Source of the DNA: Actinomycetota bacterium
GTDB taxonomy: Bacteria > Actinomycetota > Acidimicrobiia > Acidimicrobiales > Ilumatobacteraceae
Length of the DNA: 64,000 nucleotides
Assembly (NCBI GenBank): GCA_027592925.1
Contig: JAQCJO010000001.1
Location: 1 to 64,000 of the forward strand
Reading direction: 5' to 3'
Shown here: piece after piece, positions 1 to 64,000 of the stretch
Layout of the letters: each line of letters starts with the position of its first letter
Position numbering within the stretch: the first letter of the stretch is position 1
The notes under the pieces: generated by a model
Told to the model about the DNA's origin: nothing
Databases searched by the model: none
The model's input: only the letters and a program-made list of their open reading frames with translations
Translations under genes and position numbers: made by a program

Positions 1-803
1 TCTTCGAAGTCTCCGCGATAGCGACTGCCTGCAACAAGTGCACCGAGGTCGAGTGTGTAGAGCTGCTTGCCAGTGAGTGTCTCTGGCACATCGTTGCGCA
101 CAATCTTTTGTGCAAGGCCTTCAACGATTGCGGTCTTGCCAACACCTGGCTCGCCGATGAGCACAGGATTATTTTTGGTACGGCGCGACAAAATCTGCAT
201 CACGCGCTCCATTTCTTTTTGCCGACCAATAACAGGATCGAGTTTGTTGTCGCGCGCAAGTTGCGTCAGGTTGCGACCAAACTGATCAAGAATCTGGCTG
301 CCACCTTTTTCTTGTGACTCTTCTTTTGCACCAGCAGGTTGGCCTTCGCCTTTGCCAGCAGGGCCCTGATAACCCGACAACAATTGGATGACTTGCTGAC
401 GAACTCGGCTCAAGTCGGCACCCAGCTTGACGAGTACTTGTGCAGCAACGCCTTCGCCTTCTCGAATGAGGCCGAGCAAGATGTGCTCAGTGCCGATGTA
501 GTTGTGACCCAACTGCAATGCTTCGCGCAATGACAACTCGAGCACCTTCTTAGCGCGGGGTGTAAATGGGATGTGACCAGATGGCGACGAGCCACCTTGG
601 CCGATGATCTCTTCGACTTGTGCTCGCACTGCTTCGAGTGAAATGTTGAGCGACTCGAGAGCCTTGGCTGCGACGCCTTCGCCTTCGTGGATGAGTCCGA
701 GCAAAATGTGTTCGGTGCCGATGTACGAATGATTGAGCAGGCGGGCTTCTTCTTGAGCCAGCACTACGACCCTGCGGGCCCTGTCGGTAAAGCGTTCGAA
801 CAC
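1..803 (-). CDS. clpC: ATP-dependent Clp protease ATP-binding subunit ClpC, N-terminal part (truncated by window edge)
   Basis: Reverse strand from GTG at 803-801 reads [37 protein letters not shown]..., then a second EHILLGL repeat and a Walker A region near the window edge. Confidence 0.93.
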
Positions 804-941
804 TGAATAGACCGCCTTTTCACGTCTAGATGAAACTGGTGAACTTGTGTTGAAGTGTATCTGCGAAGTGTGCTCTCGTCATGCTGTGACAGTGGGCGCC
901 ACGTTCGCCATTTCACAAGCGACCCTGTGTAGCCTTGTGGC

Positions 942-1925
942 ATGGCACTTGCCTCGCCCCTTCTCGCCCTGCCCACCATGGATGGCGACCGCGAACGAGT
1001 AGAGGCAGCATTGCTCGCCGCGGTGCGCACCAGAGATGCATATTTGACCGAACTTGCGTCACACTTGATCGTTGCAGGTGGAAAACGGCTGCGACCGGTG
1101 ATGACCATTGCTGCAGCACAAGTGGGTGGCAGTGCCACTGTGCCAGACGAGGTAATTCAAGGCGCAATTGCGTGCGAACTCGTGCATCTTGGGTCGCTGT
1201 ACCACGACGATGTGATGGATGAGTCGATAATGCGCAGAGGTGTTGACACCGTGAATGCCAAGTGGGGCAACCTACAAGCGATTGTTGCCGGAGACTTTTT
1301 GTTGGCACGCGCATCTGGCATCGCTGCATCACTAGGCAACGAAATTGCTGGATTGTTGGCCCGCACGATTGCCGAGTTGTGTGAGGGTCAGATCGAAGAA
1401 CTGCAACACACGTACTCGGTAGCACGCACAGTGCCATCGTATCTCGTCAGTATCGAGGGTAAAACCGCTTCGTTGTTTGCAACATCGGCTCGCATTGGTG
1501 CACTCGTGGCTGGTCACGATGCAACTGTTGTTGATGCGCTCACAAACTACGGCACGTCTTTCGGGATGGTGTTCCAAATAGTTGATGACATTTTGGATGT
1601 GATCGCTACGGATGCCGAACTTGGTAAGCGTGCTGGACACGACATGGAAGAAGGCGTATACACGTTGCCAGTTTTGTTGACACTTGCGCAACAATCGAGC
1701 GACACCGATGAACTTCGCAGTTTTCTTGGCAAGCCGCTGTCGCAAACTGAACGTGAGCGGGCACTAACTATCGTGCGCACACATTCGGGTATTCAGAGTG
1801 CTATCGAGAGTGCAAAAAACTATGTGCACATGGCAGAAGCAGAATGCAATCTCATGCCACAAGGTGTGGTCACTGACGCTATGCGAGCAGCACCAGCCGC
1901 GCTGCTCGCATCAATTATTCGCTAA
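942..1925 (+). CDS. Polyprenyl diphosphate synthase family protein
   Basis: GGKRLRP, HLGSLYHDDVMDES and QIVDDILDV Asp-rich motifs typical of trans-prenyltransferases. Confidence 0.9.
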   Translation: MALASPLLALPTMDGDRERVEAALLAAVRTRDAYLTELASHLIVAGGKRLRPVMTIAAAQVGGSATVPDEVIQGAIACELVHLGSLYHDDVMDESIMRRGVDTVNAKWGNLQAIVAGDFLLARASGIAASLGNEIAGLLARTIAELCEGQIEELQHTYSVARTVPSYLVSIEGKTASLFATSARIGALVAGHDATVVDALTNYGTSFGMVFQIVDDILDVIATDAELGKRAGHDMEEGVYTLPVLLTLAQQSSDTDELRSFLGKPLSQTERERALTIVRTHSGIQSAIESAKNYVHMAEAECNLMPQGVVTDAMRAAPAALLASIIR

Positions 1926-2858
1926 ATAATTCGCTGCCGCTAATCCAGATAGCGCCGCACCTTCAAGCTTTGGTCCGCCAAATGCATCACCTGCAAGCAC
2001 AATCATGTCGTTGGTCCAGTAACGCTCGGGCCAAATAGTGAGTGGTGTTGCTAAGCGCCATTTTTTTATCTGACTAGTAATTACAGTTGCATCACCAATC
2101 CACGGACCAGCACGCTCGAGTAACAGGCGTTGCACATCGTCGGTGCTGGTGTCCCAATGTTCAAGACTGAACTGCGGGTTTGCATGCAAAGTCAGTGCGG
2201 TGGCGGACGAGATGCCCTTGATTGCGTTATCGGCAATAAATGAAAATGTTTCATCGGGGTTTTGCAATCCGCCTGGGTTGGCAACCGCAGATGATTGATT
2301 GAGAACTGCGAGCAAGCAGATAGTGCGGTCGTATTCGGTGCGCAGCATTGACTCGGGCAATTCGATGCCGGCCGTGACCAGCAGTGCATATGCCTGCGGT
2401 AAGGGGCACGTCACGATGATGGCATCGGCATCAAGCACAGAACCGTCATCGATTTTAAGTTGCCACTTGCTTGTTGCGCCAGGTGCAATCGAGAATGCAA
2501 GCGTGTTGCATCGCACATCCAGCCCTTGCGCAAGATGTTTGGCAATATCGGTCATGCCACGCACGCCGCGGTACCGCGGGAAACCATCGTTGTTTTGAAT
2601 AGTGGTGTCGAAACCTCGGCACCACTCGGTGACTACACCTGATGCAATCCACTCTGAAACATGTGATTCAAAAAGAGAATCTCGTACGGTAAAAAACTGG
2701 GCGCCATGATCGAGTGTTGCGTCGTCGATTCTCCTGGTTGCTAAACGACCGCCAGGCGAACGACCTTTGTCGACAACGACCACATCGTGACCATGCTTAA
2801 CAAGTGATTGCGCGGCCATAAGCCCGGCAATTCCTGCTCCAATGACTACAACGCGCAT
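1911..2858 (-). CDS. FAD-dependent oxidoreductase (renalase / amine oxidase-like)
   Basis: N-terminal VVVIGAGIAGLMAAQSL Rossmann motif, DKGRSPGGRLATRR, C-terminal LAGDAFGGPKLEGAALSG. Confidence 0.85.
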   Translation of the reverse strand: MRVVVIGAGIAGLMAAQSLVKHGHDVVVVDKGRSPGGRLATRRIDDATLDHGAQFFTVRDSLFESHVSEWIASGVVTEWCRGFDTTIQNNDGFPRYRGVRGMTDIAKHLAQGLDVRCNTLAFSIAPGATSKWQLKIDDGSVLDADAIIVTCPLPQAYALLVTAGIELPESMLRTEYDRTICLLAVLNQSSAVANPGGLQNPDETFSFIADNAIKGISSATALTLHANPQFSLEHWDTSTDDVQRLLLERAGPWIGDATVITSQIKKWRLATPLTIWPERYWTNDMIVLAGDAFGGPKLEGAALSGLAAANYLANN

Positions 2859-2876
2859 GACAGTGCGGTGCAGTCT

Positions 2877-3386
2877 TTAACGAAGTTCGTGAACCCGCAA
2901 GATCAATTCGCGTGATTCAGTATCCAACTGTCGGCCGCCAATGCGCTCGGTGAGAATGATGGCTTGGGATGTGTCGTCAACAAGACCCGACCACCTGATG
3001 TATCCGCCCATGAGGCCAACAAGTTTGTCACTCACTTCTTCGCAGTGAACGATGATCTTCGTGCCGCCATCAATCAATTCGCGAATGTCGTTGTAAAACA
3101 CACGCAGCCAGGGGTCCATTTCGTCACTATTCACCAATGGCCTGTGTCGATAAGTGAGGTTGAGCTCGTCGTAGTTATGCAAGTTGTGCGGTGCGCCGAT
3201 GATTGAGATGACGCAGCCAAAATCGTTTTCGCGCAACCAGATGATCTCTTCTTGGCGGCGAACCCGACGGTGATTGACGCCGTATCCACCAGGCCGTTCG
3301 CAGATAGCAACCTTGTCTTTAATGATCCACGTGAGATTGCGCGGGGTGATTCCGAGCGCCCACTTTCCTCGTAACTTTGGGGGCAT
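2877..3386 (-). CDS. Conserved protein resembling dual-specificity phosphatases (degenerate P-loop)
   Basis: 170-codon ORF; IIVHCEEVSDKLVG resembles an HCx5R loop but lacks the Arg. Confidence 0.55.
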   Translation of the reverse strand: MPPKLRGKWALGITPRNLTWIIKDKVAICERPGGYGVNHRRVRRQEEIIWLRENDFGCVISIIGAPHNLHNYDELNLTYRHRPLVNSDEMDPWLRVFYNDIRELIDGGTKIIVHCEEVSDKLVGLMGGYIRWSGLVDDTSQAIILTERIGGRQLDTESRELILRVHELR

Positions 3387-3465
3387 TTGCTAACTCCGAC
3401 TCTGGCGCATGTGCGCGATATTCAACATCACCGCGAGACGATACACCATTGAAAATGGGTGATGT

Positions 3466-4359
3466 TTAGAAAAGAGCAATAATTTTGAGGCGTTGTTGGC
3501 TGCGTTTCACCTGACGGCCACCACCGATATCGCATCCTGGCGTTTCTCCTCGTGCCACGCAGAGCACTCGTTCGACGGTTGCCAAGTCTGGTGGGTATGG
3601 GTGAGCGAGCCACATGCGAAGTGCGCGGCGGGCGAGTGCCTGGGGTGCTGCTGCTATTGCTTTGGCATCGGTTGGGTCGAGCGCGCTCGCGAGTTCGTCC
3701 AACAATGCGTCATCGTCGCGCACAAGTTCGGCTTGCCGACTAATGACCGACACCACATCTCGTTGCGAGATTGACTGCAACAGCGGCAACACTTCGTGCC
3801 TAATGCGGTTGCGTTGAAACCGGTCGTCGTCATTGCTCGGGTCGTGAAACACTGAGATGCCAAGTGCCTCGCACAATGCAATTGTGTCGCTGCGACGCAA
3901 TTGCAGGATCGGATGTGACGGGCCACTTTGCATGCCCGACATTCCACGCATGCCCGCACCGCGCAACAAGTTGACGAGTACAGTTTCTGCTTGGTCGTCG
4001 GCGGTGTGACCTGTCGCTACATCTGTGGGTAACACTGCAAAGCGTGCTTCGCGCGCTCGCGCTTCCAAGTTGCTGCCTCCTTCAACCACCACAGTGCGCG
4101 ATTCAAACTTTGCACCAAGTGCGATTGCGATGTCACGCACAATCTGTGCTTCGTTCGCAGACCCATCGCGAAGTCCGTGATCCACATGCCATGCGGTCAC
4201 ATCGGTGCTGTGCACTGCTGCCAACACGAGCAGTGCTACCGAATCAGCACCACCAGATACTGCACAATGAATGCTGAAGTTGCTAGGCGCAAAGGTGCAC
4301 TTGGTCAGCAATTCGGCGACGAGCGGATGAGTGCGAAAATCCTTCAGTGCTGCAGGCAT
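3466..4359 (-). CDS. tilS: tRNA(Ile)-lysidine synthase
   Basis: CAVSGGADSVALLVLA PP-loop, ATGHTADDQAETVLVNLLRGAG; start chosen at MPAALKDF (ORF opens to 4440). Confidence 0.9.
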   Translation of the reverse strand: MPAALKDFRTHPLVAELLTKCTFAPSNFSIHCAVSGGADSVALLVLAAVHSTDVTAWHVDHGLRDGSANEAQIVRDIAIALGAKFESRTVVVEGGSNLEARAREARFAVLPTDVATGHTADDQAETVLVNLLRGAGMRGMSGMQSGPSHPILQLRRSDTIALCEALGISVFHDPSNDDDRFQRNRIRHEVLPLLQSISQRDVVSVISRQAELVRDDDALLDELASALDPTDAKAIAAAPQALARRALRMWLAHPYPPDLATVERVLCVARGETPGCDIGGGRQVKRSQQRLKIIALF

Positions 4360-4372
4360 CTGCCCGACCGCT

Positions 4373-4555
4373 CTACTTTTGAGCGTTGCGTTGGCGACGG
4401 TTTGGGTATTTGAGCGCTGAAACCTTGGTGACATAGCCAACGATGACGTTGACGGTTGCCCCTACGCCTGCGATTAAAAGAACCAAGCCCAACCAAAAGT
4501 GCCATACGACTGCGATCATGCTGTCAATCGTAGCCAAGTGATCCGACCTCACCAT
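4373..4555 (-). CDS. Small membrane protein
   Basis: Short ORF with one hydrophobic helix (MIAVVWHFWLGLVLLIAGVGATVNVIVGYV) just upstream of tilS; start could be 4519. Confidence 0.45.
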   Translation of the reverse strand: MVRSDHLATIDSMIAVVWHFWLGLVLLIAGVGATVNVIVGYVTKVSALKYPNRRQRNAQK

Positions 4556-4598
4556 TGTTCGTTCTACGGTAGATTTCTATGCGTCCAAGGGGGCTCAA

Positions 4599-6107
4599 GT
4601 GGCTGAAGTCGTAATCAATGAGCGGGGTATGACAATGGCAGATGTACTTGCCATTGCCCGCGATGGCGCGACTGTTCGCTTGAGCGATAGTGCACTTGCA
4701 GCCATGGCTGCATCGCGTAGTCACATTGACGCACTTGTTGCATCGTCGACCCCGGTGTATGGGGTATCAACGGGTTTCGGTGCGCTTGCAAATAAATATG
4801 TTTCGGTTGATCAACGCGCGCAATTGCAACGGTCATTAATACGTTCGCATGCCGCAGGCGTCGGCGCACCAGTTGAGCGCGAGGTGGTGCGTGCTCTCAT
4901 CACGCTGCGACTCAAGACGCTTGCATCCGGTCGCACAGGTGTACGGCCGGTGATTGCCCAAACAATGGCTGCATTATTGAATGCCGGTATCACTCCAGTC
5001 GTGCGCGAGTTTGGTTCGCTTGGGTGCAGTGGTGACTTGGCACCGCTTGCACATTGTGCACTCGTATTAATGGGTGAGGGCGAGGCTGTTGGATCTGATG
5101 GTGCGCAGCGACCTGTGCCAGAGTTGCTCAAGGCAGCCGGCATCACAGCAATTGAGTTGCAAGAAAAAGAAGGTCTTGCACTGATCAATGGCACAGACGG
5201 CATGCTCGGCATGTTGATCATGGCTATTGCCGACATGGAAGTGATCTGCGATTCGATTGACGTGATTGCATCCATGAGCGTTGAGGCATTACTCGGCACT
5301 GATGCAGTTTTTGAGCCTGAGTTGCACGAGCCTCTTCGCCCGCACCCAGGGCAAGCGCTCAGTGCCGCAAACATGTTGAATGCGTTAAAGGATTCACCAA
5401 TAGTTGCCTCACACGTCCTAAACGACGACCAGGTACAAGATGCATATTCATTGCGCTGTGCGCCACAAGTAACAGGCGCAGTGCGAGACACGATCACGCA
5501 TGCGACGCTTGTTGCAACGCGCGAACTTGCATCGACGATTGACAACCCTGTGGTGTTGCCCGATGGCAGAGTGAGCTCAAACGGCAACTTTCATGGTGCA
5601 CCGGTTGCTTATGTCCTCGACTTTTTGGCAATTGTGCTTGCTGACTTGGGTTCGATGTCGGAGCGCCGCACAGACCGCATGCTCGATAAGGCACGATCAA
5701 ACGGTCTGCCGCCATTTTTGGCAGACGACCCAGGTGTTGACTCTGGTCTCATGATTGCGCAATACACACAGGCTGCGTTGGTGTCGGAAAACAAGCGCAA
5801 CGCCGTGCCAGCAAGCGCAGACTCGATTCCGAGTTCAGCAATGCAAGAAGATCATGTTTCGATGGGTTGGAATGCTGCGCGCAAACTGCGATTGTCGGTG
5901 CTCAATATGCAGCGCATCGCGGCCATCGAGTTGCTTACTGCAGCGCGTGCGCTTGATTTACGCGCGCCACTCCAGCCTTCAAAAATTACGGGTGCAGTGC
6001 GGGACCGTTTACGTAAAACAGTTGCAGGCCCAGGTCCTGACCGCTTTTTATCGCCCGAGCTCGAAGCCGCTGTGCACTTCGTGCAACAAGGCAGTGTTAT
6101 CGGCTAA
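4599..6107 (+). CDS. hutH: Histidine ammonia-lyase family protein
   Basis: VYGVSTGFGALAN, GSLGCSGDLAPLAH (MIO-forming segment), long collinear match to the aromatic amino acid lyase family. Confidence 0.9.
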   Translation: MAEVVINERGMTMADVLAIARDGATVRLSDSALAAMAASRSHIDALVASSTPVYGVSTGFGALANKYVSVDQRAQLQRSLIRSHAAGVGAPVEREVVRALITLRLKTLASGRTGVRPVIAQTMAALLNAGITPVVREFGSLGCSGDLAPLAHCALVLMGEGEAVGSDGAQRPVPELLKAAGITAIELQEKEGLALINGTDGMLGMLIMAIADMEVICDSIDVIASMSVEALLGTDAVFEPELHEPLRPHPGQALSAANMLNALKDSPIVASHVLNDDQVQDAYSLRCAPQVTGAVRDTITHATLVATRELASTIDNPVVLPDGRVSSNGNFHGAPVAYVLDFLAIVLADLGSMSERRTDRMLDKARSNGLPPFLADDPGVDSGLMIAQYTQAALVSENKRNAVPASADSIPSSAMQEDHVSMGWNAARKLRLSVLNMQRIAAIELLTAARALDLRAPLQPSKITGAVRDRLRKTVAGPGPDRFLSPELEAAVHFVQQGSVIG

Positions 6108-6112
6108 CCGGG

Positions 6113-6187
6113 TGGAGCCCAAGATGAGAATCGAACTCACGACCTACGCATTACGAGTGCGTTGCTCTACCCCTGAGCTACCTGGGC
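6113..6187 (-). tRNA. tRNA-Thr (anticodon CGT), CCA encoded
   Basis: Reverse complement GCCCAGGTAGCTCAGGGGTAGAGCAACGCACTCGTAATGCGTAGGTCGTGAGTTCGATTCTCATCTTGGGCTCCA folds as a cloverleaf; anticodon stem ACGCA/TGCGT. Confidence 0.93.
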
Positions 6188-6209
6188 GGGTATTTAGCTA
6201 TTAAGTGGT

Positions 6210-7307
6210 TCAGTTTACTGGCGCAACTTGTGGCATTGGCATGAGCGAAGGACATTGCAAAAAGAGTGCTTGCAGTACTAAGGCTTCATTGACATTGAGT
6301 CCGAGTGCACCCATTGCTTTGTGGATTCGTTCGATTGCTTGAATGTAGACATCAGAATTTGACGGAGTGGGTTGCGTGACGATGAGTGTGTGATACACGC
6401 CAGCAATAGTTGCAAGACCACTTCGTAATTCATCGGTCTTGAACTTGCGCAATTGGCGCTTGTGGCGATCTTGCAATGCCTTGCGTCCACTTCCGCGCTC
6501 ACCTGTGAGAGCGACACGCTCTTCGAGGGTGGACAATTCATCTACTTGAGATTTCAGTAACGGTGCTGCTGCTTCATCAATGTGTTCGAACAACTCGTCA
6601 ACAAGCGCAGCAACCTGCGCACCAGTGCCATCGAGGCGAGGTGGTATCGATGCAAAAGCCTCTTGGCGTTTGACCAAAAACTTGTCGGTGGCAAGGTGGC
6701 GAGCCCGACCGAGATTGCCCGATGCTGCGCGAGATACCGAGGCGGCAAGATCGGGCTTTATGCCCTCGGAAATTAGTGCAGCCGCAATTTGTGCGTCGTC
6801 GGGACGCACAAAGTTAACAACGACACAACGCGAATTGATGGTTGCAAGTGCTGGCACAAGTTGGTCGGCTAGCAGAATAAAAATCATTCTCTCTGGTGGC
6901 TCTTCGATCGTCTTCAGCAAGCGAACAGCAGCCGAGTCACGCATGAGGTGTAACTCGTGAATGATCACAATCTTGACTTTGCTTTCGGTGGGTGTTGTTG
7001 ATGACAGACTCACAATGTTGTCGGCCTCGTCTTTGTCGACCGCAGCACCCTCACGCAACACCTCATTCACGTCGGAGTAAGCACCACGCGCAATGAGTTT
7101 TGCTTCACGAGTTGTCGCGTCATCTGAACCCGTGATGAGCACAGTAGAAAACGCGCGCGCAGCCTCTTCTTTACCGCAGCCCTCTGGACCAACAAACAAA
7201 TAGGCGTGTATTGACTTGGCTGCAAGATGTTGCAATTGCTGCACTGCATGTGACTGGCCAACGACCGTCTGCCAAACACTTACTGTGGCAGTTGATGCTG
7301 CACTCAT
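6210..7307 (-). CDS. holB: DNA polymerase III subunit delta'
   Basis: HAYLFVGPEGCGKEEAARAF, VKIVIIHELHLMRDSAAVRLLKTIEEPP; overlaps tmk start. Confidence 0.88.
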   Translation of the reverse strand: MSAASTATVSVWQTVVGQSHAVQQLQHLAAKSIHAYLFVGPEGCGKEEAARAFSTVLITGSDDATTREAKLIARGAYSDVNEVLREGAAVDKDEADNIVSLSSTTPTESKVKIVIIHELHLMRDSAAVRLLKTIEEPPERMIFILLADQLVPALATINSRCVVVNFVRPDDAQIAAALISEGIKPDLAASVSRAASGNLGRARHLATDKFLVKRQEAFASIPPRLDGTGAQVAALVDELFEHIDEAAAPLLKSQVDELSTLEERVALTGERGSGRKALQDRHKRQLRKFKTDELRSGLATIAGVYHTLIVTQPTPSNSDVYIQAIERIHKAMGALGLNVNEALVLQALFLQCPSLMPMPQVAPVN

Positions 7308-7921
7308 GACAATGTGATCTGAAGTCGTTCGCAAACCTGAGTGAGAATGGTGGCAGCGAGTTCGTCTTTTGGCGGCGTGCCATCAACGATGAGCCAACGA
7401 TTTGGGTCGGCTGCCGCCATGGTGTGAAAGCCAGTGAAAATGCGCTTGAAAAACGCACGGTCTTCGCGCTCAAAGCGATCAAGCTCACGCTTCTTCAAGC
7501 GCTCGAGCAATTGCTCGAGAGGCACATCAATGAACACCACTAAGTCTGGCCAGTTGCCTGCGATCGCCCAGTTGTTGAAACGATTCAGTTCATCAATATC
7601 GAGCATGCGTCCGTAACCCTGATAGGCGAGTGAAGAAAATGCACTGCGATCACTGACCACATGTTTGCCGGCACGCAGCGTTGGCAACACAAGTTCGTCT
7701 AAATGCTGCGCACGATCAGCCGCCATCATGAGCGCTTCGGCGCGTGGCGAGAGCATGGTGTTGGATGCATCCAACATTGCTGTGCGAAGCGACGCACCAA
7801 TTTCAGTGCCGCCAGGCTCGCGAGTTGCAACACCACCAAGTGCATCGGCGAGCCGAGTCACGTGCGTTGATTTGCCGCAGCCCTCAAGGCCTTCAAAGGC
7901 GATGTAGCGGCCGGTCGTCAT
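7304..7921 (-). CDS. tmk: Thymidylate kinase
   Basis: IAFEGLEGCGKSTHVTRLADAL, REPGGTEIG, DRSAFSSLAYQG. Confidence 0.95.
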   Translation of the reverse strand: MTTGRYIAFEGLEGCGKSTHVTRLADALGGVATREPGGTEIGASLRTAMLDASNTMLSPRAEALMMAADRAQHLDELVLPTLRAGKHVVSDRSAFSSLAYQGYGRMLDIDELNRFNNWAIAGNWPDLVVFIDVPLEQLLERLKKRELDRFEREDRAFFKRIFTGFHTMAAADPNRWLIVDGTPPKDELAATILTQVCERLQITLS

Positions 7922-10602
7922 GAGGCCTTTTTCTTGGCGACTTTCTTGGCTGTTTTCTTTACGGTTTTCTTAGCAACTTTTTTAGCTGCCTTTGCAGGAG
8001 CTTTTGCAGCTTTTTTGGCGACTTTCTTTGCCGCTGCCTTTTTGGCTGGCTTGGCAGACTTCTTGCGCTTGAGCAATGGGTCGGCATCGCGGCGCACAGC
8101 CAACAACTCGAATGCTCGCTCTGGCGTCACATATTCCAAACGATCACCGCGAGTCAGACTCGCATTTGTCTCGCCGTCAGTGACGTACACACCAAACTTG
8201 CCTTCTTTGGCAACAACTGGTTTGCCACTTACTGGGTCGACACCAAACTCGCGCAACGGTGGCTTTGCTGGCCCGCGTCGGCCATACACGCGCGGCTCTG
8301 CAAGCTTGGCCAGCGACTGCTCGAGTGTGAATGTAAACAACTCTTGTTCAGTGTCGAGCGTGCGACTCTCTTTGCCTTTATTGATGTATGGGCCGTAGCG
8401 ACCGTTTTGCGCAGTAATGATCTCGCCATCTGCTGGGTCGAAGCCAACTGTGCGCGGCAACGACAACAACAGAAGCGCATCATCAATAGTGAGCGCCTCG
8501 ATGGTCATATCTTTAAATAGCGAAACCATTTTTGCTTTTTCCATGCCAGATGGAGGAGTGTCGAGCGTTCCCCACATGACATACGGACCGTATTTGCCCG
8601 TTTTTTTGTAAACAGGCAGACCATCTTTTTCCCCGATTGGTTCTTCAAACTTTGGTCGCGCCAAAATCTCGAGTGCAACTGCAACCGTGAGTTCGTCTGG
8701 CGCCATGCTGTCGGGAATGCCAGCAGTCTGTTCGCCGCACCTTATATAAGGACCAAATTTGCCAGGACGGGCTTCGATCATGTCGCCGCTCACTGGGTGT
8801 GGACCAACATGAAACGCATTGAGCGTGGCAGCGTCAATGTTTTCGATGTTGTGTTCGACAAGTGGCTTGAGGCCAGGCAACTCTTTACCGTTACCAAAAT
8901 AGAACTCGTGAAGCCAGGCATCACGCACTCGCGTGCCTTCGGCAATTTCGTCTAGTTCTTCTTCAACAATTGCAGTGAACTTGTAATCAACCAATGTGGT
9001 GAAGTGGTCCTTCAACAAACGCACCACAGCAAACGCTGTCCACGAAGGAACAAGAGCCTGACCCTTTTTCCATACATAGCCGCGGTTAATGATCGTGCCG
9101 AGGATGGATGCGTATGTCGAAGGTCGGCCGATGCCTTCTTCTTCGAGTCGCTTGACGAGCGTTGGCTCAGTAAAACGGGATGGTGGTGAAGTGTTATGAC
9201 CAAGTGCGTTGATGGTTTCAACTTCAACACCGTCGCCAACCTTGAGCACGGGCAACAATGCTTCTTTTTCTTCAGCGTCATCTGCTGACTCTTCAACAAC
9301 TTCTTGGTATGCCTGTCGATAACCAGCAAACGTGATGGTGGTGCCGCTCGCAGAGAACTCGCAGTTGGCTGGGTTCGTGCCCGGTGTGGTCGCACCCAAC
9401 CGCACAGTGAGCGTGGTGCCCAACGTGTCGCTCATTTGTGATGCAAGTGTGCGCTGCCAGATCAATCGATAGAGCGCAAGCTCGTTAGCACGCAACTCTG
9501 GCGCGAGTTCTTCTGGGCTACGCAACGGCAACGCCGGACGAATTGCTTCGTGGGCCTCTTGCGCATTTTTTACTTTTGATTTGTATTCGCGCGGTGTGGC
9601 AGACAAAAACTCGTCACCATACGTTGTCGAGATGGCGGTGCGCACTTCGTACAGCGCTTCGGCACCAAGCGTCACTGCGTCAGTACGCATGTAGGTGATG
9701 TAACCGGCTTCGTACAAACCTTGAGCAACACGCATCACTTCGCTTGCGGTAATGCGCAACTTGTTGCCGCCCTCTTGCTGCAACGTGCTCGTCATAAACG
9801 GTGCTTTTGGCGACTTGCGGTATGGCTTTTCTTCCACACTGCGCACCTCAAGCGTGGCGCCTTGGAGGCCAGCCGAAAGCTCTTGGGCTCGTGCCTCATT
9901 AATGACGACTACCGCTTCTTTGGCAATGCCTTTTTCGTTGAAATCTTTGCCTGTTGCGATGCGCACTCCATCAACTGATTGCAGTGTGGCGGTGAACTGT
10001 GGTGAGGTGGCAGTGACCGCTTCAAGATCCCAGTACGCAGCCGAGATGTGGGCCATGCGTTCTTGTTCGCGCTCGACTACCAATCGAATGGATGGGCTTT
10101 GCACGCGACCTGCAGATAAACCGCGGTTGACTTTGCGCCATAAAATTGGCGACACCGAATATCCGTATAACCGATCAAGGATGCGGCGTGCCTCTGCCGC
10201 ATCGACAAGTTTGTAATCGATGTCGCGCGGGTTAGCAATTGCTTCGTCGATTGCGGCTTTGGTGATTTCGTGAAACACCATGCGTTTGGTCTCAATGTTT
10301 TTTGGCTTGAGGTACTCAAACAAGTGCGCAGCAATTGCTTCGCCCTCGCGGTCTTCGTCGGTAGCAAGATAGAGGGCACTGGCTGTCTTAAGGACGCTTT
10401 TTAGTTCCTTAATAATGGTGCTGCCGCGCTCGGTCAGTTCGTAGGTCGGCTTGAATCCGTTATCGACATCGACTGATAAGCCTTTGCTCGGAAGGTCGGC
10501 GATGTGGCCAACAGAAGCGCGTACGTCGAAGCCATCACCAAGAAATTTGGCGATCGTTTTGGCCTTGGCGGGGGACTCGACTATGACAAGAGGCTTAGAC
10601 AT
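7918..10602 (-). CDS. topA: DNA topoisomerase I with Lys/Ala-rich C-terminal tail
   Basis: SKPLVIVESPAKAKTIAKFLG TOPRIM, ATDEDREGEAIA, YITYMRTDA active site, repeated K(F/Y)GPY(I/V) C-terminal modules, KKxAKK tail. Confidence 0.97.
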   Translation of the reverse strand: MSKPLVIVESPAKAKTIAKFLGDGFDVRASVGHIADLPSKGLSVDVDNGFKPTYELTERGSTIIKELKSVLKTASALYLATDEDREGEAIAAHLFEYLKPKNIETKRMVFHEITKAAIDEAIANPRDIDYKLVDAAEARRILDRLYGYSVSPILWRKVNRGLSAGRVQSPSIRLVVEREQERMAHISAAYWDLEAVTATSPQFTATLQSVDGVRIATGKDFNEKGIAKEAVVVINEARAQELSAGLQGATLEVRSVEEKPYRKSPKAPFMTSTLQQEGGNKLRITASEVMRVAQGLYEAGYITYMRTDAVTLGAEALYEVRTAISTTYGDEFLSATPREYKSKVKNAQEAHEAIRPALPLRSPEELAPELRANELALYRLIWQRTLASQMSDTLGTTLTVRLGATTPGTNPANCEFSASGTTITFAGYRQAYQEVVEESADDAEEKEALLPVLKVGDGVEVETINALGHNTSPPSRFTEPTLVKRLEEEGIGRPSTYASILGTIINRGYVWKKGQALVPSWTAFAVVRLLKDHFTTLVDYKFTAIVEEELDEIAEGTRVRDAWLHEFYFGNGKELPGLKPLVEHNIENIDAATLNAFHVGPHPVSGDMIEARPGKFGPYIRCGEQTAGIPDSMAPDELTVAVALEILARPKFEEPIGEKDGLPVYKKTGKYGPYVMWGTLDTPPSGMEKAKMVSLFKDMTIEALTIDDALLLLSLPRTVGFDPADGEIITAQNGRYGPYINKGKESRTLDTEQELFTFTLEQSLAKLAEPRVYGRRGPAKPPLREFGVDPVSGKPVVAKEGKFGVYVTDGETNASLTRGDRLEYVTPERAFELLAVRRDADPLLKRKKSAKPAKKAAAKKVAKKAAKAPAKAAKKVAKKTVKKTAKKVAKKKAS

Positions 10603-10688
10603 GACTTTTCATCGTTACGTTGTTTTGCACTGTCTTGTCAAGGTTATCCACGTAAAGCCAAATGCAGTAAGGGTTTAATTTCGCTAGC

Positions 10689-11840
10689 GTGAGTCATGAA
10701 ATGACCAATGACGCACATGAAGGTTTGGCAAATGCCATCACTCGTGACGATGTGGCGAATGCTTTTTCGCTTGGATGGAATGAGCGACTTGCAACAGAGT
10801 TGATCGAAAAAAAATACGACATGACGTCGTTGCAACATAGCCGAAGGCTCGGTCGAGTGAGCAGAATCGATCGGGGATGGAGCACAATTCTTACCAGTGG
10901 AGTGCACGACGCAGTTGATGGCGTCGAGCGCGTGCGCAACATCGGTGCTGACGTTGCTGTTGGTGATTGGGTCATTATTTCTGATGACTTAGAGAAGATT
11001 GATCATGTGTTGTCCCGCAGTTCGGCACTTACTCGTCGCGCATCGTCGGACACCGTGCGCGCAGAGTCACACACAGTCGCCGCCAACATCGACACTGTGC
11101 TTGTTGTGCAAGCCGCAACACCAGATCCAAACTTGCGACGCATCGAAAGAGAACTGGTGCTCGCATTTGATAGTGGTGCACAACCAGCGTTGGTATTTAA
11201 CAAGATTGACGAAGTAGATGCCGACGGATTGTCGCTGATGGTGCGCCGCGTAGAGCCCGTACTTGCTGGCGTGCCTCTGCTTTTTGCGAGCGCTAAAACT
11301 GGGGCTGGACTCGACGGCTTGCGCGCCTATACGTATATATCGCATATATACGACACCCAAAAGAATGTCGCCAGTGCGCCTCAAACAATTGCGTTGTTAG
11401 GAGCCAGCGGTGTTGGCAAGTCAACGCTGATCAATGCACTTTCCGGGCATGACGGACAAGCGACTGGGGCGGTGCGCGAGGGTGACCAGCGCGGTCGTCA
11501 CACCACAACGGCAGCCGAACTCGTGCGCCTCGTAAACGGTGGCTGGCTCATTGATACGCCAGGTTTGCGTGCGGTGAGTTTGTGGATGAGCAACCACGGG
11601 ATCGAGCAAGCATTCAGCGATATTTTTACGCTGACCGAGTCGTGCAAGTTTCGTGATTGCAAGCATGAAGACGAACCGAGTTGCGCTGTGCAAGCAGCGG
11701 TAGAACGAGGTGATGTGTCGCCCGAGCGACTTGGCAATATGAAGATGCTGGTTGCTGAAGAACTTGAACTCGAAGAGCAACAGGCAGTACATGACCGTGC
11801 TTACGATCGCAAGGGTGCGCGCAAGAAACCTAAAAATTAA
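10689..11840 (+). CDS. rsgA: Ribosome small subunit-dependent GTPase A
   Basis: Permuted GTPase motifs FNKIDE / GASGVGKSTLINAL / IDTPGLR, zinc motif CKFRDCKHEDEPSC. Confidence 0.93.
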   Translation: MSHEMTNDAHEGLANAITRDDVANAFSLGWNERLATELIEKKYDMTSLQHSRRLGRVSRIDRGWSTILTSGVHDAVDGVERVRNIGADVAVGDWVIISDDLEKIDHVLSRSSALTRRASSDTVRAESHTVAANIDTVLVVQAATPDPNLRRIERELVLAFDSGAQPALVFNKIDEVDADGLSLMVRRVEPVLAGVPLLFASAKTGAGLDGLRAYTYISHIYDTQKNVASAPQTIALLGASGVGKSTLINALSGHDGQATGAVREGDQRGRHTTTAAELVRLVNGGWLIDTPGLRAVSLWMSNHGIEQAFSDIFTLTESCKFRDCKHEDEPSCAVQAAVERGDVSPERLGNMKMLVAEELELEEQQAVHDRAYDRKGARKKPKN

Positions 11841-13177
11841 GCAAATGTAATTGTGACAGTCGCACCGCCACCTTGAGTGTCGGAGACTGAAACAGTTGCG
11901 CCGTGATCGTTGGCAAATTGTTTGACAATTGCTAAACCAAGACCAGAACCTGGCAGCGCACGTGTTGCTGCTGCACGGTAAAAGCGATCGAACACCAGTG
12001 GCTTGTCGACATCACTAATCCCGGACCCATGATCGACAACATCAATGCGTTTGCCATTGACAATGACTTCGACTGGTTGAGCAGTTGGGCAAAACTTAAG
12101 AGCGTTGTCGACCAAGTTGTTAAGTGCTCGCTCGAGTTGGCCGAGTCGCACAGTTGCAACTTGTGAGTCATTTATCACCAAGGTGACAGTACGACTAGTG
12201 CGACGACTGGCACGCAATGCGACTTCAGTAGCAACTTCGCCAAGATCAACAGCCGTTGGGTCTTCCACAAGCCGTTGGTCGCTCGCAAGTGCAGCAAGCT
12301 CGCTTGAGAGCGATGTAAGTTCGTCTACTTCAGCACGAATGTCACGCAAGATCGCATCTCGAGTTGGTGCATCGAGTGTGTCGCGCTCGAGCAACTCGGT
12401 GTTGGCACGCAACGAAGTGAGCGGCGTACGCAATTCGTGACTCGCGTCTTGCACAAGTTGTTTTTGTTGATCACTACTGAGGCGCAATGCACCAAGCATG
12501 GTGTTGAAACTGTCTGCCAATTGCTCAATTTCACGGTCGCCATGAATGTCGAGCGTGGTATCGAGTTTCTGTGTTAGCGCAATGTGTTCGGCTGCGTTGG
12601 CAAGTTGCTGGATAGGTTTGGCCGTGCGCCTTGCTACCCACCAACCTGCAACAGCAGCAATAAGAATGCCAAACACACCAACGCCAATCAGCCTTTGACG
12701 GATGCCCGATTTGGCAAGCTCGATATCGCTGATGTCTTTGGCAAGTTGTAGTGCGCCGCCGCGCACAAGTGACACGGTGAGGGTCCGATACTGAATGTCG
12801 GCAATGGTGACCGTAGATCGTGCAAGACCTCCGCCTGGATTGTTGGCGATCTCCAAAACTTGTTGAGTGATTGGCAAGTCAACTTCTCCGAGCGCGATGA
12901 TGACCGTGCCGGACGGATCAATCACCTGAGTGACGGTGTCAAATCGCATCGGCATCAACGCATCTGTCAACGGGTTTCGGATCCGCTGACCGCGAGGCGC
13001 TGTTTGCCGGTTTTCGGCCAAGGAAGATGCAATTGCTTCAATTCGTGCATCAAGAGACTTGTCTACTTCATGAAGTAATTGCCGCGACACGATGGTGGAG
13101 ACTCCAACCGAAAGTGCAATCACTACAACAAAGACAATCGCACTCGTGGTGAGCAAGAGTCGTGTGCGCAGGCTCAT
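11837..13177 (-). CDS. Two-component sensor histidine kinase (HAMP, HisKA, HATPase)
   Basis: DASHELRTPLTSLRANTELLER H-box, DHGSGISDVDKPLVFDRFYR, GSGLGLAIVK; two N-terminal/central TM segments. Confidence 0.93.
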   Translation of the reverse strand: MSLRTRLLLTTSAIVFVVVIALSVGVSTIVSRQLLHEVDKSLDARIEAIASSLAENRQTAPRGQRIRNPLTDALMPMRFDTVTQVIDPSGTVIIALGEVDLPITQQVLEIANNPGGGLARSTVTIADIQYRTLTVSLVRGGALQLAKDISDIELAKSGIRQRLIGVGVFGILIAAVAGWWVARRTAKPIQQLANAAEHIALTQKLDTTLDIHGDREIEQLADSFNTMLGALRLSSDQQKQLVQDASHELRTPLTSLRANTELLERDTLDAPTRDAILRDIRAEVDELTSLSSELAALASDQRLVEDPTAVDLGEVATEVALRASRRTSRTVTLVINDSQVATVRLGQLERALNNLVDNALKFCPTAQPVEVIVNGKRIDVVDHGSGISDVDKPLVFDRFYRAAATRALPGSGLGLAIVKQFANDHGATVSVSDTQGGGATVTITFA

Positions 13178-13875
13178 GACGGCTTGACCACATAGCCAAC
13201 ACCGCGAGCGGTGTGCAAGAGGCGAGATTCGCCACCCTCTTCGAGTTTGCGGCGCAGGTATCCGATGTAGACATCGAGTGATTTTGAATTGGTTTCGAAG
13301 TTGAAACCCCAGATGTGTTCGTACAAATACTCACGTGTCAAAACGATTCCACTTTGTTCGAGCAAGATCTGCAACAGATCAAACTCGGTTTTAGTAAGTT
13401 CAATTTGGCGAGGACCACGACGTACCTCACGACGATTTGCATCCAATGTGAGATCTGCAAGTTGCAAAACAGTGACAGTGCTGCTTGTTGGAGCATGTCG
13501 GCGCAAGAGTGCACGTACGCGAGCAAGGAGTTCATCAACTGCAAATGGTTTGACAAGATAGTCATCGGCACCAGCATCGAGCCCAGCAACTCGGTCGCCA
13601 ACTTCGTGACGGGCCGTGAGTAACAAGATCGGTGTGCGATTGCCACGATGGCGCAATTCTTTGCACACAGATAGTCCATCTAGGAATGGCATTGATACAT
13701 CGAGCACTGCAGCATCTGGCGTCTTTACCAAAATGGTGTCGAGTGCAGCCTGGCCATCATTCAGCGCAGTGACCATGTAGCCCTCGAGTTCGAGCACTCG
13801 TTGCACCGCTTTGCGCACCGACGGATCATCTTCTGCAATAACTACGGAGAATTGTTGGTTGTTTGCAGACTTCAT
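13174..13875 (-). CDS. OmpR/PhoB-family response regulator
   Basis: VVIAEDDPSVRKAVQR, AAVLDVSMPFLDG, DYLVKPF, winged-helix C-terminus; ATGA overlap with kinase. Confidence 0.94.
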   Translation of the reverse strand: MKSANNQQFSVVIAEDDPSVRKAVQRVLELEGYMVTALNDGQAALDTILVKTPDAAVLDVSMPFLDGLSVCKELRHRGNRTPILLLTARHEVGDRVAGLDAGADDYLVKPFAVDELLARVRALLRRHAPTSSTVTVLQLADLTLDANRREVRRGPRQIELTKTEFDLLQILLEQSGIVLTREYLYEHIWGFNFETNSKSLDVYIGYLRRKLEEGGESRLLHTARGVGYVVKPS

Positions 13876-13924
13876 AGTTCTGACGATACTTGCATAAAAC
13901 CCTTGTAGGGAAAGGTCTGGAGTG

Positions 13925-13975
13925 TTCTTGATTGATTCTTACCTTGTCTTGATCTAATTCTTACCAACGTCTACC
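13925..13975. promoter_or_regulatory. Candidate response-regulator operator: ~11-bp phased TTCTT(acc) repeats
   Basis: TTCTT at 13925, 13936, 13958 (tCTT at 13947; TCTacc at 13970); TTCTTACC repeated exactly 22 bp apart, in the divergent promoter region. Confidence 0.5.
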
Positions 13976-14027
13976 AAGATCACTCTCGTGTTCGGAACCC
14001 CCCGGCACACAACGAAAGGGAAACATC

Positions 14028-14543
14028 ATGAAAAAGCAAATACAAAGCGTGATCGCGGGAACCGCGATCGTTGTAGCGATGGGAACCATCGGTCTCGGCA
14101 TTGTTGGAAGTGCACAAGCACAACCAATCAAGTCGAGCTCAGTAACCGTGCTCAACACATCAGCAACATCTAGCAATGTTGCACAACAGGCTGCTGGCAT
14201 GCGCGGTGGACCAAAAGGTCCGGGCAAGAATGTTGCAGCGATTGCATCGGTCTTGAAGTTGACCGAGGCTGAACTTAGGACACAAATGCAAAGTGGCAAG
14301 ACGCTCGCGCAGATTGCTACTGCTCAGAGTGTGAGTGTTCAGTCAGTGATCAATGTGTTGGTTGCCGATATGCAGGCACACATTGCCGAGAAACTTGCTT
14401 CTGGCAAAATCACTCAGGCCCAAGCCACCACCAAGTTGGCCAGCGTGACTGCAAAAGCAACTGAGCGTGTCAACAACTTGCCACCAGCACGTGGCGAAGG
14501 CACTCGCAGACACCACAACAACGAAACAGATCCAAACGCCTAA
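14028..14543 (+). CDS. Secreted protein, function unknown (possible target of divergent two-component system)
   Basis: Signal peptide MKKQIQSVIAGTAIVVAMGTIGLGIVGSAQAQ; SD AAAGGGAAAC upstream; helical LTEAELRTQMQSGKTLAQIA...ITQAQATTKL repeats. Confidence 0.8.
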   Translation: MKKQIQSVIAGTAIVVAMGTIGLGIVGSAQAQPIKSSSVTVLNTSATSSNVAQQAAGMRGGPKGPGKNVAAIASVLKLTEAELRTQMQSGKTLAQIATAQSVSVQSVINVLVADMQAHIAEKLASGKITQAQATTKLASVTAKATERVNNLPPARGEGTRRHHNNETDPNA

Positions 14544-14580
14544 TACAACCTCTAATTCGTCTTCGAATTAGATCAACAAC

Positions 14581-14625
14581 CGACCGGTACTTGAGCAATT
14601 GCTTAAGTATCGGTCGTTTTGTTTT
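14581..14625 (+). terminator. Rho-independent terminator
   Basis: CGACCGGTACTTGAGCAA / TTGCTTAAGTATCGGTCG stem (near perfect) followed by TTTTGTTTT. Confidence 0.85.
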
Positions 14626-14634
14626 GCGTAGAAG

Positions 14635-14946
14635 TTAGAGACCGAAACGAGCGCGCATGTGTTGGTCGTCGATGACGAGCGCAAGATGTGAGCCCGATGT
14701 ACGAGCACGAGCAACTGCACCCAAGATGACCCCAACTCCTGTGTCGTCGAGCGCAGTTACTTGACACAAGTCAATTGCAATGTCGTGTCCTGCATGGTCA
14801 TCGACAAATTTGGTGAGCATGTCGGAGCATTCTGGAACTGTTGCCAAGTCAATTTCACCCGCAAAGATAAGTACTGATTGTGAGCCATCATGAATAATTG
14901 ATGACGACAATTGCATATTGGTAACGCTACCCAACATCTTGCACAT
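14635..14946 (-). CDS. STAS-domain protein (anti-sigma factor antagonist-like)
   Basis: SVLIFAGEIDLATVPEC...IDLCQVTALDDTGVGVILGAVARA. Confidence 0.85.
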   Translation of the reverse strand: MCKMLGSVTNMQLSSSIIHDGSQSVLIFAGEIDLATVPECSDMLTKFVDDHAGHDIAIDLCQVTALDDTGVGVILGAVARARTSGSHLALVIDDQHMRARFGL

Positions 14947-15304
14947 GCATGGTGACAGACGCCGACAAAGTCAGTTGCGGAACGATGTGCTTGATCAACC
15001 ACAGGTTGATCAAGCGCGGATATTGCACCTCGACAGTGATGAGTTGCTCATCACGAACAATCTTGAGATGCAACGGTCGCAACCCGACTTCGTCTTCGAC
15101 TGCTTGTTGCACCACATCGGGAGAGTCTGGCGAAATTGACGCAGCACGCGCACCAGCACTTGCCGCGAGCCATACAGCCATTTGATCGCGAACAACTAGA
15201 CCAACGTTGAGAATGATGAGCAAAAGCCCGATGATCAGCGGCATGACAAGCGCGAGTTCAACCGTTGCTTGACCCGAGTCGGGTTCGCTCCGGCGGGCGC
15301 CCAT
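14927..15304 (-). CDS. TadE-like minor pseudopilin
   Basis: SGQATVELALVMPLIIGLLLIILNVGL type III prepilin-like N-terminus; in Tad operon. Confidence 0.85.
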   Translation of the reverse strand: MGARRSEPDSGQATVELALVMPLIIGLLLIILNVGLVVRDQMAVWLAASAGARAASISPDSPDVVQQAVEDEVGLRPLHLKIVRDEQLITVEVQYPRLINLWLIKHIVPQLTLSASVTMHVQDVG

Positions 15305-15312
15305 GTCAGTGA

Positions 15313-15561
15313 CTACGGCTGGACTGCGTCGGCACGACCCAAGATGTTTCCGATCACGCTGTCGAAGAGTTCGCCGATACGCCCCGCACCGCCACCATCG
15401 GTAGCCCATGCCACTACTAAAAGCGCGATGATTGCTGCACCGAGAAGCACGAGCGCGTATTCGGTTGTTGCTTGACCAGCGTCGTGCAACTCGTTTTGTT
15501 TTGTGTACACCGAGCGAACACGATGCAGTACATGCATGAAATAGACGTAGATATGATTCAT
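15313..15561 (-). CDS. Flp/DUF4244-like pilin
   Basis: DAGQATTEYALVLLGAAIIALLVVAWA G/xxxxE processing motif plus hydrophobic helix; in Tad operon. Confidence 0.75.
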   Translation of the reverse strand: MNHIYVYFMHVLHRVRSVYTKQNELHDAGQATTEYALVLLGAAIIALLVVAWATDGGGAGRIGELFDSVIGNILGRADAVQP

Positions 15562-15574
15562 AATCCTTCTTTCA

Positions 15575-16102
15575 TTAATGATTGAGATGAACAAGTGCGG
15601 TTGCGATCATCGGCACAACACCGAGCATCACAAACGAGGGAAGGATGCAGCACACAAGCGGAAACGTGAGTCGCACAGGAAGTCTGCGGATGTCTGCATC
15701 GAGTTGGCGCCTGCGTTGCATGCGCGATTCATTGGAAAGACGATCGAGTGTGTTGGCTATCGACTGTCCATCTCTGTCGGCCGAGAGCAATGCGTCGACC
15801 AGCGCAAATGCAGGGCTACCAATGAGTTGTCGCAAGGATGCAACACAGTCACTCAACCGATTGCCACGCAACAACTGTTGGGATACATCTGCAACAATCT
15901 CACGCAACGGTGGCTCGAGCCATGTGGGTGCCGCGATCAGTGACTGAGCAGGTGTGCTGCCAGAAAACATCAACAACACAACGGCATCAATGAATTCTGG
16001 AAGCTGGCGTGCAAGTTGGGCAGGCAGCAGGTTGCGATTGCGTCGCCTAAACAACCCGATTGCTATTGCCCCAACAACCAAGACCATGAAACTGAATGTC
16101 AT
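15575..16102 (-). CDS. TadC-like type II secretion F-domain membrane protein
   Basis: Position after TadB; RQLPEFIDAVVLLMFSG...LDRLSNESRMQRRRQLDADIRRLPVRLTFPLVCCILPSFVMLGVVPM. Confidence 0.82.
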   Translation of the reverse strand: MTFSFMVLVVGAIAIGLFRRRNRNLLPAQLARQLPEFIDAVVLLMFSGSTPAQSLIAAPTWLEPPLREIVADVSQQLLRGNRLSDCVASLRQLIGSPAFALVDALLSADRDGQSIANTLDRLSNESRMQRRRQLDADIRRLPVRLTFPLVCCILPSFVMLGVVPMIATALVHLNH

Positions 16103-16839
16103 ACAGAAATGTTGTCGACTACATGCGACATCCACTTGCGACCAGAAATGTTGAGCATGATTCCAGTAGCAACACAACACATGCCAACCGGGGTACTGAG
16201 CAGAAACATTCGTGCAATAGGGTCAGTGATTGTGATCCATGCAAAAACCGCGATGGGCAACCACGTGAGCACTTTGGTGGACAATTGCGCCTGAGCGGCC
16301 TGCACATCTCGGTCGAGCATGAGGCCCTGTTGCTCGCGTAACACCGATGCGCTGTGCTCGAGAGCAGGTGCCACTCCCGTACCGCCCGCACTTGCAACCG
16401 CCAAGGTGCGACTTGCAAAACGAATCTCGGGTGTCCACGTAGGCAACGCACACTCTGCGATTGCATCGGCAAGCACAACGCCACGCAAACATTGTTGAGC
16501 AACGGGTTGACTCCAATGGTTGTCATCTGATTGTTGATCGCTGCATTGCACAAATGACGATGCGAGCGAAAACCCTGAACGCACATCGCGAGCAATCGCG
16601 TCGAGGAAATCGGTAATGGCCAGTGGGGTTTGCAGAACTGGTGTCGTGGTTGATGTTGTGGGTGGTGTTATTGGTGATGTTATAGCTGTGGCTTTGTGCG
16701 AAGTTGTACCGAGCCGTACACGTAACCACCGGCGCGACCAATGCTTGGTGAGAGGCGGTGCAATAAGCAACGTGCATGCTCCAGCAACCGAAAGTGTGCC
16801 GATTATCGACACCGCAACATTAAGAACCACAGCGCTCAT
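16099..16839 (-). CDS. TadB-like type II secretion F-domain membrane protein
   Basis: Operon position, membrane segments, DFLDAIARDVRSGFSLASSF, VASAGGTGVAPALEHSASVLREQQ. Confidence 0.8.
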   Translation of the reverse strand: MSAVVLNVAVSIIGTLSVAGACTLLIAPPLTKHWSRRWLRVRLGTTSHKATAITSPITPPTTSTTTPVLQTPLAITDFLDAIARDVRSGFSLASSFVQCSDQQSDDNHWSQPVAQQCLRGVVLADAIAECALPTWTPEIRFASRTLAVASAGGTGVAPALEHSASVLREQQGLMLDRDVQAAQAQLSTKVLTWLPIAVFAWITITDPIARMFLLSTPVGMCCVATGIMLNISGRKWMSHVVDNISV

Positions 16840-17987
16840 GAGCGCCCGCGAGTGAGTTGACCAATGCGTAGTTCGCTGTGCACGCCACTACAGATGTCTT
16901 GGCGGAGTAGTGGACGACATGGAGAACCAGGTGTTGTCGACACTTCGCTGATCTCGATCACTGACCGCGAACCATCTGCGTGGCGACCGACGGAAACAAC
17001 AACGTCGATCGCCGCACAAATGTGTTGAGCAATGGCTTCTCGCGGCCATTGCCCGCAGTGCTGCAACATCAACGACTCAAGTCGCAGCAGTGCATCGTCG
17101 GCAGAGTTGGCGTGGCAGGTGGCAAATGATCCGTGGTGACCCGTGTTCATTGCGGCCAACATGTCGACAACTTCACTACCACGCACTTCGCCCACCACAA
17201 ATCTGTCTGGTCGCATGCGCAATGCTGTGCGCAAGAGTTCAGAAATCGAGATGCCAGCAACACCTTCTGCAGTAGGTGGTCGTGCCTCGAGTCGCACAAC
17301 GTGACTTGCCTGCAACTGCAACTCGGCTGTGTCTTCAACGGTGATGACGCGCTCATGTGCAGGAATATGTGCGCATAACGCATTGAGCAATGTTGTCTTG
17401 CCAGTAGAGGCCGCGCCGGTGACAAGCACGTTGCAATGACGGTGCACGAGTTGAGTGAGCAATGCAACGGTTGCGTCGCCACCAAAATCGTCGAGCGAAA
17501 TAGGTCGCACAGAAAATCGGCGAATAGAAAGACATGATCCGTCAACTGCAATTGGCGCAATGACAGCACACACCCGAGAGCCATCGGCGAGCCGCGCATC
17601 GACAATGGGCGAAGACCTGTCGAGCCGTTTGCCAAGTGGCAACAAAATCCGTTCGATGATTGCGTCGACCTCGCCAACAGGCAGGGTGTCAACCAAATGC
17701 ACTCCAGTTGAATCTTCTATATATACGTCTGTTCCGGCGTTGACCATGACTTCACGCACATCGGCGCGAGCCAAATAGTGATCGAGTGCGCCAAGGCCAG
17801 AGATGCCCGAAACGGCTCGCGATGCCACTGCATGTTGGGTGGTCTGCGACATGAGCGGTGCAATACTGCGCAAATGAATGTGTGCGGCAGTAAGCAAGTC
17901 GCCGCGCTCGTTGCGCAAGTGTTGTTGCAGGGTGTCCACAAGTGCACGTGTGTGAGTGTCGAGCGGAAGATCAAATGCAGTGGTCAT
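16836..17987 (-). CDS. CpaF/TadA family pilus assembly ATPase
   Basis: VTGAASTGKTTLLNALCAHIP Walker A, ERVITVEDTAELQL, RPDRFVVGEVRGSEVVDMLAAMNTGHHGSFATCHAN. Confidence 0.95.
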   Translation of the reverse strand: MTTAFDLPLDTHTRALVDTLQQHLRNERGDLLTAAHIHLRSIAPLMSQTTQHAVASRAVSGISGLGALDHYLARADVREVMVNAGTDVYIEDSTGVHLVDTLPVGEVDAIIERILLPLGKRLDRSSPIVDARLADGSRVCAVIAPIAVDGSCLSIRRFSVRPISLDDFGGDATVALLTQLVHRHCNVLVTGAASTGKTTLLNALCAHIPAHERVITVEDTAELQLQASHVVRLEARPPTAEGVAGISISELLRTALRMRPDRFVVGEVRGSEVVDMLAAMNTGHHGSFATCHANSADDALLRLESLMLQHCGQWPREAIAQHICAAIDVVVSVGRHADGSRSVIEISEVSTTPGSPCRPLLRQDICSGVHSELRIGQLTRGRS

Positions 17988-18008
17988 GATTGCAAGATGT
18001 TGCAGTGC

Positions 18009-18662
18009 TCAGCACACATCGACAAGGTGTTTGGCAAGCAGAGTTGGCACTCGGCCTGCGAGTAGTCCTGCATCAACCGCACGAGCAATTGCAGGATCAA
18101 ACGGAATCTCGGCAAGCACCGGTGCACCGACAACAGATTCGACATCGTGCACACCAAGCGCACGACCAGGCTCGGTAATGACGATGACACCGTGTGGCGG
18201 GGTGGTGAGCAACGATGCACGGCGCAGAGCCAAGTAACACGGACGAATAATTAAGAGTGAACGAGTGGCGTGTAGGAGGATTGGAATTGTTGCAAGGCCA
18301 CTACCAGCGTCGATAACAGTTGGCATGGGTGACTGGGCAACGGCAAGTGCGAGATCACGCAAACGATCTGGGTTCACTAGTGACGGCACGATGATGTTGC
18401 GACCGCGAGGAATTACTCCGAGGTGCGCAGTGACTGGCAACATCAAATTGTTGAGTGCATCAGCACCTGGATGATCAGTTGCGCTTAACCATTCGGAAAT
18501 ACCCTCTGACGCCGGCTCTGACATGCCGAGAGCGGAGGGAGTATCGCCCGACATGTCGATGAGTCGCGCACCAACATCGAGACGCTGGGCCAAAACCAAT
18601 GCCAATGCTGCGGCAACAACCGTGGTGCCACTTCCACCTTTGACGGACCAACAAACAATCAT
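18009..18662 (-). CDS. MinD/CpaE-like ATPase (TadZ-like)
   Basis: MIVCWSVKGGSGTTVVAAALAL deviant Walker A; upstream of tadA. Confidence 0.82.
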   Translation of the reverse strand: MIVCWSVKGGSGTTVVAAALALVLAQRLDVGARLIDMSGDTPSALGMSEPASEGISEWLSATDHPGADALNNLMLPVTAHLGVIPRGRNIIVPSLVNPDRLRDLALAVAQSPMPTVIDAGSGLATIPILLHATRSLLIIRPCYLALRRASLLTTPPHGVIVITEPGRALGVHDVESVVGAPVLAEIPFDPAIARAVDAGLLAGRVPTLLAKHLVDVC

Positions 18663-18781
18663 CACAACCTCCAACTGTGCGCTCGGCGCGAATTCACCGA
18701 ATCGGTTTAGACACGATGTGTACGCGAGATGTCGCCAAGTGACGTTGATTTAGTTACAAGGGTTTAGATACGGTGATGAAC

Positions 18782-18877
18782 GGAGGTGTCCGGGTGCCTG
18801 GTGGACTCCGCCGCCTTCAAAGCGGTTGGGACGAGTAATCCTCGTTCGGCGGGTTCGATTCCCGTCCGCCTCCGCCA
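18782..18877 (+). tRNA. selC: tRNA-Sec (anticodon TCA), CCA encoded
   Basis: GGAGGTGTCCGGGTGCCTGGTGGACTCCGCCGCCTTCAAAGCGGTTGGGACGAGTAATCCTCGTTCGGCGGGTTCGATTCCCGTCCGCCTCCGCCA: 96 nt, TCA in loop CTTCAAA, long variable arm. Confidence 0.93.
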
Positions 18878-18893
18878 AAACTCGTTTCGCGAA

Positions 18894-19826
18894 TTAGCGC
18901 GTGAGTGCGACTGCAAGTTGCGCGGCGACAGTGGCGTTGTTGCGAGCCAGCGACAAGTTGGCAACCACACTTGCTCCACCTGTGGCAGCAGCAATTGCAC
19001 CCAACACATGTGGAGTAACGCCGGGCCCAACGATTCCTGCGTCGGATGTGGCCTTGAGCGCGGTCTCGATCACGGCGTCGATCATATTTTTGTCGAGCGA
19101 GTCGGCAAGCGGCACAGGTACGCAGGCAAGAATGCCGCTCGTGCGACCAAGTGCCAAGTGAGCTTGCGTGTATGCGCACAATTCCTCAACGTTTTCGACG
19201 CGAGCAGGGATGGGCAAGCCACTCGAGTGCACTGTAAATGCGGGGAAATCATTGCAACCAACACCGACTACAGGAACACCGAGCGTCTCCAAATATTCGA
19301 GTGTGCGCGGCAAATCCAGAAATGATTTTGCACCTGCACACACCGTGACCACTGGGTGTGCAGCGAGTGCTCCTAGGTCGGCCGAAATGTCACCGTGCAG
19401 TTGCGAATCGCGGTGCACACCGCCGATGCCACCAGTTGCAAAAACGCTGATACCCGCTCGGCTGGCGAGCAATAGCGATGCAGAAACCGTTGTTGCACCA
19501 ACCGACCAACGCTGTGCAATGGCAAGAGCAATTTCGCGTTCGCCAACTTTTTTGGCAGGGCCAAGGATGCGCTCGTGTTCTGACTCGTTGATGCCGACGC
19601 GTGCAACACCGTCGATGACGGCTGTGATTGCTGGGACTGCGCCGGCTTCACGAATGGATGCGATGCAATTGGTGAGTGCCTGCGCATTAGCGGGCGACGG
19701 TAAACCGAGGTGCGAAAAGATTGTTGACTCAAGTGCAACAACAGCGCAATTGGATGCGAGCGCATCACGCACCTCATCGCTGACTCGGATAATTGAAGAA
19801 TTCGCTGTTGTGGTTGAACGATTCAT
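18894..19826 (-). CDS. psuG: Pseudouridine-5'-phosphate glycosidase
   Basis: VALESTIFSHLGLPSPANAQ, VSASLLLASRAGISVFATGGIGGVHR, family-typical NxxD motifs. Confidence 0.9.
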   Translation of the reverse strand: MNRSTTTANSSIIRVSDEVRDALASNCAVVALESTIFSHLGLPSPANAQALTNCIASIREAGAVPAITAVIDGVARVGINESEHERILGPAKKVGEREIALAIAQRWSVGATTVSASLLLASRAGISVFATGGIGGVHRDSQLHGDISADLGALAAHPVVTVCAGAKSFLDLPRTLEYLETLGVPVVGVGCNDFPAFTVHSSGLPIPARVENVEELCAYTQAHLALGRTSGILACVPVPLADSLDKNMIDAVIETALKATSDAGIVGPGVTPHVLGAIAAATGGASVVANLSLARNNATVAAQLAVALTR

Positions 19827-20686
19827 GCGACATCCAGTGTGGCACCAGGCGAGCGCAATACTCGCGAAGCAATGAGGTTGCCGTTCGTTATGGCGTCTTC
19901 GATATTGCGAGAAGATGCATATGCGGGTAGAAATCCTGCAGCAAATGCGTCGCCTGCGCCAGTGGTGTCGACGATATTGGCAACTGGTGGTGTCGCAACT
20001 TCGGTTACAACACCTGCAGCAGTAATTGCCGCTACGGGCAGTGCACCGCGCTTGATGACGGTGAGTTCGACACCAGGCATTGGGTGTTCAGAATCGATGT
20101 TGAGCAACGCGGCCTCATCGTTGTTGCACAGAAACACATCTGGTGCAATAGAGGCAATTAGATCGGAATAGCGATCAATACCATAATCGTGCAACACCGA
20201 GGTTGACGATGTATCAACGGAGATGAGTGCACCAGCCGTGCGCGCAGCACGAATGTATTGAATGGCAGTAGTTGCAAGTGGGTTGAGGGCGAGTGAATAC
20301 GTAGGCACGTGCACGATTGAAACACCAGCGAGTTGCGACGCATCAAAAACCGAAAGGTCTGATGCAACACCGCGGTCGGTGAGAAATGTGCGCTCGCCGC
20401 TGGGTTGAACAACGACAACGATGCTTCCAGTGCGACCCTTGGCAACCGTGCACACATCGACACCAGACTCGCGCAACGATGTGCATAATTGTTCACCAAG
20501 ATTGTCGTTGCCAACCTGACCGATAAATCGAGATGGTGTGCCTGTCAGTGCGCCAAACATCGCAACGTTGGCTGCACTGCCTCCACGAGTACGAACAATT
20601 GCCGAGTCGGTATCACTACCGATATTCAGTTCGCCATTGAGCCAGACAACTACATCTTCGATGAGGTCACCAATCGTGCACAGCAC
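19823..20686 (-). CDS. PfkB-family carbohydrate kinase (likely pseudouridine kinase)
   Basis: RTRGGSAANVA, VDTTGAGDAFAAGFL; overlaps psuG. Confidence 0.88.
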   Translation of the reverse strand: MLCTIGDLIEDVVVWLNGELNIGSDTDSAIVRTRGGSAANVAMFGALTGTPSRFIGQVGNDNLGEQLCTSLRESGVDVCTVAKGRTGSIVVVVQPSGERTFLTDRGVASDLSVFDASQLAGVSIVHVPTYSLALNPLATTAIQYIRAARTAGALISVDTSSTSVLHDYGIDRYSDLIASIAPDVFLCNNDEAALLNIDSEHPMPGVELTVIKRGALPVAAITAAGVVTEVATPPVANIVDTTGAGDAFAAGFLPAYASSRNIEDAITNGNLIASRVLRSPGATLDVA

Positions 20687-20705
20687 GGGCGAACCAGTGA
20701 CGGCT

Positions 20706-21644
20706 TTAGACCGAGAGAAGGTCGCGCGCGCCGGTGTCGCTCGACGGGTGGCGCAACTTGCTCATTGCACGTGCCTCAATCTGGCGAATGCGCTCGCGAG
20801 TGAGGTTGAATGCTTCGCCAACTTCTTCGAGTGTGCGTGGCTCACCACGATCGAGACCGAAGCGCAGTGCAAGAATTTCGCGCTCGCGCTGATCGAGAGG
20901 TGCAAGCAGTCGTGAGATTTCTTCTGGCAATAATGCGGTTGCTGCAACTTCAAACGGAGACTCTGCTGCGCGGTCTTCTACGACGTCGCCCAGTTCGGCA
21001 TCGCCATCTTCACGCAATGGCTCTGACAACGAAAGTGGCTCGGCAGCAAAACGCAATGCCTCGGTCACTTTGTCTTCTGGCATCTCGACTTCTTTTGACA
21101 ACTCGGCAAGAGTTGCAGGACGACCAAACTTGAGCTCGAGGCGCGAGCGTGCTTTTTGCAAACGTGCAAGCGTGTCGCCGGCATGAACCGGGAGGCGAAT
21201 GGTGCGACCCGTGTTTGCGATGCCGCGAGTAATGGCCTGACGGATCCACCACGTTGCATATGTAGAGAATTTGAAACCCTTGCGCCAGTCAAACTTTTCG
21301 ACGGCGTGCATCAAACCCAAGTTGCCTTCTTGAATCAAGTCAAGAAGCGGCAAACCCGATGCCTGATATTTTTTGGCGATCGAAACAACGAGACGCAAGT
21401 TGGATTGCACAAATTGACGCTCGGCTTTTGTGCCATCGCGCTGATCTTTGCGCAACTCGCGGCGACGGTTTGGAGTGAGCGTCTTGTCGCTCTTGTCGAG
21501 CTCGGCTGTTGCTTCTTTGCCTGTCTCAATGGCCTTGGCCAAACGAACTTCGTCGTCTTTTGTGAGGAGGGCGTACTGACCGATGTCGGTGAGATAGAGA
21601 CGGACTAGGTCTTCTTCGTCACGATCGATACGGTCTTTGGCCAC
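20706..21644 (-). CDS. RNA polymerase sigma-70 family primary-type sigma factor
   Basis: DLVRLYLTDIGQYALLTKDDEVRLAKAIE, GLMHAVEKFDWRKGFKFSTYATWWIRQAITR, REREILALRFGL...RERIRQIEARAMSKLR; GTG start with AAGGAGAT SD. Confidence 0.93.
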   Translation of the reverse strand: MAKDRIDRDEEDLVRLYLTDIGQYALLTKDDEVRLAKAIETGKEATAELDKSDKTLTPNRRRELRKDQRDGTKAERQFVQSNLRLVVSIAKKYQASGLPLLDLIQEGNLGLMHAVEKFDWRKGFKFSTYATWWIRQAITRGIANTGRTIRLPVHAGDTLARLQKARSRLELKFGRPATLAELSKEVEMPEDKVTEALRFAAEPLSLSEPLREDGDAELGDVVEDRAAESPFEVAATALLPEEISRLLAPLDQREREILALRFGLDRGEPRTLEEVGEAFNLTRERIRQIEARAMSKLRHPSSDTGARDLLSV

Positions 21645-21801
21645 TTCATCTCCTTGATTCCTCGTTAGCGGGAACGGGGTAACGATACCGACAGGGTCAA
21701 GCCCCACCACCTGAAAAACCGCAAAACTCTTACCTGATTTGGTGTTTTTCATGTGACCCGTTTGGCATTGAAGTTTTACGGAAATGGCGTACTATCGGGG
21801 T

Positions 21802-22635
21802 ATGGCAAACCCACTGTTAAACGAAAAAGCATTCACCAAGGCCGTTGAGCGCACCCCAGACCAAGCAGGTTGGGGTTCAGCCGAAGGCAAATCGACCTGG
21901 AATCCACCGATTTCGGATGGCCAAGTTTCCCCATATATTTCTGCTAAGGCACCTGGCCAAACCATGACCGCCAATGGCGCAATGTCGGCAACCCTGTTTC
22001 TCATGGTCTTGCTCGTTGCATCGGCCACTTACGGCTGGACAACGGTGCAGCCACTTACCGTTGGTGGCTCGGTTTCATTCCCAAGCTGGGCAATGATTGC
22101 ACTGCTCGTTGGTCTTGGTTGTGCATTTGGTGTGATGTTTAAGCCAACTGCAGCGCGCTTCCTCGCACCTGTTTACGCGATTGCGCAGGGTGCAGTAGTT
22201 GGTGCGATTTCCAAAGTGTTCAACCTGCAATACCCCGGCATTGTGTTGCAAGCGGTAGGCGCAACCATCGGCGTTTTCGTAGTCATGCTCGTGCTCTATC
22301 GCACTGGCATCTTGCGCGTGACCGACAAGTTCCGTCGCATCGTCATCGGCGCAACGCTCGGTCTGATGGTGTTTTACCTTTTTTCGTTTGTCGCGGGTTT
22401 CTTTGGCGCAAACCTGATTCCAACCGGATCGAGCACAATGAGCATTGGTTTCAGCGTGTTGGTTGCTGGTCTTGCCGCAATGAACTTGGCACTCGACTTC
22501 GACTTCATTGATAAAGCAGAAGCAGCAGGAGCACCAAAACACATGGAGTGGTTTGCTGCATTCGGCATCATGGTCACACTCGTGTGGTTGTATCTAGAAA
22601 TTTTGCGCTTGCTCGCAAAAATGCGCGACCGCTAA
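21802..22635 (+). CDS. Bax inhibitor-1/YccA family membrane protein
   Basis: Seven hydrophobic segments, ISKVFNLQYPGIVLQAV, ALDFDFIDKAEAAGAPKHMEWFAAFGIMVTLVWLYLEILRLLA. Confidence 0.85.
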   Translation: MANPLLNEKAFTKAVERTPDQAGWGSAEGKSTWNPPISDGQVSPYISAKAPGQTMTANGAMSATLFLMVLLVASATYGWTTVQPLTVGGSVSFPSWAMIALLVGLGCAFGVMFKPTAARFLAPVYAIAQGAVVGAISKVFNLQYPGIVLQAVGATIGVFVVMLVLYRTGILRVTDKFRRIVIGATLGLMVFYLFSFVAGFFGANLIPTGSSTMSIGFSVLVAGLAAMNLALDFDFIDKAEAAGAPKHMEWFAAFGIMVTLVWLYLEILRLLAKMRDR

Positions 22636-22793
22636 GCGCGGCGTGCAGTTGGGTTCGCGTTGAGCAAGTCTTGGCTCAACGGCGCACCCGTAATTTCATC
22701 AACAAAATATGTGCCTGCGTCGAGGCGCTGTAATGCTGTCTCGACATCGGTGAGGTCTTGATCGATTGCGTCGAGGTCGAGGGCGTCACTCAT
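22632..22793 (-). CDS. Small TraR/DksA-like protein lacking zinc-finger cysteines
   Basis: MSDALDLDAIDQDLTDVETALQRLDAGTYFVDEITGAPLSQDLLNANPTARRA. Confidence 0.65.
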   Translation of the reverse strand: MSDALDLDAIDQDLTDVETALQRLDAGTYFVDEITGAPLSQDLLNANPTARRA

Positions 22794-22842
22794 GGACTCC
22801 AGCATATGCGATTGCGCGTTTATCGGGCTAGGGTTTTGCGCC

Positions 22843-23373
22843 ATGGCACCAAATCAAAAGAAGTATTCACAAGCCCCAGAGATGAGCATTGACCCATCAA
22901 AGCGCTACACCGCATCGATGGAGACCACGCTCGGCACGATCGTGATCGCGCTCGACCCAATCGCAGCACCAAAGACGGTCAACAACTTTGTGTTTCTTTC
23001 CGAGCAGGGTTATTACGACGACGTCATTTTTCATCGCATCATCAACGGCTTTATGTGCCAAGGTGGCGACCCAGAGGGCAGCGGCCTAGGCGGCCCCGGG
23101 TATGAGTTTGTGGACGAATTGCCTTCGTCTCACCGTTATGTGAAGGGTGCAGTTGCGATGGCAAATAGAGGGCCGAACACCAACGGCTCACAATTTTTCA
23201 TTTGTTCAAAAGACTTATCTCCAAAAGAAATTAAAACTCTTTATTCGATATTTGGCCAAGTTGTGAAGGGTCTCGAAGTGGTCGTTGCAATGCAAAATGT
23301 TGCAACAGGCTCAGGCGACCGACCAAAAACCGACGTGGTGATTAAGTCGGTCGCAATTACTGTCGCCGACTAA
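22843..23373 (+). CDS. Cyclophilin-type peptidyl-prolyl cis-trans isomerase
   Basis: TVNNFVFLSEQGYYDDVIFHRIINGFMCQGGDPEGSGLGGPGYEF, GSQFFICSKD. Confidence 0.95.
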   Translation: MAPNQKKYSQAPEMSIDPSKRYTASMETTLGTIVIALDPIAAPKTVNNFVFLSEQGYYDDVIFHRIINGFMCQGGDPEGSGLGGPGYEFVDELPSSHRYVKGAVAMANRGPNTNGSQFFICSKDLSPKEIKTLYSIFGQVVKGLEVVVAMQNVATGSGDRPKTDVVIKSVAITVAD

Positions 23374-23486
23374 AACTCGGTCAGTAGCTCACGTTTGCAG
23401 ATGCCCGAGCACTGGTACTTGCAGCACAATGGCTTTGTGGCTTGAACTCGACGAAGTTGCAAATGGACGTGGGTAGCCTGTAGCGC

Positions 23487-24242
23487 GTGAAGCCAATCAT
23501 CGCAATTGCCGGCCGCGTTGGCCCTGCCAGCCGCGTATCGCGCAGTGCAGTGCACTTTGCAGGTGATGTTTATACCAATGCAGTGCTGCGCGCGGGTGGT
23601 GAGCCAGCGATTGTGGTACCACAACAGTTGACTGACGAAGATGCCGACGAACTTATGGCGCGCTTCGATGGCCTGATCTTGATGGGCGGCGGTGACGTAG
23701 ACCCAAAGATGTATGGGCAAGAACCAAGTGTGTATGTGTATGGCATCTTGACCGAGCAAGACATTTTTGAATCAACGATGGTCAAGGCAGCAATACGCAT
23801 GGGCAAGCCTGTGTTGGCAATTTGTCGCGGTCTACAAATCACCAACGTGGCGTTGGGTGGAACACTGGTGCAAGAAATTGCAACGCTGCCAAATACCGAC
23901 ACACAAGTGTTGCACAAGCCAGAGAATTTTCCAGAAGGCGCACCATTTGCTGTGCATGACGTGCGTATTCAAGATGGCAGCAGGCTTGCTCGTGCGTTAG
24001 GAACTACTGCAATTCATGGCGCTTCGTTTCATCATCAAATTGTTGACCAAGTTGCGCCAGGTTGTGTTGCTGTTGCGTGGTCGCCAGACGGTTTGCTGGA
24101 AGGCATCGAGCACACCGATCATTGGTTGGTGGGAGTGCAGTGGCACCCAGAAGACACCGCAATGAATGACTCTGCGCAGCAGAATTTGTATAACGCGTTT
24201 GTTGCTCAGGCCATCGTGTCTTCGTCAACCGCTTTGCGGTAA
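23487..24242 (+). CDS. Gamma-glutamyl-gamma-aminobutyrate hydrolase family (class I glutamine amidotransferase-like)
   Basis: DGLILMGGGDVDPKMYG, PVLAICRGLQITNVALGG, VQWHPED. Confidence 0.9.
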   Translation: MKPIIAIAGRVGPASRVSRSAVHFAGDVYTNAVLRAGGEPAIVVPQQLTDEDADELMARFDGLILMGGGDVDPKMYGQEPSVYVYGILTEQDIFESTMVKAAIRMGKPVLAICRGLQITNVALGGTLVQEIATLPNTDTQVLHKPENFPEGAPFAVHDVRIQDGSRLARALGTTAIHGASFHHQIVDQVAPGCVAVAWSPDGLLEGIEHTDHWLVGVQWHPEDTAMNDSAQQNLYNAFVAQAIVSSSTALR

Positions 24243-25141
24243 GGCGATGTTGGTTCAGTGATCCAACGAAATGCACTCGTGATGCCTGAACCGAGTGGAC
24301 GCAACGCAAAGCGCTCGGTGAGTGGCAGATATGGAATGCGCAACATTGGGCGTGACCATGCTGGAAGTGTGGCAGCAGTTGCGGCAACAAGTGCGTAGTA
24401 CGCAGCACGCGCTGGAATAGGAAGTGGTGGTTGAAACATCAGGTATTTGAGTGCATCGCGAGACTCGGCCGTGCTCTTGAGTTCATCGTGAAATGAGAGC
24501 AATTGTTCGCTGAGTTCTTTTTCGGTTGTAGGAGGGTTTGGCACGTCAAGTTTTGCTGCGATGAGCGCCATGTCGGCAACATAACCATCACGACCGGCTT
24601 GGTCTAGGGGTTCCTTGCCATACCGCTGATGTGAGGTGAGGAAGCTGTCGACTTCGACAACATGCACCCAACGCAACAGGTGGGGGTCGTTTGCAGAATA
24701 CGGTCTGCCATCGCTGGCGGTGCCCTTGACGAAGCCATGAACATGTTTGATGCGATCAATGATTGCTTGTGCTTCATCGGCTGGACCAAATGTTGTTGCT
24801 GCCAAAAAATCCGCAGTGCGTTGCAAACGACCCCAAGGATCAGTTTTGTAATTGGAATGATTGGCAACACCAGCCATCGCAAGTGGGTGCAATGTTTGAA
24901 CCATCAGCGAGCGAAGGCCGCCAATGAACATGGAGGCATCGGAGTGCACGCGTCGCACAGGACGATCTTCATCAAACCATCGTGGTCCGGGAGTATCCAT
25001 GAGCGCTTGAGCGCGAGCATCACCGTTTGGACCAATCACGCGAGTGCGTAATGCATCACCGAGCGAGTCGCGCACAGTGCTGATCAATTCGGTAACTGCG
25101 GGAATCTTGGTGAGTCGATTATCGGTCGTTGCCACATACAT
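24206..25141 (-). CDS. DUF2236 / MpaB-family oxygenase-like protein
   Basis: GGLRSLMVQTLHPLAMAGVANHSNYKTDPWGRLQRTADFLAATTFG, DPHLLRWVHVVEVDSFLTSHQRYG. Confidence 0.85.
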   Translation of the reverse strand: MYVATTDNRLTKIPAVTELISTVRDSLGDALRTRVIGPNGDARAQALMDTPGPRWFDEDRPVRRVHSDASMFIGGLRSLMVQTLHPLAMAGVANHSNYKTDPWGRLQRTADFLAATTFGPADEAQAIIDRIKHVHGFVKGTASDGRPYSANDPHLLRWVHVVEVDSFLTSHQRYGKEPLDQAGRDGYVADMALIAAKLDVPNPPTTEKELSEQLLSFHDELKSTAESRDALKYLMFQPPLPIPARAAYYALVAATAATLPAWSRPMLRIPYLPLTERFALRPLGSGITSAFRWITEPTSPYRKAVDEDTMA

Positions 25142-25197
25142 ATCGTGCCACCAAACAGATCAAACCACACGAATTGGATGCCGAGTAATGTGGGTTC

Positions 25198-26325
25198 GTG
25201 ACGACAAACACTGATAGATCAATGCCGAAATGGGTGCCTCGTGCAATTGTGGTTTTTTGGCTTGGCTTTTTAGGCGCGTTAGTTGCACGAGAATTGTTTC
25301 ATCAGTTGTCAAGCTTTGTATTGCTGTTGTTGGTCTCGATGTTTTTGGCACTTGCAATTGAGCCTGGCGTCAATCGGTTGGCACGAAGCGGCTGGCGCAG
25401 AGGTAGCGGAACGGCTCTAATTTTGTTTGGCGTACTTGCGTTCAGCATTTTATTTATTGGTGCAATTGGCACGCTGGTGGGTAGTCAGATTGCCGATGTG
25501 CTCACCAATAGCAAAACGTATGTCAATGACACGGTCGACTTTGTCAACAGCACATTTAATACCGAGATTGATCCTGCAGAAGTAAACGCATCCATTGCCG
25601 ACCCAAATGGTGCGGTGCAAACATTTATTGATAACCAGCGTGGGCAAGCGATCAGTTTGTCGACAAGTGCTCTTGGTGTGTTATTTCAGATGTTGTCGGT
25701 TTCGTTGTTTGCGTTTTACCTTGTTGCCGATGGCCCAAGGATGCGTCGCGCAATCTGCAGCAGGTTGCCTGAAGCGAAACAACGCACCGTGTTGAAAACT
25801 TGGGATTTGGCAATTGAAAAAACTGGTGGGTACTTGTATTCACGCGCATTACTTGCATTGATCTCGGCGTTCTTTCACTGGATGGCATTTCAGGCAATTG
25901 GCACACCTGCTCCCGTGGCGATGGCGCTGTGGGTTGGCATTGTTTCGCAGTTCTTGCCGGTTGTCGGCACCTACCTGGCTGGAGTATTACCGTTGTTGCT
26001 GACATTCCTCGACTCACCATTTCGCGCGCTTATCGTTGTTGGATTCATTTTGGTGTATCAACAACTCGAAAACTATTTGTTTGCTCCGCGCATCACAGCG
26101 CGCACACTAAAAGTGCACGCGGCAATTGCTTTTGGTGCAGCCATGATTGGTGGCGCAGTGCTTGGGCCACTTGGCGCAGTGATAGCACTGCCGGCCTCAG
26201 CAATGATTCAGGCACTCGTAAGCAGTTGGGGCACTCGCCACGATGTGATTGACGATGAACTCGTGCGCGTGACCGAAAAACCGGTGCGCCAAAAGCGAGT
26301 GCGTCGAGTTCGCAAAAATAGCTAG
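25198..26325 (+). CDS. AI-2E family transporter
   Basis: Multiple TM segments, LALAIEPGVNRL, VGFILVYQQLENYLFAPRITART. Confidence 0.88.
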   Translation: MTTNTDRSMPKWVPRAIVVFWLGFLGALVARELFHQLSSFVLLLLVSMFLALAIEPGVNRLARSGWRRGSGTALILFGVLAFSILFIGAIGTLVGSQIADVLTNSKTYVNDTVDFVNSTFNTEIDPAEVNASIADPNGAVQTFIDNQRGQAISLSTSALGVLFQMLSVSLFAFYLVADGPRMRRAICSRLPEAKQRTVLKTWDLAIEKTGGYLYSRALLALISAFFHWMAFQAIGTPAPVAMALWVGIVSQFLPVVGTYLAGVLPLLLTFLDSPFRALIVVGFILVYQQLENYLFAPRITARTLKVHAAIAFGAAMIGGAVLGPLGAVIALPASAMIQALVSSWGTRHDVIDDELVRVTEKPVRQKRVRRVRKNS

Positions 26326-26331
26326 AACGTT

Positions 26332-27909
26332 TTAGGCGCCGATTGGCGTCACGCTCGAGATGCCAGTCAATGCTTGCAGCTCGGCAATAATCGCCTCTGG
26401 CACCTGAGTGGTGGTGGCGATACACATCAACGCACTACCCGCAGTTTCGGTTGTGCCCACATCCATGTTGGCGATGTTGATGCCGGCATTGCCAAGCACA
26501 GTGGCTACACGACCGATAGCGCCGGGTTGGTCGTCATTTTTTACAACCAACATGAACTCGGATGGTGGAATATCGGTGAGGTGATCGTCAATCATCACGA
26601 TGCGTGCTTCGCGACGACGCCCAGTGAGCGTTGCAGACAAACTGCGCGTTGTTGAACGCAAAGTGATCAAGTTGATGTAGTCGTGATGTGTTGTTGTGGT
26701 TGTGGCAACACTGGTGATCGATACGTCGAGACTGCGCGCGATGACTGGGGCGTTGACGAGGCTGATGGTTTCTTTTGACCAAACAGTAAGTAAACCCTTG
26801 AGCGCGCTGATCGAGATAAGACCAGGGTCGTATGCACCAATTTCACCAGAGGTAGTGATCTCGACATTGGTTGGTGTGTTGTTGGAGAGCGATGCAAATA
26901 CTCTGCCAAGGCGCTCGGCAAGTGGCACAAATGGTTTGAGAGTTTCGTTGGCATCTTCTGCTTCAATGTTGACAGCAAACGGAACAAAGTCACCATTGAG
27001 TGCAAGTTGCACCATGTCTGCAACCACTTCACCCGCGCGGTCTTGGGCTTCTCGTGTGCTCGCGCCAAGGTGCGGTGTAACAACAACATTGTCGAGTTGG
27101 AAAAGTGGAGACTCGGTGGTGGGTTCTTTGACAAACACATCGAGTGCAGCACCAGCGATGGTGCCGTTGCGCAGTGCCTCGGCCAAATCGGTTTCGTTGG
27201 CGATGCCGCCGCGCGCAACATTGACGATACGCAAAGATGATTTTGCACGAGCCAACATCGCTGCATTAAGGATGCCGTTTGTTTCTTTGTTCTTTGGCAA
27301 GTGAATGGTGAGGATGTCGGATTGCTCAACAACTTGCTCGAGGCTGAGCATGTCAACTCCAAGTTCGCGCGCGCGATCGGCCGAAACAAATGGGTCGAAT
27401 GCGACGAGGCGCATATCGAAAGCTCGGGCGCGTTGGGCAACGAGGGTGCCGATGCGACCGAGACCCAAGATGCCAAGAGTCTTGCCCGCAAGTTCGATGC
27501 CTTCCCACTTGGTGCGCTCCCATCTGCCCGCAACAAGCGCGCGATGTGCTTGAGGCACATTACGAGCAATAGAAAGAATGAGTGCCATGGTGTGTTCGGC
27601 AGCCGAAAGCACATTTGACTGCGGGGCATTGACCACCATGACGCCCTGCTGCGTTGCTGCTTCAACATCGATGTTGTCGAGACCAACTCCTGCGCGAGCA
27701 ACAACCATCAGGTCGCTGCCGGCCTTGAGCATCTTGGCATCGACCATGGTGGCCGAACGCACGATCAGGGCGCTTGCGCCCGGCAAGATCGCGTGCAGTT
27801 GCTGTGGGGTTTTATCCACTTGAATATCAACATCAAAACCTGCTGCGCGAAGTCGATCGAGCCCAGTGTCGGCGATGGTTTCGGCGATGACGATGCGTGC
27901 TTTGGTCAT
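26332..27909 (-). CDS. serA: D-3-phosphoglycerate dehydrogenase
   Basis: GKTLGILGLGRIGTLVAQRA, NVARGGIANETDLAEAL, VVTPHLGASTREAQDRAG, C-terminal ACT domain. Confidence 0.95.
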   Translation of the reverse strand: MTKARIVIAETIADTGLDRLRAAGFDVDIQVDKTPQQLHAILPGASALIVRSATMVDAKMLKAGSDLMVVARAGVGLDNIDVEAATQQGVMVVNAPQSNVLSAAEHTMALILSIARNVPQAHRALVAGRWERTKWEGIELAGKTLGILGLGRIGTLVAQRARAFDMRLVAFDPFVSADRARELGVDMLSLEQVVEQSDILTIHLPKNKETNGILNAAMLARAKSSLRIVNVARGGIANETDLAEALRNGTIAGAALDVFVKEPTTESPLFQLDNVVVTPHLGASTREAQDRAGEVVADMVQLALNGDFVPFAVNIEAEDANETLKPFVPLAERLGRVFASLSNNTPTNVEITTSGEIGAYDPGLISISALKGLLTVWSKETISLVNAPVIARSLDVSITSVATTTTTHHDYINLITLRSTTRSLSATLTGRRREARIVMIDDHLTDIPPSEFMLVVKNDDQPGAIGRVATVLGNAGINIANMDVGTTETAGSALMCIATTTQVPEAIIAELQALTGISSVTPIGA

Positions 27910-29045
27910 GAGAGTTGCTCCACGATGTAATCGATGCTTGATGTAAGAAGTTGCACGTCGGATGGATCGACTGCAGGAAACATGGAGACACGCAATTGAT
28001 TGCGACCAAGTTTTCGATATGGCTCGGTGTCGACGATGCCGTTGTTGCGCAGGACTGTTGCAACTTGCGCTGCATCGACATCAATGAAGTCGATGGTGCC
28101 AACGACGGGCGAGCGATGTTGTGGGTTGGCCACAAATGGGTCGGTGAATGCGCGGCTAGTGGCCCACCCGTACAAGATGTCGGCCGATTGTTGCGTGCGC
28201 TTGGTGCACCAGTCGAAGCCACCGTTGTCAAGCATCCAGCCAAGTTGTTCGTTGAGCATCACGAACGTAGAAACAGATGGCGTGTTGTATGTCTGGTTGG
28301 CGCGAGAGTTTTCGAGTGCAAGTGCCAAGTCGAGCGATGGTGGGCACCAGCGCCCAGTGCTCTTGATCTTGTTGATGCGCTCGGTTGCGCGAGGAGAGCA
28401 CAATGCAATCCATGTTCCACCTTCGGACGCAAAGCCTTTTTGTGGTGAGAAATAATAAACATCGACTTCGCTTGGTGACCAGTCAATGCCGCCTGCTGCC
28501 GATGTGCCGTCGACAACGACAAGCGCATCGGCTGGTGTGGCGGGACGAGAAAGCTGCATCGATGCACCCGTAGAGGTTTCGTTGTGCGTGAGGCAATATG
28601 TGTCAATATTGAAATCGACATCTGCTTGCTTAATAGCGGGAACAGTTCCGGGAGCAGACTCGATCACCAGTGGGTCGCCAAGATGCGGTGCAAGTTGCGC
28701 GGCCTGAGCAAACTTGGAAGAGAACTCACCGAAAACGAAGTGAGCGCTGCGCTCGTGGATCAAGCCAAACGTTGCGGCATCCCAAAACAAACTGGCTCCA
28801 CCGTTGCCGATGACAACATCCCAGTCTTGGGGTAGTTGAAACAATTGACGCATCTGATCGATTACTGAGCCAACCAAATTTTTTACTGGCGCTTGGCGAT
28901 GTGATGTGCCAAGTATGTTGCGCGATGCACGAACGACTGCATCAATTTGTTCGGTGCGAATCTTGGACGGCCCGCTGCCAAACCGACCGTCAAGCGGCAG
29001 AAGCTGTGCGGGGATTTTGATGTCAGTAAGGGCGGGGGAAGCCAT
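27906..29045 (-). CDS. serC: Phosphoserine aminotransferase
   Basis: GRFGSGPSKIR, YYFSPQKGFASEGGTWIALCSP PLP-Lys region; overlaps serA. Confidence 0.92.
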   Translation of the reverse strand: MASPALTDIKIPAQLLPLDGRFGSGPSKIRTEQIDAVVRASRNILGTSHRQAPVKNLVGSVIDQMRQLFQLPQDWDVVIGNGGASLFWDAATFGLIHERSAHFVFGEFSSKFAQAAQLAPHLGDPLVIESAPGTVPAIKQADVDFNIDTYCLTHNETSTGASMQLSRPATPADALVVVDGTSAAGGIDWSPSEVDVYYFSPQKGFASEGGTWIALCSPRATERINKIKSTGRWCPPSLDLALALENSRANQTYNTPSVSTFVMLNEQLGWMLDNGGFDWCTKRTQQSADILYGWATSRAFTDPFVANPQHRSPVVGTIDFIDVDAAQVATVLRNNGIVDTEPYRKLGRNQLRVSMFPAVDPSDVQLLTSSIDYIVEQLS

Positions 29046-29127
29046 ACAGTTGAGTTTCGCAGGGAAGGTGCGCAGACTTACTGTGATTTACAAAAAGTCA
29101 GAAAGAATTAGGAAGCTTTAGGAAGCT

Positions 29128-29532
29128 TTAGGCGTTGGCAGCGAGTACTTCGCCGTCATGCCACGAGTCGCCACTTGCAACCGCATGTGCTGCACGCTGC
29201 AAACGAAGCGCGTCGAGTGGCTTGATGATCCAACCATTTGCGCCACTGCGCCGGGCCAAATGCACATCGGCTTTGCGGTCGAGCAACATCAACACCGGAA
29301 CATTGGGGATGCGATGGTCGCTGTGGTCGAGCCGCAGATCCATGGTCACGGCCATTGCGCCCATCGAACCGATCTGCAAGTCGAGGACGGCCACATCGGG
29401 CGTGCGAGTGGCAATGGCTTCTGGCACATCTCGTCCGTTCCGACAAACCGTAAACGACGTGTCGGGTGAACCGAGCGCTGCAAGAACTTCGTCAAGAACC
29501 CATTGGGCGTCGGTGGCCAGCAAGATATGCAC
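29128..29532 (-). CDS. Stand-alone receiver-domain protein
   Basis: ILLATDAQWVLDEVLAAL, DVAVLDLQIG, GWIIKPLDALRL. Confidence 0.75.
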   Translation of the reverse strand: MHILLATDAQWVLDEVLAALGSPDTSFTVCRNGRDVPEAIATRTPDVAVLDLQIGSMGAMAVTMDLRLDHSDHRIPNVPVLMLLDRKADVHLARRSGANGWIIKPLDALRLQRAAHAVASGDSWHDGEVLAANA

Positions 29533-29624
29533 GGGATGAATCTTAGCCCTTGAGGCAGATACCGTAAGTTGTTCGGAAGTACAAGTTGTCTAATAAATAA
29601 TGAAGATGACCCCCGGAGGATCAG

Positions 29625-30980
29625 TTGCTGAAGTTTTCGAAAAAGGTGCGTGTTGGCGCAGTTGCACTGATCATTGGAGCAGCGGGGTTATCAATGAATG
29701 CTGGTGCATCTGCAGCATCGACAACATCTGCTGATCAACTTGCACCGGTTGACATTGTGGCAGTCAGTGGACTGCTTGACGACGTAGTCGTTGCAGAGAT
29801 TGAGACTGCGATTGATAGATCGACAACCAATGGGGCACAAGCAATTGTGCTGCAAGTCAACTCGCGCGGCGCAGTCGTTTCTCGCGAGCGCATGGCAAAA
29901 GTTTTAGAAAAGATTTCGTCTGCAGCAATTCCTGTCGCGGTTTGGGTTGGCCCAACCGGTGCTCGTGCCTATGGATTGTCGGCACAGATGCTGACAGTTG
30001 CCGACGTGACAGCGATGGCACCAGGTGCACGCATTGGTTTTAGTGGAGATTTGCTGAGTGTGGATGGTGCGCCAGTGAGTTTTGGTTCTGCTGACTCAAC
30101 ATTGACAAACTCAAGTGTTGGTTTTAGTGATGCACGCAAACTTGGGGTGCTCAAAAATGTTGGCACCGACGAAGGCGTACCCGTGGTGCGCAACATGTTG
30201 TATGCACTGGATGGTTTAACAATTGATGGCCAGATACTGGACACTATTGTCGAGTCGCTTGACTCAACTGGTCTTGTGGTTCGCGACGCTACAACTGCAC
30301 GATTTTTTAAACTTGGTCTTATGGGTCAGTTGATGCACACTGTGGCAAGCCCACCTGTTGCGTACTTATTGTTTGCCATCGGCTTGTCGTTGTTGATATT
30401 TGAATTTTTCACCGCAGGTATTGGCATCGCGGGTTTCGTTGGCGCAGTGTGCTTGGTGCTCGGCGTGTATGGACTGGCTGCGTTGCCAGTGCACTTGTGG
30501 GCCGTGGCGATGATTGTGCTTGCCGTGTTGGCTTTTGCAATCGATGTGCAGGTGGGCGTGCCTCGGTTGTGGACGGGTATTGGACTTGGATTATTTACGG
30601 TTGCATCGCTCGTGTTGTATCAACCCATTGATGGCAGTTCAATGCGCATGTCGTGGCTCACGCTTGTGTGTGGAATTGCCATGATGGCGCTTGCATTTAT
30701 TGTGGGTATGCCATCAATGGTGCGAACACGCTTTGCAACGCCGACCATTGGTCGCGAATGGATGATTGGCATGGAAGGTGTTGCACAATCTGATATCTCA
30801 CCTGAAGGAATTGTGATTGTGCAGAGCGCACAATGGCACGCTCGTACAAATCGCTCGACACCGCTATTGCAAGGTGCGGCGTGCAGAGTCGCAGCGATTG
30901 ATGGCATCACGCTTGAAGTAGAACCACTCGAGGGTGCGGCACGCGACTACAGAGAGATGCGCAAACCAGCCAGTGAATAA
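29625..30980 (+). CDS. NfeD / ClpP-class membrane protein, active site apparently degenerate
   Basis: ClpP-like N-domain (DIVAVSGLLDDVVVAEIETAI...), four TM segments, C-terminal OB-fold (EGVAQSDISPEGIVIVQSAQWHAR). Confidence 0.82.
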   Translation: MLKFSKKVRVGAVALIIGAAGLSMNAGASAASTTSADQLAPVDIVAVSGLLDDVVVAEIETAIDRSTTNGAQAIVLQVNSRGAVVSRERMAKVLEKISSAAIPVAVWVGPTGARAYGLSAQMLTVADVTAMAPGARIGFSGDLLSVDGAPVSFGSADSTLTNSSVGFSDARKLGVLKNVGTDEGVPVVRNMLYALDGLTIDGQILDTIVESLDSTGLVVRDATTARFFKLGLMGQLMHTVASPPVAYLLFAIGLSLLIFEFFTAGIGIAGFVGAVCLVLGVYGLAALPVHLWAVAMIVLAVLAFAIDVQVGVPRLWTGIGLGLFTVASLVLYQPIDGSSMRMSWLTLVCGIAMMALAFIVGMPSMVRTRFATPTIGREWMIGMEGVAQSDISPEGIVIVQSAQWHARTNRSTPLLQGAACRVAAIDGITLEVEPLEGAARDYREMRKPASE

Positions 30981-31887
30981 TGATTTGTCGGCCCGCAGAA
31001 CGGCTGCCGAAGTAGCACCACTCCAACCACTTGACTGGTTGCTGTTGCTTACACCTGGTGTGGTGTGGGGTTCTTCGTTTTATTTTATTGCCATTGCTTT
31101 GCGATCGTTTGCGCCAGGCATGATCACACCAATGCGTGTTGTGCTCGGCTGCATCACACTGACATTTGTGCCTGGTGTGCGAGCCCCAGTGCCGCGCAGT
31201 GCATGGCGCAGCATTGTGTTGCTTGCACTTGTATGGCTGGCAGTGCCACTAGCAGTGTTTCCCTATGCCGAGCAGCACGTGTCGAGCAGCGTGACAGGCA
31301 TGCTCAACGGTGCGACGCCGTTGTTTGTGGCGATGGTCGCTGGAGTTATTGCGCGCAGGTTGCCACCTCGCGGGCAGATTGTTGGTCTTGCGATTGGTTG
31401 TCTTGGAGTGGTGCTGATTGCGTTGCCAAGCGTTCGTGAGGGTTCATCGAGTTCGTTCGGCGTTGCACTCATCATTGGTGCGCTCATGCTGTACGGGTTT
31501 GCGCTCAACATTGCAAGCCCGCTTCAGCAACAGTTTGGTGCGCTTCCAGTCTTGTGGCGTGCAGAGATCGTTGCGGTCGTGATGCTTGCTCCGCTCGGTA
31601 TCTACTCGACTTTGAATAATGATCGACCTTTTGAATGGATTGCACTCGCTGCAGTGCTCGCACTTGGTGTTCTTGGCACTGCAGTTGCGCATTATGCGAT
31701 GGTGATGCTTGCTGGTCGCCTTGGGTCGACACGTGCAGCAGCGAGCTTGTATTTAATGCCGGCAGTTTCACTTGCTCTTGGCGTTGTCGTGAATAACGAA
31801 GATGTGGCACTGCTTGCAATTGTTGGCAGTGGAATCGCAGTGCTTGGCGCTTACGTGCTGAGTCGTAGCCGCCGCACGTTGGCCTAA
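30973..31887 (+). CDS. EamA/DMT-family transporter
   Basis: Ten hydrophobic segments; PGVVWGSSFYFIAIALRSFAPGMITPMRVVLG; GTG start overlapping upstream gene. Confidence 0.85.
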   Translation: MNNDLSARRTAAEVAPLQPLDWLLLLTPGVVWGSSFYFIAIALRSFAPGMITPMRVVLGCITLTFVPGVRAPVPRSAWRSIVLLALVWLAVPLAVFPYAEQHVSSSVTGMLNGATPLFVAMVAGVIARRLPPRGQIVGLAIGCLGVVLIALPSVREGSSSSFGVALIIGALMLYGFALNIASPLQQQFGALPVLWRAEIVAVVMLAPLGIYSTLNNDRPFEWIALAAVLALGVLGTAVAHYAMVMLAGRLGSTRAAASLYLMPAVSLALGVVVNNEDVALLAIVGSGIAVLGAYVLSRSRRTLA

Positions 31888-31893
31888 CGCTCT

Positions 31894-33612
31894 TTAGAGT
31901 TTTGCACCTGCAATGCGCAGGTCGTCTCGGCGTCGAGTAAAGCCCGTTGCGTCTAAATGAGTGATGAGCGGTAGTGCGTATTTGCGCGACACGCCAAGAT
32001 GCTCGCGAAACTGGGCGACGGTAAAACCTTGTGGATTCGTTATCAGTAAGTCGCGCACAGAAGCAATTGCTTTCTCGATCGCAGAAGAATGAAAATACAG
32101 TTCATCACAGTGCACGAGCACGCCACGCTGCACGAGTTGTCGAACAATAGATTTTTCGAGTGATGCCGCGTCGGGTGGCATGCATCCGGCATCTACAAAC
32201 TGTTTCACCATTGGGTGCGATGCAATGTCGTTGGCATCGGCGCTTCGAGCACGACCATCGCGCACGGTGATGTTGGGAATAGTTGGCAGCACAAGCCGTT
32301 GGTGCGGTGAAAGTGTGGCCACGTCGACGCCCAAGTCTTTGGCTGCAGCAATGAGTGACACAACTTCGTTGCTCACGTCAGCCAGATTGTTGGTGGTGGT
32401 GACCCAGCCATCGAGCGCCTGCTCAACTTCGGATATATCAACGTTGCGGCCAGCAAGTAGGTGTAACTGTTGCAGTTGCACCCAGCCTCGCTCGGCAATC
32501 AAACGCAGGATCTCTTTGTTGGGCTTGGCTTTTGACGAGCGGAGTATTGGCTCAATGTCGATCACTTCACCACCACCAATGGTCTCATCGCGACCAGACT
32601 CGCGCAGAATAAAACGGTCACCAGGTACGAGCGGAATCATGTCGGGAAGTGCAACTCGGATGAATCCTGTCTCACCGTTTTGAATGCTTGTTGAACCAAT
32701 GGTGTGCAACACGACCTTTATTTCTCGTGAGCCGACATACATCATGTAACTGCCGCGTTTTGAAACCGCGTGTTCAATTGACTCCAAAACTTTGAGCGAT
32801 GCATCAAATTTGTTGGTACCGAGCCAGTGGCCATCGACAACCAAGACATCACCGCGGTTGATATCAGAATGGTCGACCCCTGTGATATTGAGAGCGCATC
32901 GGTTGCCTTCTTCAAGCTTGTCAAGTGAAATTCCGTTGGACTGAATGCCACGGATCTTGACCACGATGTTGGTTGGCTGCACCACAAGTTCGTCGCCGAT
33001 GCTCAGTGGCGAACCAGTAAGTGTGCCTGTGATGACCGTGCCAGAACCTTTTGCGGCAAATGAACGATCGACCCAGATGCGTGGTCGGTGTGTGTTGACG
33101 ACCGAAGGCAGTGATGCAATGAGGTCACCCAGTGTGTTGCGCAAAACATCGAGTGTCATGGAGTCGTGTATTGAAACCTGCACAACCGGTGCGACTTCGA
33201 GAAATGTAGAACGCACGTGATGATGCACACTGTCGAGTGTGAGTGTCAAGGCGTCTGCGTCGACCAAATCGGTTTTGGTGAGCACGATGACACCCCGTGT
33301 AATGCCAAGCGCATCAAGAATGCGCAAGTGTTCTTCGGTCTGAGGTTTCCAACCTTCGTTTGCTGCAACCACAAACATGCATGCATCAATACCGCCGATG
33401 CCGGCGAGCATGTTGCGCAAAAAACGCACATGGCCAGGTACGTCAATAAAACCAATTTGTTGCTTGGCAATTTGCGTGAAAGCAAAACCAAGGTCAATGG
33501 TGAGTCCGCGGCGTTTCTCTTCTTCCCAACGGTCTGGGTCGGTACCGGTAAGAGCCTGAACGAGTGATGATTTGCCGTGGTCGACATGGCCGGCTGTGGC
33601 AATAATGCGCAT
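31894..33612 (-). CDS. selB: Selenocysteine-specific elongation factor SelB
   Basis: ATAGHVDHGKSSLVQALTGTDPDRWEEEKRRGLTIDLGF, DVPGHVRFLRNM, winged-helix C-terminal repeats. Confidence 0.95.
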   Translation of the reverse strand: MRIIATAGHVDHGKSSLVQALTGTDPDRWEEEKRRGLTIDLGFAFTQIAKQQIGFIDVPGHVRFLRNMLAGIGGIDACMFVVAANEGWKPQTEEHLRILDALGITRGVIVLTKTDLVDADALTLTLDSVHHHVRSTFLEVAPVVQVSIHDSMTLDVLRNTLGDLIASLPSVVNTHRPRIWVDRSFAAKGSGTVITGTLTGSPLSIGDELVVQPTNIVVKIRGIQSNGISLDKLEEGNRCALNITGVDHSDINRGDVLVVDGHWLGTNKFDASLKVLESIEHAVSKRGSYMMYVGSREIKVVLHTIGSTSIQNGETGFIRVALPDMIPLVPGDRFILRESGRDETIGGGEVIDIEPILRSSKAKPNKEILRLIAERGWVQLQQLHLLAGRNVDISEVEQALDGWVTTTNNLADVSNEVVSLIAAAKDLGVDVATLSPHQRLVLPTIPNITVRDGRARSADANDIASHPMVKQFVDAGCMPPDAASLEKSIVRQLVQRGVLVHCDELYFHSSAIEKAIASVRDLLITNPQGFTVAQFREHLGVSRKYALPLITHLDATGFTRRRDDLRIAGAKL

Positions 33613-33618
33613 GTGTAG

Positions 33619-34917
33619 TTACCGAACTGGTAGAGACTTAAGCGCTGCAATCAACTCGTCGTCATCGTGTGCAAAACACGAACGCAAATCAAATACGGTG
33701 CTGCCATCAACGACACGTGCGATCACTGGCAATGGTCGATTGCGCAACGCTGAAAGGTGATTGCCGGTGACCACAATGCCGATGGACGGTATTGATGCTC
33801 CAGGTGTGGAGCCGGCACCTGGGAGTGCGGATGTCTCAACGAGTTTGCCAACACCAGTTGCGTCGATGATGTGTTGAGCACGGATGCGTAATGTTTCTAT
33901 TGGCGTCGTGGCCATTGCCCAAAATGGAATGTCGGTAGTGACACGTTTGTCGAGGTAGGCAAGTGCCACATCTTGTAATGCAGATATTACGAGTGCACCT
34001 GGGCGCAACGCGCGTGCAAGTGGATGAGCATTGCACTGAGCAATGAGATCTGCTTTGCCAGCAATGATGCCACACTGTGGACCACCCATAAGTTTGTCGC
34101 CACTAAACGTGACAAGTGATGCGCCTGCTTGCAACGCTTGCTTTGCTGCTGGCTCGCCGGCCAACCAACCTGGGGCGGGGCCACTCAGCCACGGGCAGGT
34201 TTCATCAATAAATCCAGAGCCGATGTCGGCAACAACCGGCACGCCAAGGGTGGCGAGTTGGCTGACAGGAGTCTCTTCGACAAAACCATTGACACTGAAG
34301 TTGGATGGATGCACCTTCAGAAGTAAAGCAATGTCGTTTTTCTTTGACTCGACTGCTTTTGCATAGTCGCGCAAGCGTGTGCGATTTGTTGTGCCTACAT
34401 CGACAAGTCGTGCACCACTTTGCTCGAGCACATCAGGGATACGAAACCCTCCACCGATCTCGACCGATTCGCCGCGGGACACCGCAACATCTCGATCACT
34501 TGCAAGTGCACCGAGCACGAGCATGATGGCTGCAGCATTGTTGTTGACAACGAGTGCTGCCTCGGCTCCGCACATCGTGGCAATGAGTTTTCCGATAGAA
34601 CTTTGACGCGAACCGCGTTCGCCAGTTGCTAAATCAAACTCGAGTGTTGATGCGCGAGCTTGTCGCGAAAAGTGGATGGGCGCACGACCAAGATTGGTGT
34701 GTAGCAAGACGCCTGTGGCATTGACTACGTCACGCAACAAACTGGTGTGAAATTCGGCGGCCAGCCGGTCGGCATCTGCAGGATTGCCAGCCGCAATGGC
34801 TGATCTTGCGCAATCTACAAGCACCGCATGGGGCAAGTCGTGGCGCACCGCCAAGTCACGCGCGAGGGCATCGACCGATGGTGGGCGCTGTGAGTCGTTG
34901 GGATTCACACCTTGCAA
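33619..34917 (-). CDS. selA: L-seryl-tRNA(Sec) selenium transferase
   Basis: VNATGVLLHTNLGRAP, GAEAALVVNNNAAAIMLVL, VTFSGDKLMGGPQCGIIAGK (PLP-Lys). Confidence 0.95.
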   Translation of the reverse strand: MQGVNPNDSQRPPSVDALARDLAVRHDLPHAVLVDCARSAIAAGNPADADRLAAEFHTSLLRDVVNATGVLLHTNLGRAPIHFSRQARASTLEFDLATGERGSRQSSIGKLIATMCGAEAALVVNNNAAAIMLVLGALASDRDVAVSRGESVEIGGGFRIPDVLEQSGARLVDVGTTNRTRLRDYAKAVESKKNDIALLLKVHPSNFSVNGFVEETPVSQLATLGVPVVADIGSGFIDETCPWLSGPAPGWLAGEPAAKQALQAGASLVTFSGDKLMGGPQCGIIAGKADLIAQCNAHPLARALRPGALVISALQDVALAYLDKRVTTDIPFWAMATTPIETLRIRAQHIIDATGVGKLVETSALPGAGSTPGASIPSIGIVVTGNHLSALRNRPLPVIARVVDGSTVFDLRSCFAHDDDELIAALKSLPVR

Positions 34918-34932
34918 CCTACTGTCATAGAG

Positions 34933-35775
34933 ATGAATGCCGACAGGTCAGAAGCAAAAACCGACTTTGACCCACTTTCTGTGCCTGTGCGCCCAGCCGC
35001 CACCGTGATGTTGGTGCGCGACCACCCAACAAATGGGCTTGAGGTTTTTATGTTGCAGCGCACTTTGCAAGCCGTGTTTGCAAAAGGCATGTATGTGTTT
35101 CCAGGTGGGCGGGTAGACGCTGTCGACAACGGGCACGAATTGGAATCGGTATGCGATGGGTTGAGCGATGTTGAAGCCAGTGCGTTACTTGGAGTGCCAG
35201 CGGGTGGGCTTGGTTTTTGGGTCGCTGCAATTCGCGAATGTTTTGAAGAGGCAGGTGTGTTGCTTGCACGATCACTTGAGAACAATGATGTTGTGCGGTT
35301 TGATGACGAAGACAAGATTGGTCGTTTTAATGTTGCACGGCACGCAGTGCATGATGGCATGTTGTCGCTCATTGAGTTGTGCGCGCAAGAAAACCTACGT
35401 TTAGTTACCGACAACATTCATTATGTGAGCCACTGGATCACGCCCGTTGGTGAGCCGCGCAGGTTTGATACGAGGTTTTTTATTGCGCGAGCACCAGATG
35501 CGCAAGAACCTTTGCACGATGACAATGAAACAATCGCAAGCCTCTGGGTTGCGCCGGCCGAGGCACTGGCAATGCACAAGCGCGGTGAGTTAGCGATGAT
35601 TCCACCAACCACAAGCAACCTTGAGTTTTTGGTGCCGCATGCAACCGCCGATCAGGCGTTGCAGGCCGCGAAGAAGATTGGTATGCCAATAACGATTTTG
35701 CCGCAACTAAAAACCAATGCAGATGGAAAAGTAATTGGCGTCTCGATGCCGGGCGACGCTGATTACGTTAATTAA
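34933..35775 (+). CDS. NUDIX hydrolase
   Basis: AKGMYVFPGGRVDAVD...AAIRECFEEAGVLLA. Confidence 0.88.
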   Translation: MNADRSEAKTDFDPLSVPVRPAATVMLVRDHPTNGLEVFMLQRTLQAVFAKGMYVFPGGRVDAVDNGHELESVCDGLSDVEASALLGVPAGGLGFWVAAIRECFEEAGVLLARSLENNDVVRFDDEDKIGRFNVARHAVHDGMLSLIELCAQENLRLVTDNIHYVSHWITPVGEPRRFDTRFFIARAPDAQEPLHDDNETIASLWVAPAEALAMHKRGELAMIPPTTSNLEFLVPHATADQALQAAKKIGMPITILPQLKTNADGKVIGVSMPGDADYVN

Positions 35776-35786
35776 GTTGATATGAA

Positions 35787-36989
35787 TTAATTGCGTTTAC
35801 TGATTGCAACCTGTACGGCTTCTGGGTCGCGCGCAGTGCATCCACCCATTTCAGTAACAGGAATTGTGGTGTTCATGATGTTGGCAGCAATCGCAAGAAA
35901 CGCCTGAGCCGCAGGACCAGTCGATGTCAACACAATTGGCTCACCGATGTCGCCACCGTTGGCAACTGCTGCTTCGATAGGAACTTGGCCCAACAACGCC
36001 GCACCGATTTCGTCGGCAAGTGCTTGGCCGCCGCCTGCACCAAAGAGTGGGTACGACTCGCCGTGTTCGCACGTGAACGCACTCATGTTTTCGATCACGC
36101 CAGCGACGCGCAGAAAACTTCGACGGGCCATGTCGGCAGCACGGATTGCAACTTTTTGCGCAGACACCGAAGGAGTAGTAACGATGATGAGATCTGTGCG
36201 TGGCAACATGCGAGCAAGACCCATCTGCACATCGCCGGTGCCAGGCGGCATGTCGATGAGCAGGTAATCGAGTTCGCCCCAGTGCACGTCGTTGAGAAAT
36301 TGTTCGACAGCTTTGGTGAGCATGAGCCCACGCCACATCAGCGCGGTGCTCTCGTCTTCAACAAGCATTCCTGTTGACACAACTTTAAGTAATCCTTCTC
36401 CGACCACTCGCTCGTTTGGAATCATGCGTGGCTTTTCGATACCTTCGATACGACGAGCTTCGAGGCGATCAGAAATACCGAGCATGCGGGGAATTGAAAA
36501 ACCCCAAATGTCAGCGTCGAGTACGCCAACGGTGTTGCCAACGCTTGCGAGTGCTGCAGCCAAGTTGACCGTGACCGAACTTTTGCCAACACCGCCCTTG
36601 CCGCTCGCAATTGCCAAGATGCGAGTGTTGAGAGGAATCTGTGTGTCGGGTGCTTGCTCGCGAGCATTCCAACGAGCGCGAGTCATTACGGCTGTGCGCT
36701 CATCGGCTGTCATCTCGCCCCAGTCAATGGTTACTTTTGTTACACCTGGGTGCGACTCAAGTCGTGATTCGATGTCTTTTTTGATCTGCACCCGAAGCGG
36801 GCAACCCTTGATGGTGAGTTTCATGGCGATCGCAACGACGCCTTCGGCAGAAATAGATGCGACTGCGGCCATGCCCAAGTCGACGATGTTGTCGCCCAAT
36901 TCGGGGTCCATGACCGCTTTCAGGCGCGAGGTGACTTCTGCAACGCTCGGCGGTGCTGCCCCCGTGGTCTGTGGCGTGTTGCCAGTCAT
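35787..36989 (-). CDS. mrp: Mrp/NBP35-family Fe-S carrier ATPase
   Basis: N-terminal DUF59-like domain, IASGKGGVGKSSVTVNLAAALA, YLLIDMPPGTGDVQ. Confidence 0.94.
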   Translation of the reverse strand: MTGNTPQTTGAAPPSVAEVTSRLKAVMDPELGDNIVDLGMAAVASISAEGVVAIAMKLTIKGCPLRVQIKKDIESRLESHPGVTKVTIDWGEMTADERTAVMTRARWNAREQAPDTQIPLNTRILAIASGKGGVGKSSVTVNLAAALASVGNTVGVLDADIWGFSIPRMLGISDRLEARRIEGIEKPRMIPNERVVGEGLLKVVSTGMLVEDESTALMWRGLMLTKAVEQFLNDVHWGELDYLLIDMPPGTGDVQMGLARMLPRTDLIIVTTPSVSAQKVAIRAADMARRSFLRVAGVIENMSAFTCEHGESYPLFGAGGGQALADEIGAALLGQVPIEAAVANGGDIGEPIVLTSTGPAAQAFLAIAANIMNTTIPVTEMGGCTARDPEAVQVAISKRN

Positions 36990-37114
36990 GGCTTAAACCT
37001 ACCGTCAGGTTTGGAGCGATACCGAGCCATGACAGACAAGACAATGAACGGTAGTGTGATCTCGTCAGATTCATTAGTTTTTATAGTTGCAAATCAGAAG
37101 CGAGAGAGGCTCCC

Positions 37115-37435
37115 ATGATCACCGTTACCGAATCAGCCGCAAACAAGGTCAAGCAATTACTCGAAGCAGAAGGTGCAACCGATCTTGCACTTCGCGTTGC
37201 AGTTCGTCCAGGAGGTTGCTCTGGTTTTTCGTACGAGATGTTTTTTGATGGCGATGTTGCTGCCGATGACGAGACAGTGACATTCGGAGAGATTCGCGTG
37301 ATTGTCGATCCAGCTTCATCACAACTTCTTGTTGGTGCAAGCCTCGACTACCAAGATGGTTTGCAAGACGCTGGTTTCAAGATCAACAACCCGAACGCAA
37401 CTCGTTCATGTGGTTGTGGCAATAGCTTTTCCTGA
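37115..37435 (+). CDS. HesB/IscA/ErpA-type iron-sulfur assembly protein
   Basis: ALRVAVRPGGCSGFSYEMFFD ... NATRSCGCGNSF (three conserved Cys). Confidence 0.93.
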   Translation: MITVTESAANKVKQLLEAEGATDLALRVAVRPGGCSGFSYEMFFDGDVAADDETVTFGEIRVIVDPASSQLLVGASLDYQDGLQDAGFKINNPNATRSCGCGNSFS

Positions 37436-37450
37436 TCTCGTTTTAGACCA

Positions 37451-38350
37451 TTAAAGGTTAAGCGCAGCAATTGCTGAACTGATTTCTTCTGCATCAAACA
37501 CTGCGTCAAATCGTTCAATTATTTTTCCGCTTGCATCAGTGATGTAGATTGCCGGCTCGTATTCCATCTTGAGCGCGACAACTGCTGGCGCAACAGTTGT
37601 TGCCTTGTCGTGGGTATAGATCTCGGCATGCAGAAATGTCATTGCATCACCAATTGATTTTCGCACATTGATGAGCGCTTCGAGCGCAGGAGCACATGTG
37701 CCGGTGCTGCAGTGTGCTGGGGTACCAACTAAATACGCAATCGGTTTCTTCAACGCAAGCGCTTCGTTCAGAGTGATGTTGTGAAACTCGCATGGCTCTG
37801 GTGTGCGAGTGCACACAGGCTCAACACCGCGATGATCATCAACCGTTGGTGTATCAAAACCAGGAAGTTGCGAACCAACGAGTGGAATCAACACTTCTGT
37901 CGCATTGAGCACTTGTATGGCTGCACCTTCTGCTGGCCCGCTGTCAACGATCAATGTGTAGATACCCGGTTTGTCGATATCGACGCGAAATGGCCAGTAG
38001 GGAATCGTGAGTCCGGTGTCGTGTCGGTCGGCCGACAACGACTCGGCAACAACTTCTTGTGTATCTGCATTGATGAGTTGCGCCGAGAGTGTGTTTGGCA
38101 ACTCAAATCCATTGTCTGTAGTGAGTAACCCTGCTTGGTTGGCAAGCGAGATAGGAAGGCGCACATTGCCCGGCACCAGCACTTGTGGGAAACGTTGCAC
38201 TAATTGAAGGTCGCCGAGTGCCGCAACTGACTCGGATGTTGTTGCTGTTGATTCGCTCGAACAACCGGCAAGTAACGAGCCGACACCGACTGTGCTCGTT
38301 GCGCCGATGACACCTAGTGATCCAGTAATAAATGTGCGCCTCGAAATCAT
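37451..38350 (-). CDS. Tat-type lipoprotein, thioredoxin-like C-terminal domain
   Basis: MISRRTFITGSLGVIGATSTVGVGSLLAGCSS twin-Arg plus lipobox; KPIAYLVGTPAHCSTGTCAPALEAL. Confidence 0.8.
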   Translation of the reverse strand: MISRRTFITGSLGVIGATSTVGVGSLLAGCSSESTATTSESVAALGDLQLVQRFPQVLVPGNVRLPISLANQAGLLTTDNGFELPNTLSAQLINADTQEVVAESLSADRHDTGLTIPYWPFRVDIDKPGIYTLIVDSGPAEGAAIQVLNATEVLIPLVGSQLPGFDTPTVDDHRGVEPVCTRTPEPCEFHNITLNEALALKKPIAYLVGTPAHCSTGTCAPALEALINVRKSIGDAMTFLHAEIYTHDKATTVAPAVVALKMEYEPAIYITDASGKIIERFDAVFDAEEISSAIAALNL

Positions 38351-38372
38351 GACTCAATAGTACGATTGAAGT

Positions 38373-38831
38373 ATGGCCACAAACAAGAAAAAGACTGTGA
38401 AAAAAACTGCAAAGAAGTCTGCAAAAAAAGCTGCAAGGAAGACAACAAAAAAAGTTGTGAAGCAGACGGCAAAAAAAGTAGGCGCACCGCTTGGCCCATA
38501 TACGCCAGTGGTTCGTGCCGGTGATTGGGTGATTGTTTCTGGTCAACTTGGTGTGGTCGATGGCAAGATCGTCAAGGGCGGAGTTGCCGCTCAGACAGCA
38601 CAAGCCATCGTCAACCTCAAGTCGCAACTCGCGAGCGCCGGAGTGACAATTAATGACGTCAAAAAGACGCTGTGTTTTTTGACCGACATGGATACGTTCG
38701 GTACTTTCAACACCGCATATGTAGAAGGTTTTGTGACAAGCCGTCCTGCTCGCAGCACCATTGGTGTGGCGTCATTGCCATTTGGTGGAGCAGTAGAGAT
38801 TGAAGCCTGGGCTTTCAAGCCACTACGGTAA
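38373..38831 (+). CDS. RidA-family protein with N-terminal histone-H1-like Lys/Ala tail
   Basis: MATNKKKTVKKTAKKSAKKAARKTTKKVVKQTAKKVGAPLGPYTPVVRAGDWVIVSGQLG... Confidence 0.88.
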   Translation: MATNKKKTVKKTAKKSAKKAARKTTKKVVKQTAKKVGAPLGPYTPVVRAGDWVIVSGQLGVVDGKIVKGGVAAQTAQAIVNLKSQLASAGVTINDVKKTLCFLTDMDTFGTFNTAYVEGFVTSRPARSTIGVASLPFGGAVEIEAWAFKPLR

Positions 38832-38836
38832 ATGAC

Positions 38837-38992
38837 ATGCCTGGCGCAATTATCATCATTCTTGCATTGCTCTCGTTTCCTATCGTTGTCGGGTTATCGA
38901 CTGCTGGAATCGCAGCATTGCTCGGCTATTTTCTGCAGCGTGAGGGCGACATTCGTAACGCCGGCAGCGAACTAGTTGAGTTGAACAACTGA
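38837..38992 (+). CDS. Small membrane protein (51 aa)
   Basis: MPGAIIIILALLSFPIVVGLSTAGIAALLGYFLQREGDIRNAGSELVELNN; 4-nt overlap with downstream amidohydrolase. Confidence 0.6.
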   Translation: MPGAIIIILALLSFPIVVGLSTAGIAALLGYFLQREGDIRNAGSELVELNN

Positions 38993-40365
38993 ACTCAACA
39001 GCCGATCTCGTTGTTCGCAACGCAACACTCGTTGCAACCGTAGACAACGCTCGAAGAGAAATACCTGGCGGTTGGGTTGCAATCACCAACGGGTTAATTT
39101 CTGGTGTTGGAAGTGCTGGCACCGAGCCACAAGCAACTCGCGTCATTAATGCAACTGATTGTCTTGTTACACCTGGGCTCGTCAATACGCATCACCACAT
39201 GTTTCAAAACCTCACGCGGGCATTTCCACCCATGACCAATGCTGCGTTATTTGGTTGGTTGCAAACTTTGTACCCACTGTGGAGCACGCTCGACGAAGAA
39301 GCGGCCAATGTTTCGGCATGGGTGAGCCTTGCAGAGTTGGCACTGTCGGGTTGTACAACTTCGACCGATCACTTGTATGTGCATCCTGGGGGTGGTGGCG
39401 ACTTATTGTCAGCCGAGATCATGGCGGCAAAAGATTTGGGGATGCGCTTTCATCCAACGCGTGGCTCAATGTCGTTGTCGCAAAAAGATGGTGGCCTACC
39501 ACCAGACAATGTGGTGCAGGATCACGACGTTATTTTGGCCGAGTCGCAACGCGCAGTTGAACAGCACCATGATGCCTCGCACGGCGCGATGGTTCGTATT
39601 GCGCTCGCACCATGCTCGCCATTCAGCGTGACCAAGCAATTGATGACAGAGTCCGCTCAACTTGCCGAAAAACTTGATGTGCGCTTGCACACACACTTCG
39701 CTGAAAACTCCGAAGACGATGCATTTTCAGTAGCAACATTTGGTTGCCGACCAACTCAGTATTTAGAAGATGTGGGTTGGTGCACTGATCGCGCATGGGT
39801 TGCACATTGTGTGATGCCAAACCACGATGAAATTCAACAATTGGGCAAAGCCAAAATCGGTGTGGCACATTGCCCAAGCAGCAACATGATTTTGTCGTCG
39901 GGCATTGCGCCGGTTGTCGACTTGCGTGCAGCCGGTGTGCACGTTGGTCTTGGCGTAGACGGTTCGTCGTCTGCCGACTCGGCTTCAATGTGGCTCGAAG
40001 CCAGACAGGCAATGCTGTTGGCCAAGTTGAGCAACGGTGCGGCAGCAGGAACGGCTCGCATGTCGCTCGAGATTGCGACGCGAGGTGGTGCGGGTTGCCT
40101 TGGTCGTGTTGGTGAAATTGGCGAAATCAGTGTGGGTGCCGTTGGTGATCTTGCAATTTGGTCGTTGACTGGTGTTGCCTTTGCCGGCGCAGTTGCCGAC
40201 CCAATCGAAGCATGGTTGCGCTGTGGGCCTACTGGCGCCAAACACACCATCGTGCACGGCAAGTTGGTCGTGGACAACGGCCAAATTGTAAGCAACAAGG
40301 TTGACTCAATGTTGGCGACGCATCGCACAATTGCCAAGCGCATGCAAAATATTGCTCACAACTAA
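38989..40365 (+). CDS. Amidohydrolase (8-oxoguanine deaminase / AtzB-like), probable CTG start
   Basis: Frame open from 38980; LNSTADLVVRNATLVATVDNARREIPGGWVAITNGLISGVG...TPGLVNTHHHMFQNLTRAFP; later metal-site residues HTHFAE, GLGVDGSSS. Confidence 0.82.
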   Translation: MNSTADLVVRNATLVATVDNARREIPGGWVAITNGLISGVGSAGTEPQATRVINATDCLVTPGLVNTHHHMFQNLTRAFPPMTNAALFGWLQTLYPLWSTLDEEAANVSAWVSLAELALSGCTTSTDHLYVHPGGGGDLLSAEIMAAKDLGMRFHPTRGSMSLSQKDGGLPPDNVVQDHDVILAESQRAVEQHHDASHGAMVRIALAPCSPFSVTKQLMTESAQLAEKLDVRLHTHFAENSEDDAFSVATFGCRPTQYLEDVGWCTDRAWVAHCVMPNHDEIQQLGKAKIGVAHCPSSNMILSSGIAPVVDLRAAGVHVGLGVDGSSSADSASMWLEARQAMLLAKLSNGAAAGTARMSLEIATRGGAGCLGRVGEIGEISVGAVGDLAIWSLTGVAFAGAVADPIEAWLRCGPTGAKHTIVHGKLVVDNGQIVSNKVDSMLATHRTIAKRMQNIAHN

Positions 40366-40375
40366 GTGCTGTGAT

Positions 40376-41092
40376 TTAGGCAGACCACTTAGATTGTCCG
40401 AAGCGATATCCAACGCTGCGCACAGTCTGAATCAAGTTGGCGTGTTCTTCGCCAAGTTTTGCGCGCAAGCGACGAATGTGTACGTCTACAGTGCGTGCTC
40501 CACCGAAATACTCATAGCCCCATACTCGCGACAACAATGTTTCGCGCGAAAACACTTTGCCAGGGTTTTGTGCCAAAAACTTGAGCAACTCATATTCCAT
40601 GTAGGTCAAGTCGAGAGGTTGACCACCAAATGATGCTTGGTATGTCTCAAGGTTGAGAATCAGACCGCCGTATTCGACAAGCGATTCACGGATGCCACGA
40701 ATTTCGGTAAAGAACATGTGGCGCAGGCGCGACTCGAGTTCGCGTGGGTGAAACGGTGACAAGCAGAAGTCGTCAAACAAATCGTCGCGCATTTCGAGGT
40801 CGGCAAGCTGTGAGCCGTTGACGAGCACAAGCACATGTCCGACAGGGTTATCGTTTTTTCGTAGCGAGCGACAAAGAGCCCAACCAGCCTCGGGGTCATC
40901 ATCACACATCACCACTGCACCAGCCCAACCTTCAACGGGCTCGCTCTTTGCTGCGTCATCAGCCGATGAAACAGCCTTCCAGCGGTATCCCGCTAGGTCG
41001 AGTGTGCGCGCCAGATCAATGGACGGCGGGTTTGGAAACACGGCGATCATCTGACCGACAACGTTTTCGTTTGCAGAAGTGCGCGTGTTCAC
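40376..41092 (-). CDS. GlnR-like orphan OmpR-type regulator
   Basis: Winged helix LTYMEYELLKFLAQNPGKVFSRETLLSRVWGYEYFGGARTVDVHIRRLRAKLGEEHANLIQTVRSVGYRFG; degenerate receiver; no adjacent kinase; overlaps glnA. Confidence 0.82.
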   Translation of the reverse strand: MNTRTSANENVVGQMIAVFPNPPSIDLARTLDLAGYRWKAVSSADDAAKSEPVEGWAGAVVMCDDDPEAGWALCRSLRKNDNPVGHVLVLVNGSQLADLEMRDDLFDDFCLSPFHPRELESRLRHMFFTEIRGIRESLVEYGGLILNLETYQASFGGQPLDLTYMEYELLKFLAQNPGKVFSRETLLSRVWGYEYFGGARTVDVHIRRLRAKLGEEHANLIQTVRSVGYRFGQSKWSA

Positions 41093-42435
41093 AGCGAGCG
41101 CAAGTAGCGACCAAGTTCGTATTGGCTGATATGAGTCTTATATGTGCGCCACTCTGCGCGCTTGTTGCGCAAGAACCACTCGAAGATGTGATCGCCGAGA
41201 GCTTCGGCAACAAGGCTTGAGTTTTCCATGACATGCAACGCTTCGTTGAGTGACTGCGGCAATTGATGGATGCTCATTTTCTCGAGCACGTCATTGTCCA
41301 TCTCGAACAAGTTGGCGTCGGCCTCAACTGGCAATTCGTAACCCTCTTGAATGCCACGCAATCCTGCAACCAAGATGACAGAGAACGCGAGGTATGGGTT
41401 GCACGCCGGGTCTGGTGATCGGTATTCGATGCGCGTTGCAGAGTCACTATTGCGCTTTGCGATTGGCACGCGGATCAGGCCGCTGCGATTGTTGCGCGCC
41501 CAGGAGATGTGAACGGGTGCTTCAAAGCCAGGAACAAGTCGCTTATACGAGTTGACCGTTTGGTTGGTGACCGCAGTTATTTCGGCGGCATGGCGTAACA
41601 AGCCGGCCATAAAGCATTTTGCAGTGTCGGACAAGTTGTATGCGTCGTTCTCATCATAAAACGCATTTTGTTCGCCCTTAAACAAAGAAAGATGGAGGTG
41701 CATGCCCGAGCCCTGGATGTTTTCGAGAGGCTTTGGCATAAACGTGGCATGCACGTTGTGCAGTGCTGCGATCTCTTTAACAACAAAACGAAATGTCATC
41801 ACGCTGTCGGCCATTGTCAGTGCGTCGGTGTGTCGCAAATCGATTTCGTGTTGGCTTGGCGCATCTTCGTGAAAGCTGTACTCGACAGGGATGCTCATGG
41901 TCTCGAGCGTGCGAATAGTTTCTTTGCGTAGCGAGCTTGGAATATCGGTTGAAGTGAGATCGAAAAAACCACCTTCGTCGAGCAAGACTGGCGTGTTCGT
42001 GCTATCTGGAGGCGCGAGATAAAAATATTCGATGTCGGGGGCAACGTAGAACGAATAGCCCTGGTCGCGAGCAAGACCAAGATTGCGCTTGAGTACTTGT
42101 CGTGGGTCGCCATCAAACGGTGTGCCGTCCAACTTGGCAATGTCACAAAACACTCGAGCCTCTGCGCCTTTTGCGTCGGCCCATGGAAGAACTTCAAATG
42201 TGTTGGCATCGGGGAGCGCAAGCACATCACTTTCTTGCACTCTGCTGTAACCATCGATTGATGATCCGTCAAACGACATTCCGTCGTTGAGAGCATTTTC
42301 CATTTCGGCAGGGCTGATTGCAAACGACTTGAGGTTGCCGAGCACGTCGGTAAACCACAATCTCACCAGGCGGATGCCGCGCTCTTCTACGGTTCGAAGG
42401 ACGTAATCCTTTTGCTGATCGTGCATGGAAGTCAC
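41089..42435 (-). CDS. glnA: Glutamine synthetase type I family
   Basis: MSFDGSSIDGYSRVQESD, GSGMHLHLSLF, NSYKRLVPGFEAPVHISW, RIEYRSPDPACNPYLAFSVIL. Confidence 0.93.
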   Translation of the reverse strand: MTSMHDQQKDYVLRTVEERGIRLVRLWFTDVLGNLKSFAISPAEMENALNDGMSFDGSSIDGYSRVQESDVLALPDANTFEVLPWADAKGAEARVFCDIAKLDGTPFDGDPRQVLKRNLGLARDQGYSFYVAPDIEYFYLAPPDSTNTPVLLDEGGFFDLTSTDIPSSLRKETIRTLETMSIPVEYSFHEDAPSQHEIDLRHTDALTMADSVMTFRFVVKEIAALHNVHATFMPKPLENIQGSGMHLHLSLFKGEQNAFYDENDAYNLSDTAKCFMAGLLRHAAEITAVTNQTVNSYKRLVPGFEAPVHISWARNNRSGLIRVPIAKRNSDSATRIEYRSPDPACNPYLAFSVILVAGLRGIQEGYELPVEADANLFEMDNDVLEKMSIHQLPQSLNEALHVMENSSLVAEALGDHIFEWFLRNKRAEWRTYKTHISQYELGRYLRSL

Positions 42436-42459
42436 CTCAACAGTGTGCCGTGAGAAATA

Positions 42460-42498
42460 TTCAACAGCACCGAGGACCGGATCCTCGGTGCTGTTGAA
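42460..42498. terminator. Perfect 17-bp stem-loop between glnII and glnA (terminator or processing hairpin)
   Basis: TTCAACAGCACCGAGGA-ccgga-TCCTCGGTGCTGTTGAA. Confidence 0.7.
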
Positions 42499-42520
42499 AT
42501 CTGAATAACTACTACTACCG

Positions 42521-43615
42521 CTACTTCTTCTTGGATCCTTTGGCGCCTTTGGACTTCTTTGACGCTGGCTTGGTTGATTTCGCTTTTGCCTTCTTGGCTG
42601 CTGGGGCCTTTACGGCACCACAAACAGTTTCAAGAATCAGACGAGTCACCACGTATGGATCGACGTTGGCGTTTGGACGACGATCTTCGGCGTAGCCCTT
42701 TTTGTCACGAGCGACCTGCCAAGGAATACGTACGGATGCTCCACGATTGGAAACGCCGTATGTGAACTTGTTGTATGGAGCAGTCTCGTGTTTGCCAGTC
42801 AGTCGGCTCTCGATGTCGTGGCCGTAGTTGCTCACGTGTTCCATCACTTTGGTGCCGAGTGCTTTACAAGCGGCTTCAATAGCCGAGTAATCATTGCGCA
42901 TTGCCTTGGTCGAGAAGTTGGTGTGTGCACCAGCACCATTCCAGTCTCCCTTTTGTGGCTTGGCTGCATACGAGATCACTACGTCGTAATCTTCTGCAAT
43001 TCGGTCAAGCAACCAACGAGCAACATACATGTGATCGCTCACCGTGAGTGCGCTTGCTGCACCGATTTGAAACTCCCACTGACCTGGCATTACTTCCGCG
43101 TTTGTTCCCTCGATCATCAGGCCAGCATCCAAACATGCTTGCGTGTGCTCTTCAATAATTGGACGACCAATGACACGACCTGCACCTACGCCGCAGTAAT
43201 ACGGACCCTGTGGTCCTGGCTCGCCGGCCGACTCTGGAAAACCAAGTGGTCGACCATTCATACGCATCATCGTGTATTCCTGTTCGATGCCATAAATCAT
43301 TCCGTGGCTTGCATACTTTGATGCAGCCGCTGCACATGTTGCACGTGTGTTTGTTGGGTGTGGCTTGCCGGTAGTTGCAACCAACACTTCACACAACACC
43401 AAAATATTGTTACCGCCGCGCAAAGGGTCTGGACATGTGAACACTGGGTTCAACACGCAGTCAGATGCATCACCTGTTGCTTGTTCGGTTGACGAGCCAT
43501 CGAAGCCCCAGATCGGTGCAACTTTGACGCCGTTCTTAATAATCTTTGTTTTTGATCGAAGCATCGGTGTTGGTTGATGACCATCGATCCAGATGTATTC
43601 CGCCTGATATGGCAT
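42521..43615 (-). CDS. glnII: Glutamine synthetase type II (eukaryote-like) with Lys-rich C-terminal tail
   Basis: APIWGFDGSSTEQATGDASDCVLNPV, GMIYGIEQEYTMM, GDWNGAGAHTNFSTKAMR, C-terminal KKAKAKSTKPASKKSKGAKGSKKK. Confidence 0.93.
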   Translation of the reverse strand: MPYQAEYIWIDGHQPTPMLRSKTKIIKNGVKVAPIWGFDGSSTEQATGDASDCVLNPVFTCPDPLRGGNNILVLCEVLVATTGKPHPTNTRATCAAAASKYASHGMIYGIEQEYTMMRMNGRPLGFPESAGEPGPQGPYYCGVGAGRVIGRPIIEEHTQACLDAGLMIEGTNAEVMPGQWEFQIGAASALTVSDHMYVARWLLDRIAEDYDVVISYAAKPQKGDWNGAGAHTNFSTKAMRNDYSAIEAACKALGTKVMEHVSNYGHDIESRLTGKHETAPYNKFTYGVSNRGASVRIPWQVARDKKGYAEDRRPNANVDPYVVTRLILETVCGAVKAPAAKKAKAKSTKPASKKSKGAKGSKKK

Positions 43616-43689
43616 TGCATGTCCTTCCGGTTGGGAGAACGGGATTGTGAATTCCGTCCTCAGGTACATCTCTAGTCTCGCAAAATGCC

Positions 43690-43727
43690 GTTTCAATCCC
43701 GTTGCCCAATTGTGAACGGCGTGTGAA
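43690..43727 (-). promoter_or_regulatory. Candidate GlnR operator: four pentamers at exact 11-bp spacing
   Basis: + strand GTTTC(43690) GTTGC(43701) GTGAA(43712) GTGAA(43723); - strand TTCAC-n6-TTCAC-n6-GCAAC-n6-GAAAC upstream of glnII. Confidence 0.65.
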
Positions 43728-43764
43728 GATACGCCAGTCGGATTGCCCCTCTAGCCTGAAGACC

Positions 43765-45477
43765 GTGGCTGCACCGCTCCTCACTCACGCAACTGTGCGC
43801 ATCGGGATGGCCCAGTTCAACCCTGTGGTTGGCGACATTGCATCAAACAGCGCAAGGGTTTCAAGTATTTATGCCGACGCTTTGGCCAGAGGTTGCGATG
43901 TACTGGCGTTTTCCGAACTTGTTCTCACTGGTTATCCACCAGAGGATCTGGTGCTCAAGAGCGGCCTTGTGACAGACAACATTGCGGCACTTCACTCGTT
44001 TGCAGCCACGACATCATCGTGTGTGGCGGTGGTGGGTTTTGTGGACAGAGTGGGCGACGAACTGTTTAATGCTGCTGCAATTTGTGCGCAAGGTCGCGTG
44101 CACGGCGTGTATCACAAACAATTGTTGCCGAACTACAGCGTGTTTGACGAACAAAGATATTTTTCTGCTGGGAAAGATTTTTCGTTGTTTCAAGTTAATG
44201 GTGCGCTGATGGGCGTAACAATTTGCGAAGACATTTGGGAGCCAAGTGGGCCAGTGGCAACGCAAGCACGAGCCGGCGCAGTATTGAACATCAACATCAA
44301 CGGCTCTCCATACCATCGAGGCAAGAGTGGTGAGCGCCAGCAGATGGTGAGTGAACGTGCGCGTGATAACAAATGTGTGATCGCCTATGTCAATCAGGTG
44401 TGTGGTCAAGACGAATTGGTTTTTGATGGCGGCTCAATGTTGTTTGATGCAAGTGGAACATTGCTGGCAAAGTGTGCCCAATTTGTTGAAGAGATCCAGT
44501 TGGTTGATGTTGTCCTGCCACGCGCAGCCGGAGACCCAAGCACAGATATTAAAGAATTGTTGCCGGTTGTTGCGCCGCGCGAAGTTGAATTGATGGGCAC
44601 TATCGCTGCACCAACGAGTGACATTGAACAGATGTATGAGGCACTTGTATTGGGCACGCGCGACTATGTGCGCAAAAATGGTTTTACCGATGTAGTGATC
44701 GGATTGTCTGGCGGCATTGACTCTGCACTTGTTGCAGCAATTGCAGTGGATGCGCTTGGTGCAAAGTATGTGCACGGTGTGTCAATGCCATCTCGTTACT
44801 CGAGTGAAGGCTCGCGCACCGATGCTGCGACACTCGCAAATAACTTGGGCATCGAGATGCAGACGATTTCTATCGAGCCAGCATTTGGGGCGTACTTACA
44901 GATGACTGCCACGAGTTTTGCTGGTCGGCCACAAGACCTAACAGAAGAGAATTTGCAGAGCAGAGTGCGCGGCACCACGCTGATGGCGTTGTCGAACAAA
45001 TTTGGGTGGATGGTGCTGACCACCGGCAACAAGAGCGAGCTCGCCGTTGGGTATTTCACTTTGTACGGCGACTCAGTTGGTGGATACGCAGTCATTAAAG
45101 ACCTGCTCAAAACAAGCGTGTACGAAATGTGTCGTTATATCAACACGAGATCTAAGAAGTCAACAAATCACGAAGTGATCCCTGATGTTGTGATCACGAA
45201 ACCACCGTCTGCCGAACTGCGTCCAGATCAGCGCGACGATCAATCGCTGCCGCCATACGACGTGCTCGATGCAATTCTTGAAATGTACGTAGAGCAAGAC
45301 CAAACTGCCGCTGAGATTATTGCGCTTGGTTTTGACGAAGCACTTGTGCGTCGCATCAGCAGGCTTGTTGACTTGAGTGAATACAAAAGACGGCAAGGAG
45401 CGCCTGGTGTGCGCGTGACATTGAAGGCATTTGGCAAAGATCGACGTCTGCCGATCACTAACGCGTATAGGGGTTAG
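43765..45477 (+). CDS. nadE: Glutamine-dependent NAD+ synthetase
   Basis: N-terminal nitrilase-like domain (MAQFNPVVGDI, FSELVLTGYPPEDL), DVVIGLSGGIDSALVAAIAVDALG. Confidence 0.94.
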   Translation: MAAPLLTHATVRIGMAQFNPVVGDIASNSARVSSIYADALARGCDVLAFSELVLTGYPPEDLVLKSGLVTDNIAALHSFAATTSSCVAVVGFVDRVGDELFNAAAICAQGRVHGVYHKQLLPNYSVFDEQRYFSAGKDFSLFQVNGALMGVTICEDIWEPSGPVATQARAGAVLNININGSPYHRGKSGERQQMVSERARDNKCVIAYVNQVCGQDELVFDGGSMLFDASGTLLAKCAQFVEEIQLVDVVLPRAAGDPSTDIKELLPVVAPREVELMGTIAAPTSDIEQMYEALVLGTRDYVRKNGFTDVVIGLSGGIDSALVAAIAVDALGAKYVHGVSMPSRYSSEGSRTDAATLANNLGIEMQTISIEPAFGAYLQMTATSFAGRPQDLTEENLQSRVRGTTLMALSNKFGWMVLTTGNKSELAVGYFTLYGDSVGGYAVIKDLLKTSVYEMCRYINTRSKKSTNHEVIPDVVITKPPSAELRPDQRDDQSLPPYDVLDAILEMYVEQDQTAAEIIALGFDEALVRRISRLVDLSEYKRRQGAPGVRVTLKAFGKDRRLPITNAYRG

Positions 45478-46664
45478 TGCGCTCCACCTAACTTTTTGTA
45501 GGTGAGGATAGAGATCGCTGCAAGAATTCCGAAGCCTGAGCCGATGAGAGCAGGCACATCGACACCGTGTTTTTCGTATGCACGCGTTGCAACGATGGCG
45601 ATGATGGCGCGACCGAGCGTGCCGGCTCCGAGCACCCAACCAAGACCAGCACCCGGGCTATTGGGCACAAGTTGTGAAGCAATTGGCAACAAACTGACAA
45701 CCGCAAATTCAAATCCGAGGAAATACACGCCAACCGCAATGAGGCCAAACACGATGTTTGTCGATGCAAGTGCAAGCAAGATGCCAGCAGGCACGATCAT
45801 TAGTGCGCCACCCGCAATTGAGCGTTCTTTGCCCCAACCATCAGTGCGGTGAGCACTATTTAAAGATGCAAACAGTTCGACGGCACCAAGTGCAAAACCG
45901 ACCGCGGCGAGACGTGCAGCACCAAAACCAAATTGATCTTGCAACCAAGCGCCAAATGTGACGAACAAACTCTGTGCACTCGACATGATGCAAAACATCG
46001 TGATTACGGCGAGCCACCCACGACCGTGCACTCGTGTCTTTGCACCTTGCACATGTGGCGTAATGACACGTGGCTCTGAGTTAACGCGCTTGGCAATGGA
46101 TGCAGTGACAACAACGAGGCAGATGATGCCAAATAGGTATCCAATGCGCCAGTTGGTTGCAGCAGTGATGAGCCCCATGATTGACACACCAACGAGCAAT
46201 CCAAGAGCCCACGAAGTTTCGGTGAGGCCAACGATGCGGCCGCGTTGTTGGTATGGCACATGATCAGCAATCCATGCACCGAGTCCGAGATCAAAACTTT
46301 GCTTTGTGAGTGCAAGCACGGTGACACCAATCGCAAACCACACAACACCTGGTGCAACAGCGGCAATTATGCAGCCAAGAATGGTGCCAACAAGACCGAT
46401 CACCATCGCGTTGCGATGTGTCAGTCGGTCGACAATGCGCCCAGCAAGCGGTGAACCGAAACCCGACAATTCAGAGACAAACACTGCAACGCCGATGTCG
46501 GAGAGTGAGACATTGAAATCTTTGGCGATGATTGCCAAAAAGGGCGGAGCAAATCGGTAGCAAGCATTTGCAACGAGTCGACCGAGCGTGACAATCGAGA
46601 TGTTGCTGCGAATTTCTGGCTCAAAGGAATCGTCAAGCAGACGGTTGAAGATTCGACTGAGCAT
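45474..46664 (-). CDS. Major facilitator superfamily transporter
   Basis: About 12 hydrophobic segments; GSPLAGRIVDRLTHRNAMVIG; start chosen at MLSRIF. Confidence 0.87.
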   Translation of the reverse strand: MLSRIFNRLLDDSFEPEIRSNISIVTLGRLVANACYRFAPPFLAIIAKDFNVSLSDIGVAVFVSELSGFGSPLAGRIVDRLTHRNAMVIGLVGTILGCIIAAVAPGVVWFAIGVTVLALTKQSFDLGLGAWIADHVPYQQRGRIVGLTETSWALGLLVGVSIMGLITAATNWRIGYLFGIICLVVVTASIAKRVNSEPRVITPHVQGAKTRVHGRGWLAVITMFCIMSSAQSLFVTFGAWLQDQFGFGAARLAAVGFALGAVELFASLNSAHRTDGWGKERSIAGGALMIVPAGILLALASTNIVFGLIAVGVYFLGFEFAVVSLLPIASQLVPNSPGAGLGWVLGAGTLGRAIIAIVATRAYEKHGVDVPALIGSGFGILAAISILTYKKLGGAH

Positions 46665-46686
46665 GTGCACTAAATCTACAGCGAGG

Positions 46687-47322
46687 CTATAACGAATCTG
46701 TCGGCGTAATATCGCCTGAGACGTCACCGATCACAGAAACAATGTCGCCAGCAGTGATGCGATTATTGCGATGCACAAAAAACCAGCAGCCGCCCAAGTT
46801 GTGCAACTTTGGATTGTATGCGCCGAGTGTGTGACGCAATGTGCGAATGACCCCGCTGTGACTGACGATCAGTGCCGTTGGCATGCTCTCGCTTGCACTT
46901 GCAGCACACGATGCTGCGATATCGCAAAATGCAGCAGTCGACCTGGCGACGATTGACTCATCGGATTCGAAGCCATCGGGCTTACGTCGATCGATGAGGT
47001 AACCAGGCCACTGCGCCTCAATTTGGTGGCGAGTCAAACCCTGCCACGGACCGACATCGGATTCGAGTAGTCGTTCGTCTACAACTACTGGGCCAACTCC
47101 ATGCATCTCGGCAATAATCTGCGCGGTGTGCAGTGCACGTTGCAGTTGACTCGATGCGATGTAGTCAAAGGTGCCAAGTCGTTCGGCTGCAAGTCTGGCT
47201 TGGTTGATTCCGGCCTCGGTCAACTCGATATCGGCGTGTCCTTGCCAGCGCTCTTGCACATTCCACTCCGATTGGCCATGGCGGATGACCAGCAGTTGGG
47301 CAATGACGTCATTTGCAGACAC
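46687..47322 (-). CDS. Histidine phosphatase (phosphoglycerate mutase-like) family protein
   Basis: LLVIRHGQSEWNVQERWQGHADIELTEAGINQARLAAERL, LIVSHSGVIRTL. Confidence 0.9.
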   Translation of the reverse strand: MSANDVIAQLLVIRHGQSEWNVQERWQGHADIELTEAGINQARLAAERLGTFDYIASSQLQRALHTAQIIAEMHGVGPVVVDERLLESDVGPWQGLTRHQIEAQWPGYLIDRRKPDGFESDESIVARSTAAFCDIAASCAASASESMPTALIVSHSGVIRTLRHTLGAYNPKLHNLGGCWFFVHRNNRITAGDIVSVIGDVSGDITPTDSL

Positions 47323-47359
47323 AAGAACGCAGGGTAGTGGTAAAAGATACGATGAGGAT

Positions 47360-47602
47360 GTGGTTCAACTGCGAATGTTTGCCTCGGCCCGTGAAGCGGC
47401 CGGAACTGCTCGTGACACAATGCCTGGCGACACGGTCGATCAGGTATTGGCTGGTGCCGTTGCCCGATTTGGAGCAGACTTTGCAACAGTGTTGCAATCA
47501 TGTCGAGTGTGGGTCAACGGCGAGTCGGTCGAAGGTACCTCGGCAGTTACAGACACTGACGAAGTTGCGATTCTTCCACCAGTGTCGGGGGGCGACAAGT
47601 GA
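47360..47602 (+). CDS. MoaD/ThiS-family beta-grasp protein
   Basis: VVQLRMFASAREAAGTARDTMPGDTVDQVL...DTDEVAILPPVSGGDK. Confidence 0.85.
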   Translation: MVQLRMFASAREAAGTARDTMPGDTVDQVLAGAVARFGADFATVLQSCRVWVNGESVEGTSAVTDTDEVAILPPVSGGDK

Positions 47603-48084
47603 CAAATATGTATGAAGAACTTTCTCTTGATGAGTTGCGCACCAAGCGTGCTGAGATGCAGCACCAAGAAGATGCGGTGTCATTTGTGCGCCGACTAGCT
47701 CAGGGACGTCTAGACATTGCTCGCGACGAATTACGCCGACGCATTGACAACGAACCGTTGCTCGATGTGGCCACAAATCTTGCTGGTGTGTTTGGTCAAG
47801 AACATGGCGGCGGCTCGGCTCGTCCGCCACGCGAAACTATTATCTCTGGCGATCACCCACTCGTGCTCGAACTTGAGCACTTGTGCGAAGACCTTGGCTT
47901 CGGTTCGATTCGCACGCTGGATGAAACAAGCCTGCGAACCGCAATTGATGAACTTGCTAAGTTTGAATTGTTGCGCTCAAGTGAACGGCGTGCATTATTT
48001 GACACGATAGACGCTCTCACTACGGCTCTCGTGCAGCGCTACAAAAGTGGTGGCGCAAATGTTGATGCGCTTCTGAACGACTAG
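47599..48084 (+). CDS. RsiG-like anti-sigma factor with c-di-GMP-binding motif
   Basis: ELRTKRAEMQHQEDAVSFVRRLAQGRLDIARDELRRR contains exact E(X)3S(X)2R(X)3Q(X)3D. Confidence 0.78.
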   Translation: MTNMYEELSLDELRTKRAEMQHQEDAVSFVRRLAQGRLDIARDELRRRIDNEPLLDVATNLAGVFGQEHGGGSARPPRETIISGDHPLVLELEHLCEDLGFGSIRTLDETSLRTAIDELAKFELLRSSERRALFDTIDALTTALVQRYKSGGANVDALLND

Positions 48085-48176
48085 TGAATGCTGGGGTCAT
48101 CCCCCAAAGACCACTGCCGAATAGGGCTCGTCGCCCGACTCCGCAAATTAACGCACCCCGCAGATAGGTTTTAAGG

Positions 48177-49391
48177 GTGATGCAACGTGTCGCTGTGCTG
48201 TCTTTGCACACCTCGCCGCTCGCCCAACCGGGCGTAGGTGATGGTGGTGGCATGAATGTGTATGTGCGCGAACTCGTTTCTGCACTTGCTAGCAGCGGAG
48301 TCGATTGCACTACATATACACGTGCTTGGAAATCTGGATTGCCCGATGTAGTCGAGGTCGAACCAAATCACCGCGTCGTGCATGTGCGCGCAGGCGATGT
48401 TGATTTGCCGAAAGAAGAAATGCTCAGCGTGGTTGATGAATTTACTGACTCGGTTGCTTGGCATCTTCAGCGAAATGGTGGTGCCGACTTGGTGCACGCC
48501 AATTATTGGTTGTCTGGTGTGGTCGGACACCGCTTGAAGCACGAATTGAATTTGCCTCTCGTCTCCACATTCCATACGTTTGCTCGTGTCAAAGGGCTCG
48601 GTGGCGACATTGAGTCTCCAGTGCGCGAAAAGTCGGAGTTGGAAGTGATCGGTTGCAGCGATGCAATTTGTGTCAGTTGTCCTGAAGAGCGATCACAGTT
48701 TGAGTCGTTATATGGCAGTGCTCCAGGAACGATTGAAGTAGTCGCCCCAGGTGTTGAGCGAGCATTTTTCTCTCCAGGGGATCGTCGCGGTGCGCGACAT
48801 GCTCTCGGACTTGGCAGTGGACCAATTTTGTTGTTTGTTGGTCGCATTCAGCCACTGAAGGGTCTTGATATTGCAGTGCAAACACTTGCACAACTTGGTC
48901 TTAATGATGCACAACTTGTTGTAGTTGGTGGCGCAAGTGGTGCTGACGGTGTAGCCGAACTTGAACGTGTGCAACGCATCATCGTCGAAAACAAATTGGA
49001 AGGGCGAGTGCATTTCTTTGATCCACAGCCGCACCACCTGTTGTCTACTTTCTATCGTGCAGCCGATGTGGTGTTGGTGCCATCGCGCAGCGAGAGTTTT
49101 GGATTGGTTGCGCTTGAAGCAGGTGCATGTGGAACCCCCGTCGTCGCAACTGGCGTAGGTGGGTTGCTTAGCCTGATCGATCATGGTCGCACCGGCTTTT
49201 TAGTACCCGGCCGCAATGTTGACGACTTTGCCAAGTTCACTGCACAACTGCTCGATGATTCGTTGCTCTCGTTGACCATGGGCACCGCCGCCGCAGAGCG
49301 TGCAAAAGCGTATTCGTGGAAGTCTGCGGCACATACCGTGCGCGATGTGTATGCACAACTGCTCGAGCGTGAATTGGTGGCTTGCAAGTAG
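48177..49391 (+). CDS. mshA: D-inositol-3-phosphate glycosyltransferase
   Basis: HTSPLAQPGVGDGGGMNVYVRELV, LFVGRIQPLKGLDIAVQTLAQL, PSRSESFGLVALEAGACGTPVVATGVGGL. Confidence 0.93.
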   Translation: MMQRVAVLSLHTSPLAQPGVGDGGGMNVYVRELVSALASSGVDCTTYTRAWKSGLPDVVEVEPNHRVVHVRAGDVDLPKEEMLSVVDEFTDSVAWHLQRNGGADLVHANYWLSGVVGHRLKHELNLPLVSTFHTFARVKGLGGDIESPVREKSELEVIGCSDAICVSCPEERSQFESLYGSAPGTIEVVAPGVERAFFSPGDRRGARHALGLGSGPILLFVGRIQPLKGLDIAVQTLAQLGLNDAQLVVVGGASGADGVAELERVQRIIVENKLEGRVHFFDPQPHHLLSTFYRAADVVLVPSRSESFGLVALEAGACGTPVVATGVGGLLSLIDHGRTGFLVPGRNVDDFAKFTAQLLDDSLLSLTMGTAAAERAKAYSWKSAAHTVRDVYAQLLERELVACK

Positions 49392-49864
49392 TGAGCGATC
49401 TGTTTGACGATCAGGAACTTTCTCGGATCGAACAGCAAATAGACGAATGGTTGGCACATCTTCAGGCTCATAATCCTGCGATCCTCGCTGTCGATCGAAG
49501 TGTCGAGGGCGACATTCGTTGGTATGTGCGTATGCAAGGTGAAGAAAAGGAATTTACAACGGTGTGGTTGACATTGGGTCAGCGAACGTTGCGTTACGAA
49601 ACATATGTAATGCCGGCCCCCGAAGAGAATGCCGAAGCGTTGTATGAGTCGTTGCTACGCCGCAACGAAAAACTTGTTGGCGCTCACTTTTCAATCGGTG
49701 CCGAAGATGCCGTGTTTTTACGCGGCGAGATGCCAATTGGATCGCTCAATGAGAAGGAACTCGACAGAGCAATTGGCACCCTCTATTCGACTGTGGAGCA
49801 GTATTTCAAAGGGTTCTTGCAGATTGGATTTGCCAGGCTTTTTAATAGCCGATTCGATAACTGA
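49382..49864 (+). CDS. YbjN / type III secretion chaperone-like domain protein
   Basis: FTTVWLTLGQRTLRYETYVMPAPEENAEALYESLLRRNEKLVGAHFSIG; downstream of mshA. Confidence 0.75.
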   Translation: MQVVSDLFDDQELSRIEQQIDEWLAHLQAHNPAILAVDRSVEGDIRWYVRMQGEEKEFTTVWLTLGQRTLRYETYVMPAPEENAEALYESLLRRNEKLVGAHFSIGAEDAVFLRGEMPIGSLNEKELDRAIGTLYSTVEQYFKGFLQIGFARLFNSRFDN

Positions 49865-49949
49865 CCGTACACATTGGGTTGCGTCCGAGCCGTTAACGGT
49901 CGGGGAAGTCGGTTGAGTGGCTCGGACGCATCTCGCTAGCCTGACCACA

Positions 49950-50750
49950 ATGAATTCGGCGGCTCATACTCCCATCACATTTGTTGGTGGAGGCAATATG
50001 GGTGCCGCGCTCGTTGCAGGGTTATTGAAAGCCGGCTGGCCTGCATCGCTGATCACGGTTGTCGAGACGTCGAGCGAGAGACGGACACAGTTGAATTCGT
50101 TGTACCCAGGAATCATTACTGCAGAAAAAATTTTTGCGTGCACAGCAGGAGTGATAGCCGTCAAGCCACCTGCAGCAGCCGAAACATGCGCTGCACTTGC
50201 GCAAGCCGGCGCAACACGCGTGCTCTCAATCGCTGCAGGGATTGGTCTGACCACATTGCAAGCGGCCGCAGGTTCAACCGCGGCTGTCGTGCGAGCAATG
50301 CCAAATACTCCTGCACTTGTCGGTGAGGGTGCAGCAGCGATCAGTGGATCTTCGCAATGCGTCTTGGCCGACATGGTGTGGGCCGAGTCGGTGTTGGGCA
50401 GTGTTGGCACCGTGGTGCGAGTAGATGAAAAATTGTTGGATGCGGTAACTGCAATTTCTGGATCGGGTCCCGCATACATATTTTTGATTGCTGAGGCACT
50501 GATGTCTTCGGCGGTTGGGGCCGGCTTGACGCCCGAAATCGCCGACGCATTGGTGCGCCAGTTACTGGTGGGTTCGGCGAAATTGTTGCAACAGTCAGCC
50601 GAGACACCCGCGCAGTTACGCGCAAATGTGACATCGCCAAACGGTGTTACGGCGTCTGCAATACAGGCTCTAGAGCAGGCTGGTATTCGCGCAGCAATCG
50701 AGGCAACAGTGCAGGCTGCGGTGTCGCGAAGTCGCGAAATGGGTTCGTGA
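49950..50750 (+). CDS. proC: Pyrroline-5-carboxylate reductase
   Basis: ITFVGGGNMGAALVAGLLKAGWP, VRAMPNTPALVGEGAAAI, ISGSGPAYIFLIAEAL. Confidence 0.95.
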   Translation: MNSAAHTPITFVGGGNMGAALVAGLLKAGWPASLITVVETSSERRTQLNSLYPGIITAEKIFACTAGVIAVKPPAAAETCAALAQAGATRVLSIAAGIGLTTLQAAAGSTAAVVRAMPNTPALVGEGAAAISGSSQCVLADMVWAESVLGSVGTVVRVDEKLLDAVTAISGSGPAYIFLIAEALMSSAVGAGLTPEIADALVRQLLVGSAKLLQQSAETPAQLRANVTSPNGVTASAIQALEQAGIRAAIEATVQAAVSRSREMGS

Positions 50751-50815
50751 AAATTCACGGTCAAAAATGCTTGAACTTTCCAACAATGTGCGTAGGGTAT
50801 GTCCTAGGTCACAGT

Positions 50816-50904
50816 TTCCAGCCGGGGTTTACCCCCCAACTGGAAGTCGCGCTTGCAAGAGCGCGCCGTTTGGACCGGTGCCGTCGGGGGGTTGGCACCG
50901 GTCC
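50816..50904 (+). ncRNA. Candidate structured leader RNA (consecutive stem-loops) upstream of SAM hydroxide adenosyltransferase gene
   Basis: TTCCAG..GGGGtttaCCCC..CTGGAA (50816-50845); GCGCttgcaagaGCGC; perfect 11-bp GGACCGGTGCC/GGCACCGGTCC (50872-50904). Confidence 0.5.
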
Positions 50905-50993
50905 ATTCGTGTATCTCGGGACGTTTTCAATCACGATGTTTTGCTTCGCGGTTTTTTTTCGGACGACATTTTTCAACTCGTGAGTGTTGTGCG

Positions 50994-51863
50994 ATGAACA
51001 AATTTTCACACGTTTCATTTCTCTCTGACTACGGAACACAAGATGAATTTGTTGGCGTTGTCAAAGCAGTGATTGCTGACATCGCGCCGCACGTCAGTGT
51101 GATTGATCTTGTGCACGATGTAACTCCGTTCGATGTGCGCGCAGGTTCACTCGCTCTCGCACGCTGTGTTCCTTACGTGCCAACTGGTGTTGTATTGGCA
51201 GTTGTCGATCCAGGTGTTGGCGGATTACGGCGAGCAATCGCAATCTCGGTTGGTGGTGGTAAGGGTGTATTCATTGGCCCCGACAATGGTCTTTTGCCAG
51301 GAGCAGTTGCGCTTGCAGGCGGGCCAGATCAGGCGGTGGTGCTCAACAATGTTGCATATCAATTGGCCTCGCCGGGCGACACGTTTGCGGGGCGCGATAT
51401 TTTTGCGCCTGCCGCAGCACATCTTTGTAACGGCGTTGCACTCACTGATTTGGGAGATGAGATCGACCCAAGTTTGCTCTTGCCAGGTGTCGTTCCGCTA
51501 CCGCGCGAAGAGGGTGGGCAGATGTTGAGCGAAGTGACTTGGGTGGATCGATTTGGAAACTGCCAATTGAATGTTGGGCCTGAAGACATTGAAAAGTGGG
51601 GTTCACCGCTGCGAGTCATTATCGGTGCATCAGATCCAACTACTCAGATTGTGCGCTCAGTACCAGTAGTACGCAACTTTGCCGACATTGGTGGTGGCAT
51701 TGGTCTTGTTGTCGACTCATATGGAATGCTCGCGTTGTGTGTTGACCGCGGGTCGGCAGCAGCCGAACTGCAACTTGGGCCAACTGACCTGGTGGTGATT
51801 GCTCAAGATCCCAGCGCCGGTGCTGGAGTAGCAACGTCGGTGCGCTTAGGCACTAAAAAATGA
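50994..51863 (+). CDS. S-adenosyl-L-methionine hydroxide adenosyltransferase family (DUF62)
   Basis: VSFLSDYGTQDEFVGVVKAVI, VVDPGVGGLRRAIAI, FIGPDNGLLPGA, DRFGNCQLNV. Confidence 0.92.
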   Translation: MNKFSHVSFLSDYGTQDEFVGVVKAVIADIAPHVSVIDLVHDVTPFDVRAGSLALARCVPYVPTGVVLAVVDPGVGGLRRAIAISVGGGKGVFIGPDNGLLPGAVALAGGPDQAVVLNNVAYQLASPGDTFAGRDIFAPAAAHLCNGVALTDLGDEIDPSLLLPGVVPLPREEGGQMLSEVTWVDRFGNCQLNVGPEDIEKWGSPLRVIIGASDPTTQIVRSVPVVRNFADIGGGIGLVVDSYGMLALCVDRGSAAAELQLGPTDLVVIAQDPSAGAGVATSVRLGTKK

Positions 51864-51897
51864 GTTGTCGTTCTCGCGCTAGGCGTAAACTCGGATC

Positions 51898-51981
51898 ATG
51901 AGACCGGCCACAACACTTGTTACTGGCTTGTTGCTTGCAGCAATTTTGGGTGCAGGTGTTTTGTCGCTGATGATGCGTTAA
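51898..51981 (+). CDS. Possible 27-aa membrane microprotein
   Basis: MRPATTLVTGLLLAAILGAGVLSLMMR; no homology evidence available. Confidence 0.3.
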   Translation: MRPATTLVTGLLLAAILGAGVLSLMMR

Positions 51982-52729
51982 GCGTTGAGTTGCCCGCGAC
52001 TAAGAATCCACTAAACAAAATTGAAACTCCGCAGAGCAAGGTAATTGCAAACGCGCGATCTTGACCTAGTCGTCCAGCGAGCGTGCCACTTGCCGACAAC
52101 ACGAGCGTGCCCACCGCGATCAGCACATTGCCTCCCGCAAGTCTCTTGGGAGACGTGACCGTGCGAGTAATACTTTTTGATGCTGCAGGGTTTTGTTTCT
52201 TGACTACACGCCAAGCCGACCACAGTGCGCCAACAATGATGAACATTGCAGGCACTCCCGAACCGATGGCTGCAAGAATTCGCGGCGCTGCGCCAAATAT
52301 TTCTCGACCAGCAGGAAATTCAGTGGAAACAACTGGCGATTTTGTTGGTGCAATCAACACCACTCCTGTTGCAAAGCCCGACAACAACACAAGCCAGTTA
52401 CGAGCAATGTTTCCTGCACGAAGGCCAATCAGCAAGTACACAGTTCCGAGTGCAAGCCAAGCCACGTTGAGTACGGCACCGGCTAAGAAAAATATTCGAA
52501 ACGCCATCAAGTTCCAGCCTGAGCTCTCGGCCCACCACAGGGCTCCGGATCCAACAGCGAAGAGAGCCATCGCAACTGTCCACGCCAATTCGTGTGGCTG
52601 ACGCCGCCGCAACCAGCGGTCCAACGTGCTGAGAGTAAATGCGCATGCGATAAGGGTCGAAGCACCAGCCAATGCCGAGTTCAACTCGTTGTGCGCCGAT
52701 TGGGCAGCCAGTAATTGAGCCAAGATCAT
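51920..52729 (-). CDS. Multi-pass membrane protein, unknown function
   Basis: About 7 hydrophobic segments in 269 aa; no competing ORF over most of its length. Confidence 0.7.
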   Translation of the reverse strand: MILAQLLAAQSAHNELNSALAGASTLIACAFTLSTLDRWLRRRQPHELAWTVAMALFAVGSGALWWAESSGWNLMAFRIFFLAGAVLNVAWLALGTVYLLIGLRAGNIARNWLVLLSGFATGVVLIAPTKSPVVSTEFPAGREIFGAAPRILAAIGSGVPAMFIIVGALWSAWRVVKKQNPAASKSITRTVTSPKRLAGGNVLIAVGTLVLSASGTLAGRLGQDRAFAITLLCGVSILFSGFLVAGNSTLNASSATKHLHPKLLQATSQ

Positions 52730-52837
52730 GGGCGCAGGCTAGTAGCGCTAACGGGTGACAGATGTCTTGCCTTTATAAGGACCTCGGCATGGGCAAGGAC
52801 TTCGTGAATTCATGCACGAGCGCCTACCCTTTACAGA

Positions 52838-53518
52838 GTGACAGATCTTGTGAAACCCCCATCACGCCCCGAGGCACTTCGTCGACGTATTCCAGACGCG
52901 GCAGTCACTCGATTGCCGGTGTACTTGCAGATTCTGAACAAATCAATAACAGAAGGTGTCTCGCAGTTGTCGAGCGATCAACTTGCAGGACTAGCCGGGC
53001 TCAATGCAGCCAAAGTGCGCAAAGACTTGTCGTACTTGGGAAGTTATGGCACACGCGGTGTTGGGTACGACGTTGCGTATCTCGTCTATCAAATCAAACG
53101 CGAACTGGGATTGTTGAATGATTGGAAGGTCGTGGTTGTTGGTGCGGGCAACTTGGGCAACGCGTTAACAAATTACGCCGGTTTTTCTTCGCGTGGGTTT
53201 GAGGTTTCGGCAGTTGTCGATATCGATTCAGCAAAGGTTGGCAAAAAAGTTGGTGGAGTCGTGGTACGACATGTTGATGACCTGTTGTCAATTGTCAACA
53301 ATGACAAAGTCAGCATTGGTGTCATCGCTACGCCACCCGCTTCGGCGCAACGTGCAGCAGAGTTGCTTGTTGCTGCAGGTATCAAATCAATTCTCAACTT
53401 TGCGGCATTAGTGCTGACGGTACCGAGCGACGTGTCGGTTCGTAGCGTTGACTTGGGCATGGAGCTACAGATTCTCGGTTATTACGAACAACTCAACAGG
53501 CCTGTGGCATGTCAATAG
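52838..53518 (+). CDS. rex: Redox-sensing transcriptional repressor Rex
   Basis: TRLPVYLQILNKSITEGVSQLSSDQLAGLAGLNAAKVRKDLSYLGSYGTRGVGYDV, VVVVGAGNLGNAL. Confidence 0.95.
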   Translation: MTDLVKPPSRPEALRRRIPDAAVTRLPVYLQILNKSITEGVSQLSSDQLAGLAGLNAAKVRKDLSYLGSYGTRGVGYDVAYLVYQIKRELGLLNDWKVVVVGAGNLGNALTNYAGFSSRGFEVSAVVDIDSAKVGKKVGGVVVRHVDDLLSIVNNDKVSIGVIATPPASAQRAAELLVAAGIKSILNFAALVLTVPSDVSVRSVDLGMELQILGYYEQLNRPVACQ

Positions 53519-54771
53519 TTGTTCTCGGAGTCAATCATCGCTCTGCGCCGCTTGATGTAATCGAACGTGTTGCGGTGGCAGAAGAGTCGCTCACCAAAGC
53601 GTTGCACAGTTTGGCGTCGCGCGACAACGTGCGCGAAACAGTGTTGCTCTCAACGTGCAATCGCACCGAGGTATATGTGGTTGCCGAGAAGTTTCATGGT
53701 GCATATGCCGATGTGCGCGATTACTTTTGTGAACTTTCCGGGCTAACGCCAGACGAATTGCATCCGCATTTTTACAGTCAGCACGACGAGGCTGCTGTAT
53801 CGCACCTGTTTGAAGTGGCTTCTGGTCTTGATTCTGCAGTGATTGGCGAAACCGAAATACTTGGTCAAGTGCGCGACGCATGGGACTTGGCTCGAGTCGA
53901 GCAGACTTCTCGTACAACACTCAATATGTTGTTTCGTCAAGCGCTCGAAGTGGGTAAGCGTGCGCGAAACGAAACCGGAATCAGTAAGTCCACAACATCG
54001 ATCTCTCATGCTGCTGTTGAGATGGCAAAAGAATTATTGGGCACTATGCAGGGCCGCAGCGTTCTCGTTGTTGGCGCTGGCGACATGGGTGCTGGCATTG
54101 CGCGCGCATTGTCAAGTGCCGGCGCCGCATCGGTCACGGTAATGAATCGCAATACAGAGCGAGCAGAACAACTCGCTGCAACTGTTGGTGCTGTTGTCAG
54201 CCCGATTTCGCAATTAGCAATTGCGCTTGGTGCTGCCGATGTGGTGCTGACATGCACAGGTGCAACCGAGCCAATCATCACCGCAGAATTGGTGTGTTCA
54301 GTTCGTGGCAAGACCACAAGTGCTCCCTTGCTCATCGTGGATATCGCTATGCCGCGCGACGTTGAACACTCGGTGGGCGACATCGCAAACGTAACGTTGC
54401 GCGATTTGTATGACTTGCGTGACTGGGCACAGGTTGGCATCAACGCGCGCAACAATGAAGCCGACGCAGTGCGCACGATCATTGTTGAGGAAGTAGAACG
54501 CTTTACGCAAGAGTCAATTGCTCGACAGGCTGCACCATTGGTTGCCGAGTTGCACGAGCGAGCAGAAAATATACGCCTTGCTGAGATGGAAAGGTTTGCT
54601 GCGCGCATGTCTGGACTTACGCCAGAACAGCGCGATCTCGTTGAAACGATGAGCAAGTCAGTTATCGCCAAACTGTTGCACACACCGTCCGTCCAACTCA
54701 AAAACAGTGCTGGTACCCCACAAGGCGAGCGCATCGCTGCAGCACTGCGCGATCTCTTCGACATCGAATGA
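53509..54771 (+). CDS. hemA: Glutamyl-tRNA reductase
   Basis: VLGVNHRSAPLDVIERVA, LLSTCNRTEVY, GETEILGQVRDAW, VVGAGDMG. Confidence 0.95.
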   Translation: MSIVVLGVNHRSAPLDVIERVAVAEESLTKALHSLASRDNVRETVLLSTCNRTEVYVVAEKFHGAYADVRDYFCELSGLTPDELHPHFYSQHDEAAVSHLFEVASGLDSAVIGETEILGQVRDAWDLARVEQTSRTTLNMLFRQALEVGKRARNETGISKSTTSISHAAVEMAKELLGTMQGRSVLVVGAGDMGAGIARALSSAGAASVTVMNRNTERAEQLAATVGAVVSPISQLAIALGAADVVLTCTGATEPIITAELVCSVRGKTTSAPLLIVDIAMPRDVEHSVGDIANVTLRDLYDLRDWAQVGINARNNEADAVRTIIVEEVERFTQESIARQAAPLVAELHERAENIRLAEMERFAARMSGLTPEQRDLVETMSKSVIAKLLHTPSVQLKNSAGTPQGERIAAALRDLFDIE

Positions 54772-55637
54772 TCCGTCTTGCAACTCGCTCGAGTGCGCAA
54801 GCCCGCACTCAAGCCCAAGTAGTTGCAAGCGCAATATCTACAGCAACTGGCGAGCAAACCGAACTTGTTTTTGTTGAAACACTTGGCGATATCAAGCGGG
54901 ATGTGCCGCTACACCAAATAGGTGGTCAGGGCGTTTTCGTTAAAGAAGTACAACAAGCAGTGCTTGATGGTCACGCAGATTTGGCCGTGCACTCTGCAAA
55001 AGATTTGCCTTCTTTGCAAACTGACGGTCTTGTTGTCGGTGCGTGGTGCACACGACGCGATGCGCGCGACGCATTGGTCGGCAACACGCTGTCTGGTTTG
55101 AAACAAGGTGCGACCGTGGCGACTGGCTCGGTGCGACGTCGTGCGCAGTTGCTGACTATGCGACCCGACCTCAGGTTTATTGATTTGCGGGGCAACATCA
55201 ATACTCGGTTAGGCAAGGTGCCCGATGGTGGTGCAATTGTGATGGCGGTAGCAGCACTTGAGGTGCTTGGTCTGACCGAACAGATTGCACAAATTCTTGA
55301 CCCAAGTGTTGTTGTGCCCATGATTGGTCAGGGTTGTGTGGCAGTGGAGTGTCGAGTGGGTGATGCCGCAACGCAAACTGCACTTCAGGCGGTCGACCAT
55401 GCTGTGACTCGTCGCGCAGTTGAAATGGAGCGCGCATTTTTGGCCGAATTGGGTGCCGGATGCAATATGCCAATCGGTGCACATTTGGATGCACAAGATG
55501 TTTTTACTGCGTTTATGGCCACGGGCGACAAAGCGAGCGACCGCCATGTCACACTCGCACAGTCGGTTGTTGGCATTGACGACAGATTGCAATTGGCACG
55601 CGATATCGCAACGCAGTGCCGAAGCAAACTGCAATGA
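54768..55637 (+). CDS. hemC: Hydroxymethylbilane synthase
   Basis: GQGVFVKEVQQAVLDGHADLAVHSAKDLP, GSVRRRAQL, LAELGAGCNMPIGAH. Confidence 0.95.
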   Translation: MIRLATRSSAQARTQAQVVASAISTATGEQTELVFVETLGDIKRDVPLHQIGGQGVFVKEVQQAVLDGHADLAVHSAKDLPSLQTDGLVVGAWCTRRDARDALVGNTLSGLKQGATVATGSVRRRAQLLTMRPDLRFIDLRGNINTRLGKVPDGGAIVMAVAALEVLGLTEQIAQILDPSVVVPMIGQGCVAVECRVGDAATQTALQAVDHAVTRRAVEMERAFLAELGAGCNMPIGAHLDAQDVFTAFMATGDKASDRHVTLAQSVVGIDDRLQLARDIATQCRSKLQ

Positions 55638-56383
55638 CAAATCTGGCCGGTAAGACAATTGTTCTGACACGACCTGTCGAGCAGTCGAGCGAACTTGCAG
55701 AGTTGTTGGTTGAAGTCGGCGTCAACGTGTTGTTAGTACCACTGATCAAAATTGTTGGCCCAAGTGATGGTGGACGCAAATTACAAGCCGCTCTTGATCG
55801 TGCCGACGATTACGACTGGATAGTCGTTACGTCGGCGAACGGTGCGCAAAGTATTTCGTCGTTCATCAAGTCTTTGGCAACCAGTGATGCACGCCGGCCA
55901 AAAATTGCAGCAGTGGGTTCGGCCACCGAACAAGCACTTGGTTGCGCAGCAGACTTCATGCCAAGCACTGCAAATGCACAAACACTCGTGCGCGAGTTTC
56001 CATTTGGCGAAGGACGCGTGTTGCTTGCGCAAGTTGAAAATTTGGGTGGCGCAGTCGATTCATCGGTCGCTCGCGGACTTGCTGAGCGTGGCTGGTTGGT
56101 GGATGAGGCTGCTGCGTATCAAACTGTGGCGGCGACACCGAGCGAACAAGAAGTTGCGCAGGCATCGCAAGCCGATGCCGTCGTTTTTTATTCGGGATCG
56201 GCAGTGCGATCGTGGCGAGCAGGTGTTGGGATGAAGACGCCACATGTGGTGATCGCAATCGGAGAATCAACTGCGAGGGTCGCGCGCAATCTCAACATTC
56301 AGGTATCGAGCGTTGCGGCACAAACAACGCCTCGTGCTGTAGTGGCCGCACTCGTTGGGGTTTTCGAACAGCAACGCCCGTAG
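55634..56383 (+). CDS. hemD: Uroporphyrinogen-III synthase
   Basis: GKTIVLTRPVEQSSELAELL, WIVVTSANGAQSISSF; in hem operon. Confidence 0.88.
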   Translation: MTNLAGKTIVLTRPVEQSSELAELLVEVGVNVLLVPLIKIVGPSDGGRKLQAALDRADDYDWIVVTSANGAQSISSFIKSLATSDARRPKIAAVGSATEQALGCAADFMPSTANAQTLVREFPFGEGRVLLAQVENLGGAVDSSVARGLAERGWLVDEAAAYQTVAATPSEQEVAQASQADAVVFYSGSAVRSWRAGVGMKTPHVVIAIGESTARVARNLNIQVSSVAAQTTPRAVVAALVGVFEQQRP

Positions 56384-56393
56384 CCTTACGGGT

Positions 56394-57374
56394 ATGGCGT
56401 TTCCGCAATCTCGCCCACGTCGCCTGCGACAGAGCCCCGCCATGCGCGAACTCGTTGCAGAAGTTCGATTGGGTGTCAAAGATCTTGTCGCACCACTATT
56501 TGTGCGCGAGGGCATCTCGTCTGCCCAACCAATCACGTCGCTTCCTGGCGTTGTGCAGCACACGCTCGATTCATTGCGCAGCGAAGTAGTGCAACTCGCA
56601 GAACTCGGTGTTCCTGCTGTCATTTTGTTCGGTATTCCATCAGTGAAAGACGAAGTTGGATCTGGCGCATTTGATCCAGCAGGCATCGTGCAAGTGGCGT
56701 TACGCGAATTGCAAAAAGAAGTTGGCAATGACATGGTGTTGATGTCTGACTTGTGTGTAGACGAATACACATCGCACGGTCACTGCGGAGTGCTCAATAA
56801 GAACGGTGACGTGGACAACGATGCAACACTAGATATTTATTGTCGCGCAGCACTTGCGCAGGCATCGGCTGGCGCACACGTGGTGGCACCAAGCGGAATG
56901 ATGGACGGCCAAGTTGGGGCAATTCGATCTGCACTTGACGGCGCAGGATTTTTTGATGTTGTGATCATGGCATATTCGGCAAAGTATGCATCTGGTTTGT
57001 ATGGCCCATTTCGCGATGCTGTCGATGTGCAGATTCAGGGTGGAGGCAATCGCAAGGGGTATCAACAAGATTGGTGCAACGCGCGTGAAGCACTACGCGA
57101 AGTTCACGCCGACATTGAACAAGGTGCCGACATCGTGATGGTCAAACCTGCGTTGAGTTATCTCGATGTGATCTCGGCAGTGCGTGCGCAAGTAGATGTG
57201 CCGGTAGCCGCGTATCACGTGAGTGGTGAATACGCGATGATCAAGGCAGCAGCAGCCAACGGTTGGATCGATCACGACACTGTTGCTCTCGAGCAACTCA
57301 CCGCTGTCAAGCGCGCAGGAGCCGACATTATCCTCACGTACTTTGCGCGTTGGTTCGCAGAAAATAACCGCTAA
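56394..57374 (+). CDS. hemB: Delta-aminolevulinic acid dehydratase
   Basis: RPRRLRQSPAMRELVAEVRL, DLCVDEYTSHGHCG, MVKPALSYLDVI. Confidence 0.96.
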   Translation: MAFPQSRPRRLRQSPAMRELVAEVRLGVKDLVAPLFVREGISSAQPITSLPGVVQHTLDSLRSEVVQLAELGVPAVILFGIPSVKDEVGSGAFDPAGIVQVALRELQKEVGNDMVLMSDLCVDEYTSHGHCGVLNKNGDVDNDATLDIYCRAALAQASAGAHVVAPSGMMDGQVGAIRSALDGAGFFDVVIMAYSAKYASGLYGPFRDAVDVQIQGGGNRKGYQQDWCNAREALREVHADIEQGADIVMVKPALSYLDVISAVRAQVDVPVAAYHVSGEYAMIKAAAANGWIDHDTVALEQLTAVKRAGADIILTYFARWFAENNR

Positions 57375-57377
57375 CGC

Positions 57378-58730
57378 ATGAGCATTCAGTTTTGTGATCC
57401 GGTTGCGTGTACCGCTGCAGGTTGCGCAGCCACAGTGTGCACGGGCAAGGGCGTGCCGTCTAATCACACGTTGTACACACGTTCTGCAGATGTAATACCT
57501 GGTGGTGTCAACTCGTCGATTCGTGCATTTAAAGCAGTCGGCGGCGAGCCATACATTGTTGCTCGTGGCGAAGGCGCACACGTTATCGATGTTGAAGGCA
57601 AGCGTTATATCGACTTGGTGCAAAGTTACGGAGCCGTAATTTTAGGACACGCGCATCCATCGATCACTGCAGCATTGCAAGCCGCAGCAGTTGACGGCAC
57701 ATCTTTTGGTGCGCCAACTCCGCGCGAAATGAAACTCGCCGAAGCGATTCGCGAACGAGTACCAAGCTGCGAGCGAGTGCGCTTAATGAATAGTGGTACT
57801 GAAGCAACCAGCACTGCGGTGCGACTTGCTCGCGGAGCCACAGGTCGTAAGCGAATCATCACCTTTGCCGGAAACTTTCACGGTGCAACCGATGCTCTGC
57901 TTGCTGCTGGAGGAAGTGGTGTTGCAACACTTGGTTTGCCTGGCACCGCAGGTGTGCCCGAAGAAGCTGTGGCCAACACACTTGTTGTGCCGTACAACAT
58001 TGTGCCCGAAATAGGTAACGATGTGGCTGCAGTGATTGTCGAGCCAATCGCTGCCAACATGGGCGTCGTTGCGCCAGCCCCCGGTTTTTTAGAAGGACTT
58101 CGCGCAGCATGTGACAAAGCCGGTGCGCTTCTTATTTTTGACGAGGTAATCACTGGCTTCCGTATTGGCATGGGCGGGGCGCAAGCAAAGTACGACGTGC
58201 GACCAGACATCACGTGTTTTGGCAAAGTAATCGGTGGTGGTCTTCCAATTGGCGCAATCGGCGGATCTCGTGCAGTGATGGAAAATCTTTCGCCACTCGG
58301 CAAGGTATTTCATGCAGGAACTCTTGCGGGCAATCCACTTGCCACCGCAGCAGGTTTGGCTGCATTGAACGAGCTCACACAAGACGTATATATGGAACTC
58401 GGTGCGCGAGCTCGACAACTCGCCACCTTGTTGCGTGACGCCTGCACAAGTGCTGGCATTGTTGCGCAGTTTCCTGTGGTGGGCACGCTTGTTGGTGCAT
58501 ACTTTGGCAAATCTGTGCCAACCAACTTTGACGAAGCAAAGCAAACGGATGAAAAAATGTATGCAAAGTTCTTTCATGCGATGCTCAACGAAGGTGTTGC
58601 CATGGCGCCCGGTGCGTATGAAGCGCTCTTTGTTGGAGTGGGTCATACCGACGCGGTGATGGAACAACTGGCTGCTGCGGTCCATCGCGCAGCACATGCA
58701 GTCAGGTCTTTCCAAAAAGAAACGATTTAG
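57378..58730 (+). CDS. hemL: Glutamate-1-semialdehyde 2,1-aminomutase
   Basis: SADVIPGGVNSSIRAFKAVGG, LLIFDEVITGFRIG, FGKVIGGGLPIGAIGG; Cys-rich N-terminal extension. Confidence 0.95.
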   Translation: MSIQFCDPVACTAAGCAATVCTGKGVPSNHTLYTRSADVIPGGVNSSIRAFKAVGGEPYIVARGEGAHVIDVEGKRYIDLVQSYGAVILGHAHPSITAALQAAAVDGTSFGAPTPREMKLAEAIRERVPSCERVRLMNSGTEATSTAVRLARGATGRKRIITFAGNFHGATDALLAAGGSGVATLGLPGTAGVPEEAVANTLVVPYNIVPEIGNDVAAVIVEPIAANMGVVAPAPGFLEGLRAACDKAGALLIFDEVITGFRIGMGGAQAKYDVRPDITCFGKVIGGGLPIGAIGGSRAVMENLSPLGKVFHAGTLAGNPLATAAGLAALNELTQDVYMELGARARQLATLLRDACTSAGIVAQFPVVGTLVGAYFGKSVPTNFDEAKQTDEKMYAKFFHAMLNEGVAMAPGAYEALFVGVGHTDAVMEQLAAAVHRAAHAVRSFQKETI

Positions 58731-58739
58731 AATAGAACT

Positions 58740-59357
58740 ATGCGCCACTTTTTGTCGGCTCGCTTGTGGGCGGCATTTGCAATTCTTGGTGCCGCAGCAG
58801 TTGTTGTGCTGGGCTTGTTTGCACTTACTTCTGGGGGCTCATCAACGCCGACAGCGCTTCCGACTCAACATAATGTCGAACTGGTTGCTGTCGCTACATC
58901 ACTTGCAGCCCAAGATGGCTGGCAAATTGCAAGCAACAAGACGGTGGGCAACGCAACGCTCACATTGGACGATGGTCGGGTTGTCGAAATTCTTGAAGGC
59001 ACAATGGGCGAGATCACCTGCACCAATCTGACTGACGCGTCTGCTTGTGTGTTGTTAGCCGACATGCTTGGAAGTGGTGTCGTGTGGTTTGCTCTTGTGC
59101 CGATAGACGCAAATGCTGCTACTAGTCAAAAGATGTTGACTCTTCCACCGCTTGTCGACATGTTGAACGGTGGCAGCTTGGGCGTGCTGCAAAATGATTG
59201 GATTATAAAACTTGGCAACGGTGTGAAACGCACTTGCGATTCCGAATCAGACACGGCAAACCTCCGTGAGTTCATTACCAAGTTTTCACAAAATAGCTAC
59301 ACCATGCTCGACTTGATTACAGACGAAGTGACCGAAGTGGTCTGTAACAAGAACTAA
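58740..59357 (+). CDS. Membrane-anchored extracytoplasmic protein, unknown function
   Basis: Single N-terminal TM (LWAAFAILGAAAVVVLGLFALTSGG) then polar domain. Confidence 0.75.
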   Translation: MRHFLSARLWAAFAILGAAAVVVLGLFALTSGGSSTPTALPTQHNVELVAVATSLAAQDGWQIASNKTVGNATLTLDDGRVVEILEGTMGEITCTNLTDASACVLLADMLGSGVVWFALVPIDANAATSQKMLTLPPLVDMLNGGSLGVLQNDWIIKLGNGVKRTCDSESDTANLREFITKFSQNSYTMLDLITDEVTEVVCNKN

Positions 59358-59406
59358 ATTGCGAGAAGTCGTCGCCATCTAGTGGCAATATGGGAAACGC
59401 GACTTG

Positions 59407-60216
59407 TTACTTGCCAGAATCGCGAGGCTCAATACCCACGTGTGCTGGTGGCCCAGTCAGCATCGAGAAATCTTTGTCAATAGTTTCAAACGACGACATG
59501 CCTTTTTCAAGAGCGAGAAAAATTTCAGACTCTGGCGAACACCACATCTCGTATTCGGCAGCCCACTTTTCGTCCTTGGGATCTGTTCCACCAACTGCAT
59601 AACGCTCATGGCACACAACGCCGAGAATTTCTGCTTCGGTGAGTGCACCGCCAAGTTTTTCACCTTGCATCGGCATTGGGTTTCCGTTGTATGAGAGTGG
59701 TGCATGCGCTCCACCTTCGCGGTCTGGATTGCCGTACACCTTGAGTCCTGCAGTCACGTACGCCTGACTGCCGGTGTACACAAAATTCAACATGTCCTCA
59801 ATCTTTGGAAATGTTTTCATTACTTCGCCTTGGTGTAGCGCACGACCTGCGCCACCCTGACCTTCGGCGCCGTGACAACCAGCGCATGATCCGTAGACCG
59901 CTGCACCGACTGCTAGCGGACCTTCAACAACTTTTTCTTGTGGCATGAGCGCCGCCACGTACATAAATGCCCACAATGGGAGCAGGCTCAATGTTGCCAT
60001 TGCCCAAAACGGAATCTTTTTGCGCGACTTGGCTGCGGCAACATAGGAAGGATCTGGAAGTGCTGGCGGGGCGGCTTGCACAACTGCTTTTTCAACTGGT
60101 GCGGGCACCGCAGCCGAGGTAGTGGCAACCGCATCTGTGGAAGGCGTTGCGCCCGACCGTTGGCGATCTTTCGAGCGCTTGAGGAGGTGTTCGGGTATCT
60201 CGGTCACAGCAATCAT
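59407..60216 (-). CDS. Membrane-anchored c-type cytochrome of bc-type complex
   Basis: TM anchor, single CAGCH haem motif, divergent from bc-complex operon, shares EIPEHLLKRSK N-terminus with subunit at 62109. Confidence 0.85.
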   Translation of the reverse strand: MIAVTEIPEHLLKRSKDRQRSGATPSTDAVATTSAAVPAPVEKAVVQAAPPALPDPSYVAAAKSRKKIPFWAMATLSLLPLWAFMYVAALMPQEKVVEGPLAVGAAVYGSCAGCHGAEGQGGAGRALHQGEVMKTFPKIEDMLNFVYTGSQAYVTAGLKVYGNPDREGGAHAPLSYNGNPMPMQGEKLGGALTEAEILGVVCHERYAVGGTDPKDEKWAAEYEMWCSPESEIFLALEKGMSSFETIDKDFSMLTGPPAHVGIEPRDSGK

Positions 60217-60403
60217 CCTAAATCAAATTTGGTCCAATTCAAGAACGCATCGCACCAGATCGGAAAGAATGCACGGTTTTCTGACGAGGTTGTTACAAGT
60301 CACAAGCCGCACTTTTGCACGAACTCGTGAGTTTTCGCCTCTCGGTACTTTGCCCGACTAGCCTTATTTAGGTCTTGATGAAGGAAGGGTACCCCTGCAA
60401 ACC

Positions 60404-60880
60404 ATGTTGGCAATAAACATTCTGAAGTGGCCCGGCATGAACCAAGCGTTCTTGTTTTCGTTTTTCCTGACGCTTGTTTTAACTGGTGCGATCATCGTTG
60501 TCGGTATGCGCCGTCCACCAGATCGTAAAGCAACATGGGGTGAGGCAATTTTTGGGGCAACCTACGTCTTTGCGGTCTTGTTCATTGCATTCGGTGTTGT
60601 GCCTCATCAGTTCATCGACCACGCCGACAAAAATTTGGGTTGGCGCAAGGACAATATCATTTACGGACCTTTTGACATCCTGAAGCCCCAGTCCTTCGGC
60701 GGCCAGTTTCCGTTTGATGTGAGTTATGAAGCAATTCGTGACACCATTGTTGTAGTGATTCATGTTTTTTACTTCGTAATAATGGGTCTCATCTTTGCTT
60801 GGTGGCAAAAGCGTGGAGCGGTAAAGACGAAAGAAGTTGAGACATCCTCATACGGCCGACCACTGATGCGCAAGGCCTGA
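60404..60880 (+). CDS. Membrane protein of bc-type complex locus
   Basis: Three hydrophobic segments; first gene of the operon. Confidence 0.7.
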   Translation: MLAINILKWPGMNQAFLFSFFLTLVLTGAIIVVGMRRPPDRKATWGEAIFGATYVFAVLFIAFGVVPHQFIDHADKNLGWRKDNIIYGPFDILKPQSFGGQFPFDVSYEAIRDTIVVVIHVFYFVIMGLIFAWWQKRGAVKTKEVETSSYGRPLMRKA

Positions 60881-60886
60881 TCCGAA

Positions 60887-61300
60887 ATGACAAAGACCGA
60901 CGCCAACCCACCAATGCCAGAATGGTCGGACGAGTATCAACTCGTTGAAGTCGATGCTGCCTATCTTTCTAAGGCTGTTAAACCAAAGCAGTTCATCCAC
61001 ATTGATCAGAGCGAATGCATCATGTGTGAAGGTTGCGTCGATATTTGTCCGTGGAAGTGCATCCACATGGTTTCACCCGAAGCGGTTGCTGTTGCCGAAA
61101 ATACCGAGAAGCCAGGCGATGATCCATCCGACAATGTGTTGTTTATCATTGACGACGACGTCTGTACACGTTGCGCATTGTGCGTTGACCGTTGTCCAAC
61201 CGGAGTCATCATTATGGGCAAAATTGGCGATCCAGTTGCAACAGGAGACTTTCATACACGCACGTCAAACCATGGCTACGGCTATGGGATGCGGCTCTAG
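60887..61300 (+). CDS. 2x[4Fe-4S] ferredoxin-like protein
   Basis: CIMCEGCVDICP and CTRCALCVDRCP. Confidence 0.93.
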   Translation: MTKTDANPPMPEWSDEYQLVEVDAAYLSKAVKPKQFIHIDQSECIMCEGCVDICPWKCIHMVSPEAVAVAENTEKPGDDPSDNVLFIIDDDVCTRCALCVDRCPTGVIIMGKIGDPVATGDFHTRTSNHGYGYGMRL

Positions 61301-61326
61301 AAGACTGACGGATAAGGAGAAAAAAT

Positions 61327-62112
61327 ATGGCACTAACACTTGATGAGCGACCCAAGGTAACTCTGAAGGAACGCACGACCAAAGTAAACGAGTCGCTCAA
61401 AGCGAGCCAAGCGTGGAACTCAATTTTTCGTCCAGGCTCAATTTTTCGCAAGGGCTACACCGACTCTCCTCGTAACCGTTCGTATGTGATCATGAACTCG
61501 GTGCTCTATCACTTGCACCCAGTGAAGGTAAAGCGTCACGCTGTAAAAGTCAGTTACACGCTGTGCCTTGGAGGCTTGAGCTTCTTCTTGTTTATTTTGC
61601 TCACCGTGACCGGCATCTTCTTGATGTTCTTTTATCGACCAACCGCTACCAATGCATGGCAAGATATCCAGTCGCTACAAACTTCGGTGACGTTTGGTCT
61701 GATGGTTCGAAACATGCACCGATGGGGTGCCCACTTGATGGTGCTGAGCACGTTTTTGCACATGTCGCGAGTGTTTTATCACGGTGCGTACAAAGCTCCG
61801 CGAGAATTTAACTGGGTTATCGGTGTCATTTTGCTCACACTGACATTGCTCCTATCGTTTACCGGTTACTTGTTGCCATGGGATCAACTTGCTCTCTGGG
61901 CAGTAGCGGTGGGTACCAACATGATGGGTTATTCGCCCGTCATTGGTTCTCAAGTTCGATTCGTGCTACTTGGTGGTGTCGAGATCGGTGCCGAAACTCT
62001 TCTGCGTTGGTACGTGTTACACGTGTTGCTATTTCCATTCATCACAGTCATCTTTCTTGCCGTGCACTTTTGGCGGGTACGTAAAGACGGCGGAATATCG
62101 GGGCCACTATGA
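61327..62112 (+). CDS. Cytochrome b N-terminal domain protein (b6-like)
   Basis: MVRNMHRWGAHLMVLSTFLHMSRVFYHGAYKAPREFNWVIGVILLTLTLLLSFTGYLLPWDQLALWA. Confidence 0.94.
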   Translation: MALTLDERPKVTLKERTTKVNESLKASQAWNSIFRPGSIFRKGYTDSPRNRSYVIMNSVLYHLHPVKVKRHAVKVSYTLCLGGLSFFLFILLTVTGIFLMFFYRPTATNAWQDIQSLQTSVTFGLMVRNMHRWGAHLMVLSTFLHMSRVFYHGAYKAPREFNWVIGVILLTLTLLLSFTGYLLPWDQLALWAVAVGTNMMGYSPVIGSQVRFVLLGGVEIGAETLLRWYVLHVLLFPFITVIFLAVHFWRVRKDGGISGPL

Positions 62113-62846
62113 CCGAAATACCAGAACACCTGCTCAAGCGCGCGCAAGCCGCACGCGACAAGGCTGCAACCGAGACTGGATCACCAGACTCTGCAGGTGC
62201 ACCACCAGCAGATTCGCGTATCCCTGAAGCGTTGCTCAACCGTTCAAAAGCCGCCAAAGAAGGCGGAGGAGTTGCTGTTGCAGAGCGAGTCGCAACGGGT
62301 GTTGTAGCGGTCGCACCAAATGGCAATGCACCCATTGGCACTGGCCCTGGTGGACATACGCAACGCTTGTTGACGGTCGTGAAGTCTGGCTCGATCCAAG
62401 ATGTCAAGGCTGTGCCGGTCGACAAAGTACATACATGGCCACACTTGCTCGGACCAGAGTTTGTTTCCGCACTTGCATGCACTGCGTTTTTGTTTGTGTT
62501 CTCGTGGTTTGTTAACGCACCGTTGTTGCAAGCAGCAAACTTCAACCAAACACCAAACCCATCGAAAGCACCGTGGTATTTCTTGGGGTTGCAAGAGTTG
62601 CTGACAATGTTTCATCCGATGATTGCAGGTGTGACGCTTCCTGGTGTAGCGCTCGTTGCGTTGATCCTTACTCCGTACATGGATCGCAATCCATCAAATA
62701 AACCAGAGGATCGCAAATTCCTCACCAGCATTTTCACGGTTCACCTGATGTTCTGGGCAGTGCTCGTGATCATTGGCTCGTTCTTCCGTGGTCCCGGCTT
62801 CAACTTCGTATTCCCATGGGTTGAGGGCATCTTTTTCGAACTCTAA
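62109..62846 (+). CDS. Cytochrome b C-terminal domain protein (subunit IV-like)
   Basis: VHTWPHLLGPEF, NPSKAPWYFLGLQELL; duplicated IPExLLxRxxAA motif at N-terminus. Confidence 0.9.
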   Translation: MTEIPEHLLKRAQAARDKAATETGSPDSAGAPPADSRIPEALLNRSKAAKEGGGVAVAERVATGVVAVAPNGNAPIGTGPGGHTQRLLTVVKSGSIQDVKAVPVDKVHTWPHLLGPEFVSALACTAFLFVFSWFVNAPLLQAANFNQTPNPSKAPWYFLGLQELLTMFHPMIAGVTLPGVALVALILTPYMDRNPSNKPEDRKFLTSIFTVHLMFWAVLVIIGSFFRGPGFNFVFPWVEGIFFEL

Positions 62847-62860
62847 GGCGACATTCACTT

Positions 62861-63712
62861 ATGAACACCACCACCATCATCACCCTCGCAGTCGCAGCAT
62901 TACTCGTGCTTGGGCTTGCACTTGTACTGACGTCGGTCAAGCGCAACGACTCACGCGGTGTCGGCGCACTGAAGCGCGAGACTCGCCGCAAAGACATTGG
63001 CAAAGTTGACCCGAACGAAAAAACTGGTCGCGAAGTTGAGCGCGCTGCAGTCGCTGCTCGCAACATTGCCATTGCAACTCGTCCGGTTGCCGAAGTTGAG
63101 CCATGGTCGCCACCAGATGTCGAAGCAATTGGTGTGGCGCGTCGACAATTTTTAAATCGTGCAACAGGAACATTGTTGGGTGCGAGCCTTGGTGCATTTG
63201 GCGCAGCATTGATCGCATTTTTGTGGACAAGTTCGTCCGGTGGTTTCGGTTCCAAAATCACGCTCGGCAATCTCGACACGGTGATCGGTCAGATTCGCGC
63301 CAATAAGGGTTTTTATTACGTCCCGCAAGCTCGTGCGTGGTTGACAGAATACCCCAAAGAGGGTCTTTCAAAAGCCAAAGTGGCCTACGGTGCGCAGCCG
63401 GCAGTTTATGGTGGCATGCAAGCCGGAATTATCGCCTTGTACCAAAAGTGCCCACACTTGGGTTGCCGCGTTCCAAACTGCCAGAGTTCACAATGGTTCG
63501 AGTGCCCGTGTCACGGATCGCAGTACAACATTGTTGGCGAAAAAAAGGGTGGTCCTGCTCCTCGCGGCATGGATCGCTTTGGAGTTTCTGTTGCCAATGA
63601 CATTGTGGTAGTCGACACGGGTTCCGTATTTGGTGGTCCACCAATTGGCACCAACACCACGGGTCAAGAAGCCGAAGGTCCACACTGTGTTGGTACTGCA
63701 GGAGGCCACTAA
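62861..63712 (+). CDS. Rieske 2Fe-2S protein
   Basis: CPHLGCRVPNCQSSQWFECPCHGSQYN. Confidence 0.94.
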   Translation: MNTTTIITLAVAALLVLGLALVLTSVKRNDSRGVGALKRETRRKDIGKVDPNEKTGREVERAAVAARNIAIATRPVAEVEPWSPPDVEAIGVARRQFLNRATGTLLGASLGAFGAALIAFLWTSSSGGFGSKITLGNLDTVIGQIRANKGFYYVPQARAWLTEYPKEGLSKAKVAYGAQPAVYGGMQAGIIALYQKCPHLGCRVPNCQSSQWFECPCHGSQYNIVGEKKGGPAPRGMDRFGVSVANDIVVVDTGSVFGGPPIGTNTTGQEAEGPHCVGTAGGH

Positions 63713-64000
63713 TGATTGCTGTTGTTACATCAAATATCGCATGGATCATTTTGGTGATCGCGGTGGGTGGTTGGATCGTCTACGGACTGACCAACATTCG
63801 TCGCAGTCGCGCCGAAATCGGATCTGAAATTACGCTTGCGGCAAACCGCAAACCATATTACGACGACGAGATTCTTGAAGGAAAGAAAATCGAGCGCACT
63901 CAGTTGCTTGGCCTTTTGTTTTTGGTTGTAGTGACCATCACTTTGCCGTTGTATTGGATTCTTGAGCCAAGTCGCGAGGCCGGCGCAGTCAAGATGTGGG
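63712..64000 (+). CDS. Membrane protein of bc-type complex locus (truncated by window edge)
   Basis: MIAVVTSNIAWIILVIAVGGWIVYGLTNIRRSRAEIGSEITLAANRKPYYDDEILEGKKIERTQLLGLLFLVVVTITLPLYWILEPSREAGAVKMW; start overlaps Rieske stop (TAATG). Confidence 0.7.
   Translation, partial: MIAVVTSNIAWIILVIAVGGWIVYGLTNIRRSRAEIGSEITLAANRKPYYDDEILEGKKIERTQLLGLLFLVVVTITLPLYWILEPSREAGAVKMW

Follow-up and report, generated by a model that had tools for sequence, protein, structure and literature searches.

A predicted two-box GlnR operator upstream of glnII in freshwater Acidimicrobiia

The intergenic region between the divergent genes glnII and nadE in a genome of the Ilumatobacteraceae (contig JAQCJO010000001.1, whose first 64,000 nucleotides are the window analysed here) contains four regularly spaced half-sites. 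We predict that they make up a pair of GlnR boxes (a1-b1-a2-b2), through which GlnR would switch on glnII when nitrogen is limiting; we assign this reading a probability of about 0.88. The four pentamers phased by 11 bp, described in an earlier note on this DNA, are all in place: GTTTC, GTTGC, GTGAA and GTGAA start on the + strand at 43690, 43701, 43712 and 43723, respectively, with a step of 11 bp each. Read on the glnII strand, from 43727 to 43690, the 38-bp element is TTCAC-n6-TTCAC-n6-GCAAC-n6-GAAAC, composed of the half-sites a1 (TTCAC, 43723–43727), b1 (TTCAC, where the published consensus has GAAAC, 43712–43716), a2 (GCAAC, 43701–43705) and b2 (GAAAC, 43690–43694), all on the - strand. 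Half-site a1 is invariant or nearly so in relatives, and b2 lies at a constant 10 bp from the -10 element. The exact pattern of four half-sites occurs once in the 1.66-Mb genome, and a sequence-only box model built from relatives had the glnII site as its sole match in the organism's own genome (E-value 4.3e-13), a scan that used the glnII-derived model alone, the amtB operator described below having been found by a separate half-site search. Scanning the 64-kb window for perfect nTnAC-n6-GAAAC gave 0 matches against 2.4 expected, and thus no further canonical box is present there. The glnII operator represents a familiar type of regulatory switch, in a class of bacteria that has received little study.

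Alignment of related glnII upstream regions, which the earlier note had suggested as a check, revealed that all four half-sites are better conserved than their flanks: in 30 regions the half-site columns mostly carry 1.2–2.0 bits, versus mostly 0.0–0.8 bits for the flanking columns. Many of the compared genomes are metagenome assemblies. The operator is present across the family and can be recognised in the majority of the 13 further families of the order that were sampled; it is weak or absent in a few (L099, L104, L111), and a few lineages with adjacent glnII and nadE also have weak boxes (L049, L050). At essentially every glnII, b1 is TTCAC (or TTTAC/TTAAC) and not GAAAC.

The gene downstream, glnII, encodes a type II glutamine synthetase (42521–43615, - strand; NCBIfam NF041605, 568.8 bits against a cut-off of 500). 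Its start is the ATG at 43615 rather than the TTG at 43696 that opens the ORF, which leaves 74 bp between the end of the box and the glnII start. The -10 element GAGACT (43674–43679, - strand), of the form nAnnnT, was assigned from the spacing in relatives: of 72 distinct glnII promoters, 70 have nAnnnT downstream of b2 at a distance of exactly 10 bp. The 72 promoters cover about 19 genera and, being related by kinship, do not represent 72 independent events. TAnnnT occurs at the conserved spacing in none of these 72 promoters, versus all 11 amtB loci that have four half-sites. A scan of the region with the sigma-70 consensus found no promoter, in agreement with the absence of a -35 element. 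Class II activators of the OmpR/PhoB family work by occupying the -35 position. In the mechanism that we propose, two GlnR dimers would bind in tandem to one face of the DNA on the 38-bp operator; as 10 bp separate b2 from the glnII -10 element, GlnR would sit at the -35 position and could recruit RNA polymerase to a -10 element that, with a first base other than T, would be weak on its own. Perhaps this non-TAnnnT element keeps glnII off without GlnR.

A matching operator was found where the earlier note had suggested looking for one, at the promoter of amtB. This gene is present in a single copy in the genome and is preceded by ATAAC-n6-GAAAC-n6-TAGAT-n6-GAAAT, then 10 bp, then TAACTT, i.e. 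with the -10 element at the same distance as at glnII. The arrangement b2-n10-TAnnnT is found at 11 of 11 amtB loci having four phased half-sites; the remaining amtB loci contain fewer half-sites or none that are recognisable. At one of these 11 loci, which belongs to another genus, the sequence is GTCAC-n6-GAAAC-n6-GCGAC-n6-GAAAC and follows the published a-b-a-b order of Streptomyces coelicolor (PMC10704036). A matrix made from three amtB sites matched the glnII box in 60 of 80 regions, a result to which we gave no weight, as the loci were unoriented and the scores low. The same GlnR-like regulator would control amtB via this similar operator.

The candidate regulator is an OmpR-family protein encoded at 40376–41092 (- strand; PF00486), whose gene overlaps glnA by 4 bp. 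By sequence it is closest to GlnR among all solved structures: its best PDB matches are 8hih (GlnR from Mycobacterium tuberculosis) and 8hig and 8hml (GlnR from Saccharopolyspora erythraea), with scores of 135–116 bits versus 83 for RegX3. The winged-helix (OmpR/PhoB-type) DNA-binding domain is likewise closest to known GlnR among solved chains (54–58% identity to the GlnR chains), and Foldseek aligned the structure model, which is of moderate quality (pLDDT 76), to 8hig with TMt 0.92 and 54% identity. A Pfam scan of the protein yielded no receiver match, and in relatives the usual acceptor position of the receiver has no invariant Asp and is mostly C or A, which indicates that the receiver is atypical or degenerate and not of the conventional phosphorylated type. 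The regulator is present in 57 of 61 relatives, where its gene mostly adjoins glnA/glnII by coordinates. The proposal of the earlier note that a GlnR-like regulator acts on glnII is supported by the conservation of the operator, the fixed promoter geometry, the amtB operator and the identity of the nearest solved relative.

How far the influence of the operator extends beyond glnII is uncertain. Between glnII and glnA (type I glutamine synthetase, 41089–42435, - strand; TIGR00653) there is an 18-bp hairpin (42460–42498, - strand), probably a terminator or processing hairpin; most relatives have a strong hairpin here, of a sequence different from that in the window. Such a hairpin between the genes implies that glnII is probably transcribed alone or with attenuation, leaving control of glnA and glnR by the operator uncertain, and we dropped the idea of a single glnII-glnA-glnR operon because of the strong hairpin 3' of glnII in most relatives. 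A GlnR box like that of glnII is missing in front of glnA, where all box scores are negative. The 5' leader of glnII contains a stem-loop of 8 pairs (43635–43661, - strand), located between the predicted transcription start and the Shine-Dalgarno sequence. Within the genus, 5 of the 8 pairs show changes on both sides, with a covariation score reached by none of 500 shuffles; no Rfam family matched, and over the whole family the folding energies of the glnII leader are unremarkable, which makes the stem-loop a local feature. Elsewhere in the window, a tRNA-Sec gene (18782–18877, + strand) suggests selenoprotein synthesis in this small genome.

The earlier note had suggested that control might possibly extend to the divergent nadE, which would link nitrogen status to NAD synthesis. 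nadE (43765–45477, + strand; PF00795 and PF02540) encodes a glutamine-dependent NAD+ synthetase that shares the amidase and synthetase domains of NadE (PRK13981) and is here the divergent neighbour of glnII; it most likely starts leaderless at GTG 43765, 7 bp past its -10 element TAGCCT (43752–43757, + strand). The two promoters do adjoin in the window, where the gap between the operator and the nadE -10 is 24 bp and the edge of the operator lies right beside the nadE -35 position, and they adjoin in many small-genome relatives too; at gaps of 12–14 bp (L007 group, L022, L037–L041) the nadE -35 region would fall within the operator. In the larger genomes of the family, however, nadE lies away from glnII, and none of 32 upstream regions of separated nadE contains the operator: their best box scores range from -26 to -6, as expected of random DNA (median of the null, -13.6), whereas the glnII regions of the same set score 27–57 and every glnII examined there keeps its box (part of the scored set had served to train the scoring matrix, but most of the separated-nadE genomes had not). 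TAGCCT or a close variant precedes the nadE start in the adjacent and in most of the separated cases, from which we conclude that nadE has a leaderless promoter of its own, and in the adjacent arrangement the distance from the box to the nadE -10 drifts anywhere between 12 and 95 bp. Taken together, the missing box at separated nadE, the separate promoter and the drifting gap indicate that the operator belongs to glnII. We found no paper whose title or abstract links actinobacterial GlnR to nadE as a target. nadE was thus rejected as a target on the evidence of the separated gene pairs, and control of both genes by the operator appears improbable. A narrower version is slightly less so but still unlikely, namely that where nadE adjoins glnII, above all at gaps of 12–14 bp, GlnR bound to the operator also prevents or modifies transcription of nadE; in that case genome shrinkage would have coupled NAD synthesis to nitrogen status simply by placing the two genes side by side.

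With glnII as the target of the operator, another question is which protein binds it. The upstream TTCAC pair could be a PHO box bound by a PhoP/RegX3-type regulator, the whole being a composite phosphate-nitrogen site: TTCAC-n6-TTCAC is built like the 11-bp repeats that precede pstS in this family, a RegX3-like regulator is encoded in the genome (L095; family judged by eye), and in S. coelicolor PhoP competes with GlnR at glnA, glnII and amtB (PMC6988585). The family's pstS genes indeed often have upstream GTTCAC repeats with a step of 11 bp (L151, L157, L169 and others), the second always followed by C, and Streptomyces PHO boxes are also 11-bp direct repeats containing TTCAC (GTTCACC). However, glnII reads TTCACA and never GTTCACC, with A in place of C where GTTCACC every 11 bp was looked for, and is followed by the GCAAC and GAAAC half-sites. 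All 13 pst boxes have C directly after the second TTCAC, whereas all 26 distinct glnII boxes have A there; A follows the first TTCAC in 0/13 and 24/26, respectively. Moreover, a PF12849 search of the organism's own 98% complete genome found no PstS above the family cut-off (17 of 17 sampled relatives have one), yet the TTCAC pair at glnII is intact, and the genome has no other convincing TTCAC-n6-TTCAC (3 matches versus 6 for the reversed-pattern control). The motif thus disfavours a PHO box at glnII; a separate phosphate regulator acting there is unlikely, and a composite site very improbable. We give still less credence to the idea that the site mainly serves another OmpR-family regulator, such as an MtrA-like protein. 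In Streptomyces, GlnR boxes are also bound by MtrA (PMC6988585), and the genome encodes four further OmpR-family regulators, but the GlnR-like gene shares synteny with glnII and glnA among relatives, and the same operator architecture recurs at amtB, itself a nitrogen gene. Finally, half-sites this short might be chance repeats in a promoter, an origin that their conservation, the unique genomic match and the constant spacing to the -10 element refute almost beyond doubt.

A GlnR operator at glnII extends the GlnR regulon to freshwater Acidimicrobiia, including the geometry of operator and promoter; we found no paper mentioning GlnR for this group. Two testable regularities emerge from our analysis: the fixed 10-bp gap to the -10 element at both glnII and amtB, and the identity of one base, the A or C following TTCAC, by which the glnII operator can be told apart from the pst boxes of the family. 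Comparison of adjacent and separated gene pairs, as applied here to nadE, can decide to which member of a divergent pair an operator belongs.

The glnA and glnII operators of S. coelicolor likewise consist of four half-sites with an 11-bp step, read on the coding strand of the nitrogen gene, and the consensus for GlnR in that species is gTnAc-n6-GaAAc-n6-GtnAC-n6-GAAAc (PMC10704036). Measured against it, b2 of the glnII operator is exact and a2 (GCAAC) has one mismatch, while in the upstream box a1 (TTCAC) is a known variant, which serves as an a-site at GlnR targets of S. venezuelae (PMC3087709), and b1 (TTCAC) departs from the consensus. In Streptomyces glnA is a standard GlnR target, whereas glnA here lacks such a box; glnRII adjoins glnII there, as the regulator gene adjoins glnII-glnA here. 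The regulator differs from GlnR of M. tuberculosis and S. erythraea in that its receiver is too divergent for detection by Pfam. At S. coelicolor amtB the a2 half-site is at the -35 position (PMC5826061), a placement near -35 that the spacing also implies for the glnII operator described here.

Follow-up and report, generated by a model that had tools for sequence, protein, structure and literature searches.

Does a short reading frame with an exact c-di-GMP signature, found in a 64,000-nucleotide stretch (hereafter, the window) of an Ilumatobacteraceae genome, encode an anti-sigma factor of the RsiG family, and if so, which sigma factor would it hold back? The original prediction, made from the letters of the window, proposed a single-motif, homodimeric RsiG-like protein gating a sigma factor through c-di-GMP, possibly for motility or pili. 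Unlike Streptomyces, the host is a small-genome actinobacterium (97 contigs totalling 1.66 Mb, with 98% completeness) whose nearest named relatives are mostly freshwater MAGs of the Ilumatobacteraceae/Acidimicrobium type, and we know of no sporulation in it. The features discussed are collected in Table 1.

Table 1. Features of the rsiG region, the predicted partner sigma factor and other loci discussed (window positions unless a contig is named).
Feature	Position	Strand	Basis
MoaD/ThiS-family gene directly upstream of rsiG	47360..47602	+	ThiS PF02597
rsiG, twin-motif RsiG-family anti-sigma factor, 161 aa	47599..48084	+	PF22802 and phmmer
c-di-GMP motif 1 (helix alpha-1 equivalent), EDAVSFVRRLAQGRLD, aa 24-39	47668..47715	+	canonical E-S-R-Q-D
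c-di-GMP motif 2 (helix alpha-5 equivalent), ELLRSSERRALFDTID, aa 123-138	47965..48012	+	E-S-R-F-D
MshA-like family-4 glycosyltransferase, downstream of rsiG	48177..49391	+	neighbourhood conservation
Primary-type sigma factor, 348 aa, sole sigma factor in the window	20706..21752	-	one Sigma70_r2 match; primary-like sequence
Tad operon with CpaF-like ATPase	14927-18674	-	
Tad/Flp pilus operon, then STAS-domain protein	14635-18674	-	compact locus
WhiG-type sigma factor, 257 aa	G000:C60:14182-14841		TIGR02479 and structure match

The rsiG Gene and Its Two c-di-GMP Motifs

Judged by its sequence, the rsiG product is a true member of the RsiG family, an ordinary representative of a known kind. The Pfam RsiG profile (PF22802) gives it 68 bits (cut-off 27); the NCBIfam profiles contained no model matching it. 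The best match among solved structures (phmmer, E 6e-14) is Streptomyces venezuelae RsiG (6pfj/6pfv, deposited as AmfC), and the alignment of residues 8-159 with residues 25-175 of 6pfj_T is full-length. The gene is single-copy in the genome. Its GTG start codon shares bases with the stop of the moaD/thiS-like gene before it (GTGA junction), and the two are therefore probably co-translated; a MoaD/ThiS-family gene stands beside rsiG in all 22 of the 22 named relatives. The MshA-like glycosyltransferase is a marker of the rsiG neighbourhood kept in the order, for which we claim no functional link.

The 48-base segment of motif 1 encodes, as originally predicted, an exact fit to E(X)3S(X)2R(X)3Q(X)3D. 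That this would be the only copy in the protein proved incorrect, since a second copy carries E, S, R, and D in register in the alignment, with Phe at the Gln/His position. A scan of the window in all six frames (∼128,000 codons) for E...S..R...[QHF]...D gave only two hits, both within RsiG, and among 200,000 shuffled versions of the protein 0.07% contained one copy and none contained two; the motif is hence not a product of chance. In an alignment of 15 RsiG sequences (our own and 14 close relatives), ten of the ten motif positions are invariant, the Phe of motif 2 included.

The Phe of motif 2 most likely takes the role of Gln/His in stacking on guanine. Experiments on the stacking position have covered Q and H, with Phe not among them. 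Motif 2 carries His at its fourth position in 76 of 110 genomes of the order and Phe in 32; Gln and Leu occur there once each. A quick RsiG tree, built with the two stacking-residue columns left out, requires 13 His/Phe changes under parsimony, of which well-supported branches force at least six. What is new here, as the tree and alignments indicate, is that the second motif carries His or Phe, swapped repeatedly across the order; the main text of PMC8325347 states Q/H variation only for motif 1, in contrast to the H/F variation of motif 2 observed by us. It is conceivable, but in our estimation improbable, that the Phe variant has weakened or abolished c-di-GMP binding at the second half-site, and that RsiG restrains WhiG constitutively or under some other gate. 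PMC8325347 gives Q/H as the residue at this position, and the clade carries F without exception. Nevertheless, the E, S, R, and D of motif 2 are invariant in the clade, the order-wide Phe/His exchange leaves the other four positions mostly in place, which fits equivalent stacking, and both the c-di-GMP contacts of the sigma factor and the GGDEF-EAL enzymes described below are still present.

Motif 1 is itself variable in some RsiG proteins of the order, with Ala (L187, L192, L196, and L211) or Asp (L015, L026, L193, L205, L240, and L241) in place of the first Glu; three of the four with Ala also carry Asn at the end of motif 2.

The Predicted WhiG Partner and the c-di-GMP Enzymes

The original prediction placed RsiG in a segment without a WhiG-type sigma factor and described the only one there as primary-type. 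Both statements are accurate for the window, which contains one Sigma70_r2 match with primary-like sequence; the genome, however, does encode a WhiG. Four Sigma70_r2 matches were found genome-wide, namely this WhiG, two RpoD-like sigma factors, and one truncated at a contig end. The WhiG is encoded on a different contig (C60) from rsiG, in the arrangement dprA-xer (tyrosine recombinase)-whiG-M23 peptidase. It passes the FliA/WhiG model TIGR02479 with 270.8 bits (cut-off 189.6); its best model is the WhiG equivalog NF004935, yet it stays under the cut-off of that model (285 vs. 343). Its best structure match is S. venezuelae WhiG (6pfj, E 1e-68).

According to PMC8325347, K57, G61, and R62 are the S. 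venezuelae WhiG residues that touch c-di-GMP, and K41, G45, and R46 of the C60 protein align with them. These K-G-R contacts are conserved in all WhiG-type sigma factors sampled; FliA-like paralogues of the order read KFQ, RFQ, KLQ, or KRR at the same positions, and both RpoD-like sigma factors of the genome are without the contacts. The contacts are missing from the primary-type sigma factor of the window, which is not the partner that we predict for RsiG.

The original prediction was to fall if the genome held neither a WhiG/FliA-family sigma factor nor diguanylate cyclases, and it survives this check. The genome-level search returned, besides WhiG, two GGDEF proteins, both of GGDEF-EAL type and both with an EAL motif. 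One carries PAS domains and a GGDEF motif; the other (L001) carries an SGDEF motif and, on a crude hydropathy count, ∼10 putative membrane stretches. In membrane GGDEF-EAL architecture, L001 resembles the Streptomyces phosphodiesterase RmdB, a membrane-bound GGDEF-EAL protein that binds WhiG (PMC13232838), although RmdB has eight membrane stretches against the ten of our crude count. Because of this likeness to RmdB, L001 is a natural candidate for an RmdB-like, WhiG-binding role. S. venezuelae has ten c-di-GMP enzymes (PMC13232838) as against the two proteins here, our count being of GGDEF proteins only.

Distribution of RsiG and WhiG in Acidimicrobiales

The occurrence of RsiG in Acidimicrobiales is not new, twin-motif RsiG having already been published in three of four species of the order (PNAS 2021; PMC8325347). 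The protein described here has the same architecture, comes from the same kind of organism, and is an additional member of that set. What is new is that the presence of RsiG and that of WhiG go hand in hand over the 198 genomes of the order that we surveyed, RsiG being detected in 126 of them. Among genomes at least 90% complete, 98 have both proteins, 51 have neither, five have RsiG only, and none has WhiG only, where the WhiG cut-off (E-value exponent of at least 72) was set post hoc at a score gap, kinship is addressed by the family listing alone, and gene absences in draft genomes add noise. The "WhiG only" count could be two rather than zero, because the RsiG-negative genomes G108 and G192 carry a sigma factor just below the cut-off (∼235 bits) with K-G-R kept. 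Nine families include both pair-present and pair-absent genomes, and the two genes therefore seem to have been lost, or acquired, together on several occasions.

That RsiG targets a sigma factor other than WhiG in the source genome is very unlikely. The genome offers other sigma factors, two RpoD-like and one truncated, and rsiG and whiG lie on separate contigs; against this, the K-G-R contacts occur in WhiG alone among the sigma factors compared, and RsiG presence tracks WhiG presence over the order.

K-G-R WhiG-type sigma factors with RsiG undetected were seen in G108 and G192 (family f19), L160, and L161; either RsiG has diverged there or the sigma factor has lost its anti-sigma factor.

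The Predicted Switch and Known Systems

The explanation that best accounts for the whole, and that we hold to be very probable, is a monomeric twin-motif RsiG with a WhiG-type partner and a bound c-di-GMP dimer, responding to a signal set by the GGDEF-EAL proteins. The family membership, both motifs, the presence of partner and enzymes, the sigma contact residues, and the joint distribution of RsiG and WhiG are observed. From work on Streptomyces and Rubrobacter, we infer RsiG binding, sequestration, the monomer state, and the direction of control. Two antiparallel helices of RsiG would each provide one c-di-GMP half-site (E-S-R-Q-D and E-S-R-F-D), the Phe of the second stacking on guanine in place of Gln/His, and the half-sites would jointly bind a c-di-GMP dimer, which would help RsiG hold back WhiG. 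The c-di-GMP level would be set by the PAS-containing GGDEF-EAL protein and its membrane-bound counterpart. On homology, our confidence that RsiG would work as a c-di-GMP-dependent anti-WhiG factor is high, and the sequence supports the c-di-GMP-gated sigma switch of the original prediction; the pilus or motility role attached to it is unsupported.

The closest known system is that of Streptomyces, where twin-motif RsiG acts as a monomer (PMC8325347). It is alike in its two E-S-R-x-D half-sites per chain, full-length homology, and K-G-R WhiG partner, and unlike in having Gln in motif 2 where Phe is found here. Rubrobacter radiotolerans RsiG (7lq2, 7lq3, and 7lq4), which is of the single-motif kind invoked by the original prediction, is alike in motif 1 and in c-di-GMP logic, but it is a small single-motif homodimer whose WhiG serves type IV pili. 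A single-motif homodimer of this type is hardly credible here, for although exact canonical letters occur in motif 1 only, a second, in-register motif with conserved positions lies in the C-terminal helix region, the alignment with the monomeric twin-motif protein is full-length, and the Rubrobacter structures match mainly over the first motif region.

The c-di-GMP/sigma switch of sporulating Streptomyces would be complete in this genome of 1.66 Mb, and its few parts make an exhaustive study feasible. The joint distribution of RsiG and WhiG, together with the repeated His/Phe exchange, offers direct, inexpensive ways of testing what holds the c-di-GMP dimer in place. For a role of the switch beyond sporulation and type IV pili, one candidate target, a SpoIID-family gene, is offered below.

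Search for Targets of the Switch

The WhiG/FliA consensus promoter is not enriched in the source genome (119 matches vs. 143 for the reversed control), and across the order matches are scattered, with similar control counts. As no clear excess over the reversed pattern is seen, a genome-wide regulon cannot be drawn, and our confidence about the RsiG/WhiG regulon is low. At up to three mismatches, no WhiG-like promoter was found before rsiG, whiG, or either GGDEF gene. In other members of the order, some exact consensus matches precede genes that, by eye, look prepilin-like or flagellar-like.

A pilus role of the switch is unsupported. A search of the source genome for the N-methyl signature of type IV prepilins came back empty, in contrast to the pilus role of R. 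radiotolerans WhiG, and the sole secretion ATPase that turned up, a CpaF-like protein, belongs to the Tad operon in the window. This Tad/Flp operon encodes CpaE-like, CpaF, T2SSF/TadB-like, and TadE proteins and a small protein weakly matching DUF4244. As a WhiG target it was rejected, since in the window cpaE is not preceded by a WhiG-like promoter; among 19 relatives (those fetched with a cpaE match, some weak or partial), two have a three-mismatch site 141-148 bases before cpaE and the rest none. The PilB loci of larger relatives were likewise rejected, with three two-mismatch matches against one in the control. Several relatives have an ACACA(T/C) element ahead of cpaE. A selenocysteine tRNA (anticodon TCA; ARAGORN and Rfam) lies at 18782-18877 (+) of the window, which suggests selenoprotein synthesis in this small genome.

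Of the eight single-mismatch promoter sites in the genome, one falls in the intergenic region ahead of a SpoIID-family gene on contig C79, at a distance of 71 bases. Six congeneric species keep GCCGAT unchanged upstream of this gene, with TAAA or a close variant 15 bases ahead of it and a spacer that has diverged between them; five species of another genus have [TC]AAG...TGCCGATAA ahead of the orthologue. A site with at most two mismatches is present at 11 of 30 SpoIID-family loci and the reversed pattern at none, in a comparison of mutually related loci for a gene chosen after the promoter matches had been seen. A search of Rfam returned no match before the gene. Two features count against a WhiG promoter: small inverted repeats overlap the WhiG-like site, and just downstream of it lies a TAGACT box, common to genera without GCCGAT and likely an ordinary -10 element. 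Genera g137 and g142 are without the GCCGAT element. The SpoIID-family gene is, as a suggestive lead only, one candidate WhiG target. That WhiG drives it from TAAA-N15-GCCGAT in envelope remodelling, restrained by c-di-GMP through an RsiG with a Phe half-site, is a doubtful though not negligible reading. If true, the circuit of these small-genome freshwater Ilumatobacteraceae would need no more than a single RsiG, a single WhiG, and the two GGDEF-EAL proteins.

Genus g135 (L291-L294 and L296) has a strongly conserved inverted repeat, unmatched in Rfam, around TGCCGATAATCATCATGTCGGCACAACTACCC upstream of its SpoIID-family gene, a candidate operator, RNA element, or promoter.
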